Of a stretch of 64,000 nucleotides of DNA, positions 1 to 64,000 are shown piece after piece. Below the pieces are notes generated by a model that saw only the letters and a list, made by a program, of their open reading frames with translations, made no database searches and was not told the DNA's origin. The position numbers and the translations under genes are program-made. The stretch is from the NCBI GenBank assembly GCA_001942185.1, contig MKJV01000090.1, positions 1 through 64,000 of the forward strand, given 5' to 3'. Each line of letters opens with the position of its first letter. Positions within the stretch are counted from its first letter, which is position 1. Source of the stretch: Pseudonocardia sp. CNS-004 (lineage in GTDB: Bacteria > Actinomycetota > Actinomycetes > Mycobacteriales > Pseudonocardiaceae).

Positions 1-954
1 GTCCGCCGCCTGCACACCCCACCCCAAGACACCGCCGCGCGGCGGTCGGTGACCTGGCGCACCGACGACGACGGATCCCTGCTGGTCCGGGTCCGGTTCA
101 CCCCCGACGCCGGGGCCGCGTTCATCGCCGCGATCGAAGCCCTGGTCCCACCGAAGATCCCGCCCCGGTACTCGGACGCCCCGGCACCGGTAGACGTGGA
201 CGAACGGGCCCGGGAGCAGGAACCCGGGCCGGTGATCGATCGGATGGCGGCCCGCCGCGCCGACGCACTCCTGACCCTGGTCACCCGCACCCGCGCTGCC
301 GGCGACAGCACCGCCGACGACGGCACCGCCCGCGGCGGCGAGGCTGCGCCGGTGGTCGAGCGCGGCACCACCCAGCTGGTCGTGCACCTCGACGTCAACT
401 CCGGGACGGCCCGGATCGCCGGCGGCCCGCAGATCCCGGCCTCGACCGCCGAACGCCTCGCCTGCGACGCCCGAGTGCAGCTACTGCTCGATGACCGGGA
501 GGGCAACCGGATGTACCTGGGGCGGTCCCGACGACTGGCCACCCCAGCCCAGATCACCGCGCTCGCAGCACGGGACGGCGAGCGGTGCCAATTCCCAGGC
601 TGCACCCATACTCGCTATCTCCAGGCACATCATGTGCGGCACTGGCTTCACGGCGGGCGTACCGATATCGACAACCTGATTCTGATCTGCTCGTTTCATC
701 ATACCGCGATCCATGATCACGGCTATCGCATTCGACGTCGGCCGGGACGGTGGGAGTTCCTCCGCCCGGACGGCACCCCGATCCCCGAACCCGTGGTACT
801 GAACGGGAACACCGAAGGCCTCATCGAAATGCACACCTGGGACCGGCTGCGGATCGACCGCACAACCCTCTCCCCGCAGTGGTACGGCGAACGACTCGAC
901 GTGGAACCCATCCTGGGCGCCCTGCTCCCCAAGAGGATCCCGGCCGCAGCCTGA
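1..954 (+). CDS. DUF222 / HNH endonuclease domain protein (5' partial)
   Basis: The reading frame is open from base 1, so the start lies upstream of the window; the first internal GTG is at 49. The C-terminal part carries a complete HNH nuclease motif: a CQFPGC zinc knuckle around 591, then AHH, HW, GGRT, NL, a second cysteine and HH (about 590-710). This is the layout of actinobacterial DUF222-HNH proteins (the 13E12 repeat family of mycobacteria), which usually occur in many copies per genome. Their biological role is not established. The stop is followed by about 200 bases without a gene. No partner gene is visible, and the window edge hides the DUF222 part. Confidence 0.85.
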   Translation, partial: VRRLHTPPQDTAARRSVTWRTDDDGSLLVRVRFTPDAGAAFIAAIEALVPPKIPPRYSDAPAPVDVDERAREQEPGPVIDRMAARRADALLTLVTRTRAAGDSTADDGTARGGEAAPVVERGTTQLVVHLDVNSGTARIAGGPQIPASTAERLACDARVQLLLDDREGNRMYLGRSRRLATPAQITALAARDGERCQFPGCTHTRYLQAHHVRHWLHGGRTDIDNLILICSFHHTAIHDHGYRIRRRPGRWEFLRPDGTPIPEPVVLNGNTEGLIEMHTWDRLRIDRTTLSPQWYGERLDVEPILGALLPKRIPAAA

Positions 955-1158
955 CTTCCGGGGCGTTCCGCGGAACGCTGCACTGGTCGACCGGGACCAC
1001 CGGATGTTCGGTAGTGAACCCCACCTGGCCCCGCAGGCACGCAGGGAGCGGAACGCGACGGAAGCGACTGCGCCCCGACGCCCGGCGCGGAGGTCGGGGG
1101 CATCGGGCTACGGGGGTGACCAAGGCGCGCCCACGACAGGCGAGGTACGAGGCAGCAG
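955..1158. other. intergenic gap, convergent gene ends
   Basis: About 200 bases lie between the HNH gene end and the ROK regulator stop. I see no conserved ORF, RNA gene or strong hairpin here. Short ORFs in this stretch are shadows with arginine/proline-rich translations typical of GC-rich noncoding frames. Confidence 0.5.
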
Positions 1159-2281
1159 TCAGGCGCGCACCAGCGCATCGACTGCCTCCGGCGCGTAGGC
1201 GCGGCGCACCACCAGGTCGGCGAGCCCGCGGGAGGCGGCCGCCTCACCCCATGCACCTGCCTCGACCTGCAAGCCGTCGGCCACCCGGTCGACCACGTCG
1301 CCGTGCACGCGGGCCCGCACGCCGTCGATCATCGGGGCGAGCCGCCCGAGGGCGCCGCCGAGGACCAGCCGGCTCGGGTTGACCGTCGCCACGATCGCGG
1401 CGAGCGTGCGGCCGAGGTGCTGCGCAGCCGCCGTCAGCTCGGCGAGCGCCGCGGCCTCGCCGTCCCGCACGGCGGCGACCAGGTCGTCCAGGGAGCGCAG
1501 GGCGAGGCGGTCCCGCATGCCGGCGCCGAGCTGAATGCGGCCAGGCAGCCGCGGCGGCCGCAGCGGCAACGGGGCCCGTCGGGGTCGACGAGGATGTGCC
1601 CGATGTCGCCCGCGACGCCCCGGGCGCCTCCAGGACGCGGCCCTCCACGACGATCCCGCAGCTGATGCCGGTGGCGACCTTGGCGTAGACCATCGTCTCC
1701 CCGGGGATGCTCTCCCCCAGCGCCTCGGCGCGGCCGTCGTTCTCCACGACGACCGGGACGTCGAACCGGCGCCCGGCGGCGGTCAGCACGGCGTCGGCGG
1801 GCCACGCCGCGATCGTCGTGGCGGCACGGATCAGGCCCGTGCGCACGTCGACCGGCGCCGGGACCGCCACCCCGACCCCGGCGAGGGTCTCTGCGGGGTC
1901 GAGCAGCGCCGCCCCGGTGTCCAGCAGCGGGCCGAGCACGTCGTCGGCCGGCCGGTCCAGCCCGGCAGGACCGGTGCGGGAGCGCAGTTCCCGCCCTCCC
2001 GTGTCGGTGACCGACACCCGCGCGGTCGCCTGCCCGATCGCGATCGTCAGGATCACCCGGCCGCGGTCGTCGAACCGGATGGGACGCGACGGCCGGCCCC
2101 GTACCGCGTCGAGCGGCTCACCCTCGTAGATCAGGCCGAGCGCGGCGAGCTCCTCGAGGCGGGTGTAGAGCGTGGATCGCGCCATGCCGCTCACCTCGAG
2201 CAGCCGGGCGCGGGACAGCCCACCGGTCTCCCGGACCAGCCCGAGCACCGCGCCCGCCGACGGCGCCGAGTACGCCGCCAC
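1159..2281 (-). CDS. ROK-family transcriptional regulator (two apparent frameshifts)
   Basis: The protein has an N-terminal winged helix (about residues 10-60, GLSRARLLEVSG region) followed by a ROK sugar-kinase-like domain. The ROK zinc signature CRCGRRGCL is visible but lies in a different frame from both ends. Three collinear segments in three frames give one protein: start to about 1620, about 1620 to 1555, and about 1555 to the stop. Adding one base at each junction gives 375 codons, a normal ROK length. ROK repressors usually respond to sugars or sugar phosphates. The GTG start lies 3 nt after the Rieske gene stop, so it is the last gene of the amidohydrolase operon and may regulate it. 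Confidence 0.8.
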
Positions 2282-2284
2282 GGC

Positions 2285-2731
2285 TCACACGTGCACGACG
2301 ACGAGCTGCCGCCGCACCTCGACGTCGTAGCGCTCGGCGCTGTAGGGGCCGGGCCGGTAACCCGCGCCCGAGAGGTCCGCGTCGGAGAGGTCCGCGTCGG
2401 CCGGTTCGACCGTCGCCTCGTAGGACCGCACCCGGGTGCGAGCCGGGTCGAACCACGAGCGGCCGGTGGCGATGTCGAACTCCCACCCGTGCCACGGGCA
2501 GCGCAGGATCTCGCCGCTGCGCAGGTAGTCGTACTCCCCCGGCGTGCTCGACGTGACCAGCCCGGTCAGCACCCCGTCGCACAGCCGCGCCCCTGCGTGC
2601 GGGCACTGGTTGCGCAGCGCGTAGTAGCGCCCGCCCACGTTGAACACCCCGATCGACCGGCCGTCGATCTCGACGATCTTGCGCCGGCCGGGGCCGATCT
2701 CGTCGGTCGTGCCGACGACGTGCCCGGCCAT
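2285..2731 (-). CDS. small Rieske [2Fe-2S] protein
   Basis: This 148-residue protein is a single Rieske domain. Cluster ligands are C43 and H45 (CPHAG) and C78 and H81 (CPWHGWEFD). The 32-residue spacing between the two boxes is longer than usual for Rieske ferredoxins. The tail contains a short acidic repeat (ADADLSDADLSGAG). The ATG overlaps the stop of the upstream amidohydrolase by one base (TGATG), implying translational coupling. It could act as an electron carrier for an oxygenase or as a redox partner for the amidohydrolases. There is no catalytic mononuclear-iron domain, so it is not an oxygenase alpha subunit. Confidence 0.85.
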   Translation of the reverse strand: MAGHVVGTTDEIGPGRRKIVEIDGRSIGVFNVGGRYYALRNQCPHAGARLCDGVLTGLVTSSTPGEYDYLRSGEILRCPWHGWEFDIATGRSWFDPARTRVRSYEATVEPADADLSDADLSGAGYRPGPYSAERYDVEVRRQLVVVHV

Positions 2732-3788
2732 CAGTCCAGCCCGTAGAGCGCCATGCGTTGCCGCCGAAGATCTTCTCCCGGGTCTCGTCGTCGAGCCTGG
2801 CCTTGATCGCGCGGTCCGGGTGGTCGAAATCCCAGTGCGGGTAGTCGGTGGAGAACAGGATCCGGTCGGTGCCGCCCATGCCGTCGAAGACGGTGAGCAG
2901 CTGACGCGGGTCGGGCGGCTCCTCGATCGGCTGGGTCGTGAACCACACGTGGTCGCGGACGTACTCGGACGGCCGCCGGGTCAGGTGCGGGACCTCGTCG
3001 GACAGGCGCGCCCAGTGCTTGTCCATCCGCCACATCACCGAGGGCACCCAGCCGAAGCCGCCCTCGATGAGCACCACCTTGAGCGTCGGGAACCGTTCGA
3101 AGACGCCCTCGACCACCAGGCTGATGAGCTGGGCCTGGAAGGCCTGGGCCATCGCCGTGTGGTCCTCGATGTAGTACGACGGCCAGCCCGACCCGGTGAG
3201 CGGGTTGGCCCGGCCGCCGCCGAAGTGGACCCCCACCGGCAGACCGTTGCGGACGGCCGCCTCGTAGATCGGCCAGTACCGGCGCCGCCCGAGCGGCTCG
3301 TCGGTGCGCACGAGCATCAGCACCTGCACGAACCCCGGGTGGGACGCGGCGCGGTCGATCTCCTCGGCCGCGAGCGACGGCTCCTCGTACGGGATCGAGA
3401 TCCCGGCCCGCAGCCGGGGCTCCTTCTCCAGCCACTCCTGCACCTGCCACTCGTTGACCGCGCGGCACAGCGCGGCCGCGTACCCGGGGTTCTGCTGCCG
3501 GTTGGCCTTGCTGAGGCAGTTGAGGACCCCGTAGCGGATGTCGTAGGCGTCCAGGAGCTGTTCGCGCATGAAGTCGAGGTCGGCCCCCGCAGGCAGGCCC
3601 GACGGCGGCCACGCGTCGGTGCGCGCCGCGCGCGGGGCACCCTTCGGGTACGAGGCGCCGCCGTCCCCGCGGTTGCCGTACCGGTCGTCGTACTCCCGCC
3701 ACCGCCGGGGCAGGTAGGGGTTCAGCGAGCCGGGCGCGAGCTCGTTGTGGATGTCGCAGTCGACCAGCGGCGGGCGCTGCCGGGACAT
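2731..3788 (-). CDS. amidohydrolase-2 family metal-dependent hydrolase/decarboxylase (one frameshift)
   Basis: Family: amidohydrolase-related TIM barrel (PF04909), which includes ACMSD and gamma-resorcylate decarboxylase. Visible motifs are the first metal-binding pair DCDIHN near residue 10 and the C-terminal STDYPHWDFD motif with its catalytic Asp. The frame continues correctly to GGNA near 2756. The expected ending MALYGLD and its stop at 2731 lie in the next frame, so one base is missing at about 2753-2757; with it the protein has 352 residues. It is clearly paralogous to the next upstream gene (similar length and block order), 3 nt away. The substrate is unknown; ring-fission products or carboxylated aromatics are typical for the family. 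Confidence 0.85.
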
Positions 3789-3791
3789 GGC

Positions 3792-4895
3792 TCACTCCCC
3801 GTTCAGGCGGTAGACCTCGAGCGCGTTGCGCCCGAGGAACCGGGTCATGGCATCGGCGGACAGGCCGATCGGCGCCGACCGGGCCGGATCGTCGAACTGG
3901 TGGTGGGGGTAGTCGGTGGAGAACATCAGCATCCGGTCGCTCCCGAGCGCGTCGACGACCTCCAGCAGCTGCTGCGGCTCGTCCGGCTCGTCCAGCGGTT
4001 GCGCGGTGAGCCGGACGGACTCCCGGATGGCCTCCGACGGGAGCCGGTCCACCCACGGGATCTCCCGCCGCAGGCCCTTCCAGTTCTTGTCGAACCGCCA
4101 CATGAGCGGCGGCAGCCACGTGAAGCCCGCCTCGATGAGCACGATCCGCAGGTCGGGGAACCGCACCAGGACGCCCTCGCTGACCAGGCTCACCAGCTGC
4201 GACTGGAAGGCCTGCGCGAGGACGAGGTACTCCTCGAGGTAGTAGCTCGGTGCCCCGACGGGCGTGATCGGGTTGCCGCCCGCGCCGCCCGCGTAGACCC
4301 CGACCGCGAGCCCGTGGCGCGCCGCGGCCTCGTAGATCGGCCAGAACGCGCGGCTGCCCAGCGGCATGCGGGCCCGCACCGGCATCAGGACCTGCACGAA
4401 CTCCGGCAGGTGGCCGAGCCGGTCGATCTCGGCCGCCGCCCGCTGCGGGTCCTGGTTCGCCACGACGAGCGACCCCCGCAGCCGGGGCTCGCCCGTGAGC
4501 CACTCGGCGAGCTGCCAGTCGTTCACGGCGCGCGCCATCGCGACGGCCCAGTCGGGGTTGTGGATGCCGTCGACCCCGTAGATGCAGTGCGTGACCGCTA
4601 TCCGGGTGCGCCACGGGTCGAGCAGCTGGGTGCGGAGCAGGTCCGGGTCGGATCCGGGCGGCCCGTCGGCGGGCCGGGAGCCGGGGATCGCCGACAGTGG
4701 CGAGCCCGGCGGGTAGAGGTCGGACTCGAGGCTCCCGACCCCGCTCTCCCGGATGTAGTCGCGCCACCGGGCGGGCAGGTGGGGCAGTAGCGCGGCGAGC
4801 GAGCGCGGCGTGATGTGCACGTCGGTGTCGACGAGGTCGACGTCGGGCCACTCGGCCGGACGGGCGTAGGGCACGGCTGTGGCGCTCTGCGACAT
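3792..4895 (-). CDS. amidohydrolase-2 family metal-dependent hydrolase/decarboxylase
   Basis: An intact 367-residue paralogue of the downstream gene and first gene of the four-gene minus-strand operon. Motifs are DTDVHI (metal ligands, residues about 23-28), a central block IVLIEAGFTWLPPLMWRFDK (about 253-272) and FSTDYPHHQFDD (about 328-339). The family includes ACMSD-like decarboxylases and hydrolases using one divalent metal. Two diverged copies side by side suggest either a hetero-oligomer or successive steps on related substrates. The start ATG is preceded by a purine-rich stretch and opens into a 317-base region divergent from the DUF4230 gene. Confidence 0.85.
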   Translation of the reverse strand: MSQSATAVPYARPAEWPDVDLVDTDVHITPRSLAALLPHLPARWRDYIRESGVGSLESDLYPPGSPLSAIPGSRPADGPPGSDPDLLRTQLLDPWRTRIAVTHCIYGVDGIHNPDWAVAMARAVNDWQLAEWLTGEPRLRGSLVVANQDPQRAAAEIDRLGHLPEFVQVLMPVRARMPLGSRAFWPIYEAAARHGLAVGVYAGGAGGNPITPVGAPSYYLEEYLVLAQAFQSQLVSLVSEGVLVRFPDLRIVLIEAGFTWLPPLMWRFDKNWKGLRREIPWVDRLPSEAIRESVRLTAQPLDEPDEPQQLLEVVDALGSDRMLMFSTDYPHHQFDDPARSAPIGLSADAMTRFLGRNALEVYRLNGE

Positions 4896-5212
4896 GCGAC
4901 CCCCGGTTCTGTCTCGTGATCGAACGTAAATCGCGGGGTCGCGGGTGTCAACGGGCGAGGACCGTCACGGTGCGCCGCTCGGGGCGCGGCCGAGCACGTG
5001 CCCCCGACGGACTGCCACGGCGGCGTCCCGTGGCCTGCGTCAGCGCCGCCGCGAGAGGACCGTGCGGAGGAACGCCGCCGCGCACTGGACCGCTACGCGC
5101 ACGCGCGATCGGCCCACCTGGCGCACCGCATCGCCGCGACCCCTTGACACGTGGTGGTGACAGGGCGTGTTCTCGTCGAGGACGACGAGCTCGACCCCGG
5201 AGAGAGTCGCAG
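4896..5212. promoter_or_regulatory. divergent intergenic region with candidate promoter for DUF4230 gene
   Basis: This 317-base stretch separates the amidohydrolase operon from the DUF4230 gene. A perfect -35 hexamer TTGACA is at 5144-5149, with a weak -10-like TGTTCT at 5168-5173 (18-base spacer). A GGAGAGAG ribosome-binding site is at 5199-5206. The part from 4920 to 5140 has no convincing coding sequence. Confidence 0.4.
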
Positions 5213-5901
5213 ATGGCACAGCAACTGCTCGAGCCCGACACCAGGACGTGGACCGGGCGGCTGCGGCGGCTCCGCCCACGTCTCAAGCTCCTCGCGGCAG
5301 GCGCCGCGCTCGCCGTCGCTGTGCCGATCGGTGCGCAGGCCGCGGGGATGTTCCCGGCCCTGTCCGCCACGTTCGCGCCGCAGACCGTCGACCGCGGTCC
5401 GGCTCCGCTGATGGCGGCCCTGGCCGACATCTCCGAGTACCACGCCGCCACCGGCACGTTCCAGGTGCTCGTGGACGTCGAACGCGACACCCCGCACGTC
5501 CCCGCCCTGATCAGCGGCGAGCGCACCACGATGTTCGCCACCGGTCACGTCGACGCCCTGGTCGATCTCTCCGGTCTCGGGCCGGAGCAGGTGTCGGCCA
5601 CCGGCGACACCGCGACGTTCACGCTGCCGCCCGCGCGGCTGGCGCCCGCCACCCTCGACCCGGCGGCGAGCCGCGTGGTCGGGCGGGAACGGGGCATCGT
5701 CGAGCGGGTCGCGGGCGCATCCAGAACGACCCCGTCGACGACGAGGCGCTCTACCAGCTGGCGTCGCGGAAGCTGGACGAGACGGCGCGGCAGAGCGACC
5801 TGCTCGCCCGCGCCGAGACGAACACCCGCGAGATGCTGACGTCGCTGGCGCGCTCGCTCGGGTACGAGCGGGTCACGGTGACGTTCGCCGACCCGAGCTG
5901 A
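5213..5901 (+). CDS. DUF4230 domain protein, membrane-anchored (one frameshift)
   Basis: A short basic N-terminus is followed by one hydrophobic segment (residues about 23-43, LLAAGAALAVAVPIG), so it is a signal anchor or single-pass membrane protein. The extracytoplasmic part matches the DUF4230 pattern: a LxxISEYHAATG block near residue 65, conserved beta strands, then a helical C-terminus (ALYQLASRKLDETARQS). The two halves are in different frames, joined at about 5715; adding one base gives 229 residues. The function of DUF4230 proteins is unknown. The start is chosen at 5213 because GGAGAGAG lies 7 bases upstream; longer upstream frames lack such a site. Confidence 0.75.
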
Positions 5902-5910
5902 TCGCGGGGC

Positions 5911-5931
5911 CCGGCCGTCACGCCCGGCCGG
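5911..5931. terminator. hairpin between convergent genes
   Basis: CCGGCC (5911-5916) and GGCCGG (5926-5931) form a 6-bp stem with a 9-base loop between the convergent DUF4230 and MFS gene ends. No U-tract is seen, as is common in actinomycetes. A GC-rich background makes such short stems frequent. Confidence 0.3.
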
Positions 5932-7130
5932 CGCCGTCACCGCAGCGCAGCCGCGTGGGCACCCGCGGCCTGCGCAGCACCAGGAACGCGACGGCCCCTG
6001 CCGCGGTCACCGCGGCCAGCACGAGGAAGGCCGCGGGGTAGCCGCCCGGCCCGCCGGCGATCCCGGTGACGAGCAGCGGCCCGACCACCAGCCCGATCGA
6101 GACGAACCCGGCCGACCACCCCATGATCGTGCCGAAGGATCCGACACCGAAGTAGTCGGCGCGCATCGCGGTCATCACCGGGCCGCGCAGGCCCCAGGCG
6201 ATCCCGTGGACGGTCGCGGCCGCGACGACCGGCCCGAAGCCGGACACCGTCGCCAACGCGACCAGCACACCGGTCTGCACGACCATGCACCCCACCGCGA
6301 GCCTGCGCTTGTCGAGGCGGTCGGCGACCACACCTGTGACGACCTGGCCGAGCAGCTGCGCCGTCGACATCACGGCGACCGCGAGGCCCGCGGTCGCGAG
6401 CGGGATGCCGTTGTGCTGGGTCATCAGCGGCACCAGGTGCAGGCTCACGGCGCTGACCGCGACCAGCGCCGTGCCGTGCCCCACGACGAGCAGCCAGAAC
6501 GCCGGCGTGCGCAGGGCGCTGCCCAGATCGTGGTCGTCCGGGTGGCCGTCCGGGTGGCCGGGCGCCGCGGTCAGGGCGACGGGGCGCGGCCGCCGGTCGG
6601 CGGGGAGGGCGGAGGTCGCCACCATGCCCACCGCCAGGATCACCCCGCGACGCCGAGGAACGTGGCGCGCCAGCCGGCCCCGGCCAGCGCCCACGTCACC
6701 AGCGGGACCGCCAGCCCGCCGAGCGCGATCCCGGTCGGGAGCAGCCCCAGTGCCAGCGTGCGCCGCTGCGTCATCGTCTGCACCACCGCCACGGTCAGCG
6801 GTGTGATGCCCGCCGCCGAGCAGCCGAGGGCGATCACGACGAGGGCCCCGACGAAGTGCGGTGCGTCGGTGACGGCCGCGGCGAGGACGAAGCCGGCCGC
6901 CGTGACGACCGTTCCCGCGCGGAGACCGCACGCACCCCCACCCGGTCGCAGCACCACCCGGTGAGCGGCGAGAGGAAGCCGTTGCCGAGCTGGACGATCG
7001 CGTACCCGAGTGCGACCACCCCCGCCGGCCAGCCGGTGTCCGCGGTGATCACCACCAGGTAGGCGCCGAAGGCACTGATGATCAAGCCGTTCTGCAGGGT
7101 GAGCAGGACCGACCGCCCACCACGACCCAC
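5918..7130 (-). CDS. MFS transporter (two frameshifts)
   Basis: Three frames join into one 12-helix major facilitator. The N-terminal segment (7130 to about 6925) covers TM1-2 (LQNGLIISAFGAYLVVI) and the loop-2-3 motif GWCCDRVGVR. The middle (about 6925-6650) covers TM3-6. The C-terminal segment (about 6650-5918) begins with a linker and covers TM7-12, including GVVADRLDKRR, the second copy of the loop motif. Adding one base at each junction gives 404 residues, normal for MFS. The GTG start follows the acyl-CoA ligase by 65 nt on the same strand. It probably moves the ligase substrate or a related organic acid, but specificity cannot be read from sequence. Confidence 0.8.
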
Positions 7131-7195
7131 CAGCCGCTCCGTGTCGAACCTCGATCGCTCGGACTCACGGGTGGCGGCTCACGGGTGGCGTCGGC

Positions 7196-8832
7196 TCACG
7201 GCGTGCTCGGCGCCGGCGCGGCCGCGAACCGGCTGCGCGCCCACCCCAGGTCGGCCTTGCCGGTGTTGAGCCGCTGCACCTCGGGCACGAGGACGATCCG
7301 GCGGGGCTTCTTGTACCCGGCGAGCCGGGTTCCCACGAAGGCGGCGAGCTCGTCCGGCCCGGCGTCGGCGCCACCCTGCAGCGACACCACCGCGGCGACG
7401 GCGTTGCCGAAGTGGGGGTCCGGGACACCGAGCACCACGGCGTCGCGCACGGCGGGGTGGGCGCGCAGGACGAGCTCCACCTCGTCGGTGAACACCTTCT
7501 CGCCGCCGGTGTTGACCACCGTACTGCCCCGCCCGAGCAGCCGCAGCCGCCCGTCGGCGCCCAGTGTCGCGAGGTCGCCCGGCATCGTGTACCGGACGCC
7601 GTCGATGTCGCGGAACGCGCCCGCCGTCCTCTCCTCGTCGCCGTCGTAGGCGCCTCGGGCACGACCGGCGCGGCCAGCGTGCCGACCACCCCGGAGCCGG
7701 GCACGACGTCGTGGCCGTCCTCGTCGAGCAGGCGGGCACCGGGTGCCAGCTCGAACGTGCCGGTCTCGTCGTCGCCTCCCGCTTCGGCGAGCGAGGCCCG
7801 GGTGGTCTCGGAGCGGGCGTACACCCCGCCCTCGGCCGAGGCGATCGTGTCGCTCAGCGCGACGTCGGCGTGGGCGAGCAGCCTGCGCTTCACGCCGGGG
7901 CTCCACACCGAGCCGATGCTGCGGATCCGGCGCAGCGACCCGATCCCGGGCGCGCGCCCCGCCGCGGCCGCCTCGTCGAGCGCGTCGAGCAGCCGCAGGC
8001 CGAACGCGTCGCCCACGATGACCAGGTCGGTGACGCGGTGCCGCGCGATCGCGGCCAGCAGGCCTGCGCCCGTGATCCCGGTACCCGCCAGCAGCACCAG
8101 CGGTGCGCCGACCGACAGCGCGCCGAGCGCGGAGTAGAGGCCGGTGCCGTGCATGAGCGGCGACGCGGGCAGCTGCACCATGCCGCGCGGCCCGTGGGGG
8201 TCGATGTCGAGCGCCTGGTGCAGCGCCTCCACCTCGTCGACGCCTGCCAGCCCCAGGGTCGCGAACCCGCCGGACCGCACCGACCGCAGCCGCTCGGTGT
8301 GGCTCCCGAGCACGGCCTTCGGGTAGCCGGTGGTTCCGCCCGTGTACAGCCGCCACTCGGTGTCCCCGCGCGGGCGGCGCGGGTGCCGGTCGGCCGCGGC
8401 GACCTCGGGGCCGAACCCGCCGTCCTTCCCGATCCGCACGAGCAGGTCGCAGCCCGGGAGCTCCTGCGCGGCCTCGGCCACGACGTCGGCGAGGTCGTCG
8501 TCGACGATCACGGCCCGTGCCGCGGAGCTCTCCAGCAGGTACCGCACCTCGGTCGCCCGGTACCGGTAGTTGACGTTCACCGGCAGCGCCATCAGCTTGT
8601 ACAGGGCGTGCAGCGCCACCACGTACTCCGGCGAGTTGCGGGCGTCCAGCGCCACCCGGTCGCCCGCACCGACACCACGGGCGGCCAGGTGCCCCGCGAG
8701 CCGGTCGGCCTGCTCGTCGAACCGGGCCCAGGTGAGCTCACGGTCCCCCACGACCACCGCCTGCCGGTCCGGCGCGAGGTCGGCGATGTGCTCGAAGTGC
8801 GAGGCGAAGTTGTCGGCGAGCCGGATGGTCAT
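7196..8832 (-). CDS. acyl-CoA synthetase / AMP-dependent ligase (one frameshift)
   Basis: Member of the adenylate-forming ANL superfamily, activating a carboxylic acid to acyl-AMP and then acyl-CoA. The P-loop-like motif YTGGTTGYPKAV is near residue 166, the A5-like block contains ASAEGGVYA, and the C-terminal hinge and lid (NTGGEKVFTDEVE, then a late NTGKADLGWAR with the catalytic Lys) follow. The lid lies in a different frame from the N-terminus; the break is near 7655, and one added base gives 545 residues. The sequence resembles actinobacterial FadD-like ligases. The ATG overlaps the ATPase stop (ATGA), so it is co-transcribed with the peptide-type transporter and probably activates the imported substrate. 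Confidence 0.85.
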
Positions 8833-9871
8833 GACGCGTTCTCCTCGGGGCCGGACGGATCGAGGATCGGGTGGTGGCAGGCCGCGAACCGGCCCGGCCG
8901 CACCTCACGCATCTCGGGCACCTCGGTGGCGCACCGCTCGGTGGCCAGCGGGCACCGGGTGCGGAAGCGGCACCCGCTGGGCGGGTTGATCGGCGAGGGC
9001 ACCTCGCCGCCGCCCCGGTCGGTCTTCTCGATGCCCGCACCCGCCACCGTCTCCATCGACGGGATCGACGACACGAGCAGCCGTGTGTACGGGTGCACCG
9101 GCTGGTCGAACAGCGCCTCGGTGGTGCCGAGCTCGCAGATCCGGCCGAGGTACATCACCGCGACGCGGTCGCTGATGTTGCGCACGACGCCGAGGTCGTG
9201 GGCGATGAACACCAGCGTGAGCCCGTAGCGGCGCTTCATGTCCTCGAGCAGGTTGAGGATCTGCGCCTGCACGGAGACGTCCAGCGCGGACACCGGCTCG
9301 TCGCAGATCAGGACCTCAGGTTCGAGCACCAGCGCCCGCGCGATCGAGACGCGCTGGCACTGGCCGCCGGAGAACTGGTGCGGCCGCCGGTCGGCCACCT
9401 GCTCCGGGTCGAGCCCGACCGCGGCGAGCACCTCGGGCACGACCCGCTCCCGGTCGGCGGCCCGGCCCCACACGACGAGCGGGTCGCCGACGATGTCGGG
9501 GATCCGCCGCCGCGGGTTGAGCGACGAGATCGGGTCCTGGAAGATCATCTGGAGCTTCGGGCGCAGCTCCCGCAGCTCCCCCGCCGAGAGCGTGGTGAGG
9601 TCGCGGCCCTCGAACAGCACCGAGCCGCTGGTCGGCCGCGGCAACTGCATGATCGCCCGGCCGGTGGTCGACTTGCCGCAGCCGGACTCGCCCACCAGGC
9701 CGAGCGTCTCGCCGCGGCGGACCTCGAGGTCGATCCCCGAGACGGCGTGCACCGTCTGCCCGCCGCCCACCGGGAACTCGACCACCAGGTCCTGCAGCCG
9801 GAGGACGACGTCGCCGTCCGCGGGCTCCGCGCCCGGGCAGCGGACTCGCGCTCCGTGCGCGCCGCCGTCAT
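8829..9871 (-). CDS. Opp/Dpp-type ABC transporter ATPase (OppF-like; probable frameshift near N-terminus)
   Basis: Complete nucleotide-binding domain: Walker [11 protein letters not shown]-loop in LQMIFQDP, signature [15 protein letters not shown] and Walker [13 protein letters not shown]. The C-terminal oligopeptide-family extension has [13 protein letters not shown] and a cysteine cluster ([14 protein letters not shown]). An ATG at 9871 overlaps the upstream binding-protein stop (ATGA), but its frame runs out before the domain; one base added at about 9790-9845 joins them, giving 347 residues. An internal GTG at 9785 is the alternative start but would cut the first beta strand. It pairs with the OppD-like ATPase at 13165. 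Confidence 0.85.
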
Positions 9872-11537
9872 CGGTCGAGCCACGTCGTCGCGAAGAACAT
9901 GTCCCGGGTCAGGTACCGCACCACGCCCTTCACCTCCGGTTTCACGATCGTCGACAGGTAGCCCCGGCTGTAGTAGCCGACGGCGATGTCCTGGTTGGAC
10001 CGCAGCTCGACCTGCTGGTACAGGCGGATGCGCTCGGCCTCGTCGGTGGTGGCGGCGGCGTGCTCCAGCATCGCGTCGACATCCGGGTTGGAGTAGCCGC
10101 CGTAGTTGGACCTGCCGGCGGAGTGCAGCAGGTTGTGCACGGCCGGGTAGGGGGCGTCGTTGGGGCCGCCGACCCATCCCGCGAGCTGGAAGTCACCGGC
10201 CAGCATCACGCTCGAGGTGTACTGGGCCAGGTCGTAGAAGTGCGGCTCCAGCGTGATGCCGATCGCCGCCATCTGCGCCTGGAGGAACTCCGTCAACGAC
10301 ACCCGGTTCGGCGAGTTGGTGCTCGAGTACTGCACCGTCGCGCTGCCGCCGTCGGCGACGTACTCGGCCACGAGCGCCTTGGCCTGCTCCGGGTCGTAGG
10401 CGGGCCACGCGGCCTCCGCCTCGGGCGTGTGGTACTCGCTGTCGGCGCCGAACCAGCCGGCCGCGCGCTCCATCTGCCCCTTGTACTGAGTGGCCGCGAG
10501 CGCGTCGAGGTTGATGCCGCGCACCACCGCCTCGCGCATCCGGTGGTCGTCGAACGGCGCCTTCTCGTGGTTCATGTAGACGTACTCGGCGCCGTTGCCC
10601 GAGCCGAAGTACACCTTCAGGTTCGGGTCCGCCAGCCCGCGCAGCAGCTCCGTGTGGAAGCCGGCGAAGATCAGGTCGACGTCACCGTTCTCGATCGAGG
10701 CGTAGCGGGTCTCGGTGTCGGGCAGCGGCCGGAACTCCAGCCCGTCCAGGTACGGCATGCGTCCTGCCAGTAGTTCTCGTTGCGCCTCAGGTTCATGTGC
10801 GAGTCACGAGCCCAGTCGGTCAGCACGAACGGGCCGGCTCCCACCGGGTGCTGCGCGACGTCGTCGCCGTACTGCTGAAGCGCCGCGGGCGAGACGATGA
10901 TGCCGAGACCGCCGTAGGCGAAACCGCTGGCGAACGCAACCGGGAACGGGCCGAACGGTTCCTTCAGCGTGAACTTCACCGTGAGCGGGTCCACCGCGGT
11001 CATCGACGCGATCGGCTCGGCGAACCGATGCCCCGGTGAGGCGGCCGCGTCGATGTGCCGCTGCACGTTGACGATCACCGCGTCGGCGTCCAGCGGCGTG
11101 CCGTCGGAGAACTCGACGCCCTCGCGGAGTTCCAGCACCCAGGTCAGGCCCCTGTCGGGGCTCGTCATCGACTTCGCCATGTACGGCTCCGGCTTGCCCT
11201 CGTGGTTCAACTTCAACAACGAGTCGTACACGGCCAGCGCGGCGGGGTTGGTGTTGCGCACCGTCGGGTCGAACCCGACGATCGCCCGGTCCATCGCCAT
11301 CACCAGCGTGCCGCCCCGCTTCGGCTCGCCCTCCGCGGAGAGATCGTCGCCGTAGGGGTTGACGGTGCGGATGGTGGTCTCTCCCGCACCGCCGCCGACC
11401 GGGGGCAGGTTCGCCCCGCACGCGGCGGCCAGCGACGTGGCGAGCCCCACCGCGAGGAGGGCGACGGCCCGGGAGCCGCGCCGTCTCCTGCGGCCGGGCG
11501 AAGCGGCCGGTTCCGGCGCCGCACGCACCGCTGTCAC
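9868..11537 (-). CDS. family-5 ABC substrate-binding lipoprotein A (one frameshift)
   Basis: Extracellular solute-binding protein family 5 (DppA/OppA type). The lipoprotein signal ends in SLAAACG (lipobox Cys near residue 37). Typical blocks are SDGTPLDADAVIVNVQRHID, HPVGAGPF and PYLDGLEFRPLPDTETRY. The frame breaks inside the NYWQDGMPYLDG block: the sequence has GACGCATGCC where paralogues encode D/E/Q-GMP, so one G is missing at about 10757-10760. Repaired length is 556 residues. The GTG start overlaps the stop of paralogue B. It is one of five paralogous binding proteins in the window, here followed directly by the ATPase gene. Confidence 0.9.
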
Positions 11538-13168
11538 CGGTCGAGCCACGTCGTCGCGAAGAACACGTCCCTGGTCAGATAGCGCACGACGCCCTTCACC
11601 TCCGGCTTGGCCACGGCGGAGAGGTAGCCGCGGCTGTAGTAGGCGACCGCGATGTCCTGGTTGGTGAGCAGCCCGACGCGCTCGTAGAGCCGGGTGCGCT
11701 CGGCCTCGTCCGTGGTGGCAGCGGCCTGGTCGAGCAGCGTGTCGACCTCCGGGTTGGAGTAGCTGCCGTAGTTGGTGTTGCCGCGCGTGTGCATCAGGTT
11801 CAGCACGCCCGGGTACGGCACGTCGGTCGGCCCGCCGACCCAGCCCGCGAGCTGGAAGTCGTGGCTCTGCACCACGCTCGACGAGTACTGGGCCAGGTCG
11901 AAGAACTGCGGCTGGAGCGTGATGCCGATCTCCGCCATCTGCGCCTGCAGGAACTCGGCGAACTGCACGCGGTTGGGCGCGTTCGTCGTCTTGTACTGCA
12001 CGGTGGCGCTGCCGCCCGACGCCACGTACTCCTGCACGAGTTGCTTGGCGCGTTCCGGGTCGTAGGCGGGCCACGCCGAGTCCGCCTCGGGGGTCGAGTA
12101 GCCGCTGTCGGCGCCGAACCAGTTCGACGCCCTCGCCATCTGACCGCGGAACTGGGTGGCCGCGAGCGCGTCCAGGTTGATCCCCCGCACGACGGCCTCG
12201 CGCATGCGCTTGTCGTCGAACGGCGCCTGCACGTGGTTGAAGTAGAGGTACTCCGCGCCGTTGCCGGGCCCGTAGTACACCTCGAGGTTCGGGTCCTGCA
12301 GACCGCGCAGCAGTTCCGTGTGGTAGCCGCCGAAGATCAGGTCGACGTCGCCGTTCTCGATGGACGCGTAGCGCGTCTCGGTGTCGGGCAACGGCCGGAA
12401 CTCGAGCCCGTCGAGGTAGGGCATGCCCTGCTGCCAGTACTGCGGGTTGCGGGTCAGCACCATGCGGGAGTCGCGCACCCAGTCCGACAGCACGAACGGG
12501 CCGGCCCCCACCGGGTGGGTGCCGATGTCGTCGCCGTACTGCTCCAGTGCGGCCGGCGAGATGATCGTGCCGAGGTTGCCCGCCGTGAAGCTGAGCGCGA
12601 ACACCGACGGGAACGACCCGAACGGCTCGGCGAGCGTGAACTCGACGGTCCGCGGGTCGACCGCCCGCATCGACGCGATCCGCTGCGCGTACAGGTGCCC
12701 CGGCGAGGACGCCTTGTCGATGTGCCGCTGCACGTTGGTGATCACGGCCTGGGCGTCCAGCGGGGTGCCGTCGGAGAAGACGACGCCCTCTCGCAGCCCC
12801 ATGCGCCAGGTCACGCCACCGTCGGTGGTCTGCATCGACTCGGCGAGGTAGGGCTGCGGCTTGCCGTCGTCGTCGAGTTTGAGCAGCGAGTCGTAGACGG
12901 CCAGCGCCGCCATGTTCGAGTTCTGCACGGTGGGGTCGAAGGTGATCGCCTCCCGGTCCGTGCCCATCACCAGCGTGCCTCCGCTGCGCGGTGGACCCTC
13001 GGCGGCCAGGTCACCGCCGCGGGCGTTGACCGCGCTGATGCCGTCCGTGCCCGCGGGCACCGCGGCGGCCGGTCCGACGTTGCCGCATGCGGCGAGCACC
13101 GTGAGGCCGAGCAGGAGTGCGAGCACCCGCGCCCCGGTCGACGAGCGCCATTGCTCGTTCGCGTTCAT
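11534..13168 (-). CDS. family-5 ABC substrate-binding lipoprotein B
   Basis: An intact 544-residue binding protein. The signal peptide ends in LTVLAACG, giving a lipidated Cys near residue 27. Family blocks include GGTLVMGTDREAITFDPT, SDGTPLDAQAVITNVQRHID, GAGPFVLSDWVRDSR and the C-terminal [11 protein letters not shown]. It is adjacent and closely related to paralogue A (similar GGPxDxPYP and RGNTNYG blocks), indicating tandem duplication. The ATG overlaps the OppD-like ATPase stop. Members of this family bind oligopeptides, nickel, opines, sugars or aromatic amides; the oxygenase context favours a non-peptide organic substrate. Confidence 0.92.
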   Translation of the reverse strand: MNANEQWRSSTGARVLALLLGLTVLAACGNVGPAAAVPAGTDGISAVNARGGDLAAEGPPRSGGTLVMGTDREAITFDPTVQNSNMAALAVYDSLLKLDDDGKPQPYLAESMQTTDGGVTWRMGLREGVVFSDGTPLDAQAVITNVQRHIDKASSPGHLYAQRIASMRAVDPRTVEFTLAEPFGSFPSVFALSFTAGNLGTIISPAALEQYGDDIGTHPVGAGPFVLSDWVRDSRMVLTRNPQYWQQGMPYLDGLEFRPLPDTETRYASIENGDVDLIFGGYHTELLRGLQDPNLEVYYGPGNGAEYLYFNHVQAPFDDKRMREAVVRGINLDALAATQFRGQMARASNWFGADSGYSTPEADSAWPAYDPERAKQLVQEYVASGGSATVQYKTTNAPNRVQFAEFLQAQMAEIGITLQPQFFDLAQYSSSVVQSHDFQLAGWVGGPTDVPYPGVLNLMHTRGNTNYGSYSNPEVDTLLDQAAATTDEAERTRLYERVGLLTNQDIAVAYYSRGYLSAVAKPEVKGVVRYLTRDVFFATTWLDR

Positions 13169-14229
13169 GTGAGGACCTTTTCGTCGGTGAGTGGTGTGCC
13201 TGCGGCGCTCACGCCGCGCTCGAGGTTGCGGGCCCGGGCCTGCGACCACTCCGGGCTGCCCACCGGGAACCAGCACCGGTACCGGTGCTCGGCGGACCCG
13301 GCGTCGCGCAGCGGCGGCTCCTCGGTGAGGCACCGGTCCTGGGCGAGTGGGCAGCGCGGGCTGAACCGGCACCCCGACGGCGGGTGGAGCAGGTCCGGCG
13401 GGCGGCCGGGGATCACCTGCAGCCGCGTGTGGTTCGGCCCCGACAGCGGCGGTACCGCGTTCATGAGCGCCTCGGTGTAGGGCATCCGCGGCTGCGCGAA
13501 CAGCGTGGCGGTCGGCGCCGTCTCCACGATCCGGCCCGCGTACATCACGGCGATGCGGTCCGACCGGCTGCGCACCACCCGCAGGTCGTGCGTGACCAGC
13601 AGCATCGCCATCCCCAGCCGCGCCTGCAGGTCGGCGAGCAGGTCCAGGATCTGCGCCTGCACCGTGACGTCCAGGGCCGTGGTCGGCTCGTCGGCGAGCA
13701 GCAGCCGCGGGCTGCACGAGAGCGCGATCGCGATCGTGACGCGCTGGCGCATGCCGCCCGACAGCTCGTGCGGGTACTGGCGCACCCGCCGCTCCGGCTC
13801 CGAGAGCCCCACCGAACGCAACAGCTCGACGGCCCGCGCCAGCGCCTCGCGCTTCGGCACCCGCTCGTGCAGCACGATCGACTCCGTGAGCTGCTCCCCG
13901 ATGCGCTTCACGGGGTTCAGCGACGTCATCGGGTCCTGGAGGATCAGCGCGATCTCGGCACCCCAGAAGCGCGACAGCTCCTTGCCCGACAGCTCGGTCA
14001 GGACCGTGCCGTCGAAGGTGACGGAGCCCGCGACCTCGGTGCCGCGCCCGCCTGCCACGAGCCCCATGACGCGTCGGGTGAACACGGTCTTGCCCGAGCC
14101 GCTCTCGCCGACGACGGCGAGGACCTCCCCCTCCTCCAGCTGCAGCGAGACGCCGTCGACGGCGTGCACGACCCCCTTCTTGGTGTGGAACCGCACCACG
14201 ACGTCCTCGGCGGTCAGCAAGGCAGTCAC
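13165..14229 (-). CDS. Opp/Dpp-type ABC transporter ATPase (OppD-like)
   Basis: A 354-residue nucleotide-binding protein: Walker A GESGSGKT, Q-loop LILQDPMTSLNP, signature ELSGGMRQRVTIAIAL, Walker B LLLADEPTTALD and the H-loop in LLVTHDLRVV. The C-terminus has the oligopeptide-type extension with CRFSPRCPLAQDRC, a cysteine pattern known to hold an Fe-S cluster in some DppD proteins. The GTG start at 14229 is fixed by its 4-base overlap with the permease stop. It forms the heterodimeric motor with the OppF-like protein at 8829, from which it is separated by the two binding-protein genes. Confidence 0.92.
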   Translation of the reverse strand: MTALLTAEDVVVRFHTKKGVVHAVDGVSLQLEEGEVLAVVGESGSGKTVFTRRVMGLVAGGRGTEVAGSVTFDGTVLTELSGKELSRFWGAEIALILQDPMTSLNPVKRIGEQLTESIVLHERVPKREALARAVELLRSVGLSEPERRVRQYPHELSGGMRQRVTIAIALSCSPRLLLADEPTTALDVTVQAQILDLLADLQARLGMAMLLVTHDLRVVRSRSDRIAVMYAGRIVETAPTATLFAQPRMPYTEALMNAVPPLSGPNHTRLQVIPGRPPDLLHPPSGCRFSPRCPLAQDRCLTEEPPLRDAGSAEHRYRCWFPVGSPEWSQARARNLERGVSAAGTPLTDEKVLT

Positions 14230-15085
14230 AGGTTGCTCTCCTTGACCTCGAACTGCTTGCGGGTGCGCTCGCCGATGTAGTTGATCGACAGCACCGTGAG
14301 GAACATGACCGCGGCGGGGAAGAGTGAGATGTGGGGGTAGTTCAGCAGCTCGGCGCGGCCGCCGGCGATCATGCCGCCCCAGCTGGGCGTGGGCGGCGGG
14401 ATGCCGAGCCCGAGGAAGGACAGCGAGCCCTCCACGACGATGAAGACGCCGATCATGATGAAGCCGTACGCCGCGACCGGGAGGACGACGTTCGGGGCGA
14501 TCTCCCTGGTGATGATCCGGATCGGGCTGCAGCCGTAGGCGCGGGCCGCGAGCACGAACTCCCGCTGCGCCACCACGAGGGTGGCGGCGCGGGCCAGCCG
14601 GATGAACGTCGGCACCGACAGGATGGCGAGCCCGAGGATCAGGTTGCTGAGGCTGGAGCCGAGGATCGCGACGATCGCGATGATGAAGACCAGCCCCGGG
14701 AACGCCAGCACCACGTCGGTGACCAGCGCGAGCACCCGCTCCGTGCGCCCGCCGAAGTAGCCGGCGAGCATCCCGAGGAAGCCGCCGACGAGCGCGCCGA
14801 GCCCGACGGCGCAGATGCCGACGAGCAGCGACGCGCGAGCCCCGTAGACCACGCGCGAGAACGTGTCGCGGCCGAGGGTGTCGCCGCCCAGCCAGTGCTG
14901 CGGGGTGATGCCGGAGAACACGGCGGTGTAGTCGGGGACGGCCGGGTCCCACAGCGGCAGCAGCGGCGCGAACACGGCCGCGAGCACCACCGCCCCGAGC
15001 CAGGTCCACGCCACGTACCAGCCGAACGGGCGCGGGCGGCCCGGCGGCGGTGGGCGGTCGTGGTCGTCGTCGTGGTCTCAGGCAT
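14226..15085 (-). CDS. Opp/Dpp-type ABC permease (OppC-like; probable N-terminal frameshift)
   Basis: Integral membrane permease with six predicted helices and the EAA loop REFVLAARAYGCSPIRIITR, which contacts the ATPases. The core frame can start at a GTG (15014), but an ATG at 15085 in another frame overlaps the upstream permease stop region and encodes a Thr-rich leader. One base added near 15030-15060 joins it to PRPFGWYVAWTWLGAVV, restoring the N-terminal tail before TM1 that OppC proteins normally have (286 residues). The direction of the shift matches the other breaks in the window. It lies between OppB- and OppD-like genes. Confidence 0.85.
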
Positions 15086-16106
15086 CTCTGCGCACCCGCG
15101 GGTCGAGGGCCAGGTAGAGGAGGTCGATCAGCATGTTGATCACGACGTAGGCGACCGCGACGAACAGCAGCGCGCCCTGCAGGATCATGTAGTCGCGGTT
15201 GAACACCGCCTGCACGATGAGCTGCCCGAGGCCCGGGATCGCGAAGAGCGTCTCGACGATCACGGTGCCGCCGAGCAGCCTGCCGATGTTCACCCCGGAC
15301 AGCGTGATCAGGGAGAACGACGAGGGCCGCAGCGCGTGGCGGAACAGGATCCGCGCCGGCCCGAGCCCCTTCGACCGGGCCATGAGGATGAAGTCCTCCT
15401 GCAGCGTGGACACCATGTCCGATCTCAGGAGCTGCCGGTAGACGGCGGCCTCGGCGATCATGAGCGTCAGGCACGGCAGGATGATCGATCTGATGTTCTC
15501 GACGGGATCCTCGAAGAACGACGTGTAGCCGGTGGCCGGCAGGATGCTCGACACCCCACCGGCGAACAGGACGATGAGCACCATGCCGAACACGAAGGTC
15601 GGCATGGCTGCGGCGCCGAACCCGATCGTCATCGACGTCCGGTCGACGAGCCCGCCCGGCCGGTAGGCCGAGTAGACGGCCAGCGGCACCGCGACGAGCA
15701 GCGCCAGCAGCTGCGCGATGATCGTGATCTCGAACGTGACGGGGATGCGCTGGGCGAGCGCCTCGACCACCGGTTGCCCCGTGCGGAACGAGCGACCGAG
15801 ATCGCCGGTGACCACGCCGCCGAGCCAGTCGACGTAGCGCACGAGCACCGGCCGGTCCAGCTGCAACTCCTCGCGCACCTGCTGGACCTGTTCCGGCGTC
15901 GCGTTGTCGCCCGCCACCACGACGGCCGCGTCGCCGGGCAGCAGGTCGACCACGACGAACGACAGGAACGTCACGGCGAGCAGCACGAGCAGCAGGTGCG
16001 TGAGCCGCTTGCGGACGCGCCGCACCGCGAACCTGCGCGAACCGCCGCGACGCGTCGCGGGCCCCGCCGCCGTGGTGGTGGGCGGCGCGCTCAGCGTGTC
16101 GGCCAT
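15078..16106 (-). CDS. Opp/Dpp-type ABC permease (OppB-like)
   Basis: A 342-residue permease. It has a basic cytoplasmic N-terminus, TM1 (LLLVLLAVTFLSFVVVDLLP), the periplasmic segment with LDRPVLVRYVDWLGG typical of OppB/DppB, and the EAA loop EDFILMARSKGLGPARI. The start ATG at 16106 is chosen because it is the first in-frame ATG after the ferredoxin stop at 16115 and gives the usual DppB length; the open frame upstream overlaps the ferredoxin and is a shadow. It is the only OppB-like permease in the window, so all five binding proteins may feed this single channel. Confidence 0.92.
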   Translation of the reverse strand: MADTLSAPPTTTAAGPATRRGGSRRFAVRRVRKRLTHLLLVLLAVTFLSFVVVDLLPGDAAVVVAGDNATPEQVQQVREELQLDRPVLVRYVDWLGGVVTGDLGRSFRTGQPVVEALAQRIPVTFEITIIAQLLALLVAVPLAVYSAYRPGGLVDRTSMTIGFGAAAMPTFVFGMVLIVLFAGGVSSILPATGYTSFFEDPVENIRSIILPCLTLMIAEAAVYRQLLRSDMVSTLQEDFILMARSKGLGPARILFRHALRPSSFSLITLSGVNIGRLLGGTVIVETLFAIPGLGQLIVQAVFNRDYMILQGALLFVAVAYVVINMLIDLLYLALDPRVRRDA

Positions 16107-16114
16107 CGCGCGCC

Positions 16115-16456
16115 TCAGCCCTTCGGCGGCAACGCCGCCACCAGCGGGGTGTCGGCGCCGACCGGGCCGGTGGCCGACGCGCCGCCGGGGTCGCCCAGCG
16201 GCGCGTCCCGGCCGGGGAGCACGTCGTAGAAGAAGGACGCGTTGTCGGCGATGTGGACGGCCTCGGCGTCGGTGGCCTGCTGTTCCAGCACGATGGAGTC
16301 GACGGGGCACTCCGGCTCGCAGGCCCCGCACTCGATGCACTCGGCGGGGTTGATGTAGAGCTTCCGCTCGCCCGTGTAGATGCAGTCGACGGGGCAGACG
16401 TCGACACAGCTGCGGTCCATCAGGTCGACGCAGGATTCTGCGATCAGGTAGGTCAT
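16115..16456 (-). CDS. fdxA: 7Fe ferredoxin (3Fe-4S/4Fe-4S), FdxA type
   Basis: A 113-residue soluble ferredoxin. Cysteines are C9, C17, C21, C25 (AESC..DRSC..CPVDC) and C40, C43, C46, C50 (CIECGACEPEC), matching the actinobacterial FdxA arrangement with one 3Fe-4S and one 4Fe-4S cluster. The C-terminal tail after residue 75 is Gly/Pro/Ala-rich and not conserved. It is unusual to find it inside a peptide-type transporter operon (8 nt before oppB, 42 nt after binding protein C). The likely reason is electron supply to the Rieske oxygenases encoded in the same region. No ferredoxin reductase is present in the window. Confidence 0.92.
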   Translation of the reverse strand: MTYLIAESCVDLMDRSCVDVCPVDCIYTGERKLYINPAECIECGACEPECPVDSIVLEQQATDAEAVHIADNASFFYDVLPGRDAPLGDPGGASATGPVGADTPLVAALPPKG

Positions 16457-16498
16457 GCGGTTCGGGCCTTCCGGGATGGGCGGGGGTGGTCGGTCTCA

Positions 16499-18109
16499 TC
16501 AGCGGTCCAGCCAGGTCGTCGCGTAGAACATGTCGCGGGACACGTACCGGTCGATGCCCTTGACCTCGGGCTTCGTGATCGTCGACAGGTAGCTGCGGCT
16601 GAACCAGGCCATCGCCAGGTCCTGCCCCACCAGCCACTCCACCTGCTGGTAGGCGTTCGTGCGGACCGCCGGGTCCGACGTGGTCGCGGCCTCGTCGAGC
16701 AGGGCGTCCACCTGCGGGTTGGAGTACTTCCCGTAGTTCGTGTTGCCGCCGCTGTGCAGCAGCCTGCTCGCGCCGGGGAACGGGGTGTCGAAGGCGCTGA
16801 TCCAGGTCGTGAGCTGGAAGTCGTTGCTCTGCACGACCGAGGACGAGTATTGCGCGAGGTCGTAGAACTGCAGCTGCACGTCGATCCCGACGGCGGCCAT
16901 CTGGGCCTGCAGGAACTCGCCGAACGGCACCCTGGTCTGGGTGGTCTTGAACGTGAAGTCGGGGTCACCGCCACCCGCGCGGTACTCCTCGATGAGCCCT
17001 CTCGCCCGCTCCGGGTCGTACCGCGGCCACGCGTCCGACGCCGCCGCGGTGTGGTACGGGCTGCTCTCGGTGAACAGGCTGGTGGCCGACACCAGCCGGC
17101 CGCTGTACTGGCTCGCCGCGAGCGCGTTCAGGTCGAGCGAGGAGATCAGCGCCTCCCGCATGCGGCGGTCGTCGAACGGCGCCTTGTTGAAGTTGAAGTA
17201 GAGGTACTCCCCCGCGTTGCCCGGCCCGTAGTAGATGCGCAGGTTCGGGTTCTGACTGGCCCGCACGAGCTCCTGGTTGTAGCCACCGAACACCACGTCG
17301 ACGTCGCCGTTCTCGATGGAGGCATAGCGCGTCTCGGTGTCCGGCAGCGGCCGGAACTCCAGCCCGTCCAGGTACGGCATGCCCTCCTGCCAGTACGACG
17401 GGTTCTTCGTCAGCACGGTCCGGGAGTCCGGGACCCACTCCGTGAACGTGAAGGGGCCCGCGCCGACGGGGTGGCGGCCGATGTCGTCGCCGTACTGCTG
17501 CAGAGCGGCGGGCGAGACGATGAGGCCGAGGCTGCCGTAGGTGATCGGCTGGCCGAACACGACGGGGAAGTCGCCGAACGGCCCGTCCAGCACGAACTCG
17601 ACGGTCAGCGGGTCGACCGCGCGCATCGAGGTGATCCGCTCCGCGAACGGGTGCGCGGGTGAGGAGACCGTGTCGATGTGCCGCTGGGTGTTGACGATCA
17701 CCGCGTTCGCGTCGAGCGGGGTGCCGTCGGAGAACGTGACGCCGGGCCGCAAGGTCAGCACCCAGGTCGTGCCGCCGTCGGTGGTCTCCATGGACTGCGC
17801 GAGGTACGGCTCGGCCTTGCCGTCCGGGGTGAGCTTCATCAGCGAGTCGTAGACGGCCGGCGCCGCCATATTCGAGTTCTGGACCGTGGGGTCGAAGCTC
17901 ACGATCTCGCGGTCCATGCCGAGCAGGAGCGTGCCGCCCGGCTTCGGGGCGCCCTCGGCGGCCAGATCACCGCCGTAGGGGTCACGCTCCTGCAGGGCGC
18001 CCTCGGCGACGGCGGCACGGTCGGCGGCCCCGCAGGCCCCCACGAGCAGGGCGCAGCACACCAGCGCCACGCCCGCGACGATGCGGGACGTGCGGGGTCG
18101 CAGCCTCAT
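16499..18109 (-). CDS. family-5 ABC substrate-binding lipoprotein C
   Basis: An intact family-5 binding protein of 536 residues (539 if the GTG at 18118 is used). The lipobox LLVGACG gives a lipidated Cys near residue 26. Shared blocks are GGTLLLGMDREIVSFDPT, SDGTPLDANAVIVNTQRHID and GMPYLDGLEFRPLPDTETRY, and the C-terminus is DMFYATTWLDR. It is closer to paralogues D and E (same NTNYGKYSNPQVDALLDEA and FDTPFP blocks) than to A and B. It lies between the oxygenase gene upstream and the ferredoxin downstream, all in the same direction, tying uptake to oxidation. Confidence 0.92.
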   Translation of the reverse strand: MRLRPRTSRIVAGVALVCCALLVGACGAADRAAVAEGALQERDPYGGDLAAEGAPKPGGTLLLGMDREIVSFDPTVQNSNMAAPAVYDSLMKLTPDGKAEPYLAQSMETTDGGTTWVLTLRPGVTFSDGTPLDANAVIVNTQRHIDTVSSPAHPFAERITSMRAVDPLTVEFVLDGPFGDFPVVFGQPITYGSLGLIVSPAALQQYGDDIGRHPVGAGPFTFTEWVPDSRTVLTKNPSYWQEGMPYLDGLEFRPLPDTETRYASIENGDVDVVFGGYNQELVRASQNPNLRIYYGPGNAGEYLYFNFNKAPFDDRRMREALISSLDLNALAASQYSGRLVSATSLFTESSPYHTAAASDAWPRYDPERARGLIEEYRAGGGDPDFTFKTTQTRVPFGEFLQAQMAAVGIDVQLQFYDLAQYSSSVVQSNDFQLTTWISAFDTPFPGASRLLHSGGNTNYGKYSNPQVDALLDEAATTSDPAVRTNAYQQVEWLVGQDLAMAWFSRSYLSTITKPEVKGIDRYVSRDMFYATTWLDR

Positions 18110-18193
18110 CCGGTACACCTCGGCGTGTCGAGAGAGGGGTGGCGGTGGGAGCGGTGCGCACCCGGGGGGAGCCGGGAGCGCACCGCGAGCGTG

Positions 18194-19552
18194 TCAGTCG
18201 CCGGCAATCGGGGTGCGCGTGTTGCCGGGGTCGTACCGCTGGACCATCGGGTCGGCGTCGGTGCCCAGCAGGCGCCAGTCCTCACCGGCCTCGAGGATCT
18301 TCTCCGCGGATCGGATGCTGCGGTAGTCGAGGTCGGCTCCGACCGCGGGTGGCTCGCCGCCCTCCGCGACGCGCTTCGCGGCGGCGATCAGCAGCCTGCG
18401 CATCCGGATGATCGCTTTGTCGGACGTGCCGAGGTGCTCCTGCGAGCGGTCGTAGATCGGACCCATCGTCTCGGTGACCATGAAGTCCTGGCTGATGAAC
18501 TCGCGCACCCCCGAGTAGGTGGTGGTGCGCTGTTCCTCGCGGTCGATCCCGTAGTCGTTCTCCAGGGTGTAGCGCCGCGGGATGATCCCGTTGCGGCCGA
18601 CCTCGGCCGGGCCGAACTCGAACGGGCTCAGCGCGAAGAGGTTGGTGCCGCCGACCTCCGCGATGCCTTCGTTCACCCGGGTGGTGACGCTGTACCGGTA
18701 GGTGTTGTGGTCGTCGACCGGCACGAACAGGCCGTGGCCGGTGCTGAAGGGCACCGACGCGATCACGGTGTTGTACGGGAAGCAGAACGCGCTCATCCGC
18801 ACGTGCGTGTGGCCGGCCGGGGTGTCGCGGATGCCGACGTACTTGAACCCGTACCAGGTGTCCTCGATCTCCAGGCGCGGCGCGCGGTCGTGCTTCCAGA
18901 ACTTCCACGACATCGCGTTGGTGGGGTAGCCGGGCTTGTCGCTGCCGTCGTCGGGGATGTCGTCGACGCCGTTCCACTGGTGCAGCCACGAGATGTGGGA
19001 GGTGTCCATGTTGCCCTCCATGGCCTGCATCCAGTTGCAGCTGGTGTGCAACTTGGTGGCCGCGACCTGGTCGGGCTCGAGCGACTCGGTGCCGAAGTCG
19101 CGGAAGGGCGTGATCGTGTCGGCGGGGCCCATGTAGGTCCAGACGATGCCGCCGGACTCGTGGGTCGGGTAGGCCTTGGCCTGGACGCGGTCCTTGAACG
19201 TGCTGGTGGGCGGCTCGCTGGGCATGTCGATGCACGCGCCGTCGGCGTCGAACTGCCAGCCGTGGTACGGGCAGCGCAGCCCGCACGTGCCGTCGGGACC
19301 CAGCTCGTTGCGGCCGTAGTACAGGGACGCGCCGCGGTGGGGGCAGTTCTCCTGGATGAGGCCGACCCGGCCGTTCGCGTCGCGGAAGGCGACGAGGTCC
19401 TCGCCGAGCAACCGCACGCGCACCGGGTCGCCCGCGGGCTCGGGCACCTCGCTCACCAGCAACGCCGGTGTCCAGTACCGGCGCAGCAGGTCGCCCATCG
19501 GTGTGCCCGGCCCCACGCGGGTCAGGAACTCGTTGTCCTGTGCAGAGAGCAT
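18194..19552 (-). CDS. Rieske non-haem iron oxygenase alpha subunit 1 (phthalate 4,5-dioxygenase-like)
   Basis: An intact 452-residue ring-hydroxylating oxygenase component. Rieske ligands are C70, H72 (CPHRGASL) and C94, H97 (CPYHGWQFD). The mononuclear iron site is in EGNMDTSHISWLH with D183, H186 and H191. The N-terminal LTRVGPGTPMGDLLRRYW block is characteristic of the phthalate-dioxygenase branch of homotrimeric enzymes, which need no beta subunit and take electrons from a reductase. It reads out of an AT-rich divergent promoter region and is first in the operon that continues with binding protein C, ferredoxin and permeases. A paralogue lies at 24220. Substrate unknown: an aromatic acid or amide. 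Confidence 0.93.
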   Translation of the reverse strand: MLSAQDNEFLTRVGPGTPMGDLLRRYWTPALLVSEVPEPAGDPVRVRLLGEDLVAFRDANGRVGLIQENCPHRGASLYYGRNELGPDGTCGLRCPYHGWQFDADGACIDMPSEPPTSTFKDRVQAKAYPTHESGGIVWTYMGPADTITPFRDFGTESLEPDQVAATKLHTSCNWMQAMEGNMDTSHISWLHQWNGVDDIPDDGSDKPGYPTNAMSWKFWKHDRAPRLEIEDTWYGFKYVGIRDTPAGHTHVRMSAFCFPYNTVIASVPFSTGHGLFVPVDDHNTYRYSVTTRVNEGIAEVGGTNLFALSPFEFGPAEVGRNGIIPRRYTLENDYGIDREEQRTTTYSGVREFISQDFMVTETMGPIYDRSQEHLGTSDKAIIRMRRLLIAAAKRVAEGGEPPAVGADLDYRSIRSAEKILEAGEDWRLLGTDADPMVQRYDPGNTRTPIAGD

Positions 19553-19811
19553 CGTTGGCCTCTCGGGGTGTGGTGGTGGGACGAGGAGTCAGCCGGCGGC
19601 CACCGCCGCTGTCTCCTGGCGCCGCAGGGAAACGCCCGCGCTGAGCTCGACCTTCGGCCCTTCCGCTCCATCGGCTGAACCCATGTGGCTGGCCCCCTGG
19701 CTGCGGGATGAATGTCGAGAACCTTAGCTCCGAAAAACCAAAAGCGGCAACCATATTGTTAACAATCTTGATTATGCGTAGTCTTCAGCGGCGCTGATGG
19801 CGGAGGTGACG
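19553..19811. promoter_or_regulatory. AT-rich divergent promoter with 12-bp palindromic operator ATTGTTAACAAT
   Basis: The perfect palindrome ATTGTTAACAAT sits at 19755-19766 in a markedly AT-rich patch (about 19725-19785) between the oxygenase and ThDP-enzyme genes. Its TTGT/ACAA half-sites resemble GntR (FCD) operators, and a GntR gene follows the ThDP gene. On the minus strand a TTGCCG/TAAGGT pair with an 18-base spacer (about 19754 down to 19720) could be the oxygenase promoter. GGAGGT at 19802-19807 supports ATG 19812 rather than 19797 for the ThDP gene. Confidence 0.55.
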
Positions 19812-21539
19812 ATGGACCTGCGAGCGGCCGAGCCGGCAGCGCGTTCCCACCCCGGGCAGCAGCGCGCCGAGACGGTGGCGGAGGCCTTCCTCGTGCGGCT
19901 GCGGCAGCGCGGGGTGGACCGGTTGTTCGTCAACAGCGGCACGGACTTCGCGCCGCTCGTGGAGGCGTACGCGCGGCGCCACGAGTCCGGGCTCGACCTG
20001 CCCGGCGTCGTCGTGTGCGCCCACGAGAACGTCGCGGTCTCGATGGCACACGGGTCCTACCTCGGCGACGGCCGGGTGCAGGCCGTCATGCTGCACACCA
20101 GCGTCGGCACGGCCAACGCCGTCTGCGCGGTGTTCAACGCCGCGCGCAGCCGGGTCCCGATCCTGCTGACAGCGGGCCGCACCCCGCTCTACGAGCACTC
20201 CAGGGCCGGATCCCGCGACTTCTCGATCCACTGGGCGCAGGAGATGTTCGACCAGGCCGGCATGCTGCGCGAACTGGTGGCGTGGGACTACGAGCTGCGC
20301 GACGGGGCACACGTCAGCGACGTCGTCGACCGCGCCCTGGACGTGGCGTGCACCGAGCCGCGCGGGCCGGTGTACCTCACCCTGCCGCGCGAGGTGCTGG
20401 CCGGCCCGGTACCCGAAGCCGACACGCTGCCCGCACCGGCGGGCCCGACCCCGCCGCACCCCGACCCCACCGCCGTCGCACGGCTGGCCGACCTGATCGC
20501 GGGCGCCCGGTTCCCGGTGATCGTCACCTCCGACGCGGGCGCGACCCGGCCGCGGTCGCGCTGCTCGACGAGCTCGCCCGCCGGTTCGGGATCGCGGTCG
20601 TCGAGCACGCGCCCCGCCACGTCAGCATCCCCGCCGACCACCCGCTGCACGCCGGCTACTCCGTCGACGCCGTGCTCGACGACGCCGACGTGCTCTGCGT
20701 GCTCGACCTGGACGTCCCGTGGATCCCCGGCAACGCCGCGCCGCGCGGCGACGCGGTGGTCGTCCAGTGCGGGCCGGACCCGCACTTCAGCCGCTACCCG
20801 GTGCGCACCCACCGCGCCGACCTGTCGATCACCACGACCTCGTCGGCGCTGCTGCGCGCGCTGGCCACCGCGCTCGACGCACGGGCCGTCGACCCCGCCC
20901 GCTGCGACCGGCTGGCGGCGCGGGTGAGCGGCTGGCGCGCCCGCCGGGCCCGGGTCCTCGATGAAGAGCCCGCGACCGAGGGCCCGATCACGAAGACGGC
21001 CCTCAACGCGGCGCTGGCCCGCGTCCTCCCGCCCGACGCGGTCGTCGTCAACGAGTACTGGGCGTCGGCGGAGCTGCTCGGCCCCACCCGGCCCGGCACC
21101 TGGTTCGGCACCCCGCCCGCGGGCGGGCTCGGCTGGGGGCTTCCGGCCGCGCTCGGCGTGCAGATGGCCCGGCCGCAGGCCACGGTGATCGCGGCCGTCG
21201 GGGACGGCGCCTACCTGTTCGCGAACCCGGCCGCCTGCCACCACGCCATGGCGATGCACGACCTGCCGGTGCTCACGATCGTGTGCACCAACGGGCACTG
21301 GGCGCCGTGCAGGGCTCCACGCTGCGCATGTACCCCGGCGGGCACACGGCCACCGATCCCGGCCTCTCCCCGCTCGCCCGGCTCGGCCCGGTGCCGGACT
21401 TCGCCGCGTACGCCGAGCCTCCGGCGGGCTGGGCCTGCGGGTCGACGGCCGCGCGCAGCTGGGGCCCGCCCTCGAGCAGGCGCTGCGCACGGTCCGACAC
21501 GAGCGCAGGCCCGCGCTGGTCGACGTGCGGTGCGTGTAA
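19812..21539 (+). CDS. ThDP-dependent decarboxylase/synthase (benzoylformate decarboxylase / acetolactate synthase family; three frameshifts)
   Basis: Thiamine-diphosphate enzyme with N-terminal Pyr domain (catalytic Glu in CAHENVAVSMAHG), a central domain, and a C-terminal PP domain with GDGAYLFANPAACHHAM (the metal/ThDP GDG motif). Four collinear pieces lie in successive frames, with breaks near 20547, 21290 and 21420. Each is repaired by one added base, giving 577 codons, a normal length. Such enzymes decarboxylate or ligate 2-oxo acids such as benzoylformate-like or oxalyl-type substrates. It is divergent from the oxygenase operon and followed by a GntR regulator 37 nt later. Three breaks in one gene could also mean true inactivation, but every domain is intact. 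Confidence 0.8.
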
Positions 21540-21576
21540 GGGTTACGGGGAACCGGACCGGCACGAGAGGACGTCC

Positions 21577-22247
21577 ATGGCGCCTGACGGGGAGACCGCC
21601 CCCAGCGAAGCGGTGTCCGAGGTGGTGTCCGCCGTGCGTGAGGGCATCATGCAGGGCCGGTACGCCCCGGGCCAGCGGCTGCCCGAGGCCGACCTCGTGT
21701 CGCTGTACCGGGCGTCCCGCGGCACCGTCCGCACCGCCCTCGCGCAGCTGGAGAACGAGGGGATCGTGCAGCGCGAACGCAACCGCGGCGCACGGGTCCG
21801 CCCGATCTCGCTCGAAGAGGCCGTGGAGATCACCGAGACCCGCGCGGTCGTCGAGGGGCTCTGCGCGGCCAAGGCCGCCGAGCGGGCCACGGCCGAGGAC
21901 CGAGCACGCCTGCGCGAACTGGCCGAGCAGATGCGCATCGCCGTCGAGAACGGCGACATCCCGACCTACAGCCGCACGAACCAGCTCGTGCACCGGGCCG
22001 TGCGGGAGATCTCCGCGCACCAGACCGCGGGCTGATGCTCGACCGGCTACGCACCCAGAGCGTGCGCTACCACTTCAGCGTGGCGCTGGTGCCCGGCCGG
22101 CCCGCCGTCGGGATGAAGGAGCACCACGCCGTCATCGAGGCGATCTGCTCCGGCGATGCGGCGCTCGCCGAGCAGACGATGCGCGCCCACCTGCTCAGCG
22201 TGGTGGGTGCGCTGCGGGAGCTCGCCACGACCCAGACCCGTTGGTGA
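21577..22247 (+). CDS. GntR-family regulator, FCD type (one frameshift)
   Basis: The N-terminal winged helix (residues about 10-75: LPEADLVSLYRASRGTVRTALAQL) is followed by an all-helical FCD effector domain with ETRAVVEGLCAAKAAER and the metal-binding histidines (QLVHRAV, later KEHHAVIEAI). The two parts of the FCD domain are in different frames, joined near 22030 by one added base; the result is 223 residues. GAGAGG at 21565-21570 supports the ATG. FCD regulators repress catabolic operons and are released by organic acids. The palindrome at 19755 is its most likely target. Its 3' end overlaps the convergent LysR gene by 53 bases. Confidence 0.85.
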
Positions 22248-23208
22248 CGGCGCGCGCCGCGTCGTCGTCGCGCGCCGCCCGCCCGACGAGCTCGCGGAAC
22301 CACCGGTGCCCCGGGTCGGCCTCGTGCCGCACGTGCCACCACAGCCGGATGTCGAGCGGTTCGAGGGGGCGCGGGCATTCCAGGATCCGCAGCGGCAGGT
22401 AGCGGGCGCACGCCTCGGCCAGGCGGCCCTGCATGAGCGCCACCCGGTCCGTCGAGGCCACGAGGTAGGCCACGGCGTGGAAGCTGTCCACCCGCACCGC
22501 GACCTGCGGCCGCACGCCGAGCCGGGCGAACTGCCTGCTCACCGGCACGACCGAGGGGAAGGTCGCGTCGTCGTGGTAGGGCACCACCCAGGTCGCCCCG
22601 GTCAGCTCGTCGAGGTCGGCCGTCGGGCCCCCGAACCGGGTGTTGCCCTGCGCGACGACGCAGACCCACCGGTCCTCGAACAGCGGGGTGGAGCGCATCT
22701 CGGGGATCCGGAAGCGGCTGGCCGGCTGGGAGACGACGCAGTCGGAGACCTGGATCGTGTGCCCGATGTTCGCGGCGAGCGCCTCCCTGACCAGCACGAC
22801 GTTCAGGCGCGCTCCCGGGGCCTCGGCGTTCACCAGCCCGGCGAGCCGCTCCCCCAGCACCGTGATCACGAAGTCGGACATCACGATCTCGAACTCCCGG
22901 CGCGTGTTCGCCGGCTCGAACCCCGAGCCGGTGGCGATGAGCCGCTCGACGCCCTCGCACACCGCCTCGACCTGGTCGACGAGCTGGAAGGCCAGCGCCG
23001 ACAGCTCGTACTTCCCGCCGCGGCGCACCAGCAGGTCGTCGTCGAAGTAGCGGCGCAGCCGCGACAGCGCGGCGCTCGCCGCGGGCTGGGTCACCCCGAC
23101 CCGCTTCGCCGCCCGGGTCACGTTGCGTTCGCGCAGGAGCTCCCGCAGGACGACGAGCAGGTTCAGATCCAGGCGCGTGAGGCGCGACGTTGCGGACTTC
23201 ACCCGCAC
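22195..23208 (-). CDS. LysR-family transcriptional regulator
   Basis: An intact 337-residue regulator. The N-terminal winged HTH (residues about 13-70) includes RNVTRAAKRVGVTQPAASAA. The effector domain begins around residue 105 (EFEIVMSDFVITVLGERLAG), as in the NodD/NahR-like branch, whose members respond to aromatic compounds. The last 20 residues are Arg/Ala/Pro-rich and overlap the convergent GntR gene, so the natural stop may have been displaced. It is divergent from the VOC gene, with a 17-base inverted repeat between them (23272-23288). A near-identical site upstream of the second oxygenase (24131-24147) suggests it controls both. Confidence 0.9.
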   Translation of the reverse strand: MRVKSATSRLTRLDLNLLVVLRELLRERNVTRAAKRVGVTQPAASAALSRLRRYFDDDLLVRRGGKYELSALAFQLVDQVEAVCEGVERLIATGSGFEPANTRREFEIVMSDFVITVLGERLAGLVNAEAPGARLNVVLVREALAANIGHTIQVSDCVVSQPASRFRIPEMRSTPLFEDRWVCVVAQGNTRFGGPTADLDELTGATWVVPYHDDATFPSVVPVSRQFARLGVRPQVAVRVDSFHAVAYLVASTDRVALMQGRLAEACARYLPLRILECPRPLEPLDIRLWWHVRHEADPGHRWFRELVGRAARDDDAARAVTNGSGSWRAPAAHPPR

Positions 23209-23271
23209 ATGGAAACCCGGTGACGCGGTCGACCGCCACCCCCGGCCATCGACGACGGCGATACGGCATCA

Positions 23272-23288
23272 GAAGCAATCGTTGTTTC
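23272..23288. promoter_or_regulatory. LysR-type operator candidate 1
   Basis: GAAGCAA-TCG-TTGTTTC is an inverted repeat with 7-base arms (one mismatch) centred on TCG, located between the divergent lysR and VOC genes. Its left arm and core nearly repeat the site at 24131-24147. LysR regulators usually bind such interrupted dyads near their own promoter. Confidence 0.5.
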
Positions 23289-23322
23289 CCGCCGTTGCCG
23301 AGCTCGTTTACGCTCCCTGCGG

Positions 23323-23850
23323 ATGGGGATCCACCGCTTGAACCACGCCGTGCTGTACGTGCGCGACCTCGACCGGAGCGTGGCGTTCTACCGCGATGTC
23401 CTCGGTTTCGGCGTGCAGATGGAGCGGCCCGGACGCGCCGCGTTCCTGCAGGCCCCCGATTCCACGAACGACCACGACATCGGCCTGTTCGCCGTCGGCG
23501 ACGACGCGGCCGACTCGCCCGCGGGACGCGGCGCGGTCGGGCTGTACCACCTCGGTTGGGAGGTGGCCACCCTGGACGAGCTCGACGACCTCGCCCGCAC
23601 GCTGTCGGCGGCAGGCGCCTACGTCGGCGCCACCGACCACGGCACGTCCAAGAGCATCTACGCGAAGGACCCGGACGGGCTGGAGTTCGAGGTCGCCTGG
23701 CTCGTGCCCGCCGACCTGCTCGACGACGCGGCGTTCGAGGCGCGGTCCCGGCGCGGCACGCCGCTTTCCATCACCCGGGAGAAGGCCCGGTACGGGCCCA
23801 CCACGCGGGGCGGCATCGGCGTATCGACGGAGGCGACATGTGGCTCGTGA
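23323..23850 (+). CDS. VOC-family (glyoxalase / extradiol dioxygenase-like) protein
   Basis: A 175-residue single-unit vicinal-oxygen-chelate protein. It starts with the classical LNHAVLYVRDLDRSVAFYRDVLGF strand-helix pattern (His near residue 8 is a probable metal ligand), has LYHLGWEVA mid-protein (second His), and ends the fold with SIYAKDPDGLEFEVAW (Glu ligand). This matches catechol-2,3-dioxygenase-like VOC proteins. It may be an extradiol dioxygenase or an isomerase/thiol transferase; length and a single VOC unit prevent a firm choice. The 3' end overlaps a small downstream ORF by 13 bases. Confidence 0.88.
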   Translation: MGIHRLNHAVLYVRDLDRSVAFYRDVLGFGVQMERPGRAAFLQAPDSTNDHDIGLFAVGDDAADSPAGRGAVGLYHLGWEVATLDELDDLARTLSAAGAYVGATDHGTSKSIYAKDPDGLEFEVAWLVPADLLDDAAFEARSRRGTPLSITREKARYGPTTRGGIGVSTEATCGS

Positions 23851-24089
23851 CCGGCATCGACGAGGAGCACCGGTTCCCGGACTGGCGCGAGGCGGCCGGC
23901 TTCTACCGGCAGATCGTCGGGGACTGGGCGGCCGCCCACGGCGGCCCGTCCCCCGACCTGCTCGCCGACCTCCGGCAGGGCGGCTCCCACGAGATCGAGT
24001 TCGGGACCGCGGACGGCGCCGGACGGGCGCGGTTCCGGCTCTCCTGGGACGCGACCCGGGGGCGCACCGACCACTTCGTGGCCTGCTGA
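23838..24089 (+). CDS. small hypothetical protein (83 aa)
   Basis: I do not recognise a family. The ORF begins with ATG at 23838 preceded by CGGAGG (23828-23833), and its first 13 bases overlap the end of the VOC gene, a sign of translational coupling. The protein is soluble and acidic, with paired aromatic/charged segments (FPDWREAAGFYRQIVGDWAA, then HEIEFGTADGAGRARFRLSW). Codon use looks like its neighbours. The location between the VOC gene and oxygenase 2 suggests an accessory role in the same pathway. Confidence 0.6.
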   Translation: MWLVTGIDEEHRFPDWREAAGFYRQIVGDWAAAHGGPSPDLLADLRQGGSHEIEFGTADGAGRARFRLSWDATRGRTDHFVAC

Positions 24090-24130
24090 TCGCACCTGAT
24101 CCCGCCATCACCGGTGCTGATGCCGGGGTA

Positions 24131-24147
24131 GAAACAATCGCAGTTTC
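24131..24147. promoter_or_regulatory. LysR-type operator candidate 2
   Basis: GAAAC-AATCGCA-GTTTC has perfect 5-base arms and shares the AATCG core and GAA(A/G)CAATCG left side with the site at 23272. It lies 73 bases upstream of the second oxygenase start, a plausible activator position. The 130-base gap 24090-24219 holds nothing else recognisable. Confidence 0.5.
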
Positions 24148-24219
24148 GTCCCCGTACCACGTCGGCGATAACGTCGGAACCGGCCCGCATTTCTGAACCG
24201 CGAGGCGTGGAGGCGGACG

Positions 24220-25630
24220 ATGCTGTCCCAGCAGGACAACGAAGTTCTCACCCGAGTCGGTCCCGGCACCCCATGGGGGATCTGCTGCGCCGCTACTGGA
24301 CCCCGGCCCTGCTCTCCGACGAAATACCGGAACCGGGCGGTGATCCGGTCCGGGTGCGGCTGCTCTGCGAGAACCTCGTCGCGTTCCGCGACTGAACGGC
24401 CGGGTCGGGCTGATCCAGGAGAACTGCCCCCACCGCGGCGCGTCGCTGTTCTACGGGCGCAACGAGGCCACCGTCGACTCGCCGTACACCCCCGGGCCCG
24501 GGATCTGCGGGCTGCGCTGCCCGTACCACGGCTGGCAGTTCGACGCCGACGGCGCGTGCATCGACATGCCCAGCGAGCCCCCCACCAGCACGTTCAAGGA
24601 GCGCGTCCGCGCCAAGGCCTACCCCGTGCACGAATCCGGCGGCATCGTCTGGACCTACATGGGCCCGCCCGACACGATCACCCCCTTCCGCGACTTCGGC
24701 ACCGAATCGCTCCCCGCGGAGCACCAGCTGGCCACGAAGCTGGGATCGACGTGCAACTGGGTGCAGACGATGGAGGGCAACGTCGACACCGCCCACATCT
24801 CGTGGCTGCACATGTTCGGCGGCGCCGACGACATCCCGGACGACGGCACCGACAAACCCGGGTACCCGTCCAACGCGATGACGTGGAAGTTCTGGATCCA
24901 CGACCGCGCGCCGCGACTGGAGGTGCAGGACACCTGGTACGGATTCCGCTACGCGGGCCTGCGGACGACACCGAACGAACACACGAACGTCCGCATCACC
25001 GAGTACATCTTCCCGTACAGCACCATCATCGCCGCGGTCCCGTTCAACACCAGGCACCTGATGGTCGTCCCCGTCGACGACCACAACTGCTGGCGCTACA
25101 CGTTCAACGTGGCGGTCGACGCGAACCCGCAGGGCTACGGTGGCGGACCGCTGCACAGCTACAGCCCGTTCGAGACCCCGTTCACCCGGCAGGTCGGCGG
25201 CATCACGCCGCGCGAGTACGTCGAGGACAACACGTACCTGATCGACCGCGAGAACCAGCGCACCGAGACGTTCAGCGGGATCCGCGACTTCGTCAGCCAG
25301 GACCTGATGGTCACCGAGTCGATGGGCCCGATCTACGACCGCTCGCAGGAACGGCTGGGCACGATCGACAAGGCGATCATCAAGATGCGCACGCTGCTCA
25401 TCCGGTCGGCGAAGGGCCTGGCCGCCGACGGCACCACCCCGCCCGCGCTCGCCGGCCCCGACGCCGACTTCACCACGCTGCGCGGGGCGGACAAGATCCT
25501 CGCCGACGGCGAGGACTGGCACTACCTGGGCACCGACGACGACCCGGTCGTCCAGGAGGCCGAGGCGTTCCAGAGGGGCGAGGCGTTCCCGAAGGGTGAG
25601 CCGGCACCGCAGCCGGCAGCGGGCGAGTAG
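24220..25630 (+). CDS. Rieske non-haem iron oxygenase alpha subunit 2 (phthalate 4,5-dioxygenase-like; two frameshifts)
   Basis: A paralogue of the enzyme at 18194 with the same motif order: LTRVGPGTP, MGDLLRRYWTPALL, CPHRGASL, CPYHGWQFD, and the iron motif EGNVDTAHISWLH. The sequence crosses three frames, with breaks near 24274 (CCCCATGGGG) and 24395 (CGCGACTGAACGG). One base at each restores 470 residues. It differs from copy 1 by an insertion of about 12 residues (NEATVDSPYTPG) between the two Rieske half-motifs. It is followed 3 nt later by binding protein D, repeating the oxygenase plus binding-protein arrangement of the other operon. A LysR-like site lies upstream. Confidence 0.88.
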
Positions 25631-25633
25631 GCC

Positions 25634-27235
25634 GTGCCCGGGCCGAGGCGCCGCGTGCTCGCGGCGCTGGCCGCCGCGGTGAGCCTGATCGCGCTCGCCG
25701 CATGCGGCGCGGCGGACGTACGGGCCGACGGGGTGCAGATCCAGGCCGTCAACGCCTACGGAGGAGACCGCGCGGCCGAGGGCACCCCGACGCCGGGAGG
25801 GGTGCTGCGGATCGGGATGGACCGCGAGCCCTCGAGCTTCGACCCGACGGTGCAGAACGCCAACCCGGCGGCCTTCGCGGTGTACGACACGCTGATGCGG
25901 CTCACGCCGGAGGGGACGACGCAGCCCTACCTGGCGGAGTCCATGGGCACCCCGGACGGCGGTCTCACCTGGCGGATGACGCTGCGGCCCGGCGTGACGT
26001 TCTCCGACGGGACGCCGCTGGACGCCGACGCCGTCATCGTGAACGTGCAGCGCCACATCGACGCGCCGTCGACTCCGGCCCGCACCGCGGCGCAGAGCAT
26101 CGCGTCGATGCGGGCGGTGGACCCGCTCACCGTCGAGTTCGTGCTGCATTCCCCGCTCGGGGCGTTCCCGGCCGTCTTCGCGCAGCCGATCTTCGCCGGC
26201 AGCCTCGGCATGGTCATCTCGCCGGCGGCCCTGGAGCGGTACGGGGACGCGGTCGGGGAGCACCCGGTCGGCGCCGGGCCGTTCCGGCTCGTCGAGTGGG
26301 TGCGGGACTCGCGGATGGTGCTGGAACGCAACCCGGCCTACTGGCAGCAGGGCATGCCCCACCTCGACGGGCTCGAGTTCCGGCCGCTGTCGGACACCGA
26401 GAGCCGCTACGCGTCGATCCAGAACGGCGACGTCGACGTGATCCTCGCCGCCTACAACCAGGAGCTGGTGCGGGCGCTGCAGGACCCGAACCTCACCGTG
26501 TACTACGGGCCGGGCGACAGCGGCGAGCTGCTCTACTTCAACTTCGGCCGGGCCCCGTTCGACGACCGCCGGATGCGCGAGGCCGTGGTCCGGGCGCTCG
26601 ACCTGCGTGCGCTGTCCGCGAGCCTCTACAACAACCAGCTCGTCACGGCGCAGAGCCTGTTCGGGGAGAGCAGCCCGTACCACTCCCCCGAGGCGACGCG
26701 GGCCTGGCCCGCGTTCGACCAGGAGCGGGCGCGCCGCCTCGTCGAGGAGTACCGCGCCGCCGGCGGCAGCACGGCGATCTCGCTGAAGACCACCACCGCG
26801 CGCGGGCAGTTCGGCGAGTTCGTCCAGGCGCAACTCGCCGCGGTCGGGTTCGACGTGGACGTGGAGCTGTTCGACCTCGCCCGCTACTCCGCCGAGGTCG
26901 TGCAGAGCGGCGACTTCGACCTCACCACCACCGTGAGCTCGTTCGACACGCCGTTCCCACCCGTCCAGCGGCTGCTCGCCACGGGAGGGAGCGCGAACTA
27001 CGGCCACTACTCCAACCCGCGGGTGGACGCGCTGCTGGACGAGGCCGCGAGCACCGGCGACGAGGCCGAACGCACCGCCGCCTACCACCAGGTGGAGCTC
27101 ATGGTGAACCAGGACCTCGCGGTCTGCTGGCTGAGCCGGGCCTACCTCGCGACCATCACCCGCAACGGCGTGCACGGCGTCGACCGCTACCCGAGCCGGG
27201 AGATGTTCTTCGCCTCGCTGTGGCGCAGCGGGTAG
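25634..27235 (+). CDS. family-5 ABC substrate-binding lipoprotein D
   Basis: An intact 533-residue family-5 binding protein with a GTG start 3 nt after oxygenase 2. The lipobox LIALAACG places the lipidated Cys near residue 23. Family blocks are present: SDGTPLDADAVIVNVQRHID, HPVGAGPFRLVEW and GMPHLDGLEFRPLSDTESRY. It shares the FDTPFP and NYGHYSNPRVDALLDEA segments with paralogue C. The C-terminus (EMFFASLWRSG) has diverged from the ATTWLDR ending of A, B and C. It probably delivers the oxygenase-2 substrate to the shared OppBCDF transporter encoded on the other strand. It converges with selO, stops 4 nt apart. Confidence 0.92.
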   Translation: MPGPRRRVLAALAAAVSLIALAACGAADVRADGVQIQAVNAYGGDRAAEGTPTPGGVLRIGMDREPSSFDPTVQNANPAAFAVYDTLMRLTPEGTTQPYLAESMGTPDGGLTWRMTLRPGVTFSDGTPLDADAVIVNVQRHIDAPSTPARTAAQSIASMRAVDPLTVEFVLHSPLGAFPAVFAQPIFAGSLGMVISPAALERYGDAVGEHPVGAGPFRLVEWVRDSRMVLERNPAYWQQGMPHLDGLEFRPLSDTESRYASIQNGDVDVILAAYNQELVRALQDPNLTVYYGPGDSGELLYFNFGRAPFDDRRMREAVVRALDLRALSASLYNNQLVTAQSLFGESSPYHSPEATRAWPAFDQERARRLVEEYRAAGGSTAISLKTTTARGQFGEFVQAQLAAVGFDVDVELFDLARYSAEVVQSGDFDLTTTVSSFDTPFPPVQRLLATGGSANYGHYSNPRVDALLDEAASTGDEAERTAAYHQVELMVNQDLAVCWLSRAYLATITRNGVHGVDRYPSREMFFASLWRSG

Positions 27236-27239
27236 GCGA

Positions 27240-28697
27240 TCAGGTGCCGCAGTAGGTGACGTGGGGCCCGCACCCCGCGGGCGCCGGTTCGGCGTAGCGC
27301 TCCAGCCCGGGACGCTCGTCGAACGGGCTCGCGACGGCGTCGACGAGGCGGTGGAACGGCGCCGTGTCCCCGGCGGTGGCCGCGGCCACCGCCTCCTCCA
27401 CCAGGTGGTTGCGCGGGACGTAGACGGGGTTGACCCGGTCCATGGCCGCCGCCACGGCGCCGCGGTCCGGCGGCAGCAGCGCCTCCCAGCGCGCGACCCA
27501 CGCGTCGAACGCGTCCGGCTCGGCGAACAGCGGCCGCACGTCACCTCCCCGCAGGTGCGCCGACAGCGCACGGAAGGACCGGGTGAAGTCCACGCGCTGG
27601 GCGTGCAGCAGCGCCAGCAGGTCCTGCACGAGCGGGGTGTCCGGTGTCTCGAGGCCGAGCTTCGCCGCCATACCGCTCGCCCAGTACGCCTCGTACCGCT
27701 CGACGAACGCGGTCACCACCTCGGTGGCGGCCTCGACCGCGGTGTCGGTGTCCTCGTCGATCAGCGGCACCAGCGTCTCGCCCAGCCGGGCGAGGTTCCA
27801 CTGGGCGATGCCGGGCTGGTTGGCGTAGGCGTAGCGGCCACGATGATCGATCGAGCTGAAGACCGTGGCGGGGTCGAACGCGTCCATGAAGGCGCAGGGG
27901 CCGTAGTCGATGGTCTCCCCCGAGATCGTCGTGTTGTCGGTGTTCATGACGCCGTGGACGAATCCGACGAGCATCCAGCGCGCGACCAGGGACGCCTGGG
28001 CGTCGACCACGCGGCGGTAGAACTCCAGGTACGGGCGCTCCGCACCGGCGACGTCGGGGAAGTGGCGCGCGATCGCGTGGTCGGCGAGATCGCGGACGAG
28101 CGCCGGTTCGCTCGCCGCGGCCGCGTACTGGAACGTCCCGACCCGCAGGTGGCTCGCCGCGACCCTGGCGAGGACCGCACCGGGCAGCAGGCTCTCCCGC
28201 ACGACCTGCTCACCGGTGGCGACCACCGCGAGCGCCCGGGTGGTGGGGATGCCGAGTGCGTGCATCGCCTCCCCCGTGACGTACTCGCGCAGCATCGGCC
28301 CGACGGCCGCCTTGCCGTCCCCACCGCGGGCGAACGGGGTGCGACCGGACCCCTTCAGGTGCAGGTCGCGACGCCGGCCGCCACGGTCGACGAGCTCGCC
28401 CAGCAACAGCGCCCGCCCATCCCCCAGCCGTGGCACGTAGGCACCGAACTGGTGGCCGGCGTAGGCCTGCGCGACGGGCTGCGCACCGTCGGGGAGCCCG
28501 CTGCCGACGAGCAGCGCGACACCGGCCGGCGCCCGCAGCGCCTCGGCGTCGAGCCCCAGCTCGGCGGCCAGCGCTTCGTTGAGGGCGAGCAGGGCGGGCG
28601 CCGGGACCGGCGCGGCCGTCCACGGCACGGACAGCCCGGGCAGCTCCCTGGCGTAGGAGTGGTCGAACTCCAGCAACTGCCCCGTACCGACGCTCAT
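27240..28697 (-). CDS. selO: SelO/YdiU family protein adenylyltransferase
   Basis: A 485-residue pseudokinase-fold enzyme that in studied homologues transfers AMP from ATP to protein Ser/Thr/Tyr residues, linked to redox stress. Motifs: [19 protein letters not shown] near residue 75, the [17 protein letters not shown] nucleotide-binding segment, and [20 protein letters not shown] with the catalytic/metal-binding Asn and Asp. The C-terminus ends in TYCGT, with Cys where eukaryotic SelO has selenocysteine. It is a housekeeping-type gene between two catabolic loci, with no obvious functional link to its neighbours. Length and motifs are normal. Confidence 0.93.
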
Positions 28698-28726
28698 GCC
28701 CCGAGGCTACGTACGCACGAGCGACT

Positions 28727-29680
28727 TCAGGGAGTGTCTCGGGGAACGCCTATCGCCTTGTCGATCTCGGACCAGAGGTCGTCCGGGATCGTCATCCCCG
28801 CCAGCTCCACCGTCTCGGCCACCCGTTCCGGGCGCGAGACGCCGACGACCGTCGTCGCGATGCGGGGGTCGCGCGTGGAGAACTGCACCGCCGCTGCCGC
28901 GAGCGGCACGCCGGCCGCCGCGCAGAGCCGCTCGATCTCCCCGACGGCGGCGAGCAGCTCCGGCGAGGCTTCCTTGTAGGCGTACCGGGTGGTGCTCGCG
29001 GCGCCCGAGGCGAGGATCCCGCCGCCGAACACCGCGGCGTTGATCACGCCCATCCCGCGGGCCGTGGCGTCCTCGATCAGCGGGCCCGCGGAGCGGTCGA
29101 CCAGCGTCCACCGGTTGTGCGTCAGCACCGCGTCGAACGCGTCGGTCGCGACGAACTCGCGGAGCATGTCGACGGGGCCGCCCGCGACCCCGATCGCCGC
29201 GGCGATCCCCTCGTCGCGCAGCTGGACGAGCACCTCCACCGGCCCGCCCGGCGCCATGGACTCGGTGAAGCCGATGTGCTCGGGGTCGTGCAGGTGCAGC
29301 AGCGGCACCCGGTCGAGCCCGAGCCGCTCCAGGCTCTCCTCGATCGAGCGGCGCATCCGGTCGCCGGTGAACTCGCCGGTGTCGAGGTCGCGGTCCAGTT
29401 TGGTGGACAGGACGTAGCCGGCGGGCAGCCCGCCGATCCGGCGCAGCGCCTCCCCGACCCGGCGCTCCGACTCGCCGCGGCTGTAGGAGTTCGACGTGTC
29501 GAGCGCGTTCACCGAGCCGGTGAGCGCGGCGACGGCGGTCTCGATCCCGCGCTCGGCCGGCACGTCGTAGCCGAAGTTGCCCGGCATCGAGCCCAGCGGG
29601 CCGCCGCCGATCGTCAGGGCGGTGACCTGCAGCCCGGTGGAGCCCAGCGGGCGCCGCGGCAGATCCTGCGTGGTGGTCAT
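28727..29680 (-). CDS. aldo/keto reductase
   Basis: A 317-residue (alpha/beta)8 NADPH-dependent oxidoreductase. The catalytic tetrad is visible in order: Asp and Tyr in NALDTSNSYSRGESE (residues about 58-72), Lys in LSTKLDR and His in LLHLHDPEH. It resembles the D-threo-aldose 1-dehydrogenase / L-fucose dehydrogenase group, which oxidises aldoses to lactones. The ATG overlaps the stop of the enolase-superfamily gene (ATGA), so it is the last gene of the sugar-transport operon. With the sugar-acid dehydratase it would fit an oxidative (non-phosphorylating) sugar or uronate pathway, but the substrate is inferred. Confidence 0.88.
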   Translation of the reverse strand: MTTTQDLPRRPLGSTGLQVTALTIGGGPLGSMPGNFGYDVPAERGIETAVAALTGSVNALDTSNSYSRGESERRVGEALRRIGGLPAGYVLSTKLDRDLDTGEFTGDRMRRSIEESLERLGLDRVPLLHLHDPEHIGFTESMAPGGPVEVLVQLRDEGIAAAIGVAGGPVDMLREFVATDAFDAVLTHNRWTLVDRSAGPLIEDATARGMGVINAAVFGGGILASGAASTTRYAYKEASPELLAAVGEIERLCAAAGVPLAAAAVQFSTRDPRIATTVVGVSRPERVAETVELAGMTIPDDLWSEIDKAIGVPRDTP

Positions 29681-30866
29681 GCGAAGAAGTCCTCGTCCTC
29701 GGGGGCCAGGTGGGCGGCAGCGGCGTCACGGTCGAAGTCGACGCCCAGCCCGGGCCGGTCCCAGACGTCGATGAACCCGTCGACGACGATCCGCTCCGGC
29801 AGCCCGGTGACGATCGAGTACCACCAGTCGGGCTTCGCCACCGGGTACTCGAACGCGATGAAGTTGTCCGGCAGCGTGGCGCACACCTGCACGAGCGCGG
29901 CCAGCCCGAACACGCCGTCCAGCACGCCGTGCGGGGCGATCTGGACGCCGTGCAGGTCGGCGTACTCGGCCACCCACTTGAGCTCCGCGATCCCGCCGAC
30001 GTCGCACGGGTCCGGCCCGACCACGCGCACGGCCTGGGTGGAGATCAGGTCCTTGAAGTTCTGCCGCAGGTAGATCTGCTCGCCGGTGTGCGTCGGGGTG
30101 CTCGTCGCCACCGTGACCTCGCGGTACTGGTCGGCGTGCACCCACGGCACGTAGTCGCCGGTGAGCAGGTCCTCCACCCACATGAGGTTCAGCGGCTCCA
30201 GCGCGCGCAGCAGCCGGATGGCATCGGGCACGGTGAAGCCGGGACGGCGTCCAGCGCCAGCCCGACCTCGTCGCCGAGCACGTCCTTCATCGCCTCGACG
30301 CACGCGATCGTGTGCTTCAGGCCGCGCTCGGTGAGCGGCCCGCGGTCGGGGTGGCGGGGCCCGGTTCGCGGCTCGCCGTAGGAGAAGCCGGGGGTGTTCG
30401 CCGCCATCGGCCCGTGGTAGGCGACGCCTTCCTTGATCAGCGTGAAGCCCTCGGGAGCGGCCTTCATCTCCGCCATGACCCGCGCGTAGTCCTCCGGCGC
30501 GTACGCGGTGAACGTCGGGCGCACGCCGCCGTTGTAGACGCGCACCCGATCGCGCACCTTGCCGCCGAGCAGCTTGTACACCGGCAGCCCCGCGGCCTTG
30601 CCCGCCACGTCCCACAGCGCGATCTCGATCGCCGACACCGCGCTGCCCCACGGCTTGAACCCGGCGAAGCGGCGGATCTTCAGCAGGCACCGCTCGACGT
30701 CGGTGGGGTCCTCGCCGACCAGGAAGTCGCGGTACATCTCCACGACCGGGCGCATGTACGGCTTCGAGGACTCGATCTCGCCGAACCCGTCCACACCCTC
30801 GTCGGTCACGATCCGCACGATCGGGCTGGCCCCGATCACGGCACACCGCAGATCAACGATCTTCAT
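29677..30866 (-). CDS. enolase-superfamily sugar-acid dehydratase (mandelate racemase-like; one frameshift)
   Basis: The N-terminal capping domain (VRIVTDEGVDGFGEIESSKP, then SAIEIALWDVAGKAAGLPVY) and barrel are typical of the mandelate racemase/muconate lactonizing group. The barrel Lys is in FTLIKEG and the first metal Asp in VGLALDA. The frame breaks immediately after that Asp (about 30243); one added base gives DAGPGFTVPDAIRLLRALEP and the remaining ligands (VEDLL, then Glu in HTGEQIY), 396 residues in all. The late IAPHGVLDG block includes the acid/base His region. It probably dehydrates an aldonate or uronate. Located between sugar permeases and an aldo/keto reductase. Confidence 0.85.
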
Positions 30867-30878
30867 CCGGCTCCTCCG

Positions 30879-31709
30879 TCATCCCTTCACGCCGCCGCTG
30901 GCCAGCCCGCGCACGAAGTACTTCTGCAGTGCGATGAACGCGATCACCACCGGGACGCTCAGCACCACCGAGGCCGCCATGGTCGAGCCCCAGTCGACCT
31001 TGAACTCGGAGGCGAACTCGGTGAGCGCGACGGGCGCGGTCCGCGCGCTCGTCGACGACGTCAGCACCGACGCCAGCACGAACTCGTGCCACGACTGCAG
31101 GAACGCGTACATCCCGGCGGCCGCGAGGCCGGGCGCCGCGACCGGCAGGGTGACGTAGGTGACCGCGTCGAACCGCGAGCCGCCGTCGATGAGCACGGCC
31201 TCCTCCAGCTCGACCGGGATCGCCGCCACCTGGTTGCGGATCATCCAGGTGACCAGCGGCACCGTGATCACCAGGTGGGCGATGGCGATGCCCGCGATCG
31301 TGTCGAGCAGCTGCATCGCACCGATCATCTCGTAGAGCGGCAGGAGCAGGACCGTGATCGGCACCATCTGGCCGAGCAGGATGAACAGCGCGATCGGGCG
31401 CGCCGACCGGAACCGGAACCGCGCGAGTGCGTAGCCGACGCTCCCGCAGAGCAGGATCGTCATGACGGTGACGAGCAGCGCGGCGAGGATCGAGTTGAGG
31501 AACGCCCTCGGCATCGAGGAATTGGTGAACACCTCGACGTAGTTGTCGAGCGTCCAGGTCTCGGGCAGCAGCACCGGCGGGATCGCGAAGATCTCGTCCC
31601 GCGGCTTGAGCGACGTGGAGACCATGACCGCGATCGGCGCGAGCGTCCAGATCGCCATGATCGCGATGCCGACCCACGTGGCCGTCGCGAGCAGCCGCCT
31701 CATGCTCAT
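30879..31709 (-). CDS. carbohydrate ABC permease, MalG type
   Basis: A 276-residue permease with six predicted helices. The EAA loop is EEAVLIDGGSRFDAVTYVTL, ending in the usual G-x9-LP pattern. The N-terminal SLKPRDEIFAIPPVLLP and the C-terminal QKYFVRGLASGGVKG are hallmarks of CUT1-family MalG/UgpE-like subunits. The start ATG (MSMRR) at 31709 overlaps the MalF-type stop. No ATPase is encoded in this operon, so it probably uses a shared MsiK-type ATPase, as is common in actinomycetes. Confidence 0.92.
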   Translation of the reverse strand: MSMRRLLATATWVGIAIMAIWTLAPIAVMVSTSLKPRDEIFAIPPVLLPETWTLDNYVEVFTNSSMPRAFLNSILAALLVTVMTILLCGSVGYALARFRFRSARPIALFILLGQMVPITVLLLPLYEMIGAMQLLDTIAGIAIAHLVITVPLVTWMIRNQVAAIPVELEEAVLIDGGSRFDAVTYVTLPVAAPGLAAAGMYAFLQSWHEFVLASVLTSSTSARTAPVALTEFASEFKVDWGSTMAASVVLSVPVVIAFIALQKYFVRGLASGGVKG

Positions 31710-32614
31710 GAGGCCGCCTCCTCCATGTCGTCGCGGACAGCCCGGACGTAGATCGCCGCGAAGACCATCGAGACGACGAGCTGGATGAGCGCGACCGCGG
31801 ACACCATCGCGGCGTCCCCGGTCTGGAACGCCTGGTAGATCAGGATCGGCAGGATCGTCGAGGCGCCGGCGGGCCCGCCGCCGGTGGCCACCCAGATGAT
31901 CGTGAACGAGTTCAGCGCCCACACGACCATCAGCAGGGCGGCGAGCCCGGTGGTGGTGCGGATCGCCGGCAGGATGATGTGGCGCAGCACCGCGACGCCA
32001 CCCGCCCCGTCGATCCGGGCCGCCTCGATGCGCTCCTCCGGGATCGCGGTGAGCGCGGCCGAGACCATCAGCATGATGAACGGGGCGGTGAACCACACCT
32101 GCACCACGGCGAGCGCGATCAGCACGACCGACGGGTCCGACAGCCAGCCGACCGGCTCGGCGATGAGCCCCGCCTGCAGCAGCCAGTGGTTCACCAGCCC
32201 GTAGTCGACGGAGAAGTTCCACTTCCAGACGGTGGCCCCGACGACGTTCGGGATGATCCACGGGATCATGAACAGGCCGCGCCAGAACCCGGCCAGCCGC
32301 AGGTGGCGCGAGTGCATGAGCAACGCGGCCGCGTGGCCGACGACGAGCGCACCGACCACCGCCACGACCGTCCACACCGCGGTGTTGAGCAGGACCTGCA
32401 CGAAGTCCGGCGAGCCGACGAGCCGCCCGAAGGCGGCGCGGCCGTCGCCGCTGACCGCGCGCTGCAGGACCGAGACGACCGGGACGATCGTCAGCCCGGC
32501 CATCACGAGTACCGCGGGCAGCGTGAGCGCGAGCCCCGTGCGGCGCCTGCTGCGCGCGGCGCGCGCGGCGGGGCTCGGGCCCGCGATCGTGGCAGCCGCA
32601 CCGGCTGCGGTCAT
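31706..32614 (-). CDS. carbohydrate ABC permease, MalF type
   Basis: A 302-residue permease of the CUT1 family with TM1 at residues about 28-50 and the EAA loop ERIEAARIDGAGGVAVLRHI. The central FMIPWIIPNVVGATVWKW block is characteristic of UgpA/MalF subunits. Two in-frame ATGs are available: 32620 abuts the ribosome-binding site AGGAGG (32621-32626), while 32614 has a 6-base spacing, so 32614 is preferred. It lies between the binding protein and MalG-type genes. Confidence 0.92.
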   Translation of the reverse strand: MTAAGAAATIAGPSPAARAARSRRRTGLALTLPAVLVMAGLTIVPVVSVLQRAVSGDGRAAFGRLVGSPDFVQVLLNTAVWTVVAVVGALVVGHAAALLMHSRHLRLAGFWRGLFMIPWIIPNVVGATVWKWNFSVDYGLVNHWLLQAGLIAEPVGWLSDPSVVLIALAVVQVWFTAPFIMLMVSAALTAIPEERIEAARIDGAGGVAVLRHIILPAIRTTTGLAALLMVVWALNSFTIIWVATGGGPAGASTILPILIYQAFQTGDAAMVSAVALIQLVVSMVFAAIYVRAVRDDMEEAAS

Positions 32615-32625
32615 CGACATCCTCC

Positions 32626-33870
32626 TCAGCCGGTCGGCCCGAGCACCCGGTCGGCCTCGGCCTGGATGGCGCGCGCACCGTCGGCCGGCGTGACCTGACC
32701 GAGCGCGACCGCCTGGATCGTGCTGTAGACGAACGGGTTCACCCCGACCCAGGCCGGGTCGTTCGGGGGTGGCACCGAATGCTCGGCGAGCTGCACGTAG
32801 TGCGGTTCGCGGTACTGGTCGTGGAAGCGCGCGTCGCCGCCCGCGCTGATGCGGGCCGGGTAGGTCATGGTCAGCCGCGCCATGTTCTCGGCGCGGGCCA
32901 GGAACTCGACCAACCGCCGGGCACCCGTCGGGTTCTTCGCCGCGGCAGGCACCAGGTACCCCCAGCCGTCCGCGGCCTGCACTCCGGGCCCGTCCGGGCC
33001 GGGGGTCAGCGCGGTGCCCACGTTCATCCCGGCCTCGAGCTGCTGCTCCACGTCGAACACACCGCCCAGGTACATCGCGATGCGCCCGTTGATGAACAGC
33101 TCCCGGACCTCGGTGTTGTCGACCTCGAGCGAGCTGCGCGACGCCCACCCCTCCGCGACCGACCCGCCGACGATCTCCAGCGCGGCCTGCGACGACGCGA
33201 CGTCGAGGAGCGGGATCCCGTTCTCCGACCGGGCGCCCGCCGCCAGCGCGAAACCGAGGTAGCGGCGCACCAGGTCCTCCGCCGCACCGCTCATCGGCCA
33301 CGCCGTACCGGTGACGTCGCCCGACGTGAGCCGGCGCGCGGTCGCCTCGAGCTCGGCCCACGTCGCGGGCGGCCCGGCGATCCCGGCCGCCGCGAAGAGG
33401 TCCTTGTTGTAGATCAGCGCGATGCAGTCCCAGCGGTACGGCACGGCGTAGGTGCCGGTGTCGTTCGTGACCGCGTCCAGCGCGCCGGGGATGAAGTCCG
33501 AACGCGGCATGTCCGGGCCGTAGAGGTCCGACAGGTCGGCGAGCGCGCCCTTCGCGATGGAGGTGCGGGTGCGCGAGGCCAGCTCGGTGATGACGTCGGG
33601 CGGGTCACCGGAGTCCAGCGCCACCGAGATCTTGTTGGCCATCGTGTCGGACGTCGTCTCGACCATCTCGACCGACAGGTCCGGGTTCTGCGCCTCGAAC
33701 TCCGCGACGAGGTCGGTGGCGATCGGCGTGTCCCAGTTCGGGACCCACCACGTCACGGTCCGGGACGGGTCGCGGCCGGTGCCCACCGAGTAGATGATCG
33801 TGGCTGCCACCCCGATCACCATCGCGGCGGTCACCCCGATGAACGCGGCCGTTCTCCCGCGGACCCGCAT
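32626..33870 (-). CDS. carbohydrate ABC substrate-binding protein, family 1
   Basis: A 414-residue extracellular binding protein. The N-terminus has a basic stretch and one hydrophobic helix (residues about 9-29) but no lipobox cysteine, so it is secreted or anchored by an uncleaved signal. Family-1 features include VTWWVPNWDTPIATDLVAEF at the start of the mature part, PYRWDCIALIYNKDLFAAAG and GRIAMYLGGVFD, followed by the late PTGARRLVEFLA block. The direction is away from the PL7 lyase gene, with a 217-base shared regulatory region. It probably binds an oligosaccharide or uronide released by that lyase. Confidence 0.9.
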   Translation of the reverse strand: MRVRGRTAAFIGVTAAMVIGVAATIIYSVGTGRDPSRTVTWWVPNWDTPIATDLVAEFEAQNPDLSVEMVETTSDTMANKISVALDSGDPPDVITELASRTRTSIAKGALADLSDLYGPDMPRSDFIPGALDAVTNDTGTYAVPYRWDCIALIYNKDLFAAAGIAGPPATWAELEATARRLTSGDVTGTAWPMSGAAEDLVRRYLGFALAAGARSENGIPLLDVASSQAALEIVGGSVAEGWASRSSLEVDNTEVRELFINGRIAMYLGGVFDVEQQLEAGMNVGTALTPGPDGPGVQAADGWGYLVPAAAKNPTGARRLVEFLARAENMARLTMTYPARISAGGDARFHDQYREPHYVQLAEHSVPPPNDPAWVGVNPFVYSTIQAVALGQVTPADGARAIQAEADRVLGPTG

Positions 33871-34087
33871 CGCGTCGACCCGCCCCTTCCCGCAGCCTCA
33901 TCGCTAAACCGGTTTCCGAACCGGAACCCATCGTCGGGTGCGCATCCGGGAAACCGGTTTCGCGACGGTAACACGAGGGTGATCAGCCCGCATCCGCGCG
34001 CGATCGCCCGCTTCGCACCGTCGCACGTCCGGGTGGCGGGCCCGCGACGGACCGGTCGCGACCCCGCCCGCTGGCTACGGTGACGGC
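33871..34087. promoter_or_regulatory. divergent control region with two AAACCGGTTT operators
   Basis: The 10-base palindrome AAACCGGTTT occurs at 33906-33915 and 33951-33960; the second is extended to GAAACCGGTTTC. Their centres are 45 bases apart. The sequence fits the CG-centred operators of LacI/GalR-family regulators, and the spacing could allow cooperative binding or looping. A third partial dyad TTCCG-aac-CGGAA overlaps the first (33914-33926). No LacI gene is found in the window, so the regulator must be elsewhere. Confidence 0.65.
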
Positions 34088-34900
34088 GTGAACCGCCTGG
34101 TCGCGACACGTCGATCCCCCGCACACCGCAGGCCGCTGCTCGTCGCGGCCATGCTTGCGCTCGCCTGCGGCGTCACGGCGTGCGGGTCTCCCGAGCCGGA
34201 TCCCGCCGGGCCGCCCGCGGCCGCACCCGGACAGCCACCGGCTCCCCCGACCGGTCCCGCCACCGTGCTGAACCTCGCGAACTGGAAGCTGACGCTCCCG
34301 ACCGGCCCGGAGGGCGAGCCGCAGGAGATCCACCCTCCCGAGCTGCTCTCGTTCACCGACGACTCGTTCCGCCTCAACGACACCCGCGACGGGGTGGTGT
34401 TCACCGCGCCCGCCGGCGGGGTCACGACCGAGGGCAGCAGCTACCCGCGCGCCGAGCTGCGGGAGCTCCAGGGCGGAGAGCTGGCCGGCTGGTCGAACCG
34501 CACCGGCACCCACACGATGGTCCTGCGTGAGGCGATCATGAAGGTGCCGGAGGTCAAGCCGCACGTCGTCGCCGCGCAGATCCACGACGAGGAGAACGAC
34601 GTGCTGATGGTCCGGCTCGAGGACCCGCACCTCTTCGTCGAGCACAGTGACGGCGAGGGCGAGCTCACCCTCGACCCGGCCTACCAGCTGGGCACCCCCT
34701 ACGACCTGCGCATCACCGCCGCGAACGGACAGATCGAGGTCGCCTACAACGGTCAGGTGGCAGGCGTGATCCCGCTCGCGGGCGACGGTTGGTACTTCAA
34801 GGCCGGCACCTACACCCAGTCCAACCCCGAACGGGGCGAGGCCCCGGACGCGGAGGGCGAGGTCGTCATCTACTCGCTGGACGTGACGCACACGCCGTGA
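34088..34900 (+). CDS. polysaccharide lyase family 7 (alginate lyase-like) lipoprotein
   Basis: A 270-residue secreted protein. The lipoprotein signal has ACGVTACG (Cys near residue 32), followed by a Pro/Ala-rich linker to about residue 55. The catalytic domain shows the PL7 triad of motifs in order: YPRAELREL (family R-[ST/A]-E-L-R), VVAAQIHD (QIH with catalytic His) and WYFKAGTYTQS (YFKAGxYxQ with catalytic Tyr). PL7 enzymes cleave alginate or related polyguluronate/mannuronate chains by beta-elimination. It is divergent from the sugar transporter and shares its LacI-type operators, so together they form a small polyuronate utilisation locus. The GTG start is inferred from the signal peptide position. 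Confidence 0.9.
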   Translation: MNRLVATRRSPAHRRPLLVAAMLALACGVTACGSPEPDPAGPPAAAPGQPPAPPTGPATVLNLANWKLTLPTGPEGEPQEIHPPELLSFTDDSFRLNDTRDGVVFTAPAGGVTTEGSSYPRAELRELQGGELAGWSNRTGTHTMVLREAIMKVPEVKPHVVAAQIHDEENDVLMVRLEDPHLFVEHSDGEGELTLDPAYQLGTPYDLRITAANGQIEVAYNGQVAGVIPLAGDGWYFKAGTYTQSNPERGEAPDAEGEVVIYSLDVTHTP

Positions 34901-34915
34901 CCCGGCGCGTGGCGG

Positions 34916-35116
34916 TCAGCCCACCTCGAGCACGATCTTCCCGACGTGCGCGTTGCGGCCCAGCTCGGTCTGCGCCTCGAGCGCGCGGGTCCAGTCGAGC
35001 GTGCGGTCGACGATGGGCCGGAGCGCGTCGGCGGCGGCGTCGAGGCCGGGCGGGTCGACGTCCCCGGTCTCCAGCGTGGCGATCCCGTCACCGGGTTTGA
35101 TCAACACTGCTCGCAC
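34916..35116 (-). pseudogene. internally deleted zinc-less alcohol dehydrogenase / quinone oxidoreductase remnant
   Basis: From a GTG at 35116, preceded by GGGGGAG, the frame begins RAVLIKPGDGIATLETGDV, the usual first strand of quinone-oxidoreductase-like dehydrogenases. After about 25 residues it passes straight into ALRPIVDRTLDWTRALEAQ and HVGKIVLEVG, the normal last 40 residues of the same family. Roughly 250 residues, including the nucleotide-binding domain, are absent. This is a clean in-frame internal deletion, not a sequencing indel. The product cannot be an active dehydrogenase. Confidence 0.7.
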
Positions 35117-35866
35117 GACACCGTCTCCCCCGCTCGCCTGCCCGCCACACCCTGCCGGAGGTTCAGAACGTGCTACGAGAGGTCGCGTCGCCGCGAAGGC
35201 CTCGCTGGGCTTGAGGCTCCTCGCCAGCTCGCCGGCCTCCTCCACGGACAGTAATCCGCCGCCCTCGCCCGAGCCGATGACGACACCGCCGCTCTCGAGC
35301 CTCAGCAGGTGCCCCTCCAGGCCATCCGGCAGGACCTGCGCCCTCTCCTGTGGCAGGTAGGTCAGGTGTCCGACGTGCGGATTTCGCTTTCCCACAGGCT
35401 GCACGTCGGCCAGAGCGGACATGAGCGACGTCGACGTCACCTGGGCCCAGTCCGGATCCCACGCCGAGGCGAGCCGGCGCAGTATCGGGCCGGCGAGCGC
35501 CTCCGGATCGGCCCCGTACCAGCGCACCACGACACCGTTCTTGATCCTCGGGTTGTCCGAGTATCCCCCCACGATCATCGTGATCGAGATCTGGCTGACC
35601 CTCGTGCCGCCCGCGTCGTACGCCTGGCTCACCCCGAGATGCGGAGCGTCCGTGTTCTCCCGGAAAGCCTCGGACAGCACCTGCCGAGCGTTCGTCGGCT
35701 CGGTGAGCAACGTGCCCGGCAGGCTGTGCGACGACCACGGAAGGCTCTCCCCGACCACGCCGTCCAGGCCCGTGAGGAACGCCACCAGCCTGTCGGCGAT
35801 CAGATCCGGCGACTCCTGCCTCGGCCCCCAGAATCCCCGCGCTGTCAGTCCCTCGTCCACGATCAT
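34916..35866 (-). CDS. Imm52-like immunity protein reading into a dehydrogenase remnant
   Basis: A single open frame of 316 residues. Residues 1 to about 235 look like the Imm52 family of polymorphic-toxin immunity proteins: an early GFWGPRQESPDLIADRL block, internal ISITMIVGGYSDNPRIKNGV, and late EEAGELARSLKPSEAFAATRP. No cognate toxin is adjacent. Residues from about 250 are unrelated and match the two ends of a quinone-oxidoreductase-type alcohol dehydrogenase (see the separate entry). A natural stop at 35163 exists in the neighbouring frame, so the true immunity gene may end there and the read-through may come from a one-base error. It lies 4 nt after the AlkZ-like gene. Confidence 0.6.
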   Translation of the reverse strand: MIVDEGLTARGFWGPRQESPDLIADRLVAFLTGLDGVVGESLPWSSHSLPGTLLTEPTNARQVLSEAFRENTDAPHLGVSQAYDAGGTRVSQISITMIVGGYSDNPRIKNGVVVRWYGADPEALAGPILRRLASAWDPDWAQVTSTSLMSALADVQPVGKRNPHVGHLTYLPQERAQVLPDGLEGHLLRLESGGVVIGSGEGGGLLSVEEAGELARSLKPSEAFAATRPLVARSEPPAGCGGQASGGDGVVRAVLIKPGDGIATLETGDVDPPGLDAAADALRPIVDRTLDWTRALEAQTELGRNAHVGKIVLEVG

Positions 35867-35870
35867 CAGC

Positions 35871-37010
35871 CTATGTGGACGCCGCCGCGACCCGCACGCC
35901 GTGCTGCTCGCGGTCGGACAGGAACGCCGCCAGCCGCTCCCCCTCCTCCGCGACGGCGGTGCGGTCGGCCCGCGAGATGCGGCCCAGAGGCGTGACGACG
36001 ACGGTGCCGGTGTCGCTGTCGACCGTCCAGGTCGCGGCCACCCGGCCGTCGACGAGGACGACCCGCTCGCCCGCGACGGACAGGAGGCGGTGGGCGGGGT
36101 CGATGACCCGGCTGCGGTCGTCGTAGCCGAGGATCGCGTTGTCGAACGCCGGGAGGAACCGCACCGGAGCCGGCGTGTCCGGGTCGGGGCGGGGCGCGTC
36201 GGGGAGGTCGAGCAGCTCGCGGCCCCGCTCGTCGCGGAAGGTGACCAGCTCGTCCCGGATCGCGGCGACGGCGCGGGGCAGCCCGGCGAGGCCGCACCAG
36301 GCGCGCAGGTCGGCCGTGGCCGCCGGCCCGTACGCGGCGAGGTAGCGCCGCACCATGGCCTCCCCGACCGGGTCGGAGCCGTCCGGGGCCGGAGGGTCGG
36401 CCTCGCGCCCGAGCCACGACGTCAGCCGCACGTACCGCGCCCCTCCGGTCGCGCGCCACAGCCCGCGGGGCGGCAGCTGCACCACCGGGACGAGCGCGCC
36501 GATCACCGCCTCCCCCAGCGGCCGCGGCCCGGGGCCGGGCCAGCGTTCGGCGAGCGCCCGACCGAGCTCGCCCATCGTGCGCGGCTGATCGTCGGCCAGC
36601 GCCTCCTCCCCCGCCGCCGCGAGCTCGTCGAGGTCGACGCCGTCGAGGTCACGCCGGTACACGCCGAGCACCCGCTGGCGCAGCATCGCGTCATGCCGTG
36701 CCCGCCAGGCCAGCGCATCCCCGGCCGCCACGAGGTGGACGGTGCGGCGCATGAGGTGGGTGCGCACCACCCGGCGGTCCAGCAGCAGCCCCGACAGCGA
36801 CTGCGGGTCGAACCCGCTCAGCCGCGACCAGAGCCCGACGAACGGTTCCTGCGGTTCCTGGGCCTGCAGGCCGCACAGGTGTGCGACGGCGTCGAGGGCG
36901 GGCACGTCCGCCCGGTCGAGCAACAGCTGCCGGGCGAGCGTCGCGCGGCCCAGCGCACGCGGCCCGAGAACGGTGGTCACGACAGGAAGCCTCCCGCGCC
37001 AAGCGGTCAC
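35871..37010 (-). CDS. winged-helix DNA-binding protein, AlkZ/YcaQ-like (DNA glycosylase superfamily)
   Basis: A 379-residue member of the HTH_42 / AlkZ-like family. The QxQ catalytic motif of this family is present as LCGLQAQEPQEPF near residue 47. The family-typical RTHLMRRTVHLV, ARYVRLTSWLG and FLPAFDNAILGYDDRSRV blocks follow in order. Characterised relatives (Streptomyces AlkZ, E. coli YcaQ) unhook interstrand crosslinks or remove alkylated bases; many homologues are untested. The GTG start at 37010 gives about 12 residues before the conserved VLGPRALGRATLARQ; a GTG nearer to it is possible. Divergent from a TetR gene. Confidence 0.8.
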   Translation of the reverse strand: MTAWRGRLPVVTTVLGPRALGRATLARQLLLDRADVPALDAVAHLCGLQAQEPQEPFVGLWSRLSGFDPQSLSGLLLDRRVVRTHLMRRTVHLVAAGDALAWRARHDAMLRQRVLGVYRRDLDGVDLDELAAAGEEALADDQPRTMGELGRALAERWPGPGPRPLGEAVIGALVPVVQLPPRGLWRATGGARYVRLTSWLGREADPPAPDGSDPVGEAMVRRYLAAYGPAATADLRAWCGLAGLPRAVAAIRDELVTFRDERGRELLDLPDAPRPDPDTPAPVRFLPAFDNAILGYDDRSRVIDPAHRLLSVAGERVVLVDGRVAATWTVDSDTGTVVVTPLGRISRADRTAVAEEGERLAAFLSDREQHGVRVAAAST

Positions 37011-37038
37011 TTCCCGTCCGCATTCGTCGCGGACGACC

Positions 37039-37062
37039 CATCGGTCGAGAAACGGGCCGATG
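37039..37062. promoter_or_regulatory. inverted repeat between alkZ-like and tetR genes
   Basis: CATCGG (37039-37044) and CCGATG (37057-37062) form a perfect 6-base dyad with a 12-base spacer in the 76-base divergent region. This is a plausible autoregulatory TetR operator, though 6-base arms are short for a GC-rich genome. Confidence 0.4.
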
Positions 37063-37086
37063 AGTCGATTGGCCTACACTCCGGCC

Positions 37087-37752
37087 GTGTCCACCGAAGC
37101 GAGCGCTCGTGCCGACGCCGCGGCGCGGCCCACCAGCCGCGTCGCCCGCCGCCGGGACCGGCGCAAGGCCGAGATCGTGCGGACGGCCACCGAACTGCTG
37201 TCCGCGCACGGTTACCAGGGCATGAGCCTGGAGGACGTCGCGGAGCGCACCGACATCGCGAAAGCCACGCTCTACCACTACTTCTCCGGCAAGGACGCGC
37301 TGGTCACCGCCGTCATCGAGGCGATGACCGCCGAGGTCAACCAGCGCCTCGAGCAGGAGCTGGACCGGGTGCGCGACCGCAGCCACCTCGAGCAGCTCCG
37401 CACGCTGATCCGCGAGCAGGTCCGCATCCTCACCGACACCGCCCCCGAGGTCGCCACGCTCTTCTCCTGGCCGACGACCTGGCCCGACGCGTTCCAGGAG
37501 ACCGTCAAGGAGAGCAGGCGCCGCCACGACGCGATCTTCCGGCGGGTGGTGGAGGCGGGGCTCGCCGCGGGTGAGTTCGACTGCCCGAACCCCGACGTCG
37601 CCCTGCAATGCCTGCACGGTGTGCTGAACCAGTCGTCGCTGTGGCTCCGCCCGTCGCTGCCCCCGGCGAAGAAGGCGCAGCTGTGGGACGCCGTCGTCGA
37701 CACGGCCTCCCGCATGTTCACCCTCCGGGACGCGCCGCCCGGGGATCACTAG
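37087..37752 (+). CDS. TetR-family regulator
   Basis: A 221-residue TetR protein. The HTH is at residues about 30-75 ([20 protein letters not shown], then [19 protein letters not shown]). The C-terminal TetR_C domain has [20 protein letters not shown], resembling KstR2/FadR-type fatty-acid and sterol regulators of actinomycetes. The GTG start is placed by the divergent spacing to the alkZ-like gene. Its stop shares a CTAG with the convergent SDR stop. It may control the neighbouring SDR and enoyl-CoA hydratase genes. Confidence 0.9.
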
Positions 37753-38489
37753 CCGGCCATGGTCAGCCCGCCGCTGACGCTGAGGACCTGCCCGGTGATG
37801 TAGTCCGCGTGGCCGGAGGCGAAGAACAGCACCGCCCCGGCGACGTCCTGCGGGGTGGCGAGCCTGCGGAGCGGGATCGCCCGGACCAGGCCCTCCCTGA
37901 GCTTCTCCGGCAGCGACGCGAAGAGCGGCGTGTCGGTCGGCCCCGGGCACACGCAGTTGACGTTGATCCGGTGCCGGGCCATCTCACGGGCCAGCGACTT
38001 GGTGAACGCGATCAGGCCGCCCTTCGTGCCGGCGTACACCGTCTCCCCCACGCTGCCGACGCGACCGGCGTCGCTCGCGATGTTGACGATCTTGGCCGGG
38101 TGCTCGGCCGCGAGGATCGGTTCGAGGAACGCGTGGGTCAGCCGGACCGGACCGAGGAAGTTCACCGCAGCCAGCGACTCCCAGAGCGCGTCGTCGTTCT
38201 GCATGAACGGCTCGACCCGGTCGAAGCCCGCCGCGTTGACGATCACGTCCGGCAGCCCGTGCGCCGCGATCACCTCGTCGCGCATCGCCAGGATCGCGTC
38301 CTTGTCGGCGAGGTCGGCCTGATGCCCGCTGCTCGCGCCGCCGATCGCCCGCACGGTGTCGGCGAGCCCGTCGGCGTCGCGGTCGACGGCCGCGACCGTG
38401 GCACCCGCCGTCGCCATCGCCTCTGCGACCGCCCGGCCGATGCCCGACGCCGCGCCGGTCACCACCGCCACCGTGTTCCCGAGCTCCAT
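37749..38489 (-). CDS. short-chain dehydrogenase/reductase
   Basis: A 246-residue classical SDR. It has the NAD-binding TGAASGIG (residues about 10-17), the VNAAGF motif, catalytic Ser in [17 protein letters not shown] (Tyr-x3-Lys) and the C-terminal [13 protein letters not shown]. It is most like FabG/BadH-type 3-hydroxyacyl-CoA dehydrogenases. The start at 38489 is chosen because [12 protein letters not shown] begins the fold directly and AAGGTGG lies upstream; the longer frame is unsupported. It is divergent from an enoyl-CoA hydratase, consistent with a beta-oxidation-like step pair. Confidence 0.9.
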
Positions 38490-38622
38490 CTCGGCCACCT
38501 TCCCTGCGCCGGACGACGCGAACCGTACCGCATTTCCCAACCCGTCGGTCGAACTCCAGTCCTGCTGGTTGGTTTGCCGCCAGTGTGTTTGACTCGCACC
38601 GGGAACCAACGGAGGGATCACC

Positions 38623-39452
38623 GTGAGCCTCGACGACTACACCCAGCTGACGTTCACCCGTCACGCCAACGGCGTCCTGCTCATCACGATCGACCGGCCG
38701 GACAAGTACAACGCCGCCGACGAGGTGATGCACGCCGAGCTCGCACGCGTCTGGACCGACGTCGCGGCCGACCCCGACACCCGCGTCGCGGTCATCACCG
38801 GCGCGGGCAAGGCGTTCTCCGCGGGCGGCGACCTGGCCATGGTCGAGCGGATGGCAGGCGACTACGACCGCGTCTCGCACATGCTCACCGAGATGAGCGA
38901 CCTCGTCTACAACATCATCAACTGCGAGAAGCCCATCGTGTCGGCCATCAACGGGGTCGCCGTGGGTGCCGGCACCGTCGCCGCCCTGCTGGCCGACGTC
39001 GCGATCGCCGCCGAGGACGCCCGGATCGGCGACGGGCACGTCCGGCTCGGCGTGGCGGCGGGCGACCACGCGGCCATCATCTGGCCCCTGCTCGCCGGCA
39101 TGGCCAAGGCGCGCTACTACCTGCTCACCGGCGAGATGCTCACCGGTGCCGAGGCCGAGCGGATCGGCATGGTCGCCAAGGCCGTGCCCCGCGACCAGGC
39201 CGTCGACGAGGCGCTGCGCGTCGCGATGCGCTCGCCACCGGCTCGCAGCCCGCGATCCGGCTGACCAAGAAGGCGCTCAACAGCTGGCTGCGCGCCGCCG
39301 GGCCGGCCTTCGACCAGTCGGCGGCCTACGAGATGCTGACCTTCCTCGGCCCCGATGTCGTCGAGGGCTACACGGCGCTGCGCGAGAAGCGCCCTCCGCG
39401 GTTCCCCTCCGCACACCCCGGCCCGCAGGGCGCCGACCACCGGGGGCTGTGA
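38623..39452 (+). CDS. enoyl-CoA hydratase/isomerase family protein (one frameshift)
   Basis: Crotonase fold. The oxyanion hole is formed by [10 protein letters not shown] (residues about 66-75) and [20 protein letters not shown]. Substrate loop [18 protein letters not shown] and a C-terminal helix ending [13 protein letters not shown] follow. The frame changes near 39232: the first piece would end in a spurious tail, while the next frame supplies [20 protein letters not shown]. One added base gives 276 residues. The GTG start has GGAGGG 6 bases upstream. It likely acts with the divergent SDR in acyl-CoA degradation. Confidence 0.87.
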
Positions 39453-39518
39453 TCACCGGAGGTGGTTGGAGCGCCGAAAGTGACGCCCCAGCACCATTCC
39501 CGACGATCATGAGCCAAC

Positions 39519-39539
39519 GGCCGGCCGCTCGGCCCGGCC
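39519..39539. terminator. hairpin between convergent genes
   Basis: GGCCGG (39519-39524) and CCGGCC (39534-39539) form a 6-bp stem with a 9-base loop just beyond the LLM gene stop, between convergent ends. Weak evidence given the GC content. Confidence 0.3.
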
Positions 39540-40542
39540 CTAGGTCCGGCCCGCGGCCACCTCGATCAGGCTCAGTTCGTTGGCGTGGATCCGTTCCTGG
39601 TCGACCCCGTAGTGCGGCGGGTAGAGCAGCGCCCAGTCGACGACGTCGGCGTAGCGGCGCAACTGCTCCGCGACGTCTTCCGGGTCCCGAAGACGGCCCG
39701 GTCGTCGACCATCTCCTCCCCCGCCGCCACCACGGCGGCCACGTCCCCACGCGCCACGGCGTCGCGGGCCGCGGCGCGTTCCGCGGTGAACCGGCCTGCC
39801 GGGAACAGCGCGTCGTAGCCCTTCGGCGTGGCGTAGAAGCCGACCTGCGCGGCCGCGTCGCGCCGCGCGGCCCTCGCGTCGGGGTCGGCCGCGGCCACGA
39901 TCTGCGTGGTCATCCGCAGCCGCGTCACGTCCCGGTCGCCCCTGGCGGCGCCTGCGGCCAGCAAGGGGACGGCGGTGTCGCGCAGGTAGTCGACAGAGGC
40001 GATCGTGTGCCCGACGAACCCGTCCGCGCACTCCCCGACGGCACGGACCATGTACTCGCCCACGCCCGCGGCCAGGATCGGCACGTGCTCGGGCAGGGCG
40101 GTGCGGTCGTAGTGGCCCAGCGCGACCCGGTCGAACTCGCCGTCGTACCGGAACGGGCCGCTGCGGTGTGCGATCAGCCGCCGGATCAGTTCGACGCGGT
40201 CCTTGACCTGGGGAGCGGGCCGGTCGAGCGCGGTGCCGTACCAGTCCCGGTTCATCCGCCGGGTGCTGCTGCCCACGCCCAGCACGAAGCGGCCGCCCGC
40301 GATCGCCTGGACGTCGGCTGCGGCGGACGCGAGCGCCAGCGGCGAGCGCGCGAAGAGCGGGGTGACGCTGGTGCCGACGAGCGCGTTCTCCGTGACCGCC
40401 GCGAAGGCCGCCGCACGGGTGAGGCTGCTGCGGTTGTAGTAGTCGATGCTCCACAGCGAGTGGACGCCCGCGCGGTCGGCCGCTCGCACGATCCGCAGCG
40501 CGTCGGCCGGGTTCTCGTCCATGATCACGAGCCGATCTGCAT
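39540..40542 (-). CDS. LLM-class flavin-dependent oxidoreductase (two frameshifts)
   Basis: Luciferase-like monooxygenase / F420-dependent reductase fold. An ATG at 40542 begins MQIG and, with one base added near 40534, continues as LVIMDENPADALRIVRAADR. The main frame holds VLGVGSSTRRMNRDWYG and PILAAGVGEYMVRAVGE. A second break near 39693 leads to the end RDPEDVAEQLRRYADVVDWA and LIEVAAGRT. The repaired protein has 334 residues. Actinobacterial LLM proteins often use F420 rather than FMN; the choice cannot be made here. It is on the same strand as, and 60 bases downstream of, the PEP-mutase-like gene. Confidence 0.82.
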
Positions 40543-40602
40543 GGCAGTTATCCAACCACACAGACGATGGGCCGACCACACGGTCGAACTTCTGCGAGGG
40601 CA

Positions 40603-41379
40603 TCAGGCAGGGGGCGCCGGGTACGGGCTGCCACCCGCCGCGACCGCGCCGAGCGCCGCCTCGAGGTGGCCCTGCAGGATCCGGAACAGCCCCGGCCCGT
40701 AGCTGATCCGCGCCACGCCCATTCCCGCCAGGTCGGCGATCGAGGGACCACCGGGCAGGAAGGCGACGTTGACCGGGGCCCCGACCCCGTCGACGAGCGT
40801 GCGGACCTCCGCCGGGTCCAGCCGGTCCACCAGCAGCGGGTACACGCAGTCGGCGCCGGCCTCGACGTACGCCCGGCCCCGCAGCACGGCATCCTCGACC
40901 CGCTCCTCACGCGACCCGGCGCCGTGCAGGAAGGCGTCGACCCTCGCGTTGATCACCAGGTCCGGGGCGGCGGCCCGGACACCGGCGAGCAGCGCCACCT
41001 GGTCCTCGACCGGCACCAGCTCGCCGGTCGCGGCGTCGGAGTCCTCCAGGTTGCAGCCCACCGCGCCCGCGGCGACCAGCCGGGCGGCGACCTCGCCGGC
41101 GGGGAGGCGGTAGCCGCGCTCGATGTCGGCGGTCACCGGGACGTCCACCGCGCGCGCGATCCGCGCGACGGCGGCGAACATCTCCTCCGGTGGTGCGTCC
41201 TCGTGGTCGTCGTGGCCGAGGACCGGGGCCACCGCGGCGCTGGCGGTGGCCACGACCGGGAACCCCGCCGCGACCACCGCCCGGGCCGACGCCGCATCCC
41301 ACGCGTTGGGCAGGACCAGGGGCGTGCCGGGGACGTGCAGGGCGCGCAGCCGGGCCGCCTGCTCCGCCGCCGCGGTCAC
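40603..41379 (-). CDS. isocitrate lyase / PEP mutase family protein
   Basis: A 258-residue TIM-barrel enzyme of the PEP mutase/isocitrate lyase superfamily. Characteristic segments are LVLPNAWDAASARAVVAAGF, VPVTADIERGY (metal/substrate Asp-Glu), GCNLEDSDAATGELV (catalytic loop region) and INARVDAFL. The isocitrate-lyase KKCGH loop is absent, as in the oxaloacetate decarboxylase, 2,3-dimethylmalate lyase and carboxyphosphonoenolpyruvate-type branch. The GTG start overlaps the AhpD-like stop (GTGA). It probably cleaves a C-C bond in an alpha-substituted dicarboxylate. Confidence 0.88.
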   Translation of the reverse strand: MTAAAEQAARLRALHVPGTPLVLPNAWDAASARAVVAAGFPVVATASAAVAPVLGHDDHEDAPPEEMFAAVARIARAVDVPVTADIERGYRLPAGEVAARLVAAGAVGCNLEDSDAATGELVPVEDQVALLAGVRAAAPDLVINARVDAFLHGAGSREERVEDAVLRGRAYVEAGADCVYPLLVDRLDPAEVRTLVDGVGAPVNVAFLPGGPSIADLAGMGVARISYGPGLFRILQGHLEAALGAVAAGGSPYPAPPA

Positions 41380-41885
41380 GAGCGCGCCCGGGGTGTGTGG
41401 TGACCCGGGGTGGCGCGGGCCGAGATGGCCACGCGGTTCCAGGTGTTGATCATCGCGACGACCCAGGCGAGCCGGACCAGCTCGTCCTCGGTGAAATGGT
41501 CCTGCGCCACGGCGAGCGTGGCGTCGATCTCGTCGTGGTCGAGCCTCGTCGCCGCCTCGGCGTAGGCGAGCGCAGCACGCTCGCGGGCGGTGAAGAACGG
41601 CGTCTCCCGCCATGCGGCGAGCGCGTGCATCCGCTGGTGGCTCTCGCCGTAGGCCTCGGCGTCGAGCACGTGCATGTCGATGCAGTACGCACAGCCGTTC
41701 ACCTGCGACGCGCGGATCTTCACCAGCTCCACGAGCGAGCGTTCGAGCCCCTGCGCCTCGACCGCCTCGGTGAAGCGTTGCATCGCCTGCACCACCTGCC
41801 CGGCGGAGTGGCGGCGCAGGTCGAACCTCGGCGGGACCGGAACGCGCTCGGAGGCGTTGACGGCATGCGTCGTATCAGTGGTCAC
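41376..41885 (-). CDS. carboxymuconolactone decarboxylase / AhpD-like protein
   Basis: A 169-residue alpha-helical protein with the AhpD-like redox motif NGCAYCIDMH (CxxC followed by His) near residue 66 and the LVELVKIRASQ helix before it. The VVAMINTWNRVAIS C-terminal helix is typical of the group. Such proteins are peroxidase-linked thiol reductants. The GTG start at 41885 is favoured because the MocR operator begins 20 bases upstream. First gene of the AhpD / PEP-mutase-like / LLM series. Confidence 0.88.
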   Translation of the reverse strand: MTTDTTHAVNASERVPVPPRFDLRRHSAGQVVQAMQRFTEAVEAQGLERSLVELVKIRASQVNGCAYCIDMHVLDAEAYGESHQRMHALAAWRETPFFTARERAALAYAEAATRLDHDEIDATLAVAQDHFTEDELVRLAWVVAMINTWNRVAISARATPGHHTPRARS

Positions 41886-41905
41886 GTCCACGACGGTAGA
41901 ACCTT

Positions 41906-41952
41906 TTGGCCCACTGTGTATGGTCCAATTCTGTGGCATCCGTATGGGCCAA
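41906..41952. promoter_or_regulatory. MocR-type operator: three TGG(G/T)CCAA half-sites
   Basis: Direct repeats GTATGGTCCAA (41918-41928) and GTATGGGCCAA (41942-41952) are 24 bases apart. An inverted copy TTGGCCCA lies at 41906-41913, so TTGGCCCA/TGGGCCAA also forms a perfect 8-base dyad. Direct repeats plus an inverted copy fit known PdxR/MocR binding sites, which often contain TGGWCC-like cores. It sits between the divergent AhpD-like and MocR genes and overlaps the MocR start. Confidence 0.65.
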
Positions 41953-43449
41953 ATCCGGGCGCTCCATCGACCTCCACCTCGACTTCGACCCGGACGCCGC
42001 CGACGGTCGCCGGGCCGCCCTCGAGCTGGCCCTGCGTTCCGCGATCCGGGACGGCCGGCTCGCACCCGGCGCGCGGCTGCCCGCCACCCGGCCACTGGCC
42101 GACGAGCTCGGGATCGCCCGCGGCACGGTGACGGCGGCGTACGGCCAGCTCGTCGCGGAGGGCTACCTGTCGGCGCGCCGCGGCGCGGGCACCGTGGTGG
42201 CCGAGGTGTCGTCGGGCGGGCCCACCCCGACCCGTGCACCGGTCCGGTTCGCTCCCCCGGCGACGCCCCCACGGGTGCGCCACGACCTGTCCCCCGGGCG
42301 GCCCGACGTGTCGGCGTTCCCGGTGCAGGCGTGGCTGGCCGCCGCACGCGCGGTGCTGCCGCGCGTGGAACCGGCGGCGTTCGCGCTCTCCGACCCGCGC
42401 GGCAGGCCGGAGCTGCGCACCGCCCTCGCCGAGTACCTCGGCCGCACGCGGGGCGTCATCGCCGACCCCGACACCATCGTGATCACGTCGGGCTTCATGC
42501 AGGGCCTCGGGCTGCTCGCACAGGCACTGCGCGACCGGGGATGCACCCGGATCGCGATGGAGGACCCCTGCCTGCCCTTCCACCGCGAGGTCGTGCGGCG
42601 CGCCGGCCTGCAGGTGGCGCCGCTCCCGGTCGACGAGATCGGCGCGAGCGGCGCGGTGCCCGCCGACGCGGGCGCGGTCGTCCTGACACCCGCCCATCAG
42701 GGCGCTCTCGGCGTCGTGCTCGGGCCCGCCCGGCGCCGCGCGCTCGTCGACTGGGCGGCGTCGACCGGCGGGACCGTCGTCGAGGACGACTACGACGGCG
42801 AGCTGTCCCACGACCGGCAGCAGATCGGCGCGCTGCAGGGCATGGCGCCGGATCGCGTCGTGTACGCGGGCACCGCGTCCAAGACCCTCGGCCCCGCGGT
42901 CCGCCTCGGCTGGCTGGTGCTGCCCCGCCGACTGCTCGACCCCGTGGTGGAGGCCAAGTTCTACGCCGACGCGCAGACCGAGTCGATCGGCCAGCTCGTG
43001 CTGGCCGAGCTCATCCGCCGCCACGACTACGACCGGCACGTCCGCGCACAACGGCTGAAGTACCGCCGCAGGCGCCGGGAGCTCTTGGCCCGGCTCACGA
43101 CGGACGTGCCCGCCGTGCGGGTGCACGGCGCGGCCGCGGGCGTCAGCTGGTGCTGGAGCTCCCGCCGGGCGGGCCGAGCGAGGAGGAGGTCGTGAGCGCG
43201 GCCGCCGCGCGCGGCGTCCGGATCGCCGGGCTGCGATCGGGCTGGCACGACAGTCACGCGCAGCCCGGAGACATCATGGTCGGCTACGCCACCCCCGCCG
43301 ACCACGCCTGGTCCGGCGCCCTCGACGCGCTCATCGACGCGCTGCGCTCCGTCCTCGGCACAACACGATCCCCGAGCAGGCAGATCGAACAGGTGTTCTA
43401 TGATCCGCGCGGCCACCACACCAGACGAGGGAGCACGCCGCAGCGATGA
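41933..43449 (+). CDS. MocR/PdxR-type regulator: GntR helix-turn-helix fused to aminotransferase-like domain (one frameshift)
   Basis: Residues about 20-80 form a GntR winged helix (ARLPATRPLADELGIARGTV, then AAYGQLVAEGYLSARRG). The rest is a fold-type-I aminotransferase-like domain with the PLP site: Asp/Tyr in VVEDDYDGELSHD and the PLP-binding Lys in YAGTASKTLGPAVRLGW. The final 100 residues (LVLELPPGGPSEEEVVSAA) lie in the next frame; a break near 43143 is repaired by one base, giving 505 residues. Such proteins sense PLP or amino compounds. The GTG at 41933 is chosen because the conserved RSIDLHLDF follows; 41906 is also possible. Confidence 0.85.
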
Positions 43450-43841
43450 GCACGCCCGAGCCGGTCGAGTCCGCTTCTGCCGAGACCAACCCTGCCGAGA
43501 CCACCACGGCCGACACCACCCCGGCCGCGACGCCACGCCGGGGCCGGCCGAAGGGTTCCACCGCCCGCACCACCCGCACGATCGAGCTCACGCTCACCGT
43601 CACCGGCACCGCCGACGGCGACTGGCAGGCCGAGCTCAAGCAGGGCAGCACCTGGCTGAGCCGCGGGCTCCCGGTGACGGCCACCGCCGTGCAACGGGCG
43701 GTGCAGGAGCTGCACGCCGAGCTCGCGGGCCCGATCGACGCCGTGATCGGCGCCGCACGCGAGAAGCGGGCCGCCAGGGTCGCCGAGCTGGAGGCCGAGC
43801 TCGAGCAGGCCCGCAAGGCGCTTGCGGAGATCGACGAGTAG
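43446..43841 (+). CDS. small protein with AT-hook-like motif and C-terminal coiled coil
   Basis: 131 residues. An acidic, Thr/Ala/Glu-rich N-terminus (1-28) precedes PRRGRPKGSTA, which contains the GRP core of an AT-hook flanked by basic residues. A beta-strand segment (TRTIELTLTVTG) follows, then a helix, and the last 30 residues form a heptad-like coiled coil (VAELEAELEQARKALAEI). No named function is known to me. The ATG overlaps the MocR stop (ATGA). AT-hooks bind the minor groove of AT-rich DNA, so a nucleoid or accessory DNA-binding role is possible. Confidence 0.75.
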   Translation: MSTPEPVESASAETNPAETTTADTTPAATPRRGRPKGSTARTTRTIELTLTVTGTADGDWQAELKQGSTWLSRGLPVTATAVQRAVQELHAELAGPIDAVIGAAREKRAARVAELEAELEQARKALAEIDE

Positions 43842-44098
43842 CCGCGGGCGGCGACAGGGACCGTTCACCCACCGGGTCCGACTGACCCGCTACCTCGTCG
43901 ACCTCGGGCTCGCACTGCCCGCGACCGGCCCGTGAAGGAGGACCGGATGGCCATTCGGGCTGTCCACCGGTGCAACCGCGACCGCACAGGTCCTCGCGAA
44001 GCCCGACTCCGCACAGCCGCCGCTTCGCGGCATCCTTGCGGGGGCGGCCCACGGCGTCGCCGAAGCGAAGTCCCGACGACCCACCCCGCGGAGCCTCC
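43842..44098. other. intergenic region, no supported gene
   Basis: About 257 bases. An AAGGAGG followed 5 bases later by ATG (43947) could start a short frame, but its translation is Arg/Pro-rich and overlaps the next gene, so I do not call it. A short open segment before it (VRLTRYLVDLGLALPATGP to a stop at 43935) may be the tail of a lost gene. Confidence 0.4.
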
Positions 44099-44533
44099 AT
44101 GGCCACGACCAGCGACCACACCGACGCCAACCGCAAGACCGTCCGCCGGGCCTTCGAGGCCTGGCAGGACGGCACGAGCCCGATCACCGACGTCTTCGCC
44201 GACGACATGGTCTGGCGGATCGAGGGCCACTCGGTCGCCTCGAAGGAGTACACCACCACGCAACAGTTCGTCGACGAAGTCCTGGCGCCCTTCGGCGCCC
44301 GTTTCAGCGCCGGCGAACGCTTCCGCCCGATCACGATCAGATCGATCCACGCCGACGGCGACACCGTCGTCGTGCTCTGGGACGGGCACGGCGTCGCCAA
44401 CGACGGCCGGCCCTACGACAACACCTACGCGTGGTTCATGACCCTTCGCGACGGCAAGGTCGTCGACGGCACCGCCTTCTACGACAGCATCTCCTTCAAC
44501 GACCTCTGGTCCCGGGTGCCGCCGGCCGGGTGA
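44099..44533 (+). CDS. nuclear transport factor 2-like (SnoaL-type) protein
   Basis: A 144-residue NTF2-like cone fold. RKTVRRAFEAWQDGTSPIT forms the N-terminal helix, then VFADDMVWRIEGHS, RPITIRSIHADGDTVVVLWD and YAWFMTLRDGKVVDGTAFYD form the sheet typical of SnoaL-like cyclases, isomerases and limonene-epoxide-hydrolase relatives. Catalytic residues cannot be assigned from sequence alone. The ATG is chosen at the start of the conserved helix. Confidence 0.85.
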   Translation: MATTSDHTDANRKTVRRAFEAWQDGTSPITDVFADDMVWRIEGHSVASKEYTTTQQFVDEVLAPFGARFSAGERFRPITIRSIHADGDTVVVLWDGHGVANDGRPYDNTYAWFMTLRDGKVVDGTAFYDSISFNDLWSRVPPAG

Positions 44534-44607
44534 TCGGCGCCTCGGCGCCGCCCGGCGTTCACCTCGGCCGCCTCGCGCCGTTCACCGACGCCGCAGACGA
44601 TCGGGGC

Positions 44608-45444
44608 GTGAACCCGCGCCACACCCTCGTCCAGCTGACCGACCTGCACCTGCTCCCCGAGGGGCGGTTGCTGCGCGGCAGCCTGGACACGTTCGACGTA
44701 CTGGCGCACACGCTCGCCGAGATCGAGCGGTCCGGCGTACGCCCCACAGCACTGCTGTTCACCGGCGACCTCACCGAGTCCGGCGAACCGGGCGCCTACC
44801 AGCGGCTGCGTGCGCTCGTCGAACCCGTCGCGGCACGGATGGGCACGACCGCGCTCTACGTCATGGGCAACCACGACAGCCGCCCGGAGCTGCGCGAACA
44901 CCTGCTCGGACAGGATCGTGACGACGAGCCGTACGACTACACCGTGCGGCTGGGCGGGCTCCGGGTCGTCGTCCTCGACACCACCGTGCCCGGCTTCTCC
45001 CACGGCGAGCTGACCCGCGAGCAGCTCGACCGGCTGGCGGCCGAGCTGGCCGAGCCTGCGCCCGACGGCACCGTGCTCGCGCTGCACCACCCGCCGCTGC
45101 CGACGCCGTCGCGGATCGCGGCCTCCATCGACCTCCGCAACCGCAAGGAGCTGGAGGCCGTCCTGTCCGGGACGGACGTGCGGATCGTGCTCGCCGGGCA
45201 CACCCACGTCGTGAGCGCGGGCGCGGTGGCCGGGATCCCGGTGTGGACCGGCGGCACCACCGCCTTCGCCTCCGGCGCGTTCGCGGCGGGTGGCGGCGAG
45301 AGCCAGCTGCTGTCCGCCGCGGCCAACCGCGTCGACCTGTTCGACGACTCCCTCATCGTGACCACCGTCGCGATGAACGCCGAGCACGTCACCACCCTCA
45401 CCCCGGCCGAGGTGGACGATCTGATCGCGAGCATCGACCGCTGA
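44608..45444 (+). CDS. cpdA: class III cyclic nucleotide phosphodiesterase (Rv0805/CpdA-like)
   Basis: A 278-residue binuclear metallophosphoesterase. The five metal motifs are in order: TDLHL (Asp, His), FTGDLTE (Asp), MGNHDSR (Asn, His), LALHHPPLP (His) and LAGHTHVV (His-x-His). Spacing and flanking sequence (ESGEPGAYQRLRALVEPVAA, DGTVLALHHPP) closely follow Mycobacterium tuberculosis Rv0805, which hydrolyses cAMP and other phosphodiesters. A GTG at 44531 would add about 26 residues; the 44608 GTG keeps only the conserved part. Convergent with binding protein E. Confidence 0.9.
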   Translation: MNPRHTLVQLTDLHLLPEGRLLRGSLDTFDVLAHTLAEIERSGVRPTALLFTGDLTESGEPGAYQRLRALVEPVAARMGTTALYVMGNHDSRPELREHLLGQDRDDEPYDYTVRLGGLRVVVLDTTVPGFSHGELTREQLDRLAAELAEPAPDGTVLALHHPPLPTPSRIAASIDLRNRKELEAVLSGTDVRIVLAGHTHVVSAGAVAGIPVWTGGTTAFASGAFAAGGGESQLLSAAANRVDLFDDSLIVTTVAMNAEHVTTLTPAEVDDLIASIDR

Positions 45445-45480
45445 CATCGGTGCGGTACCACCGCCCCGGACCAGCGGCTC

Positions 45481-47078
45481 TCAGCGGTCCAGCCAGAGCG
45501 TGGCGTAAAAGGTGTCGCGGGAGAGGTAGCGCTGCACCCCGCGCACGTCCGGCTTCGTGATCGTCGACAGGTAGCTGCGCGCCAGCCAGCCGACGGCGAT
45601 GTCCTGGCCGGCCAGCAACTCCACCCGCTGGTAGTCGGCCGTGCGTTGCGCCTCGTCGGTGGTGACGGCGGCACGGTCGAGCAGCGCGTCGACCTCGGGG
45701 TTGGTGTACCGCCCGTAGTTGAGGTTCCCGTCGCTGCGCAGCAGCCGCCCGACGGCGGGGTAGGGGTAGTCGAACGCGTTCACCCAGCTGGCGAGCTCGA
45801 AGTCGTTGCCCTGCACGACACGGGTCGTGAACTCGGCGAGGTCGAAGAACTCCGGCTGGACCTCGATTCCGACGGCCGCCATCTGCGCCTGCACGAACTC
45901 GCCGAGCGTGATCTCGGTGCGGCTCGTCCGGAACGTGAACCTCGCCTGGCCGCCGTCGGCCTCGTACTCCGCGACGAGGCGCTTCGCCTCCTCCGGGTCG
46001 TACGCGGGCCATGCGTCCGCGGCCTCCCGCGTGTGGTACGGGCTGTCGTCGGCGAACAGGCTGCTCGCGCGGATCAGCTGGCCCGAGTACTGGCTCGCGC
46101 CCAGCGCGTCGAGGTCGATCGCGCGGATCACGGCCTCGCGCACGCGGCGGTCGTCGAACGGGGGGCGGTTGAAGTTGAAGTAGAAGAAGAAGCCGCCGTT
46201 GCCGGGGCCGTAGTACTCGCGCAGGTTCGGGTCGGCCGCGGCGCGCACCAGCTCGGTGTTGTACCCGCCGTAGATCATGTCGACGTCGCCGTTCTGCATG
46301 CTGGCGTAGCGGGTCTCGGTGTCCGAGAGCGGGCGCACCTCGATCCCGTCGAGGTAGGGCATGCCGTCCTGCCAGTAGCTCTCGTTGCGCACCATCCGCA
46401 TGCGGTTGTCGCGGACCCAGTCCTGCAGGACGAACGGTCCCGCGCCGACGGGGTGGGAGCCGATCTGGTCGCCCCACTGCTCCAGCGCCGCCGGTGAGAT
46501 GATCATGCCGAGGGTCCCGGAGTTGAACGACTGGGCGAACACCACCGGGAAGTCGCCGTAGGCCTCGGCCAGGGTGAACTCGACGGTGAGCGGGTCCACC
46601 GCCCGCATCCCGGCGATCTCGCTCGCGTAGACGTGCGCGGGTGACGTGGCCTTGTCGATGTGGCGCTGGGTGTTGATGATCACCGCGTTCGCGTCCAGCG
46701 GTGTGCCGTCGGAGAAGTTGACGCCCGCACGCAGTCCCATCACCCAGGTGCGGCCGCCGTCGGGGGTCTCCATCGACTTCGCGAGGTAGGGCTGCGGCTC
46801 GCCGTCCGGCGACATCCGCAACAGCAGGTCGTAGACGGCGGGGGCGATGATGTTGCCCGACTGGACGGTCGGGTCGAAGCCGACGAGCTCGCGGTCGTTG
46901 CCGATCAGCAGCGTTCCGCCGCGCTTCGGCTCCCCCTCGGTGGCCGGGTCGACGCCGTACGGGTCGACGGCGTGCACGCGCTGGTCGCGCTCAGGTCCGA
47001 CGCGGGCCGGGCCGCCCCGCAGGCGGCGGTCAGGATCAGGCAGATGGTCGCTGCAACGGCCGTTGCGACGCGAGTCAT
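45481..47078 (-). CDS. family-5 ABC substrate-binding lipoprotein E (one frameshift)
   Basis: Family-5 binding protein with signal and lipobox LILTAACG in the first 25 residues and the blocks GGTLLIGNDRELVGFDPT, SDGTPLDANAVIINTQRHID and GMPYLDGIEVRPLSDTETRY. The N-terminal piece (from ATG 47078) is in a different frame from the body; the break lies at about 46985-47010, between CGAARP and ERDQRVHAVDPYG. One base restores 532 residues. It is most like paralogues C and D. The ATG overlaps the E1 beta stop, so unlike the others this copy is the last gene of the 2-oxoacid-dehydrogenase operon. C-terminus: TFYATLWLDR. Confidence 0.9.
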
Positions 47079-48055
47079 GGCGCGCTCCTGTTCAGCACGG
47101 CGAGCACGGCGGCGCGGACGTCCGCCGCGCCGGGGAGGTAGGCGTCCTCCAGCCCCGGGCTCACCGGGATCGGCTGGAAGGGCGCGGCGACGCGCTCGAC
47201 CGGCGCGTCCAGGTCGTCGAACGCCGCGTGGCCGGCGGCCGCCGCGACCTCGGCGCCGAAGCCCCCCGCGCCGACCGCCTCGTGCGCCACCACGAGGTGG
47301 TTCGTGCGCGCGACCGAGTCCGTGATCGTGTCGAGGTCGAGCGGAACCAGCGTCCGTGGGTCGATCACCTCGACCTCGATCCCCTCGCGCGCCAGCTCGT
47401 CGGCCGCGGCGAGGGCCTCGTGCACCATCCGGGACAGCGCGACCACGGTGACGTCGCGCCCCGGCCGCAGGACGGCGGCCCGCCCGATCGGCGCCGGGGC
47501 CACCGCGTCCGGCACCTCCTCGGTCCGGAAGTAGAGCGTCTTGTTCTCGACCACCACCACCGGGTCGGGGTCGGCGATCGCGCCGGCGAGCAGCCCGGCC
47601 GCGTCCACCGCCCGGCTGGGCATCACGACCTTGAGCCCCGGCACGTGGCACAGCCAGCTCTCCAGGCTCTGCGAGTGCTGGGCGCCCGCCCGCTGGCCCG
47701 CACCGCCCTGGGTGCGCAGCACCATCGGCACCGACAGCTGCCCGCCCGACATGAACCGCGCCTTGGCCGCGGTGTTGACGAGCTGGTCCAGGGCGAGGGT
47801 CAGGAAGTCGATGTACATGATCTCCAGGACCGGTCGCAGCCCGGACTGGGCGGCGCCGGTCGCGATGCCGGTGATGGCGGCCTCGCTGATCGGCGTGTCC
47901 CGGACCCGATCGACGCCGAACTCCTCGACCAGCCCACTGGTGATCGTGAACGGCCCGCCCGCCGAGACGTCCTCGCCGATCACCAGCACGCGCTCGTCGG
48001 CCCGCATCGCCTCGGCGAGGGCGCGGCCCACCGCCTTCGCGTAGGTGGTCCTCAT
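47075..48055 (-). CDS. 2-oxoacid dehydrogenase E1 beta subunit (pair 1)
   Basis: A 326-residue transketolase-like subunit of a pyruvate/acetoin/branched-chain-type dehydrogenase. Motifs: EDVSAGGPFTITSGL, the conserved TPISEAAITGIATGAA, and QGGAGQRAGAQHSQSLESWL near the ThDP site. The C-terminal domain has EVIDPRTLVPLDLDTI and VVAHEAVGAGGFGAEVA. The ATG at 48055 overlaps the E1 alpha stop. It resembles acetoin dehydrogenase AcoB most closely in block pattern. Works as an alpha2beta2 tetramer with the adjacent alpha subunit. Confidence 0.9.
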   Translation of the reverse strand: MRTTYAKAVGRALAEAMRADERVLVIGEDVSAGGPFTITSGLVEEFGVDRVRDTPISEAAITGIATGAAQSGLRPVLEIMYIDFLTLALDQLVNTAAKARFMSGGQLSVPMVLRTQGGAGQRAGAQHSQSLESWLCHVPGLKVVMPSRAVDAAGLLAGAIADPDPVVVVENKTLYFRTEEVPDAVAPAPIGRAAVLRPGRDVTVVALSRMVHEALAAADELAREGIEVEVIDPRTLVPLDLDTITDSVARTNHLVVAHEAVGAGGFGAEVAAAAGHAAFDDLDAPVERVAAPFQPIPVSPGLEDAYLPGAADVRAAVLAVLNRSAP

Positions 48056-49008
48056 GACCCGTACACCAGCGAGGAGGCCAGCTCGGGGGTGGGCCACGGG
48101 CTCTCCCGCGCCCACGCGACGGCGTCCTCCACCTCGGCGTGCGCCGCCTCCCGCACGGCCTTCGCCTCGTCGGCGTCGAACCAGCCCCGCTCGAGCCCGG
48201 TGCGCTCCAGCCGCAGGACGGGGTCGCGCTCCTGCCACTCCTCGGCGGCGACGGCGACCCGGTAGCGGTCGGGATCGCCCTCGTAGTGCCCCCGCAGTCG
48301 GTGGGTGAGCGCCTCCAGAAGAGCGGGTCCCTCCCCGGCGCGGACCCCGGCCAGCAGCCGCCCGAACTCCTCCCACACGGCGACGGCGTCGTTGCCGTCG
48401 ACGGTCGCGGCGGGGATCCCCCACGGCGCGACGAGGTCGCTCACGCGCTCCACCGGGGTGTGCGCGGAGCGCGGGCTGAACTCGGCGAACCCGTTGTTCT
48501 CGCAGACCAGCACGACCGGGAGCCGCCACAGGGCCGCGAGGTTCACCGACTCGGCAAACGTGCCCGCCTGCACCGCCCCGTCGCCGAAGAAGACGACCGA
48601 CACGGTGTCCTCGCCGCGCATCCGGGCCGCGAGCGCGCTGCCGAGCGCCGCCGGCACCGTCCCGCCGACGACCCCGGTGGCGCCGAGCATCCCGTGCGCG
48701 ACGTCCACCAAGTGCATCGAGCCGCCCATGCCCCGGCACAGGCCGCCCTCGCGACCCATCAGCTCCGCCATCGTCTCCGGCATCGGTGCGCCCTTCGCGA
48801 GCACGTGGCCGTGCGCGCGGTGCCCGCTGTAGACGACGTCGTTGTCCCGCAGCTGCCCGCAGACGGCCGCGGCCACGCCCTCGCCGCCGATCGACAGGTG
48901 GATCAGGCCGTGCACCTCGTCGGAGCGCTTGAGCCGCCCGACCCGCTCCTCGAACGCGCGGATCCGCCACATCGTGCGCAGCACCGACCGCGCCTGATCT
49001 GCGTTCAC
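48052..49008 (-). CDS. 2-oxoacid dehydrogenase E1 alpha subunit (pair 1)
   Basis: A 318-residue ThDP-binding subunit. The ThDP motif runs FFGDGAVQAGTFAESVNLAA to CENNGFAEF (GDG-x-NN form). GMGGSMHLVDVAHGMLGATG is the conserved substrate-channel block of the acetoin/pyruvate E1 alpha family. The C-terminal phosphorylation loops of eukaryotic PDH are not conserved. The GTG start at 49008 overlaps the stop of E1 beta 2 (GTGA). It lacks the extra glycine-rich loop of AceE-type homodimeric E1. Confidence 0.9.
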   Translation of the reverse strand: MNADQARSVLRTMWRIRAFEERVGRLKRSDEVHGLIHLSIGGEGVAAAVCGQLRDNDVVYSGHRAHGHVLAKGAPMPETMAELMGREGGLCRGMGGSMHLVDVAHGMLGATGVVGGTVPAALGSALAARMRGEDTVSVVFFGDGAVQAGTFAESVNLAALWRLPVVLVCENNGFAEFSPRSAHTPVERVSDLVAPWGIPAATVDGNDAVAVWEEFGRLLAGVRAGEGPALLEALTHRLRGHYEGDPDRYRVAVAAEEWQERDPVLRLERTGLERGWFDADEAKAVREAAHAEVEDAVAWARESPWPTPELASSLVYGS

Positions 49009-49976
49009 GCAACGCCCCGGACCGCTGCGACGATCTTGTCCTCGTCCGGCAGCACGTAGTCCTCCATCGGCTTCGCGTACGCGATCGACGCGTCCAGCGC
49101 CGTGACCTGCACGATCGGCGCGCGCAGCGCGGAGAAGCCGTGCTCGGCCACCTCGCCCGCGATCACGGTGGCCACCGAGGAGTGCCGCGTCGCCTGGTCG
49201 ACGAGCACGAGCCGTCCGGTCTTCTCGACCGAGGTGAGGATCGTGGCCGTGTCCAGCGGCGCGATCGTGCGCGGGTCGATCACCTCGACGTCGACGCCGT
49301 CCGCCGCGAGCCGCTCGGCGGCCGCGAGCGCGCGGTGCACCGTCCACCCGGTCGCGACGACCGTGACGTCGGACCCGGGGCGCTTGACGTCGGCCGAGCC
49401 GAACGGCACGAGGTGCTCGCCCTCGGGTACCGGGCCCTGCTCCAGCAGCAGCAGGTAGTGGTGCAGGAACAGCACCGGGTTGTCGTCGCGGATGGCGCTC
49501 GCCATCAGCCCCTTCGCATCGGCGGGTGTGGAGGGGAGCGCCACCTTCAGGCCCGGCACCCCCATGAACATCCCGTAGATCGAGCCGGTGTGCTGCCCCG
49601 CCCAGCCGGCCGTGAAGCCGTACCCGGCCTTGAGCACCAGCGGCGCGGTGACCCGCCCGCCGCTCATGTAGTGGAACCGGTTGGCCTCGTTCACGACCTG
49701 GTCCATCGAGACGAGCAGGAACTCGGCCATCGTGCAGTCGACGACGGGCCGCTTGCCCGCGAGCGCCGCCCCGGCCGCCATGCCGATCTCCGCCGTCTCC
49801 GAGATCGGGGTGACCCGCACCCGGTCGGCGCCGAAGGCCTTGAGGAACGGGTCGTCGGGGCTGCCGGCGACGCTCTGGCCGAACAGCACGACGTCCTCGT
49901 CGCGGGCCATCTCCAGGTGCACGGCCTCGTTGGTCGCGGCCGCATAGGTCATCTCGCGGGTCGTCACGCCGGTCAC
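49005..49976 (-). CDS. 2-oxoacid dehydrogenase E1 beta subunit (pair 2)
   Basis: A 323-residue paralogue of the pair-1 beta subunit. Shared blocks include TPISETAEIGMAAGAAL, GWAGQHTGSIYGMFMGVPGL and EVIDPRTIAPLDTATI. The otherwise conserved EDV near the start is replaced by FGQSVAGSPDDPF, so the two beta subunits differ around the cofactor site. The GTG at 49976 is preferred over 49967 because GAGGAGG lies 6 bases upstream. It pairs with the alpha subunit at 49988. Confidence 0.9.
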   Translation of the reverse strand: MTGVTTREMTYAAATNEAVHLEMARDEDVVLFGQSVAGSPDDPFLKAFGADRVRVTPISETAEIGMAAGAALAGKRPVVDCTMAEFLLVSMDQVVNEANRFHYMSGGRVTAPLVLKAGYGFTAGWAGQHTGSIYGMFMGVPGLKVALPSTPADAKGLMASAIRDDNPVLFLHHYLLLLEQGPVPEGEHLVPFGSADVKRPGSDVTVVATGWTVHRALAAAERLAADGVDVEVIDPRTIAPLDTATILTSVEKTGRLVLVDQATRHSSVATVIAGEVAEHGFSALRAPIVQVTALDASIAYAKPMEDYVLPDEDKIVAAVRGVA

Positions 49977-49987
49977 GGGCGGCCTCC

Positions 49988-50992
49988 TCAGGCGTAGACG
50001 TGGGACAGGGCGGCGGCCGGCTCGGGATGCGGGCTCGCCAGCGCGAAGTCGACGGCGGCCTGCATCTCGGTGCGCGCCTCGCCGGCGATCCGGTCGGCCT
50101 CGTCCGCGGTGAGCGCGCCGCTCTCGACGAGTCGGGCCCGGAACCGCGGCACCGGGTCGCCACGCTTCGCGGCCTCGTACTCCTCGACGTCGCCGTACTT
50201 CGTCACCGCCTCGTGCTCGGGGTAGTGCAGCGGGACGCCCGGCGGGGCGATCGAGTTGCCGTGCGCGGAGAGCCGGTAGACCCGCGACTCGACGAGCGTC
50301 GGCCCCTCCCCCGCGCGCGCCCGCTCCACGGCGGCGCCCACGGTCTCGTGCACGAGCAACGGGTCGCCGCCGTCGACCGTCACGCCCGGGATGCTGTAGG
50401 CGCGCGCCTTCGTGGCCAGCGGCTCGCCCGCGGCGGCGTTGGCGTCCTCCAGGTCGGTGCGCACCCCCGCGCTGTAGCTGTTGTTCTCCATCACGAAGAC
50501 CACCGGGAGCTTCCAGACGGCCGCGATGTTGAGCGACTCGTGGAAGGCGCCCTGCTTGGACGCGCCGTCGCCGAAGAAGGTCAGCACGACGTCGCCGCGC
50601 CCGCGCAGCTGCGCGGCGTACGCGGCCCCGGTGCCCTGCGGGATGTTCTGCCCGACGATCCCGGAGGTGCCGAGGAACCCGCGTTCCGGGTCGGCGAGGT
50701 GCATCGAGCCGCCGTAGCCGCCGCAGATGCCGGTGGCGCGGCCGTAGATCTCGGCCATCAGCGCCGAGGTGTCGCTGCCGAGCGCGATCGGGTAGCCGTG
50801 GCACCGGTAGGTGGACACCAGCTGGTCGCCGGGCCGCATCGTCGCCACGGAGCCGACGATCGACGCCTCGGCCCCGTCCGCGAGGTGGGTGTGCCCGCGG
50901 ATCACGCCGGGGTGGTCGGTGAAGGTGCGCTTCACCCGCTCCTCGAACTCCCGGATCCGGGTCATGTGCCGGAACATCTCGGCCGGTTTCAC
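49988..50992 (-). CDS. 2-oxoacid dehydrogenase E1 alpha subunit (pair 2)
   Basis: A 334-residue ThDP subunit. The ThDP motif is FFGDGASKQGAFHESLNIAA to MENNSYSAG, and the conserved channel block is GGYGGSMHLADPERGFLGTS. RIREFEERVKRTFTDHPGVIRG at the N-terminus matches the E1 alpha family. The GTG start overlaps the TIM-barrel gene stop. Its sequence differs clearly from the pair-1 alpha subunit, so this is an old duplication or separate acquisition rather than a recent copy. Confidence 0.9.
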   Translation of the reverse strand: MKPAEMFRHMTRIREFEERVKRTFTDHPGVIRGHTHLADGAEASIVGSVATMRPGDQLVSTYRCHGYPIALGSDTSALMAEIYGRATGICGGYGGSMHLADPERGFLGTSGIVGQNIPQGTGAAYAAQLRGRGDVVLTFFGDGASKQGAFHESLNIAAVWKLPVVFVMENNSYSAGVRTDLEDANAAAGEPLATKARAYSIPGVTVDGGDPLLVHETVGAAVERARAGEGPTLVESRVYRLSAHGNSIAPPGVPLHYPEHEAVTKYGDVEEYEAAKRGDPVPRFRARLVESGALTADEADRIAGEARTEMQAAVDFALASPHPEPAAALSHVYA

Positions 50993-51852
50993 GGGCGGAC
51001 TCCTTCGAACTGGGCCAGTGCCGAGCTGACGGTGCGGCGGAACATCTCGTCGATGGGCAGCGCCCGCAGGGCGTCGGAGAGGACCTCGACGCCCCACGGG
51101 CCGCGGTAGCCGATCTCCGCGAGCACGCCGACGTAGCCGGGGATGTCGAACTCCCCCTCACCGGGCAGGCGCCGGAACCGGGTGGTCTCCACCGAGTGGT
51201 CGGGCATGTCCGCGACCTGGCCGTCCGAGAGCTCGACGTAGAGCAGCCGGCGGGGGTCGATCACGCGCAGGTCGTCCGGGGCGATCGCCATCTTCCCGAG
51301 GTGCCAGGTGTCGATCGCGATGCCGCCGTTCGGCTCGCCTGCGCCGTCGAGGATCTGCAGCACGTCGGCGAGTGAGGTCGTGTTGATGTCGAACGGCATC
51401 AGCTCGTAGGTGATGAGCGAGTCGTGGTGCTGGGCGGCGTCGCGGCACAGCGCGCCGAAGGCGTCGGTGAGCTGGGCGAGCGACGCCGACGACCGGGCGA
51501 GGTTGCCGACCTTGATGTGGTGGGCCCCGAGCGCGGCGGCCGCGTCGAACAGCAGCCGCCGCCGCTCGTCGGCGGCCTCCCGGCCGGGGTGGTCGGGGCC
51601 GACGAACCAGTCGTCGAGGAACTCCAGCTCGAGGTCCACGAGCCCCCGGTCGCGGAACACCGCGCCGATGTCGGCCAGGGAGCGGGTCTCCAGCAGGTGC
51701 GCGAGGTCGGTGTGCCACAGGCCGAGCCCGGTCATCCCGCACGCGATGGCCCGGTCGCAGCGCTCCTCCCAGCCGAACAGGCTCCACTCGCGCCCGGTGC
51801 GGATCGTCACCGGTCCGGCGGTGGTCCAGTAGGCGCCCAGGATGTCGGTCAC
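50989..51852 (-). CDS. sugar phosphate isomerase/epimerase-type TIM barrel (AP-endonuclease-2 family)
   Basis: A 287-residue xylose-isomerase-like barrel. Metal-site residues fall at ELEFLDDW, HHIKVGNL, ITYELMPFDINT, IDTWHLGKM and VELSDGQ, then WGVEVLSD: the Glu, Asp, His, Glu series of the IolE/IolH and hydroxypyruvate-isomerase superfamily. The start overlaps the E2 stop by one base (TAGTG). A sugar or inosose isomerase is not a usual component of a 2-oxoacid dehydrogenase operon; it probably prepares the substrate that the dehydrogenase consumes. Confidence 0.85.
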   Translation of the reverse strand: MTDILGAYWTTAGPVTIRTGREWSLFGWEERCDRAIACGMTGLGLWHTDLAHLLETRSLADIGAVFRDRGLVDLELEFLDDWFVGPDHPGREAADERRRLLFDAAAALGAHHIKVGNLARSSASLAQLTDAFGALCRDAAQHHDSLITYELMPFDINTTSLADVLQILDGAGEPNGGIAIDTWHLGKMAIAPDDLRVIDPRRLLYVELSDGQVADMPDHSVETTRFRRLPGEGEFDIPGYVGVLAEIGYRGPWGVEVLSDALRALPIDEMFRRTVSSALAQFEGVRP

Positions 51853-53035
51853 TACTTCCCCTCCTCGATCATCAGGGCCAGCGGGCGTTCGAGCAGCGCC
51901 ACGAGGCGCGCGAGGAAACGGGCGGCCTGCGCGCCGTCGACGACGCGGTGGTCGCAGGTCAGGGTCAGCGCCATCACCGGCACCGCGACGACCGCGCCGG
52001 CGCGCACGCGGGGCAGCTCCCGCACGGCGCCGATGGCGAGGATCGCGGCCTGCGGGGGCACGATCACCGCCGCGAACTCGGCCACGCCGAACATGCCGAG
52101 GTTCGAGACGGTGAACGTCGCACCGTTTAGGTCTGCCGGGGTGGCGGCGCCGGAGCGGGCCCGGTCGACGAGCTCGCGCGTCGCGGCGGCGACCGCCACC
52201 GGTGGCCCGGGGTCGCGGACCACCGGCACGACCAGGCCCTCCGGGGTGTCCACCGCGACGCCCACGTGCGGGCGGGGGTGCCGCAGCACGGCACCGTCGG
52301 CTGCCGAGGCGTTCATCTCGGGGTGCTCGCGCAGCGCGCGGCCCGCGGCGGACACGACCAGGTCGGTGATCGTGGGCGCCGGGTCCGTGACCTCGGCCAG
52401 CTCGGCGCGCAGTCGGGCCCCGGCGGCCATGTCGGCCTCCGCGGTGAGGGTGAACACCGGCACGGCCGCGGCGTCGGCGAGCCGCCGGACCGTCGCCTGC
52501 CGGATGCGGCCGAGCGGCACGCTCTCGGATTCCGCGGTGCGCGGCCCGGTGGCCGTCGCGACGGCGGCGTCCCGGCGTTCCGCGGAACACGCCGCGGCTT
52601 CCACGTCGTCGCGCACGATGCGGCCGTGCGGCCCGGTGCCGGCCAGCCCGTGCAGTTCCACGCCGAGCTCGCGAGCCCGGCGCCGCGCCAACGGGGAGGC
52701 GATCGGCCGGGTGGGCGGGCCGGAGCGGTCGGATCTCGGAGCAGGGGCGGGCGACGTACGCGGAGCGGCCGCCCCCGGTGGCCGGCCGGGTCCGGTGGGC
52801 CGTCGCCGAGGCGCGCGATCACCGCGCCGACCGCGGCCGAGCCGCCCGCGGGCACCACGATCTCCAACACGCCCGCGGCCTCGGCCTCGACGCCCACGAC
52901 CGCCTTGTCCGTCTCGATCTCGGCGATCTCCTGGCCCGCGTCGACCTCGTCGCCCGCCCCGTGCAGCCAGCGCACGATGGTGCCCTCGGCCATCGACTCC
53001 GACAGCCGGGGCATCCGGATCTCGGCCGCGCTCAC
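51852..53035 (-). CDS. 2-oxoacid dehydrogenase E2 (dihydrolipoamide acyltransferase; one frameshift)
   Basis: An N-terminal lipoyl domain (residues about 5-80) has the lipoylated Lys in EIETDKAVVGVE. A peripheral-subunit-binding domain follows (IASPLARRRARELGVEL, GTGPHGRIVRDDV). The catalytic domain ends with LTCDHRVVDGAQAARFL, containing the active-site HxxxDG. The lipoyl domain and the rest are in different frames, joined in the Pro/Ala-rich linker near 52795 by one base; total 394 residues. It is the only E2 for two E1 pairs, and no E3 (lipoamide dehydrogenase) is in the window. The GTG start overlaps the SDR stop. Confidence 0.87.
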
Positions 53036-53793
53036 CAACCCGCGACCGATCCGGCATCCACGGGCATCGCCACCCCCGTGACGAACGACGCGTCCGGGCT
53101 GCACAGCCACACCACGGCCGCGGCGACCTCCTCCGGCTGCCCGAACCTGCTCATCGCCTGCGGGCGCCGGATCTCCAGCGCGCGCTCCGGCGAACCGCGC
53201 ATCATCAGCGGCGTCACGATCGCGCCGGGGCAGACGGCGTTGACCCGGATGCCGTCGTCGGCGTACTCCATGGCGGCGTTGCGCGTCAGGCCGACGATCC
53301 CGTGCTTGCTCGCCGTGTACGGCGACAGCAGCCGGACCCCCCGCAGCCCCGCGTTCGACGAGGTGTTGACGATCGCGCCGCCGCCGTTGCCGAGCATCGC
53401 CCGGATCTGGTGCTTCATCCCCAGGAACGTGCCGCGCAGGTTGACGGCGATGATGCGGTCGAAGTCCTCGTCGGAGATGTCGGCGAGCCGCCCGTTGCTC
53501 CCGCCGATCCCGGCGTTGTTGTGCGCGAAGTCCAGCTGCCCGTACCGCTCGACCACGTGCGCCACGAGCGCCTCGGCGGCTGCGGCGTCGGCCACGTCGC
53601 AGGGGAAGAACTCGGCCGTCCCGCCCGCCTCCCGGATCATCGCGACGGTCTCCTCGCCGCCCGCGCGGGCCGACTCCAGGTCGGAAACGACCACCGAGGC
53701 GCCCTCCGCGGCGAAGCGGACCGCGCACGCCCTGCCGATGCCGCCCGCCGCACCGGTCACCAGCCCGGCCCTGCCCGCCATGCTCCCGGTCAT
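53032..53793 (-). CDS. short-chain dehydrogenase/reductase
   Basis: A 253-residue SDR and first gene of the eight-gene polycistron. Motifs: TGAAGGIGRA (cofactor), HNNAGIGGS, NTSSNAGLR (catalytic Ser) and YTASKHGIVGLTRNAA (Tyr-x3-Lys). It ends in the FabG-like FVTGVAMPVDAGSVAG. Start options are ATG 53793 and ATG 53781; the first is used because the second leaves almost no N-terminal tail. It probably oxidises a hydroxyl group upstream of the dehydrogenase step. Confidence 0.9.
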   Translation of the reverse strand: MTGSMAGRAGLVTGAAGGIGRACAVRFAAEGASVVVSDLESARAGGEETVAMIREAGGTAEFFPCDVADAAAAEALVAHVVERYGQLDFAHNNAGIGGSNGRLADISDEDFDRIIAVNLRGTFLGMKHQIRAMLGNGGGAIVNTSSNAGLRGVRLLSPYTASKHGIVGLTRNAAMEYADDGIRVNAVCPGAIVTPLMMRGSPERALEIRRPQAMSRFGQPEEVAAAVVWLCSPDASFVTGVAMPVDAGSVAGW

Positions 53794-53821
53794 GGCGGGG
53801 ACGTTAGGAACCGCCGGGGCG

Positions 53822-54774
53822 TCAGACCATCGGCTCCGCGCGCCGATACCTGGTGCTGCGTGCACGCACCTCGCGCGGCGAGCACCCGTACTCGCGCTTG
53901 AACGCCTGGGAGAAGTGCGTGGCGTCCGAGAACCCCCACCGGTACGCGATCTCGGTGACGGTGCCGGAGTTCGCGTCGGTCAGGTCCTGGTGGCACCGGG
54001 CGAGCCGGGCTCGGCGCACCATCGACGACACGGTGTCGCCACTGCCCTCGAACGCGGCGTGCAGGGTGCGCAGCGACACCGACAGCTCGGCCGCGATCGC
54101 CTCCGGGCCCAGCGCGGGATCGGTGAGGCGGGCCCGGGCGACCCGCCGGGCCCTGGCCCGCAGCGCCTCCAGCCGGGCCTCCCGGTGGGCGGGCAGCAGC
54201 GGTTCGACGGCGGCGCGCAGCAGCTCCAGCGTGACGTCACCGGCCGTCGTGCGGGTCGCCTCGTCCATCCCCGGCAGCTCCGCCATGACGCGTCGGTGTA
54301 GCGGGCCAGCAGCCGCGCACCCGGGAGGCTGCCGAACGCCGGCACGTCCTGGACGTCGGCCAGGCGCGGCTGGCCGCCAGCACGAGCTCCCGCGGGAACA
54401 CCAGCGTCCGCTTGGCGAACGGGGCGAGGACCTCGATCCCCAGGCCACCCGTGCCGTCCCAGATGCCGAGGTCACCCGCCGAGAGCAGGCGCTCGACGCC
54501 GGTGCGGCGGATGCGCTCCGCACCACGCAGCACGATCTGCACGCCGAACCGGCCCTCGCCCTCGTCGCCCATGACCCCTGCGCCCCGCCGCCGACCCACG
54601 GGTGCACCGGCAGTCGACGATGCTGACGGCGCCCAGCCGCCTGCGGACGACCTCACCCGCGAACGACCCCCTGGAGCCGTCGGGCACGCGCACGTCGAAG
54701 CCGACGTGGGTGGCGGCCAGCAGGCCCTCCCACTCCGCCGGGGACCGTGCCGACCAGCGCTCCTCGTCCGTCAT
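53822..54774 (-). CDS. AraC-family transcriptional regulator (several frameshifts)
   Basis: The C-terminal HTH_18 domain is intact: LSVSLRTLHAAFEGSGDTVS, then GTVTEIAYRWGFSDATHFSQ and FKREYGCSPREVRARS. The N-terminal ligand-binding half (AraC_binding_2 type) is spread over other frames: MTDEERWSARSPAEWEGLLA from 54774, then GRFGVQIVLRGAERIRRTGV and ERLLSAGDLGIWDGTGGLGI, then a PAFGSLPGARLLARYTDA stretch. At least three breaks fall near 54610, 54375 and 54290. GAAGGAG upstream supports ATG 54774. A 22-base-spaced direct repeat in the divergent region is its likely operator. The number of breaks makes true decay possible. Confidence 0.75.
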
Positions 54775-54804
54775 CGCAGGCTCCTTCGACTGCAACTTGG
54801 TCAC

Positions 54805-54836
54805 GCGTGCCGAGATTAGTTGCCGTGCGTGCCGAG
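54805..54836. promoter_or_regulatory. AraC-type direct-repeat operator
   Basis: GCGTGCCGAG occurs twice, at 54805-54814 and 54827-54836, 22 bases apart (two helical turns), in the 100-base region between the AraC gene and the divergent dehydrogenase operon. Tandem half-sites spaced by two turns are the usual AraC binding arrangement. Confidence 0.6.
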
Positions 54837-54874
54837 TGCGCCCTGCTCGCCGGTCCCGAACCTACGGTTGCGCC

Positions 54875-55897
54875 ATGCGGGCATGCGTGCTGAAGGAAGC
54901 CGGGCGCATCGACGTCGAGGACGTGCCGGAGCCGGTCGCCGGCGCGCACGACGTCGTCCTCGACGTGGCGGCCTGCGGCGTCTGCGGCTCCGATCTCGCC
55001 AGCCTCGCCGCCGGGCGCACCCCGGGCCAGGTGATGGGCCACGAGTTCGCCGGCACGGTGCGCGAGGTCGGCCGCGCCGTCACCGGCATCACTCCCGGCG
55101 ACCGGCTCACCGGGCTCCCGATCCAGCCCTGCGGGCGGTGCCGCCGCTGTGTCACCGCGCGGCCGCACCTGTGCGACGTCTGGGCGACCCGCAGCCTGGC
55201 CTTCGGCCTTCCCGGCGCCTTCGCCGAGCGCCTCCGGATCCCCGACGCCGTGCTCGGCGGCAACGTGCACCGGTTGCCCGACGGCATCGGGTTCGAGGAC
55301 GGAGCGCAGGTCGAGCCGCTCTCGGTGGCCGTGCACGCCCTGCGCCGCGCCGCCCCGGCCGCCGGACGGCCCGCGGTGGTGCTCGGGCTGGGCCCGATCG
55401 GCCTGCACGCCGCCCAGGTGTTGCGCGCCGCGGGCGCGCACCCGGTGTTCGGGGTGGAGCGCTCCGCGGTCCGGCGGGCGATCGGAGACGGTCTGGGCGT
55501 GCACACCCTCGACGGCACGGGGGACGTCGCCGCGCGGATCCACGACGAGCTCGGCGGCCGCGAGGTGGATCTCGTCGTCGAGGCGAGCGGTGCGGCGCCG
55601 CTGGTCTCCGCCGCACTCGACACCGTTCGCGCGGGCGGCCGGCTCGTGCTGGTGGCGCTCTACCACCGGCCACTCCCGATCGAGCTCGGCGACGTCGTGC
55701 GGCGCGAGATCACCGTGACCGGCAGCGCGATGGTCAGCCCTGCCGACTTCGCCGACGCCATCGACCTGATCCGCGCCGGCGCCGTGGCGACGGCGGGCCT
55801 CGTCACCCACCGCTACCCGCTCGACGACGTCATGGGCGCCTTCCACGCGCAGAGCGACACGGACAACTCGGTCAAGGTCATGATCCGCCCGGCCTGA
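54875..55897 (+). CDS. zinc-dependent alcohol/polyol dehydrogenase
   Basis: A 340-residue medium-chain dehydrogenase. Catalytic Zn ligands are in ACGVCGSD (Cys near 37) and MGHEFAG (His-Glu). The structural Zn loop is CGRCRRCVTARPHLC with four Cys. The Rossmann motif VVLGLGPIGLHAAQVL is complete. It resembles sorbitol/threonine/galactitol-type dehydrogenases. It is divergent from the AraC gene and starts an operon with a ketopantoate-reductase-like gene and rpiB, suggesting sugar-alcohol use. Confidence 0.9.
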   Translation: MRACVLKEAGRIDVEDVPEPVAGAHDVVLDVAACGVCGSDLASLAAGRTPGQVMGHEFAGTVREVGRAVTGITPGDRLTGLPIQPCGRCRRCVTARPHLCDVWATRSLAFGLPGAFAERLRIPDAVLGGNVHRLPDGIGFEDGAQVEPLSVAVHALRRAAPAAGRPAVVLGLGPIGLHAAQVLRAAGAHPVFGVERSAVRRAIGDGLGVHTLDGTGDVAARIHDELGGREVDLVVEASGAAPLVSAALDTVRAGGRLVLVALYHRPLPIELGDVVRREITVTGSAMVSPADFADAIDLIRAGAVATAGLVTHRYPLDDVMGAFHAQSDTDNSVKVMIRPA

Positions 55898-55968
55898 CGG
55901 GCGAACCCCACCACCCGGCGGACCACGCCGGTGCGCGGGCGGACTCGGTGTCCTGCGAGGCTTGGGCC

Positions 55969-56942
55969 ATGAGGTACGTGGTGATCGGGGCGGGCGCATC
56001 GGCGGCACGATCGGCGGGCGGCTGGCCGAGGCCGGGCGCGAGGTCGTGCTGGTGGCGCGGGGAGCACACCTGGCCGCGCTGCAGGAGTCCGGGCTGCGCC
56101 TGGACGACCCGGAGCGCTCGCGCACGCTGCGCCTACCCGCCGTCGGAGACGTCGGCGATGTCGGGTGGCGGGCCGATGACATCGCCCTGCTCTGCACGAA
56201 GACCCAGGACACCGAGGCCCTGCTCGACGCGCTGCACGCCGCGGCACCGGACGTGCCGGTCGTGTGCGCGCAGAACGGGGTGGCGAACGAACGGTTCGCC
56301 GCGGCCCGGTTCGCCGAGGTGCAGGCGATGTGCGTGATGCTGCCGGCCGAGCACCTCACGCCGGGCCGGGTCGTCGCCTACTCGGCGCCGGTGCCGGGTG
56401 GCCTCGACGTCGGGCGGTACCCGCACGGGGTCGACGAGCTCTCGGGGCAGATCGCGGCCGACCTCACGGCGGCCGGGTTCAGCGCGCTCGCCGACCCCGC
56501 GGTGATGCGGGCCAAGTACCGCAAGCTGCTGCTCAACCTGGCCAACGCCGCCGAGGCGGCGTGCGGCCCGGCGAGCCCCCGTCTCGCCGAGCTCACCGCG
56601 GCCGCCCGCGAGGAGGGCGAGCGGTGCCTCGCCGCGGCCGGGATCGCGGTCCTGTCCGTCGAGCAGGAGCGGGCGCGGCGCGACGGGCTGATCACGGAGC
56701 GGCCGGTGGCCGGTGAGTCGCGCGGCGGCGGGTCCACGTGGCAGAGCCTGCGGCGCGCCACCGGCTCGGTCGAGGCGGCCCACCTCAACGGCGAGATCAT
56801 CGAGCTCGGCCGCCGCCACGGCGTCCCGACACCGGTCAACTCGCTGCTGCTCGCCACGGTGATCCGGATGGCCGAGGGAGCCGAACAACCAGGCAGCCGC
56901 GACGCGGGGCAGCTGCTCGCATCGACGGGGAGGAGCATCTGA
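55969..56942 (+). CDS. 2-dehydropantoate 2-reductase-like (ApbA/PanE family; one frameshift)
   Basis: The N-terminal MRYVVIGAG and the following IGGTIGGRLAEAGREVVLVA together form the GxGxxG NADPH motif, but a base is missing between them at about 55999. Later family features are TQDTEALLDAL, VVCAQNGVANE (Asn region) and the C-terminal catalytic-domain Lys in AKYRKLLLNLANA (family K-x3-N-x2-N pattern). Repaired length is 324 residues. In a sugar operon it may reduce or oxidise a related 2-keto acid rather than make pantoate. Its TGA overlaps the rpiB ATG (TGATG). Confidence 0.87.
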
Positions 56943-57385
56943 TGAGAGTCGCACTCGGAGCCGACCACGCGGGGTTCCCGCTCAAGAGTTTCGTGCGGGA
57001 CGCGCTCGAACGCCTGGGGCACGACGTGCTCGACTGCGGCACCGACAGCGAGGAGCCGGTCGACTTCCCCGACATCACGGAGGCGACCTGCCTGGCGGTG
57101 CTCGACGGGCGCGCGGACCGGGCGGTGCTCGTGTGCGGGTCGGGGGCCGGCGCGATCATGGCGGCGAACAAGCTCGCCGGGATCCGGTGCGCGCTCGCCC
57201 ACGAGCCGTACTCCGCCCACCAGGCCGTCGAGCACGACGATGCCAATGCGATCGCCATGGGTGCGTGGCTCGTGCCGCGCGCACTGGTCGAGGAGATCCT
57301 CGACCGCTTCCTCTCGGCCACCTTCGACGACGACGAGGACACCGTCCGGCGCGTGGCGAAGCTGAACGCACTGGACGAGCGGTGA
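56942..57385 (+). CDS. rpiB: ribose-5-phosphate isomerase B / LacAB-type isomerase
   Basis: 147 residues, the usual RpiB length. ALGADHAGFPLK holds the phosphate/substrate Asp-His, AVLVCGSGAGAIMAANK has the catalytic Cys, and VEHDDANAIAMGAW corresponds to the HNDANV block of the family with Asp for the usual Asn. RpiB interconverts ribose 5-phosphate and ribulose 5-phosphate; actinobacterial homologues also isomerise tetrose phosphates or other sugars. Translationally coupled to the upstream gene by TGATG. Confidence 0.9.
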   Translation: MRVALGADHAGFPLKSFVRDALERLGHDVLDCGTDSEEPVDFPDITEATCLAVLDGRADRAVLVCGSGAGAIMAANKLAGIRCALAHEPYSAHQAVEHDDANAIAMGAWLVPRALVEEILDRFLSATFDDDEDTVRRVAKLNALDER

Positions 57386-57423
57386 CGCCGGGTTCCCGAC
57401 GCTGGCCTGCGTAGATCAACCCC

Positions 57424-57452
57424 TTGACCACTTGTCATACAAGTCCTATCGT
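57424..57452 (+). promoter_or_regulatory. promoter with palindromic operator in the spacer
   Basis: TTGACC (57424-57429) and TATCGT (57447-57452) form a -35/-10 pair with a 17-base spacer. ACTTGT-CAT-ACAAGT, a perfect 15-base dyad (57430-57444), fills the spacer. The half-site TTGT/ACAA is typical of GntR-family repressors. Binding there would block RNA polymerase. A second weak dyad CGGAA..TTCCG follows (about 57457-57471), then GGAAGGA upstream of the ATG at 57491. Confidence 0.7.
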
Positions 57453-57490
57453 CAGCCGGAAGCTACTTTCCGCTAGTCGGAAGGAACCGG

Positions 57491-58648
57491 ATGAAGATCA
57501 CCGAAGTGGTGCCGTGGCTTGTCGGCTCCGAGGGCACCGGTTGGGGCGAGTACCTGTTCGTGGAGGTGCGCACGGACGAGGGGGTCAGCGGCTGGGGTGA
57601 GATCACCACGACCACGCCGACGGCCAACCGCAGCATCGCCTCGATGGTCAGGCAGGTGACCGACCTGATCGCCGGGGACGACCCGGCGCGGATCGAGGAC
57701 ACCTGGCACAAGATCTTCCGCGCGTTCACGTACATGGGCAGCCGCGGGGCGGGCACGAACGTGGTGAGCGCGGTCGACATCGCACTGTGGGACATCCGCG
57801 GCAAGGTCCTCGGTCTGCCCGTGCACGAGCTGCTCGGCGGCAAGGTCCGGGACGACCTGCTGATCTACACCCACCCCAACCAGCGCCGGTTCGGCACCCG
57901 TGACGGGGTCGTCGAGGAGATCCGCGAGATCGTCGAATCCGGCCACACCGGCATCAAGTTCGATCCCTTCCCGGCACCCCCGGGCGTGTCCCTGGCCCAG
58001 GACCGCTACCTCGACGGGCGCATGAGCCGCGCCGAGGAGCGGCAGGCGATGGAGCTGACGGCGTTGATCCGCGAGGCCGCGGGCCCCGACGTCGAGCTCC
58101 TGATCGACGCGCACGGCCGGTTCGACGTACCGACCGCGATCCGGATGGGCCAGGCGCTGGACGACGTCGGCGACATCCACTGGTACGAGGAGCCGGTGCC
58201 GCCGGAGAGCTACCGCGCCCTCGAGCAGGTGCGCGAGCGCGTGCGCGTCCCGATCTCGGTGGGGGAACGGCTGCACACCCGGTGGGACTTCGTGCCGGTC
58301 CTGGAGAACCGGCTCGCCGACTTCGTGATGCCCGACGTGACGTGGACCGGCGGGATCTCGGAGCTGAAGAAGATCGCCACCATGGCCGAGGCGTACTACG
58401 TGCCGGTCTCGCCGCACGACGCCGCGGGCCCGGTCAACCTCGTCGCCGGCGGGCACGTGATGGCCACGGTGCCGAACTTCTACCGGATCGAATCCAGCCG
58501 CCACGACCTGAGCAGCTACAACCAGTTCCTCACCGTGCCGCTCGACAACAGCGGCGGCCGGCTGAAGCTCCCCCCGGCTCCCGGGCTGGGGCTCGACTTC
58601 GACCTCGAGCACCTGCGCGCCACCGCCAAGGACGGCTTCCACGGCTGA
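57491..58648 (+). CDS. galactonate dehydratase-like enolase-superfamily enzyme
   Basis: An intact 385-residue enzyme. The capping domain has VEVRTDEGVSGWGEITTTT and SAVDIALWDIRGKVLGLPVH. The barrel has GIKFDPF, LLIDAHGRFD (metal Asp and catalytic His), WYEEPVPPES (metal Glu), ISVGERLHTRWDF (metal Glu) and VSPHDAAGPVN (catalytic His). This is the D-galactonate/gluconate/mannonate dehydratase layout. It has its own promoter with a GntR-type operator and is followed by a strong hairpin, so it is probably monocistronic. Only distantly similar to the enolase-superfamily gene at 29677. Confidence 0.9.
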   Translation: MKITEVVPWLVGSEGTGWGEYLFVEVRTDEGVSGWGEITTTTPTANRSIASMVRQVTDLIAGDDPARIEDTWHKIFRAFTYMGSRGAGTNVVSAVDIALWDIRGKVLGLPVHELLGGKVRDDLLIYTHPNQRRFGTRDGVVEEIREIVESGHTGIKFDPFPAPPGVSLAQDRYLDGRMSRAEERQAMELTALIREAAGPDVELLIDAHGRFDVPTAIRMGQALDDVGDIHWYEEPVPPESYRALEQVRERVRVPISVGERLHTRWDFVPVLENRLADFVMPDVTWTGGISELKKIATMAEAYYVPVSPHDAAGPVNLVAGGHVMATVPNFYRIESSRHDLSSYNQFLTVPLDNSGGRLKLPPAPGLGLDFDLEHLRATAKDGFHG

Positions 58649-58654
58649 CCGGTC

Positions 58655-58688
58655 GCCGTCCCCGGGCGATCACCGCACCGGGGACGGC
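58655..58688. terminator. strong bidirectional hairpin terminator
   Basis: GCCGTCCCCGG (58655-58665) pairs perfectly with CCGGGGACGGC (58678-58688), an 11-bp stem with a 12-base loop between the convergent dehydratase and amidase genes. The amidase stop codon lies in the loop. There is no U-tract, as is common in high-GC actinobacteria. Confidence 0.7.
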
Positions 58689-60064
58689 ACGGGCAGCCGG
58701 TCCTGCACCTCGCGGGCGGCGGCGAGGCAGACGTCCTCGCGGTGCCGCGGGCCGATGAGCTGCACGCCCAGCGGCCGGCCGTCGACCACCCCCGTGGGTA
58801 CGGCCACCGCGGGCACGCCGACGCAGGTGGTGGCGGTGCACAGCCGCATGGCGAGCATCGCCCGCATCCCCTGGTCGGCGTCGAAGGGGTCGACGTCGAA
58901 CGGCCGCTCGGTGTAGACCGGTCCGAGCACCAGCGGGTACCGCTGCGCGAACGCGTCCCAGGCGCGCATCGCGCCGAACCGCGCGGCGGTGGCGGCGAGG
59001 TAGCCCTCCAGGTCGGCGGGCGGCATGCGCGCCATCGAGAGCTCCATGTGCTGCGCCGACTCGTCGGTGAGCAACCGCCGGAGCGTGGGCCAGCGCAGCC
59101 CGAACTCCGCGGTGATCAGCGTGCCGTACGCGGTGAGCGCCTCCGCGAGCTGCGGCGGCTCCGCCTCCTCCACCTCGTGGCCCGCAGCGGCCAGCGCCTC
59201 GGCGGCCCTCTCGAGCTCCGCCCGGATCTCGGGGTCCACGCCGAGCCCTGCCGGATCGACGCACAGCGCGACGCGCCGGGGCAGCGGCGTGCCCGCGACG
59301 TGCGGGACCGTGCGCGGGTCGGCCGGGTCGGCACCGGCGAGCACCGCGTGGACGACCTCCAGGTCCTCGACGGTGCGCGCGATCGGCCCGTCGACCGGGA
59401 ACAGCTGTGACGCGAGGGTGGGTTCCGTCCCGCCGATGCGGTGGTCCTGGGCGACGGCGCCGTAACTCGGCTTGAGCGCCGCGACTCCGCAGAACATCGC
59501 GGGCAGCCGGACCGACCCGCCCGAGTCGTTCCCGAGCCCGAGCGCGACCATCCCGGAGGCGACGGCGGCCCCGTCACCCCCGCTCGTGCCTCCCGGGGTG
59601 CGGATGGCCGTCCACGGGTTGCGGGTCTCGCCGAACAGCCTGCTCACCGTGGTGTTGCCGGCGAGCGCGAGGTCCGGCATGTTGCTGTGCCCGATCGGCA
59701 CCGCACCGGCCGCACGCAGCCTGCGCACCGGCGGGGCGTCGGCCGCTGCCACCGCGTCACGGAAGTGCGGCACGCCGTGGGTGGTGGCATACCCCGCGAC
59801 GTCGATGTTCTCCTTCACCGTGAACGGCACCCCGGCCAGCGGCCCGACCTCCTCGCCCGCCCGGCGTCGCTCGTCGACCCGGTCGGCATCGGCCAGCGCC
59901 TCGTCGAACCGGACCGTGACGGCGTTGATCGCCCCGTTCACGTCCTCGATGCGCGCGAGGCTTGCCTCGACGACCTCGCGCGCCGACACCTCACCCGCTC
60001 CGACCGCGCGGGCGACCGCCGCCGCGCTCCACGTCCAGACCTCGTCCACCAGCCCAGGATACAT
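58670..60064 (-). CDS. amidase (amidase-signature family)
   Basis: A 464-residue amidase-signature enzyme. The Ser-cisSer-Lys triad is visible: Lys in VPFTVKENIDVAG (near residue 85), cis-Ser in GTSGGDGAAVASG and nucleophile Ser in DSGGSVRLPA. The usual GGSSGG is changed to GTSGGDG, a mild deviation. The C-terminal CVGVPAVAVPTGVVDGRPLG block is normal. It hydrolyses an amide to acid plus ammonia. It follows a TetR gene by 27 bases, and its start codon overlaps a triple GATAC/GTATC repeat that may be the TetR operator. Confidence 0.9.
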   Translation of the reverse strand: MYPGLVDEVWTWSAAAVARAVGAGEVSAREVVEASLARIEDVNGAINAVTVRFDEALADADRVDERRRAGEEVGPLAGVPFTVKENIDVAGYATTHGVPHFRDAVAAADAPPVRRLRAAGAVPIGHSNMPDLALAGNTTVSRLFGETRNPWTAIRTPGGTSGGDGAAVASGMVALGLGNDSGGSVRLPAMFCGVAALKPSYGAVAQDHRIGGTEPTLASQLFPVDGPIARTVEDLEVVHAVLAGADPADPRTVPHVAGTPLPRRVALCVDPAGLGVDPEIRAELERAAEALAAAGHEVEEAEPPQLAEALTAYGTLITAEFGLRWPTLRRLLTDESAQHMELSMARMPPADLEGYLAATAARFGAMRAWDAFAQRYPLVLGPVYTERPFDVDPFDADQGMRAMLAMRLCTATTCVGVPAVAVPTGVVDGRPLGVQLIGPRHREDVCLAAAREVQDRLPVPSPVR

Positions 60065-60080
60065 ATCTGTATCTGGATAC
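60058..60080. promoter_or_regulatory. GATAC/GTATC inverted-repeat operator at the amidase start
   Basis: GATAC (60058-60062), GTATC (60069-60073) and GATAC (60076-60080) form two nested dyads with spacers of 6 and 2 bases. The AT content contrasts with the surroundings. The site overlaps the amidase ATG and lies just after the TetR gene, suggesting repression of the amidase. Confidence 0.55.
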
Positions 60081-60091
60081 GATGCCGAATA

Positions 60092-60691
60092 TCAGGTGCG
60101 GCTCCAGAGCCGGTCGAGCAGTGCGACCGCATCGGCGACGACGTCGGCCGGCAGCTCGTCGGGGGTGAGCATGCGCTGCAGGAGCAGGCCGTCCTCGAGG
60201 GCGTGGACGATCAGCGCGAGCCGCTGCGGGTCGGCGGGCGGCTCGATCCCCCGGGCGCGGAAACCGGCCGCGAGCGCCTGCGCGTGCGCGTCCGTCGCCA
60301 GCCGCTCGCGGGCCGCGAGCGCGGGCCGCACCTCCGGGTGGCGCAGCGCGTGCAGCAGCAGCTCCAGCCGCAGCGCCAGCCACTCGTCGAGGTGCTCGGC
60401 CCGGGCCCGGTTCCACTCCCGCATCCGCTCGTGGCCGTTCCCGTCGGCCACCAGCTCACGCACCTCGGCCAGCTCCCGCTCGGTGCGCCGCTGCAGCAGC
60501 TCGCGCACCAGATCGTGCTTGTCGGCGAAGTTGCCGTAGAAGGCGCCACGGGTGAAGCCGGCCCGCTCGGCGATCTGCTCCACCGACGTGCCGTTCACCC
60601 CGCGCTCCGCGAACAGCTCCGCGGCCGACTCGAGCAGCCGCTCACGGGTCCTCGCGCGGCTCTCCTCGCGGGTCAGACGCTTGCTCACCAC
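60092..60691 (-). CDS. TetR-family regulator
   Basis: A 199-residue TetR protein. The HTH is at residues about 14-60 (LLESAAELFAERGVNGTSVE, then AGFTRGAFYGNFADKHDLV). The C-terminal helical domain has WLALRLELLLHALRHPEVRP and ALIVHALEDGLLLQRML, typical of TetR_C effector domains. It lies 19 nt after the LeuD-like gene and 27 nt before the amidase, all on the minus strand, so it may autoregulate the whole operon. Confidence 0.9.
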   Translation of the reverse strand: MVSKRLTREESRARTRERLLESAAELFAERGVNGTSVEQIAERAGFTRGAFYGNFADKHDLVRELLQRRTERELAEVRELVADGNGHERMREWNRARAEHLDEWLALRLELLLHALRHPEVRPALAARERLATDAHAQALAAGFRARGIEPPADPQRLALIVHALEDGLLLQRMLTPDELPADVVADAVALLDRLWSRT

Positions 60692-60710
60692 CGCGCCAAC
60701 ATACGGGGGC

Positions 60711-61226
60711 CTACCGCTGCGCGCCTCGGTCCTCGAACAGCTCGGGGCGTGACCTGGCCAGCGCGATCAGCCCACCGGCCTCGAGCATGTCGAGCAGGAA
60801 CGCATCCGGCGGCAGCACCTGGCGTTCGACGCCCGTCGTCTCGTTGCGGAAGTGTCCGGCGGCGACGTCGACGCTCAGCACGTCGCCGTCGGACACGAGG
60901 CCGGTGACGCCGGGGAGCTCGAGCACCGGGAGGCCCACCTCGAACGCGTTGCGGTAGAAGGTGCGCGCGAAGGTCTCGGCCACCACGGCGCCGATGCCCG
61001 TGGCCCGCAGCGCCTTCACCGCGATCGCCCGCCCCGACGACTGGCCGAAGTGCTTCCCGGCGACGACGACATCGCCGGCGGCCACCTCCAGCGGGAAACG
61101 CGGGTTCAGGTCCTCCAGCACGTGCTGGACGATCACCTCCATCGGCTCCACCACGTACTTGGTCTTCACGAGCCGGTCGGTCGGGATGTTGTCGCCGAAC
61201 GTCCAGCAACGGCCCCGCGTGGTCAT
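60711..61226 (-). CDS. aconitase/isopropylmalate isomerase-like small subunit 2 (altered active-site motif)
   Basis: A 171-residue LeuD-like swivel-domain protein (CWTFGDNIPTDRLVKTKYV at the start, FARTFYRNAFEVGLPVLEL later). The usual substrate-binding motif GxxFGxGSSRE is here GKHFGQSSGRAIAVKAL: the catalytic Ser-Arg pair and the Glu are not conserved in the normal order. The ATG overlaps the stop of large subunit 2 (ATGA), so the two form a dedicated pair. Because both partners deviate, the pair probably catalyses a different reaction from citrate or isopropylmalate isomerisation. Confidence 0.85.
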   Translation of the reverse strand: MTTRGRCWTFGDNIPTDRLVKTKYVVEPMEVIVQHVLEDLNPRFPLEVAAGDVVVAGKHFGQSSGRAIAVKALRATGIGAVVAETFARTFYRNAFEVGLPVLELPGVTGLVSDGDVLSVDVAAGHFRNETTGVERQVLPPDAFLLDMLEAGGLIALARSRPELFEDRGAQR

Positions 61227-62476
61227 CGCAGCTCCCGGGCGTCGGTGATCGTGCCGGTGACCGCGGACGCCGCCACCGTCGGCGCGGCCGCGAGGTACAT
61301 GCTCGACTCGGGGCTCCCGTTGCGGCCCGGGAAGTTGCGGGCGTGCGTGGAGATCATCGCCTCGCCCGCCGCCATCGCGCCCATGTTGTAGGCCTGGTTG
61401 GAGCCGGTGCTCGGCGGGAACCACGTCGCCCCGGCCTCGTGCAGGGCCAGCACCAGCCCTTCCTGCAGAGCTCTCGTGAACACCGCCCGGCTGGACGGCA
61501 CCAGGTTGAACCGGACGCCCGGGTGGACCCGCCGCCCGCGCAGCACGGCGGCGGCGGCGCGGAAGTCCTCCAGCCGGCCGCCGGCGTGCCCGCCGAGCTC
61601 GGCCCACTGCACCGGCCGACCCGCCACGTCCGGGACGTCGGCGAGGTTGCCGACCGTCGGCGGGCAGGCCACCTGCGGCGCCACCTCACCGACGTCGAAC
61701 CGCAGCACCGTGGACGCCTCTCCCCCGTCGCTGCGCTCGTACCGGTCCGCGGCGCCGGCCGGCAGGCCCGCCACGAACGCCTCGGTGACCTCGTCCGGCT
61801 CCACGAAGCTGCACTTCGCGCCCAGGTCGACGCACAGCAGCGGGAAGAGCCAGCGGTCCCAGAACCCCAGCTCCTTGACGTACGGGCCGGCGAACTCGAC
61901 CGCCGCGTAGATCAGCCCGCCCTCCCCGATCCGCCCGACCAGCCACAGCGCGACGTCCCGCGCCGTGGTGCCTGGCGGCGGCGTGCCGACGAGCTCGACG
62001 CGCACCGTTTCCGGCACCCGGAACCACGCCTTGCCGTGCGGGAGCACGGTGCCGGCGTGCGAGTCGTTGCCCAGCGCCACCGCGAACGCACCGATGGCGC
62101 CGTGCACGGGCGTGTGGCTGTCGGAGCCCACGACGATCCCGCCGGGGCGCACCAGCCCGCGCTGCACGACGGCGTGGTGGATGTTGCCGTTGCCGCAGTC
62201 CAGGAGGTGGGTGCCGGTGCGCCGGGCCCACTCCCGGTTGGCCTGAAGCATCGCCGCGGCGTCCTCCGTGGGTGGCGAGAAGTGGTGGTCGAACACCATC
62301 GCCACCCGCTCCGGGTACCGGACCTCCCCACCGACCTGCTTGTCGAACACGCGCGACGTCAGGTAGCCGCTCAGGTCGTGCATGATCAGCAGGTCGACCT
62401 CGGCGACGACCACGTCGCCGGGCTCCACCGACCGGCGACCGCTCGCCCGCGCCAGGATCTTCTCGACCATGTTCAT
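61223..62476 (-). CDS. aconitase-family large subunit 2 lacking all Fe-S cluster cysteines
   Basis: A 417-residue LeuC-like protein. The fold is clear: LLDCGNGNIHHAVVQRGLV, VGSDSHTPVHGAIGAFAVAL and ARNFPGRNGSPESSMYLAAA match the aconitase superfamily. But the three cluster ligands are gone. Where the neighbouring paralogue has IGSCANAKYDDL, this has LGGHAGGRLEDF (His at the Cys position), and NPGCGACAG is replaced by PPSTGSNQAYN. There is no Cys at all after residue 271. The ATG overlaps the upstream gene. A cluster-independent hydro-lyase, isomerase or binding role is possible. Reading frame and codon use are normal, so it is not a pseudogene. Confidence 0.9.
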   Translation of the reverse strand: MNMVEKILARASGRRSVEPGDVVVAEVDLLIMHDLSGYLTSRVFDKQVGGEVRYPERVAMVFDHHFSPPTEDAAAMLQANREWARRTGTHLLDCGNGNIHHAVVQRGLVRPGGIVVGSDSHTPVHGAIGAFAVALGNDSHAGTVLPHGKAWFRVPETVRVELVGTPPPGTTARDVALWLVGRIGEGGLIYAAVEFAGPYVKELGFWDRWLFPLLCVDLGAKCSFVEPDEVTEAFVAGLPAGAADRYERSDGGEASTVLRFDVGEVAPQVACPPTVGNLADVPDVAGRPVQWAELGGHAGGRLEDFRAAAAVLRGRRVHPGVRFNLVPSSRAVFTRALQEGLVLALHEAGATWFPPSTGSNQAYNMGAMAAGEAMISTHARNFPGRNGSPESSMYLAAAPTVAASAVTGTITDARELR

Positions 62477-63735
62477 GCCAGCAGCTCCTGCGGGTCGCTG
62501 ATCACACCACGCACGGCCGTCGCCGCCGCCGTGGCCGGGCTGCCCAGGTAGATGCGGCTGTGGTAGCTGCCCATCCGGCCCTGGAAGTTGCGGTTGGCCG
62601 TGGAGAACGTGACCTCCCCGTCGGCCATCGCGCCGCCGACGCCCGCGCACGCCCCGCACCCGGGGTTGGTGATCGTCGCGCCCGCCGCCAACAGCGTGGA
62701 GACGATCCCGTCGCTCGCGGCCTTCGCCATGATCCGGCTCGACGCCGGCGTGACGATCAGCCGCACGCCCGGTGCCACGGTCTTCCCGGCGAGCACGTCG
62801 GCCGCGATCGCGAGGTCGTCGTACTTCGCGTTGGCGCACGAGCCGATGAACACCTGGTCGACCTTCGTCCCGGCCACCTCCGTCACCGGCACCACGTTGT
62901 CGACGGTGTGCGGCACGGCCACCTGGGCCACGAGCGAACGCCCGTCCACCCGCTCCACCTGCCGGTACTCCGCGTCCGGGTCGGGCAGCAGCACCTCGTA
63001 GGAGGCCGGGTCGGCGCCCGCCTCGTCGAGGTACGCCCGCGTCGTGGCGTCGGGCGGCACGAACGCGTTCTTCGCCCCCATCTCCATCGCGAGGTTGCAG
63101 AGCGTCATCCGCTCCGACACCGACATCGCCTCGACGTAGCTGCCGTGGAACTCCACCGAGCAGTACGTGGCCCCGTCGGCGCCGATGTCGCCGATCAGCC
63201 GCAGCATGACGTCCTTGGCGTACGTCCCGCGCGCGAGCGGCCCGTCCACCTCCACCCGGATCGACTCCGGCACCTTCATCCAGAGCTTGCCCGTGACCCA
63301 GGTGGCGGTGATCTCGCTGAACCCCACGCCGGTGCCGAACGCGCCCAGTGCCCCGTAGATCGTGGAGTGCGAGTCGGTGCCGATGATCACCTCGCCCGGC
63401 TTCACGAGGCCGCGCTCCATCAGTACGACGTGCGCGATCCCCGCGTTGACGTCGAAGAACTTCCTCACCCCGCTGCGCTGCGCGAAGTCGCGGCACAGGG
63501 CGTGGTAGCCGGCCGTCTTCGCGTTGTCGGCCGGGGCGATGTGGTCCATGACCATCGCGATCCGGTCGACGTCGTACAGCTCCGGCCACCCCATCCGCTC
63601 GAGCGTGCGGATGCAGCGCCAGCTCGCGGTGTGGCTCATGTAGAGATCGGGGAAGGCGTCCACGATCTGGCCCGGGACCAGGTCCTTCTCCCCCGACGCC
63701 CGCTCCAGGGCCTTCTGTGCGAACGTCCTACCCAC
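62473..63735 (-). CDS. aconitase/isopropylmalate isomerase-like large subunit 1 (canonical)
   Basis: A 420-residue LeuC/HacA-type large subunit. The 4Fe-4S ligands are C300 (IGSCANAKYDDL), C360 and C363 (NPGCGACAG). Other blocks are IGTDSHSTIYGALGAFGTGV, KLWMKVPESIRVEV and NRNFQGRMGSYHSRIYL. The 3-isopropylmalate, homoaconitate and dimethylmalate-type hydro-lyases cannot be separated by eye. The GTG start overlaps the stop of small subunit 1 by 8 bases. No leuA or leuB is present, so a leucine-biosynthesis role is not supported; the operon context is catabolic. Confidence 0.9.
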   Translation of the reverse strand: MGRTFAQKALERASGEKDLVPGQIVDAFPDLYMSHTASWRCIRTLERMGWPELYDVDRIAMVMDHIAPADNAKTAGYHALCRDFAQRSGVRKFFDVNAGIAHVVLMERGLVKPGEVIIGTDSHSTIYGALGAFGTGVGFSEITATWVTGKLWMKVPESIRVEVDGPLARGTYAKDVMLRLIGDIGADGATYCSVEFHGSYVEAMSVSERMTLCNLAMEMGAKNAFVPPDATTRAYLDEAGADPASYEVLLPDPDAEYRQVERVDGRSLVAQVAVPHTVDNVVPVTEVAGTKVDQVFIGSCANAKYDDLAIAADVLAGKTVAPGVRLIVTPASSRIMAKAASDGIVSTLLAAGATITNPGCGACAGVGGAMADGEVTFSTANRNFQGRMGSYHSRIYLGSPATAAATAVRGVISDPQELLA

Positions 63736-64000
63736 GTTGTCCTGCCTCCGCTTCCCGCATGAGGTACGGGATGAGCCCGCCCGCCTCCAAGATCACGCGC
63801 AGCCCGGGCGGGTACGGCGCGAACGTGAACGTCCCGGACCCGACCGTGACGGTCCCGGCCGTGTAGTCGACGAGCACCTCGCCGCCGTCCTCGATCGCGT
63901 CCACGGCGTCCGGGCACTCCACGGCCACGAGCCCGGTGTTGATCGCGTTGCGGAAGAACACCCGCGAGAACGATCTCGCGACCACCGCACCGATCCCGGC
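63728..64000 (-). CDS. aconitase/isopropylmalate isomerase-like small subunit 1 (5' partial)
   Basis: The frame is open to the window edge, so the N-terminus lies beyond 64000. The visible 90 residues include AVVARSFSRVFFRNAINTGL, the standard LeuD block, and the swivel-domain end with GLRVILEAGGLIPYL. The GSSRE motif would be upstream and cannot be checked. It is the first visible gene of the minus-strand operon and the natural partner of large subunit 1. Confidence 0.85.
   Translation of the reverse strand, partial: AGIGAVVARSFSRVFFRNAINTGLVAVECPDAVDAIEDGGEVLVDYTAGTVTVGSGTFTFAPYPPGLRVILEAGGLIPYLMREAEAGQRG

Follow-up and report, generated by a model that had tools for sequence, protein, structure and literature searches.

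The window analysed in the present study is a 64,000-nucleotide stretch of DNA from Pseudonocardia sp. CNS-004, at the end of which lie four ORFs of the aconitase family whose adjoining frames overlap by 4 to 8 bases:

60711-61226, minus strand: SSU_B (P0003, 171 aa), a dedicated small (swivelling-domain) subunit with the motif HFGQSSGRA
61223-62476, minus strand: LSU_B (P0001, 417 aa), a large subunit of the aconitase family that lacks the three cysteines of the cluster
62473-63735, minus strand: LSU_A (P0002, 420 aa), the canonical paralogue with all three cluster cysteines
63728-64000, minus strand: SSU_A, 3' part only, the small subunit of the canonical pair, with its start beyond the window

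The P0001 frame is intact and opens with ATG, as read from the translation of 61223-62476 on the minus strand, and ATGA overlaps at 62473-62476 and 61223-61226 couple LSU_B to LSU_A and SSU_B respectively. An earlier sequence-only reading of this DNA had claimed an intact frame coupled to a small subunit of its own, and in both respects (417 aa from an ATG start, and the ATGA overlap with SSU_B) it was correct. The SSU_A gene continues in L110 (G000:C90:63000-78000), where the genes upstream of it on the same strand encode OCD (ornithine cyclodeaminase/mu-crystallin family), M24b, M24a, an ABC ATPase, a permease, a substrate-binding protein and MarR. The nearest PDB match of OCD is a pyrroline-2-carboxylate reductase. 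M24a matches Peptidase_M24, but its metal ligands are altered: the positions at which metallopeptidases of the family bind metal are occupied by Glu, Gln, His, His and Asp. Its PDB matches are prolidases first, with creatinase and ectoine hydrolase more distant; M24b gave a match to the creatinase N-terminal domain just under the cut-off (21.8 against 22) and nothing more. M24a and M24b (L110:2325-4809; L037:4880-7086) form a second paralogue pair in the operon in which one member is degenerate.

Family membership and comparison with known systems

P0001 passes PF00330 with 202.3 bits against a gathering score of 28.7 and misses TIGR01343 (hacA_fam; 353.5 against a cut-off of 385.7), TIGR02086 (IPMI_arch; 354.9 against 410.15) and NF001614 (370.3 against 385), three cut-offs above which LSU_A lies. 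The equivalog cut-offs for LEU2, leuC and HacA are reached by neither P0001 nor P0002 and therefore do not discriminate. The predicted model of LSU_B has the full-length fold of domains 1-3, with pLDDT values below 50 in the active-site loops 119-139 and 355-364, and this predicted fold matches the Methanocaldococcus jannaschii isopropylmalate/citramalate isomerase MJ0499 (4kp1, 4nqy) and homoaconitase MJ1003 (4kp2) over the full length with TM values of 0.90 and 0.89. The M. jannaschii proteins are 33-35% identical with LSU_B and have the acid-base residues in common with it, but they retain the three cluster cysteines, as Fe-S hydro-lyases, whereas all three are missing from LSU_B. Mitochondrial aconitase (5acn, 1c96) is a single chain with a [4Fe-4S] cluster, and its residues C358, C421, C424, N258 and N446 are all replaced in LSU_B. 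By profile, predicted fold and catalytic residues, LSU_B is accordingly classed as a LeuC/HacA-type member of the aconitase superfamily that lacks the defining cluster ligands. Among the relatives of aconitase, the iron regulatory proteins IRP1 and IRP2 act in a cluster-free state.

Aconitase X (AcnX) belongs to the same superfamily as LSU_B and also has an altered cluster site. P0001 gave no match to the aconitase X profile PF04412 at E 0.001, and the cysteine sites given for AtAcnX in PMC8184944 are absent, the His147 equivalent being His in 44/44 LSU_B rows and the C421 and C424 columns being free of Cys. Judged either by profile or by cysteine pattern, LSU_B is not an aconitase X. Among the matches listed from open-licence papers, a scope that leaves most subscription papers and all preprints outside, no description of this clade was found.

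Residues of the cluster site

Columns were mapped to mitochondrial aconitase via profile alignment to 1c96, and D100 and H101, which lie outside that alignment, were placed by what we take to be their FDH motif. The LSU_B rows comprise the window and 43 of the 44 loci recovered in a scan of genome contigs (L079 is too split to align), and 41 of these rows are in frame, the remainder being L060, which is out of frame after approximately residue 342, and L074 and L075, which end early; the lone His357, Gln360 and Gln379 in the 44-row counts all come from L060.

The translation of LSU_A contains the motifs IGSCANAK (C300) and NPGCGACAG (C360, C363), and these three cysteines align to H297, T357 and N360 of P0001, so that the motifs, coordinates and cysteine numbering with which the earlier reading had claimed their replacement were right. 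Cysteine occurs at any of the three ligand columns in 0/44 LSU_B rows, nor does it occur there in L124, a divergent member described below. Across the 41 in-frame rows, the C358 column is always His and the C424 column always Asn, whereas the C421 column holds Thr (36), Ala (3) or Ser (2). The two asparagine columns, N258 and N446, both of which we take to touch the cluster, have become Leu (36), Met (3) or His (2) and Ala (35), Ser (3) or Val (3) respectively, and the E262 column is Asp in 41/41 (D217 in P0001). Arg is retained at both R447 and R452 in the same 41 rows, and D100, H101, H147, D165, S166 and H167 are unchanged in 44/44. At the six changed columns, LSU_A has Cys/Cys/Cys/Asn/Asn/Glu in 37/37 A rows, which were chosen without regard to Cys; a further 28 canonical C rows, selected for a G[ST]CT motif that 28/29 loci possess (L015 failed), have the first Cys by construction. 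Of the catalytic residues checked in this alignment, only those of the cluster shell have changed, bar the conservative Glu to Asp exchange at 262, and we predict from these residues that LSU_B contains no iron.

H297 and E293 are present in 44/44 LSU_B rows of the pattern-retrieved set, which is in keeping with a mononuclear metal enzyme, still a hydratase, in which His297, Glu293 and the pocket Asp/His residues would hold one metal ion in place of the free iron. Of the 44 loci, 30 contain no exact retrieval pattern outside the two cluster loops, and the pattern ending at H297 is present in 29 of those 30, so the uniform His297 owes something to the way the rows were retrieved; it is also found, however, in 12/12 rows of alignment A1 that are retrievable via other patterns and in 17/17 loci from the family of the window (L081-L097). 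Alignment A1 consists of the window and 37 of the 44 loci, with L041, L042, L060, L074, L075, L076 and L079 left out. A pattern-free profile search of 198 genomes yielded L124, which is 55.7% identical and has Thr/Ser/Asn at the ligand columns, with Thr at the H297 position. It keeps E293, the Asp for E262, and D63, H64, H100, D119, H121, R380 and R385. An earlier EPR study proposed a one-Glu, two-Cys mononuclear Fe for aconitase X (PMC5144071), but later work identified this centre as a [2Fe-2S] cluster (PMC8184944). With His297 lost in L124, although E293 stays, and its invariance elsewhere inflated by retrieval, we regard the mononuclear metal centre as unlikely.

The two former cluster loops are nevertheless more conserved than the rest of the protein, less strongly so when only independent rows are used: leaving out the pattern residues, 9/16 loop positions are invariant against 84/353 elsewhere over 38 rows (p 0.0067), and with 12 independent rows the values are 10/16 against 141/353 (Fisher p 0.064; entropy p 0.0035).

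Two other cysteines bear on the idea that an Fe-S cluster has been relocated or is differently ligated, as in aconitase X, with Cys94, Cys222 and other residues as its ligands. Cys94 is found in 44/44 and Cys222 in 42/44 LSU_B rows, both being mostly non-Cys in canonical rows, and aconitase X demonstrates that cysteine sites can move (PMC8184944). These are, however, the only two conserved cysteines, and in L124 they are replaced by Ser and Ala. Their counterparts in mitochondrial aconitase are Pro141 and Thr267, which are not the sites used by aconitase X. Since L124 does without both, a relocated cluster is very improbable. A check for displaced cysteines had been called for by the sequence-only reading, and at the sequence level it thus uncovered two that are near-invariant among pattern-retrieved members and both absent from L124. 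The same reading had noted that no cysteine follows residue 271, which is true of P0001 and not of the clade, 21 of 38 A1 rows having later cysteines at unconserved positions.

The small subunit

SSU_B matches TIGR02087 at 140 bits against a cut-off of 108.95, thereby passing as a small subunit of LeuD/DmdB type, and matches 3vba with an E value of 1.3e-36; SSU_A also matches TIGR02087 and related models, but below the cut-off because the gene is cut at the end of the window. In a hand-chosen alignment of 28 SSU_B and 9 SSU_A rows, the equivalents of S642 and R644 (S64 and R66) are kept in 28/28 and 9/9 rows examined respectively. A match to SSU_B adjoins LSU_B in 44/44 loci, although it is partial in L060 and L072. 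Five anaerobe-type loci (L048, L061, L070, L073 and L074) have two tandem SSU_B genes after LSU_B, and one LSU_B may pair with two small subunits there.

Distribution, phylogeny and selection

The scan of genome contigs gave 44 LSU_B loci with 55-92% identity in at least six phyla. Carriers include Pseudonocardia, Amycolatopsis, Saccharopolyspora, Geodermatophilus, Actinomadura, Streptomyces, Naasia, Acidimicrobiales MAGs, Alicyclobacillus, Lachnospiraceae, other Bacillota, deltaproteobacterial MAGs labelled Myxococcota, Burkholderiales, other Pseudomonadota, spirochaetes and one Chloroflexota MAG. A search free of peptide patterns located LSU_B in 18/390 genomes of the family of the window, and in 18/18 of these a second large-subunit match, 37-40% identical, lies directly beside it. 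All of these prevalence counts, each at the threshold used, are lower bounds, as the first-pass search scores few candidates per genome. A close match occurred in 1/396 genomes, namely the own genome (next best, 42% identity); at E 1e-140, two counts gave 1/398 (the genome at the centre of the set) and 2/398 (one being the centre genome), and another set gave 2/198, again including its centre genome. In a set of 197 genomes, LSU_B was found in one, its own, where the other match is canonical. Relaxing the threshold to E 1e-90 matched 133/198 genomes, and by their ligand columns only L123 and L124 among L123-L152 are of the LSU_B type, the other 28 (L125-L152) having the three cysteines. In 13 of these three-Cys subunits (L131, L132, L134, L137-L139, L142-L146, L150 and L151), pairwise alignment placed Glu or Cys at the His147 equivalent, which may indicate another subfamily or an alignment slip.

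In a tree of 109 large subunits, the 44 LSU_B rows are split off by one branch (SH-aLRT 100, length 1.38), and the canonical A rows do not group together but form one set of 30 and another of 7; the tree comes from a quick search with midpoint root, no bootstrap and no outgroup. The clade anticipated by the sequence-only reading therefore exists, but GGHAGG, one of the motifs it was supposed to share, is not universal, L124 in locus L156 reading GGTPGG and SSGSNQ. These data clearly show that the LSU_B-type protein is not a one-off, but forms a distinct clade, with members in an actinobacterium of soil type and, scattered, in bacteria from several phyla.

NG86 dN/dS values of LSU_B against five relatives were 0.15-0.32, near those of LSU_A (0.17-0.29), and LSU_B is thus under purifying selection; the sequence-only reading had argued for selection from the intact frame and the coupling to SSU_B. 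Sequencing error or a pseudogene is ruled out by the intact frame, the close relatives in other genomes and these dN/dS values. Plasmid cargo was also rejected: among 72,556 PLSDB plasmids, 16 records matched at E 1e-60, the best of them with 39.1% identity, and none is a close member, although L037 sits on a plasmid-titled record. The authors of PMC8184944 proposed that the aconitase superfamily had an ancestor without a cluster. For LSU_B, loss of the cluster appears likelier than a relic because LSU_B is closely similar to IPMI-type subunits, a choice that the tree, having no outgroup root, cannot decide.

Gene context among loci

By tblastn with short contigs included, LSU_A is present in 38/44 loci, OCD in 31/44, M24a in 29/44, M24b in 21/44 and PreA in 7/44. 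A leucine biosynthesis duplicate was considered and is disfavoured by this catabolic-type neighbourhood. Seven anaerobe-type loci have a PreA-like protein together with a different canonical LSU_A. LSU_A is missing from six loci. In four of them (L050, L053, L065 and L072) the contig is short or begins at LSU_B, whereas L077 and L078 have flanks of at least 8 kb. LSU_A was then searched for genome-wide in eight genomes. In the genome of L065, a 68% LSU_A lies at another contig end, and in that of L078 there are 39-42% matches on other contigs; the search gave nothing beyond LSU_B itself in the MAGs of L050 and L053, and only LSU_B plus one partial match on another contig in the genome of L077. 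In L077 and L078, LSU_B adjoins an MmgE/PrpD protein and a fumarate-lyase-family protein, the PDB matches of which include 3-carboxymuconate cycloisomerase and trans-aconitate decarboxylase. Four loci (L051, L054, L057 and L156) contain UbiD-like genes. The order in L156 is OCD, M24, M24-like, LSU_B, SSU_A, LSU_A, SSU_B, in which the four subunit genes (L156:3055-6542) are interleaved and not grouped as pairs.

Such an arrangement would suit a non-catalytic partner, LSU_B/SSU_B forming a hetero-complex with LSU_A/SSU_A in which its part is regulatory or structural, as would the canonical-type large subunit in 38/44 loci (directly adjoining in 18/18 family genomes) and a further paralogue pair in the same operon, M24a/M24b, with one member recognisable and the other degenerate. 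A scaffold would not, however, be expected to retain the full acid-base set in both subunits, LSU_B/SSU_B occur without a neighbouring LSU_A in L077 and L078, and the A partner belongs to two separate tree groups, meaning that the partner changes and LSU_B does not. A purely non-catalytic role is therefore quite improbable in our estimation. Of the two options put forward in the sequence-only reading, a cluster-free enzyme and a regulatory or scaffold partner, the evidence favours the enzyme, because the acid-base and substrate residues are kept while the cluster shell is replaced, the Ser and Arg of the small subunit are kept, and the pair occurs without a neighbouring canonical partner in L077 and L078.

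Proposed function

We tentatively propose that LSU_B/SSU_B is a cluster-free, active acid-base isomerase or epimerase that would act on a polycarboxylate beside an Fe-S dehydratase in a catabolic pathway, a reading suggested by the residue pattern to which we give somewhat less than an even chance. LSU_B and SSU_B would form a LeuC/LeuD-like heteromer which, without the [4Fe-4S] cluster, would still be a working enzyme, and a di- or tri-carboxylate would be bound in the old aconitase pocket by Asp100, His101, His147, Asp165, Ser166, His167, Arg447 and Arg452, together with Ser642 and Arg644 of the small subunit. The retained Ser/His acid-base groups would then shift a proton, leading to epimerization or a double-bond (1,3-proton) shift, and no Lewis-acid iron would be needed because no hydroxide leaves in such reactions. 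In most hosts the Fe-S pair LSU_A/SSU_A would carry out the dehydration, the OCD/mu-crystallin protein a reduction (a PreA-like protein instead in anaerobe-type loci) and the M24 proteins C-N hydrolysis. We infer heteromer formation, catalysis, reaction type, substrate and step order alike, the reaction type from residue logic and from a gene context that varies among loci.

Comparable gene sets are found in two known pathways. EutA-C have roles in hydroxyectoine use. In the ectoine eut cluster, an M24 hydrolase occurs with an OCD protein and a dehydratase-like protein, and eutBC are dispensable for growth of Halomonas on ectoine (PMC3187862). The use of cis-3-hydroxyproline involves a pyrroline-2-carboxylate reductase together with a racemase-like gene and a dehydratase of the aconitase superfamily, the AcnX hydroxyproline enzyme being the partner of that reductase (PMC5144071). 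By analogy with these clusters, the slot left for LSU_B/SSU_B would be that of an isomerase or epimerase, i.e. a proton shuttle with no Lewis acid. In fungal homocitrate metabolism, one isomerization is shared by two aconitase-family enzymes (PMC3556520).

The same residue evidence would also accommodate a cluster-free lyase, in which the same pocket decarboxylates the substrate or expels a group that leaves more readily than water, such as an amine. The fumarate-lyase-family and MmgE/PrpD neighbours in L077 and L078 and the UbiD-like genes listed above are consistent with this; an Fe-S hydro-lyase-type pair is, however, usually already present in the operon, and we consider a lyase rather unlikely. 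The MmgE/PrpD fold differs from the aconitase fold, so that the likeness to LSU_B, which such a protein adjoins in L077 and L078, is one of functional analogy only. For the isomerase or epimerase proposal, MmgE/PrpD offers a precedent: its dehydratase, decarboxylase and epimerase members act on aconitate-like compounds and amino-polycarboxylates and include 2-methylcitrate dehydratase, cis-aconitate decarboxylase and iminodisuccinate epimerase, whereby one fold serves both dehydration and epimerization (PMC7347537).

Textbooks use the aconitase superfamily to illustrate how a site-differentiated Fe-S cluster catalyses a reaction, and even its known deviants, the characterized enzymes of the aconitase X type, depend on a cluster. 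LSU_B may carry out different chemistry without iron-sulfur. Extended to the clade, the isomerase/epimerase proposal would describe aconitase-superfamily proteins minus the Fe-S cluster that act as cofactor-free proton-transfer enzymes in series with a canonical Fe-S paralogue, within one catabolic operon and in at least six phyla, which we again hold to be possible but short of probable. A clade that has lost the cluster shell with the rest kept would permit a direct test of what the cluster contributes, for which the four-subunit operon offers a matched Fe-S/non-Fe-S pair. The proposal would, moreover, name a pathway whose genes the family libraries used here place only as isopropylmalate-dehydratase-like subunits, and it is a warning against family-based transfer of Fe-S annotation.

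Other genes near the operon

Downstream of SSU_B on the same strand, positions 58670-60691 of the window hold directly adjoining genes for a TetR regulator and an amidase. Beyond these, at 54848-58648 on the plus strand, lie genes for Zn-alcohol dehydrogenase-like, ApbA/PanE-like, RpiB-like and enolase-superfamily (galactonate dehydratase-like) proteins, which from their sequences look like a separate sugar-acid catabolic cluster.
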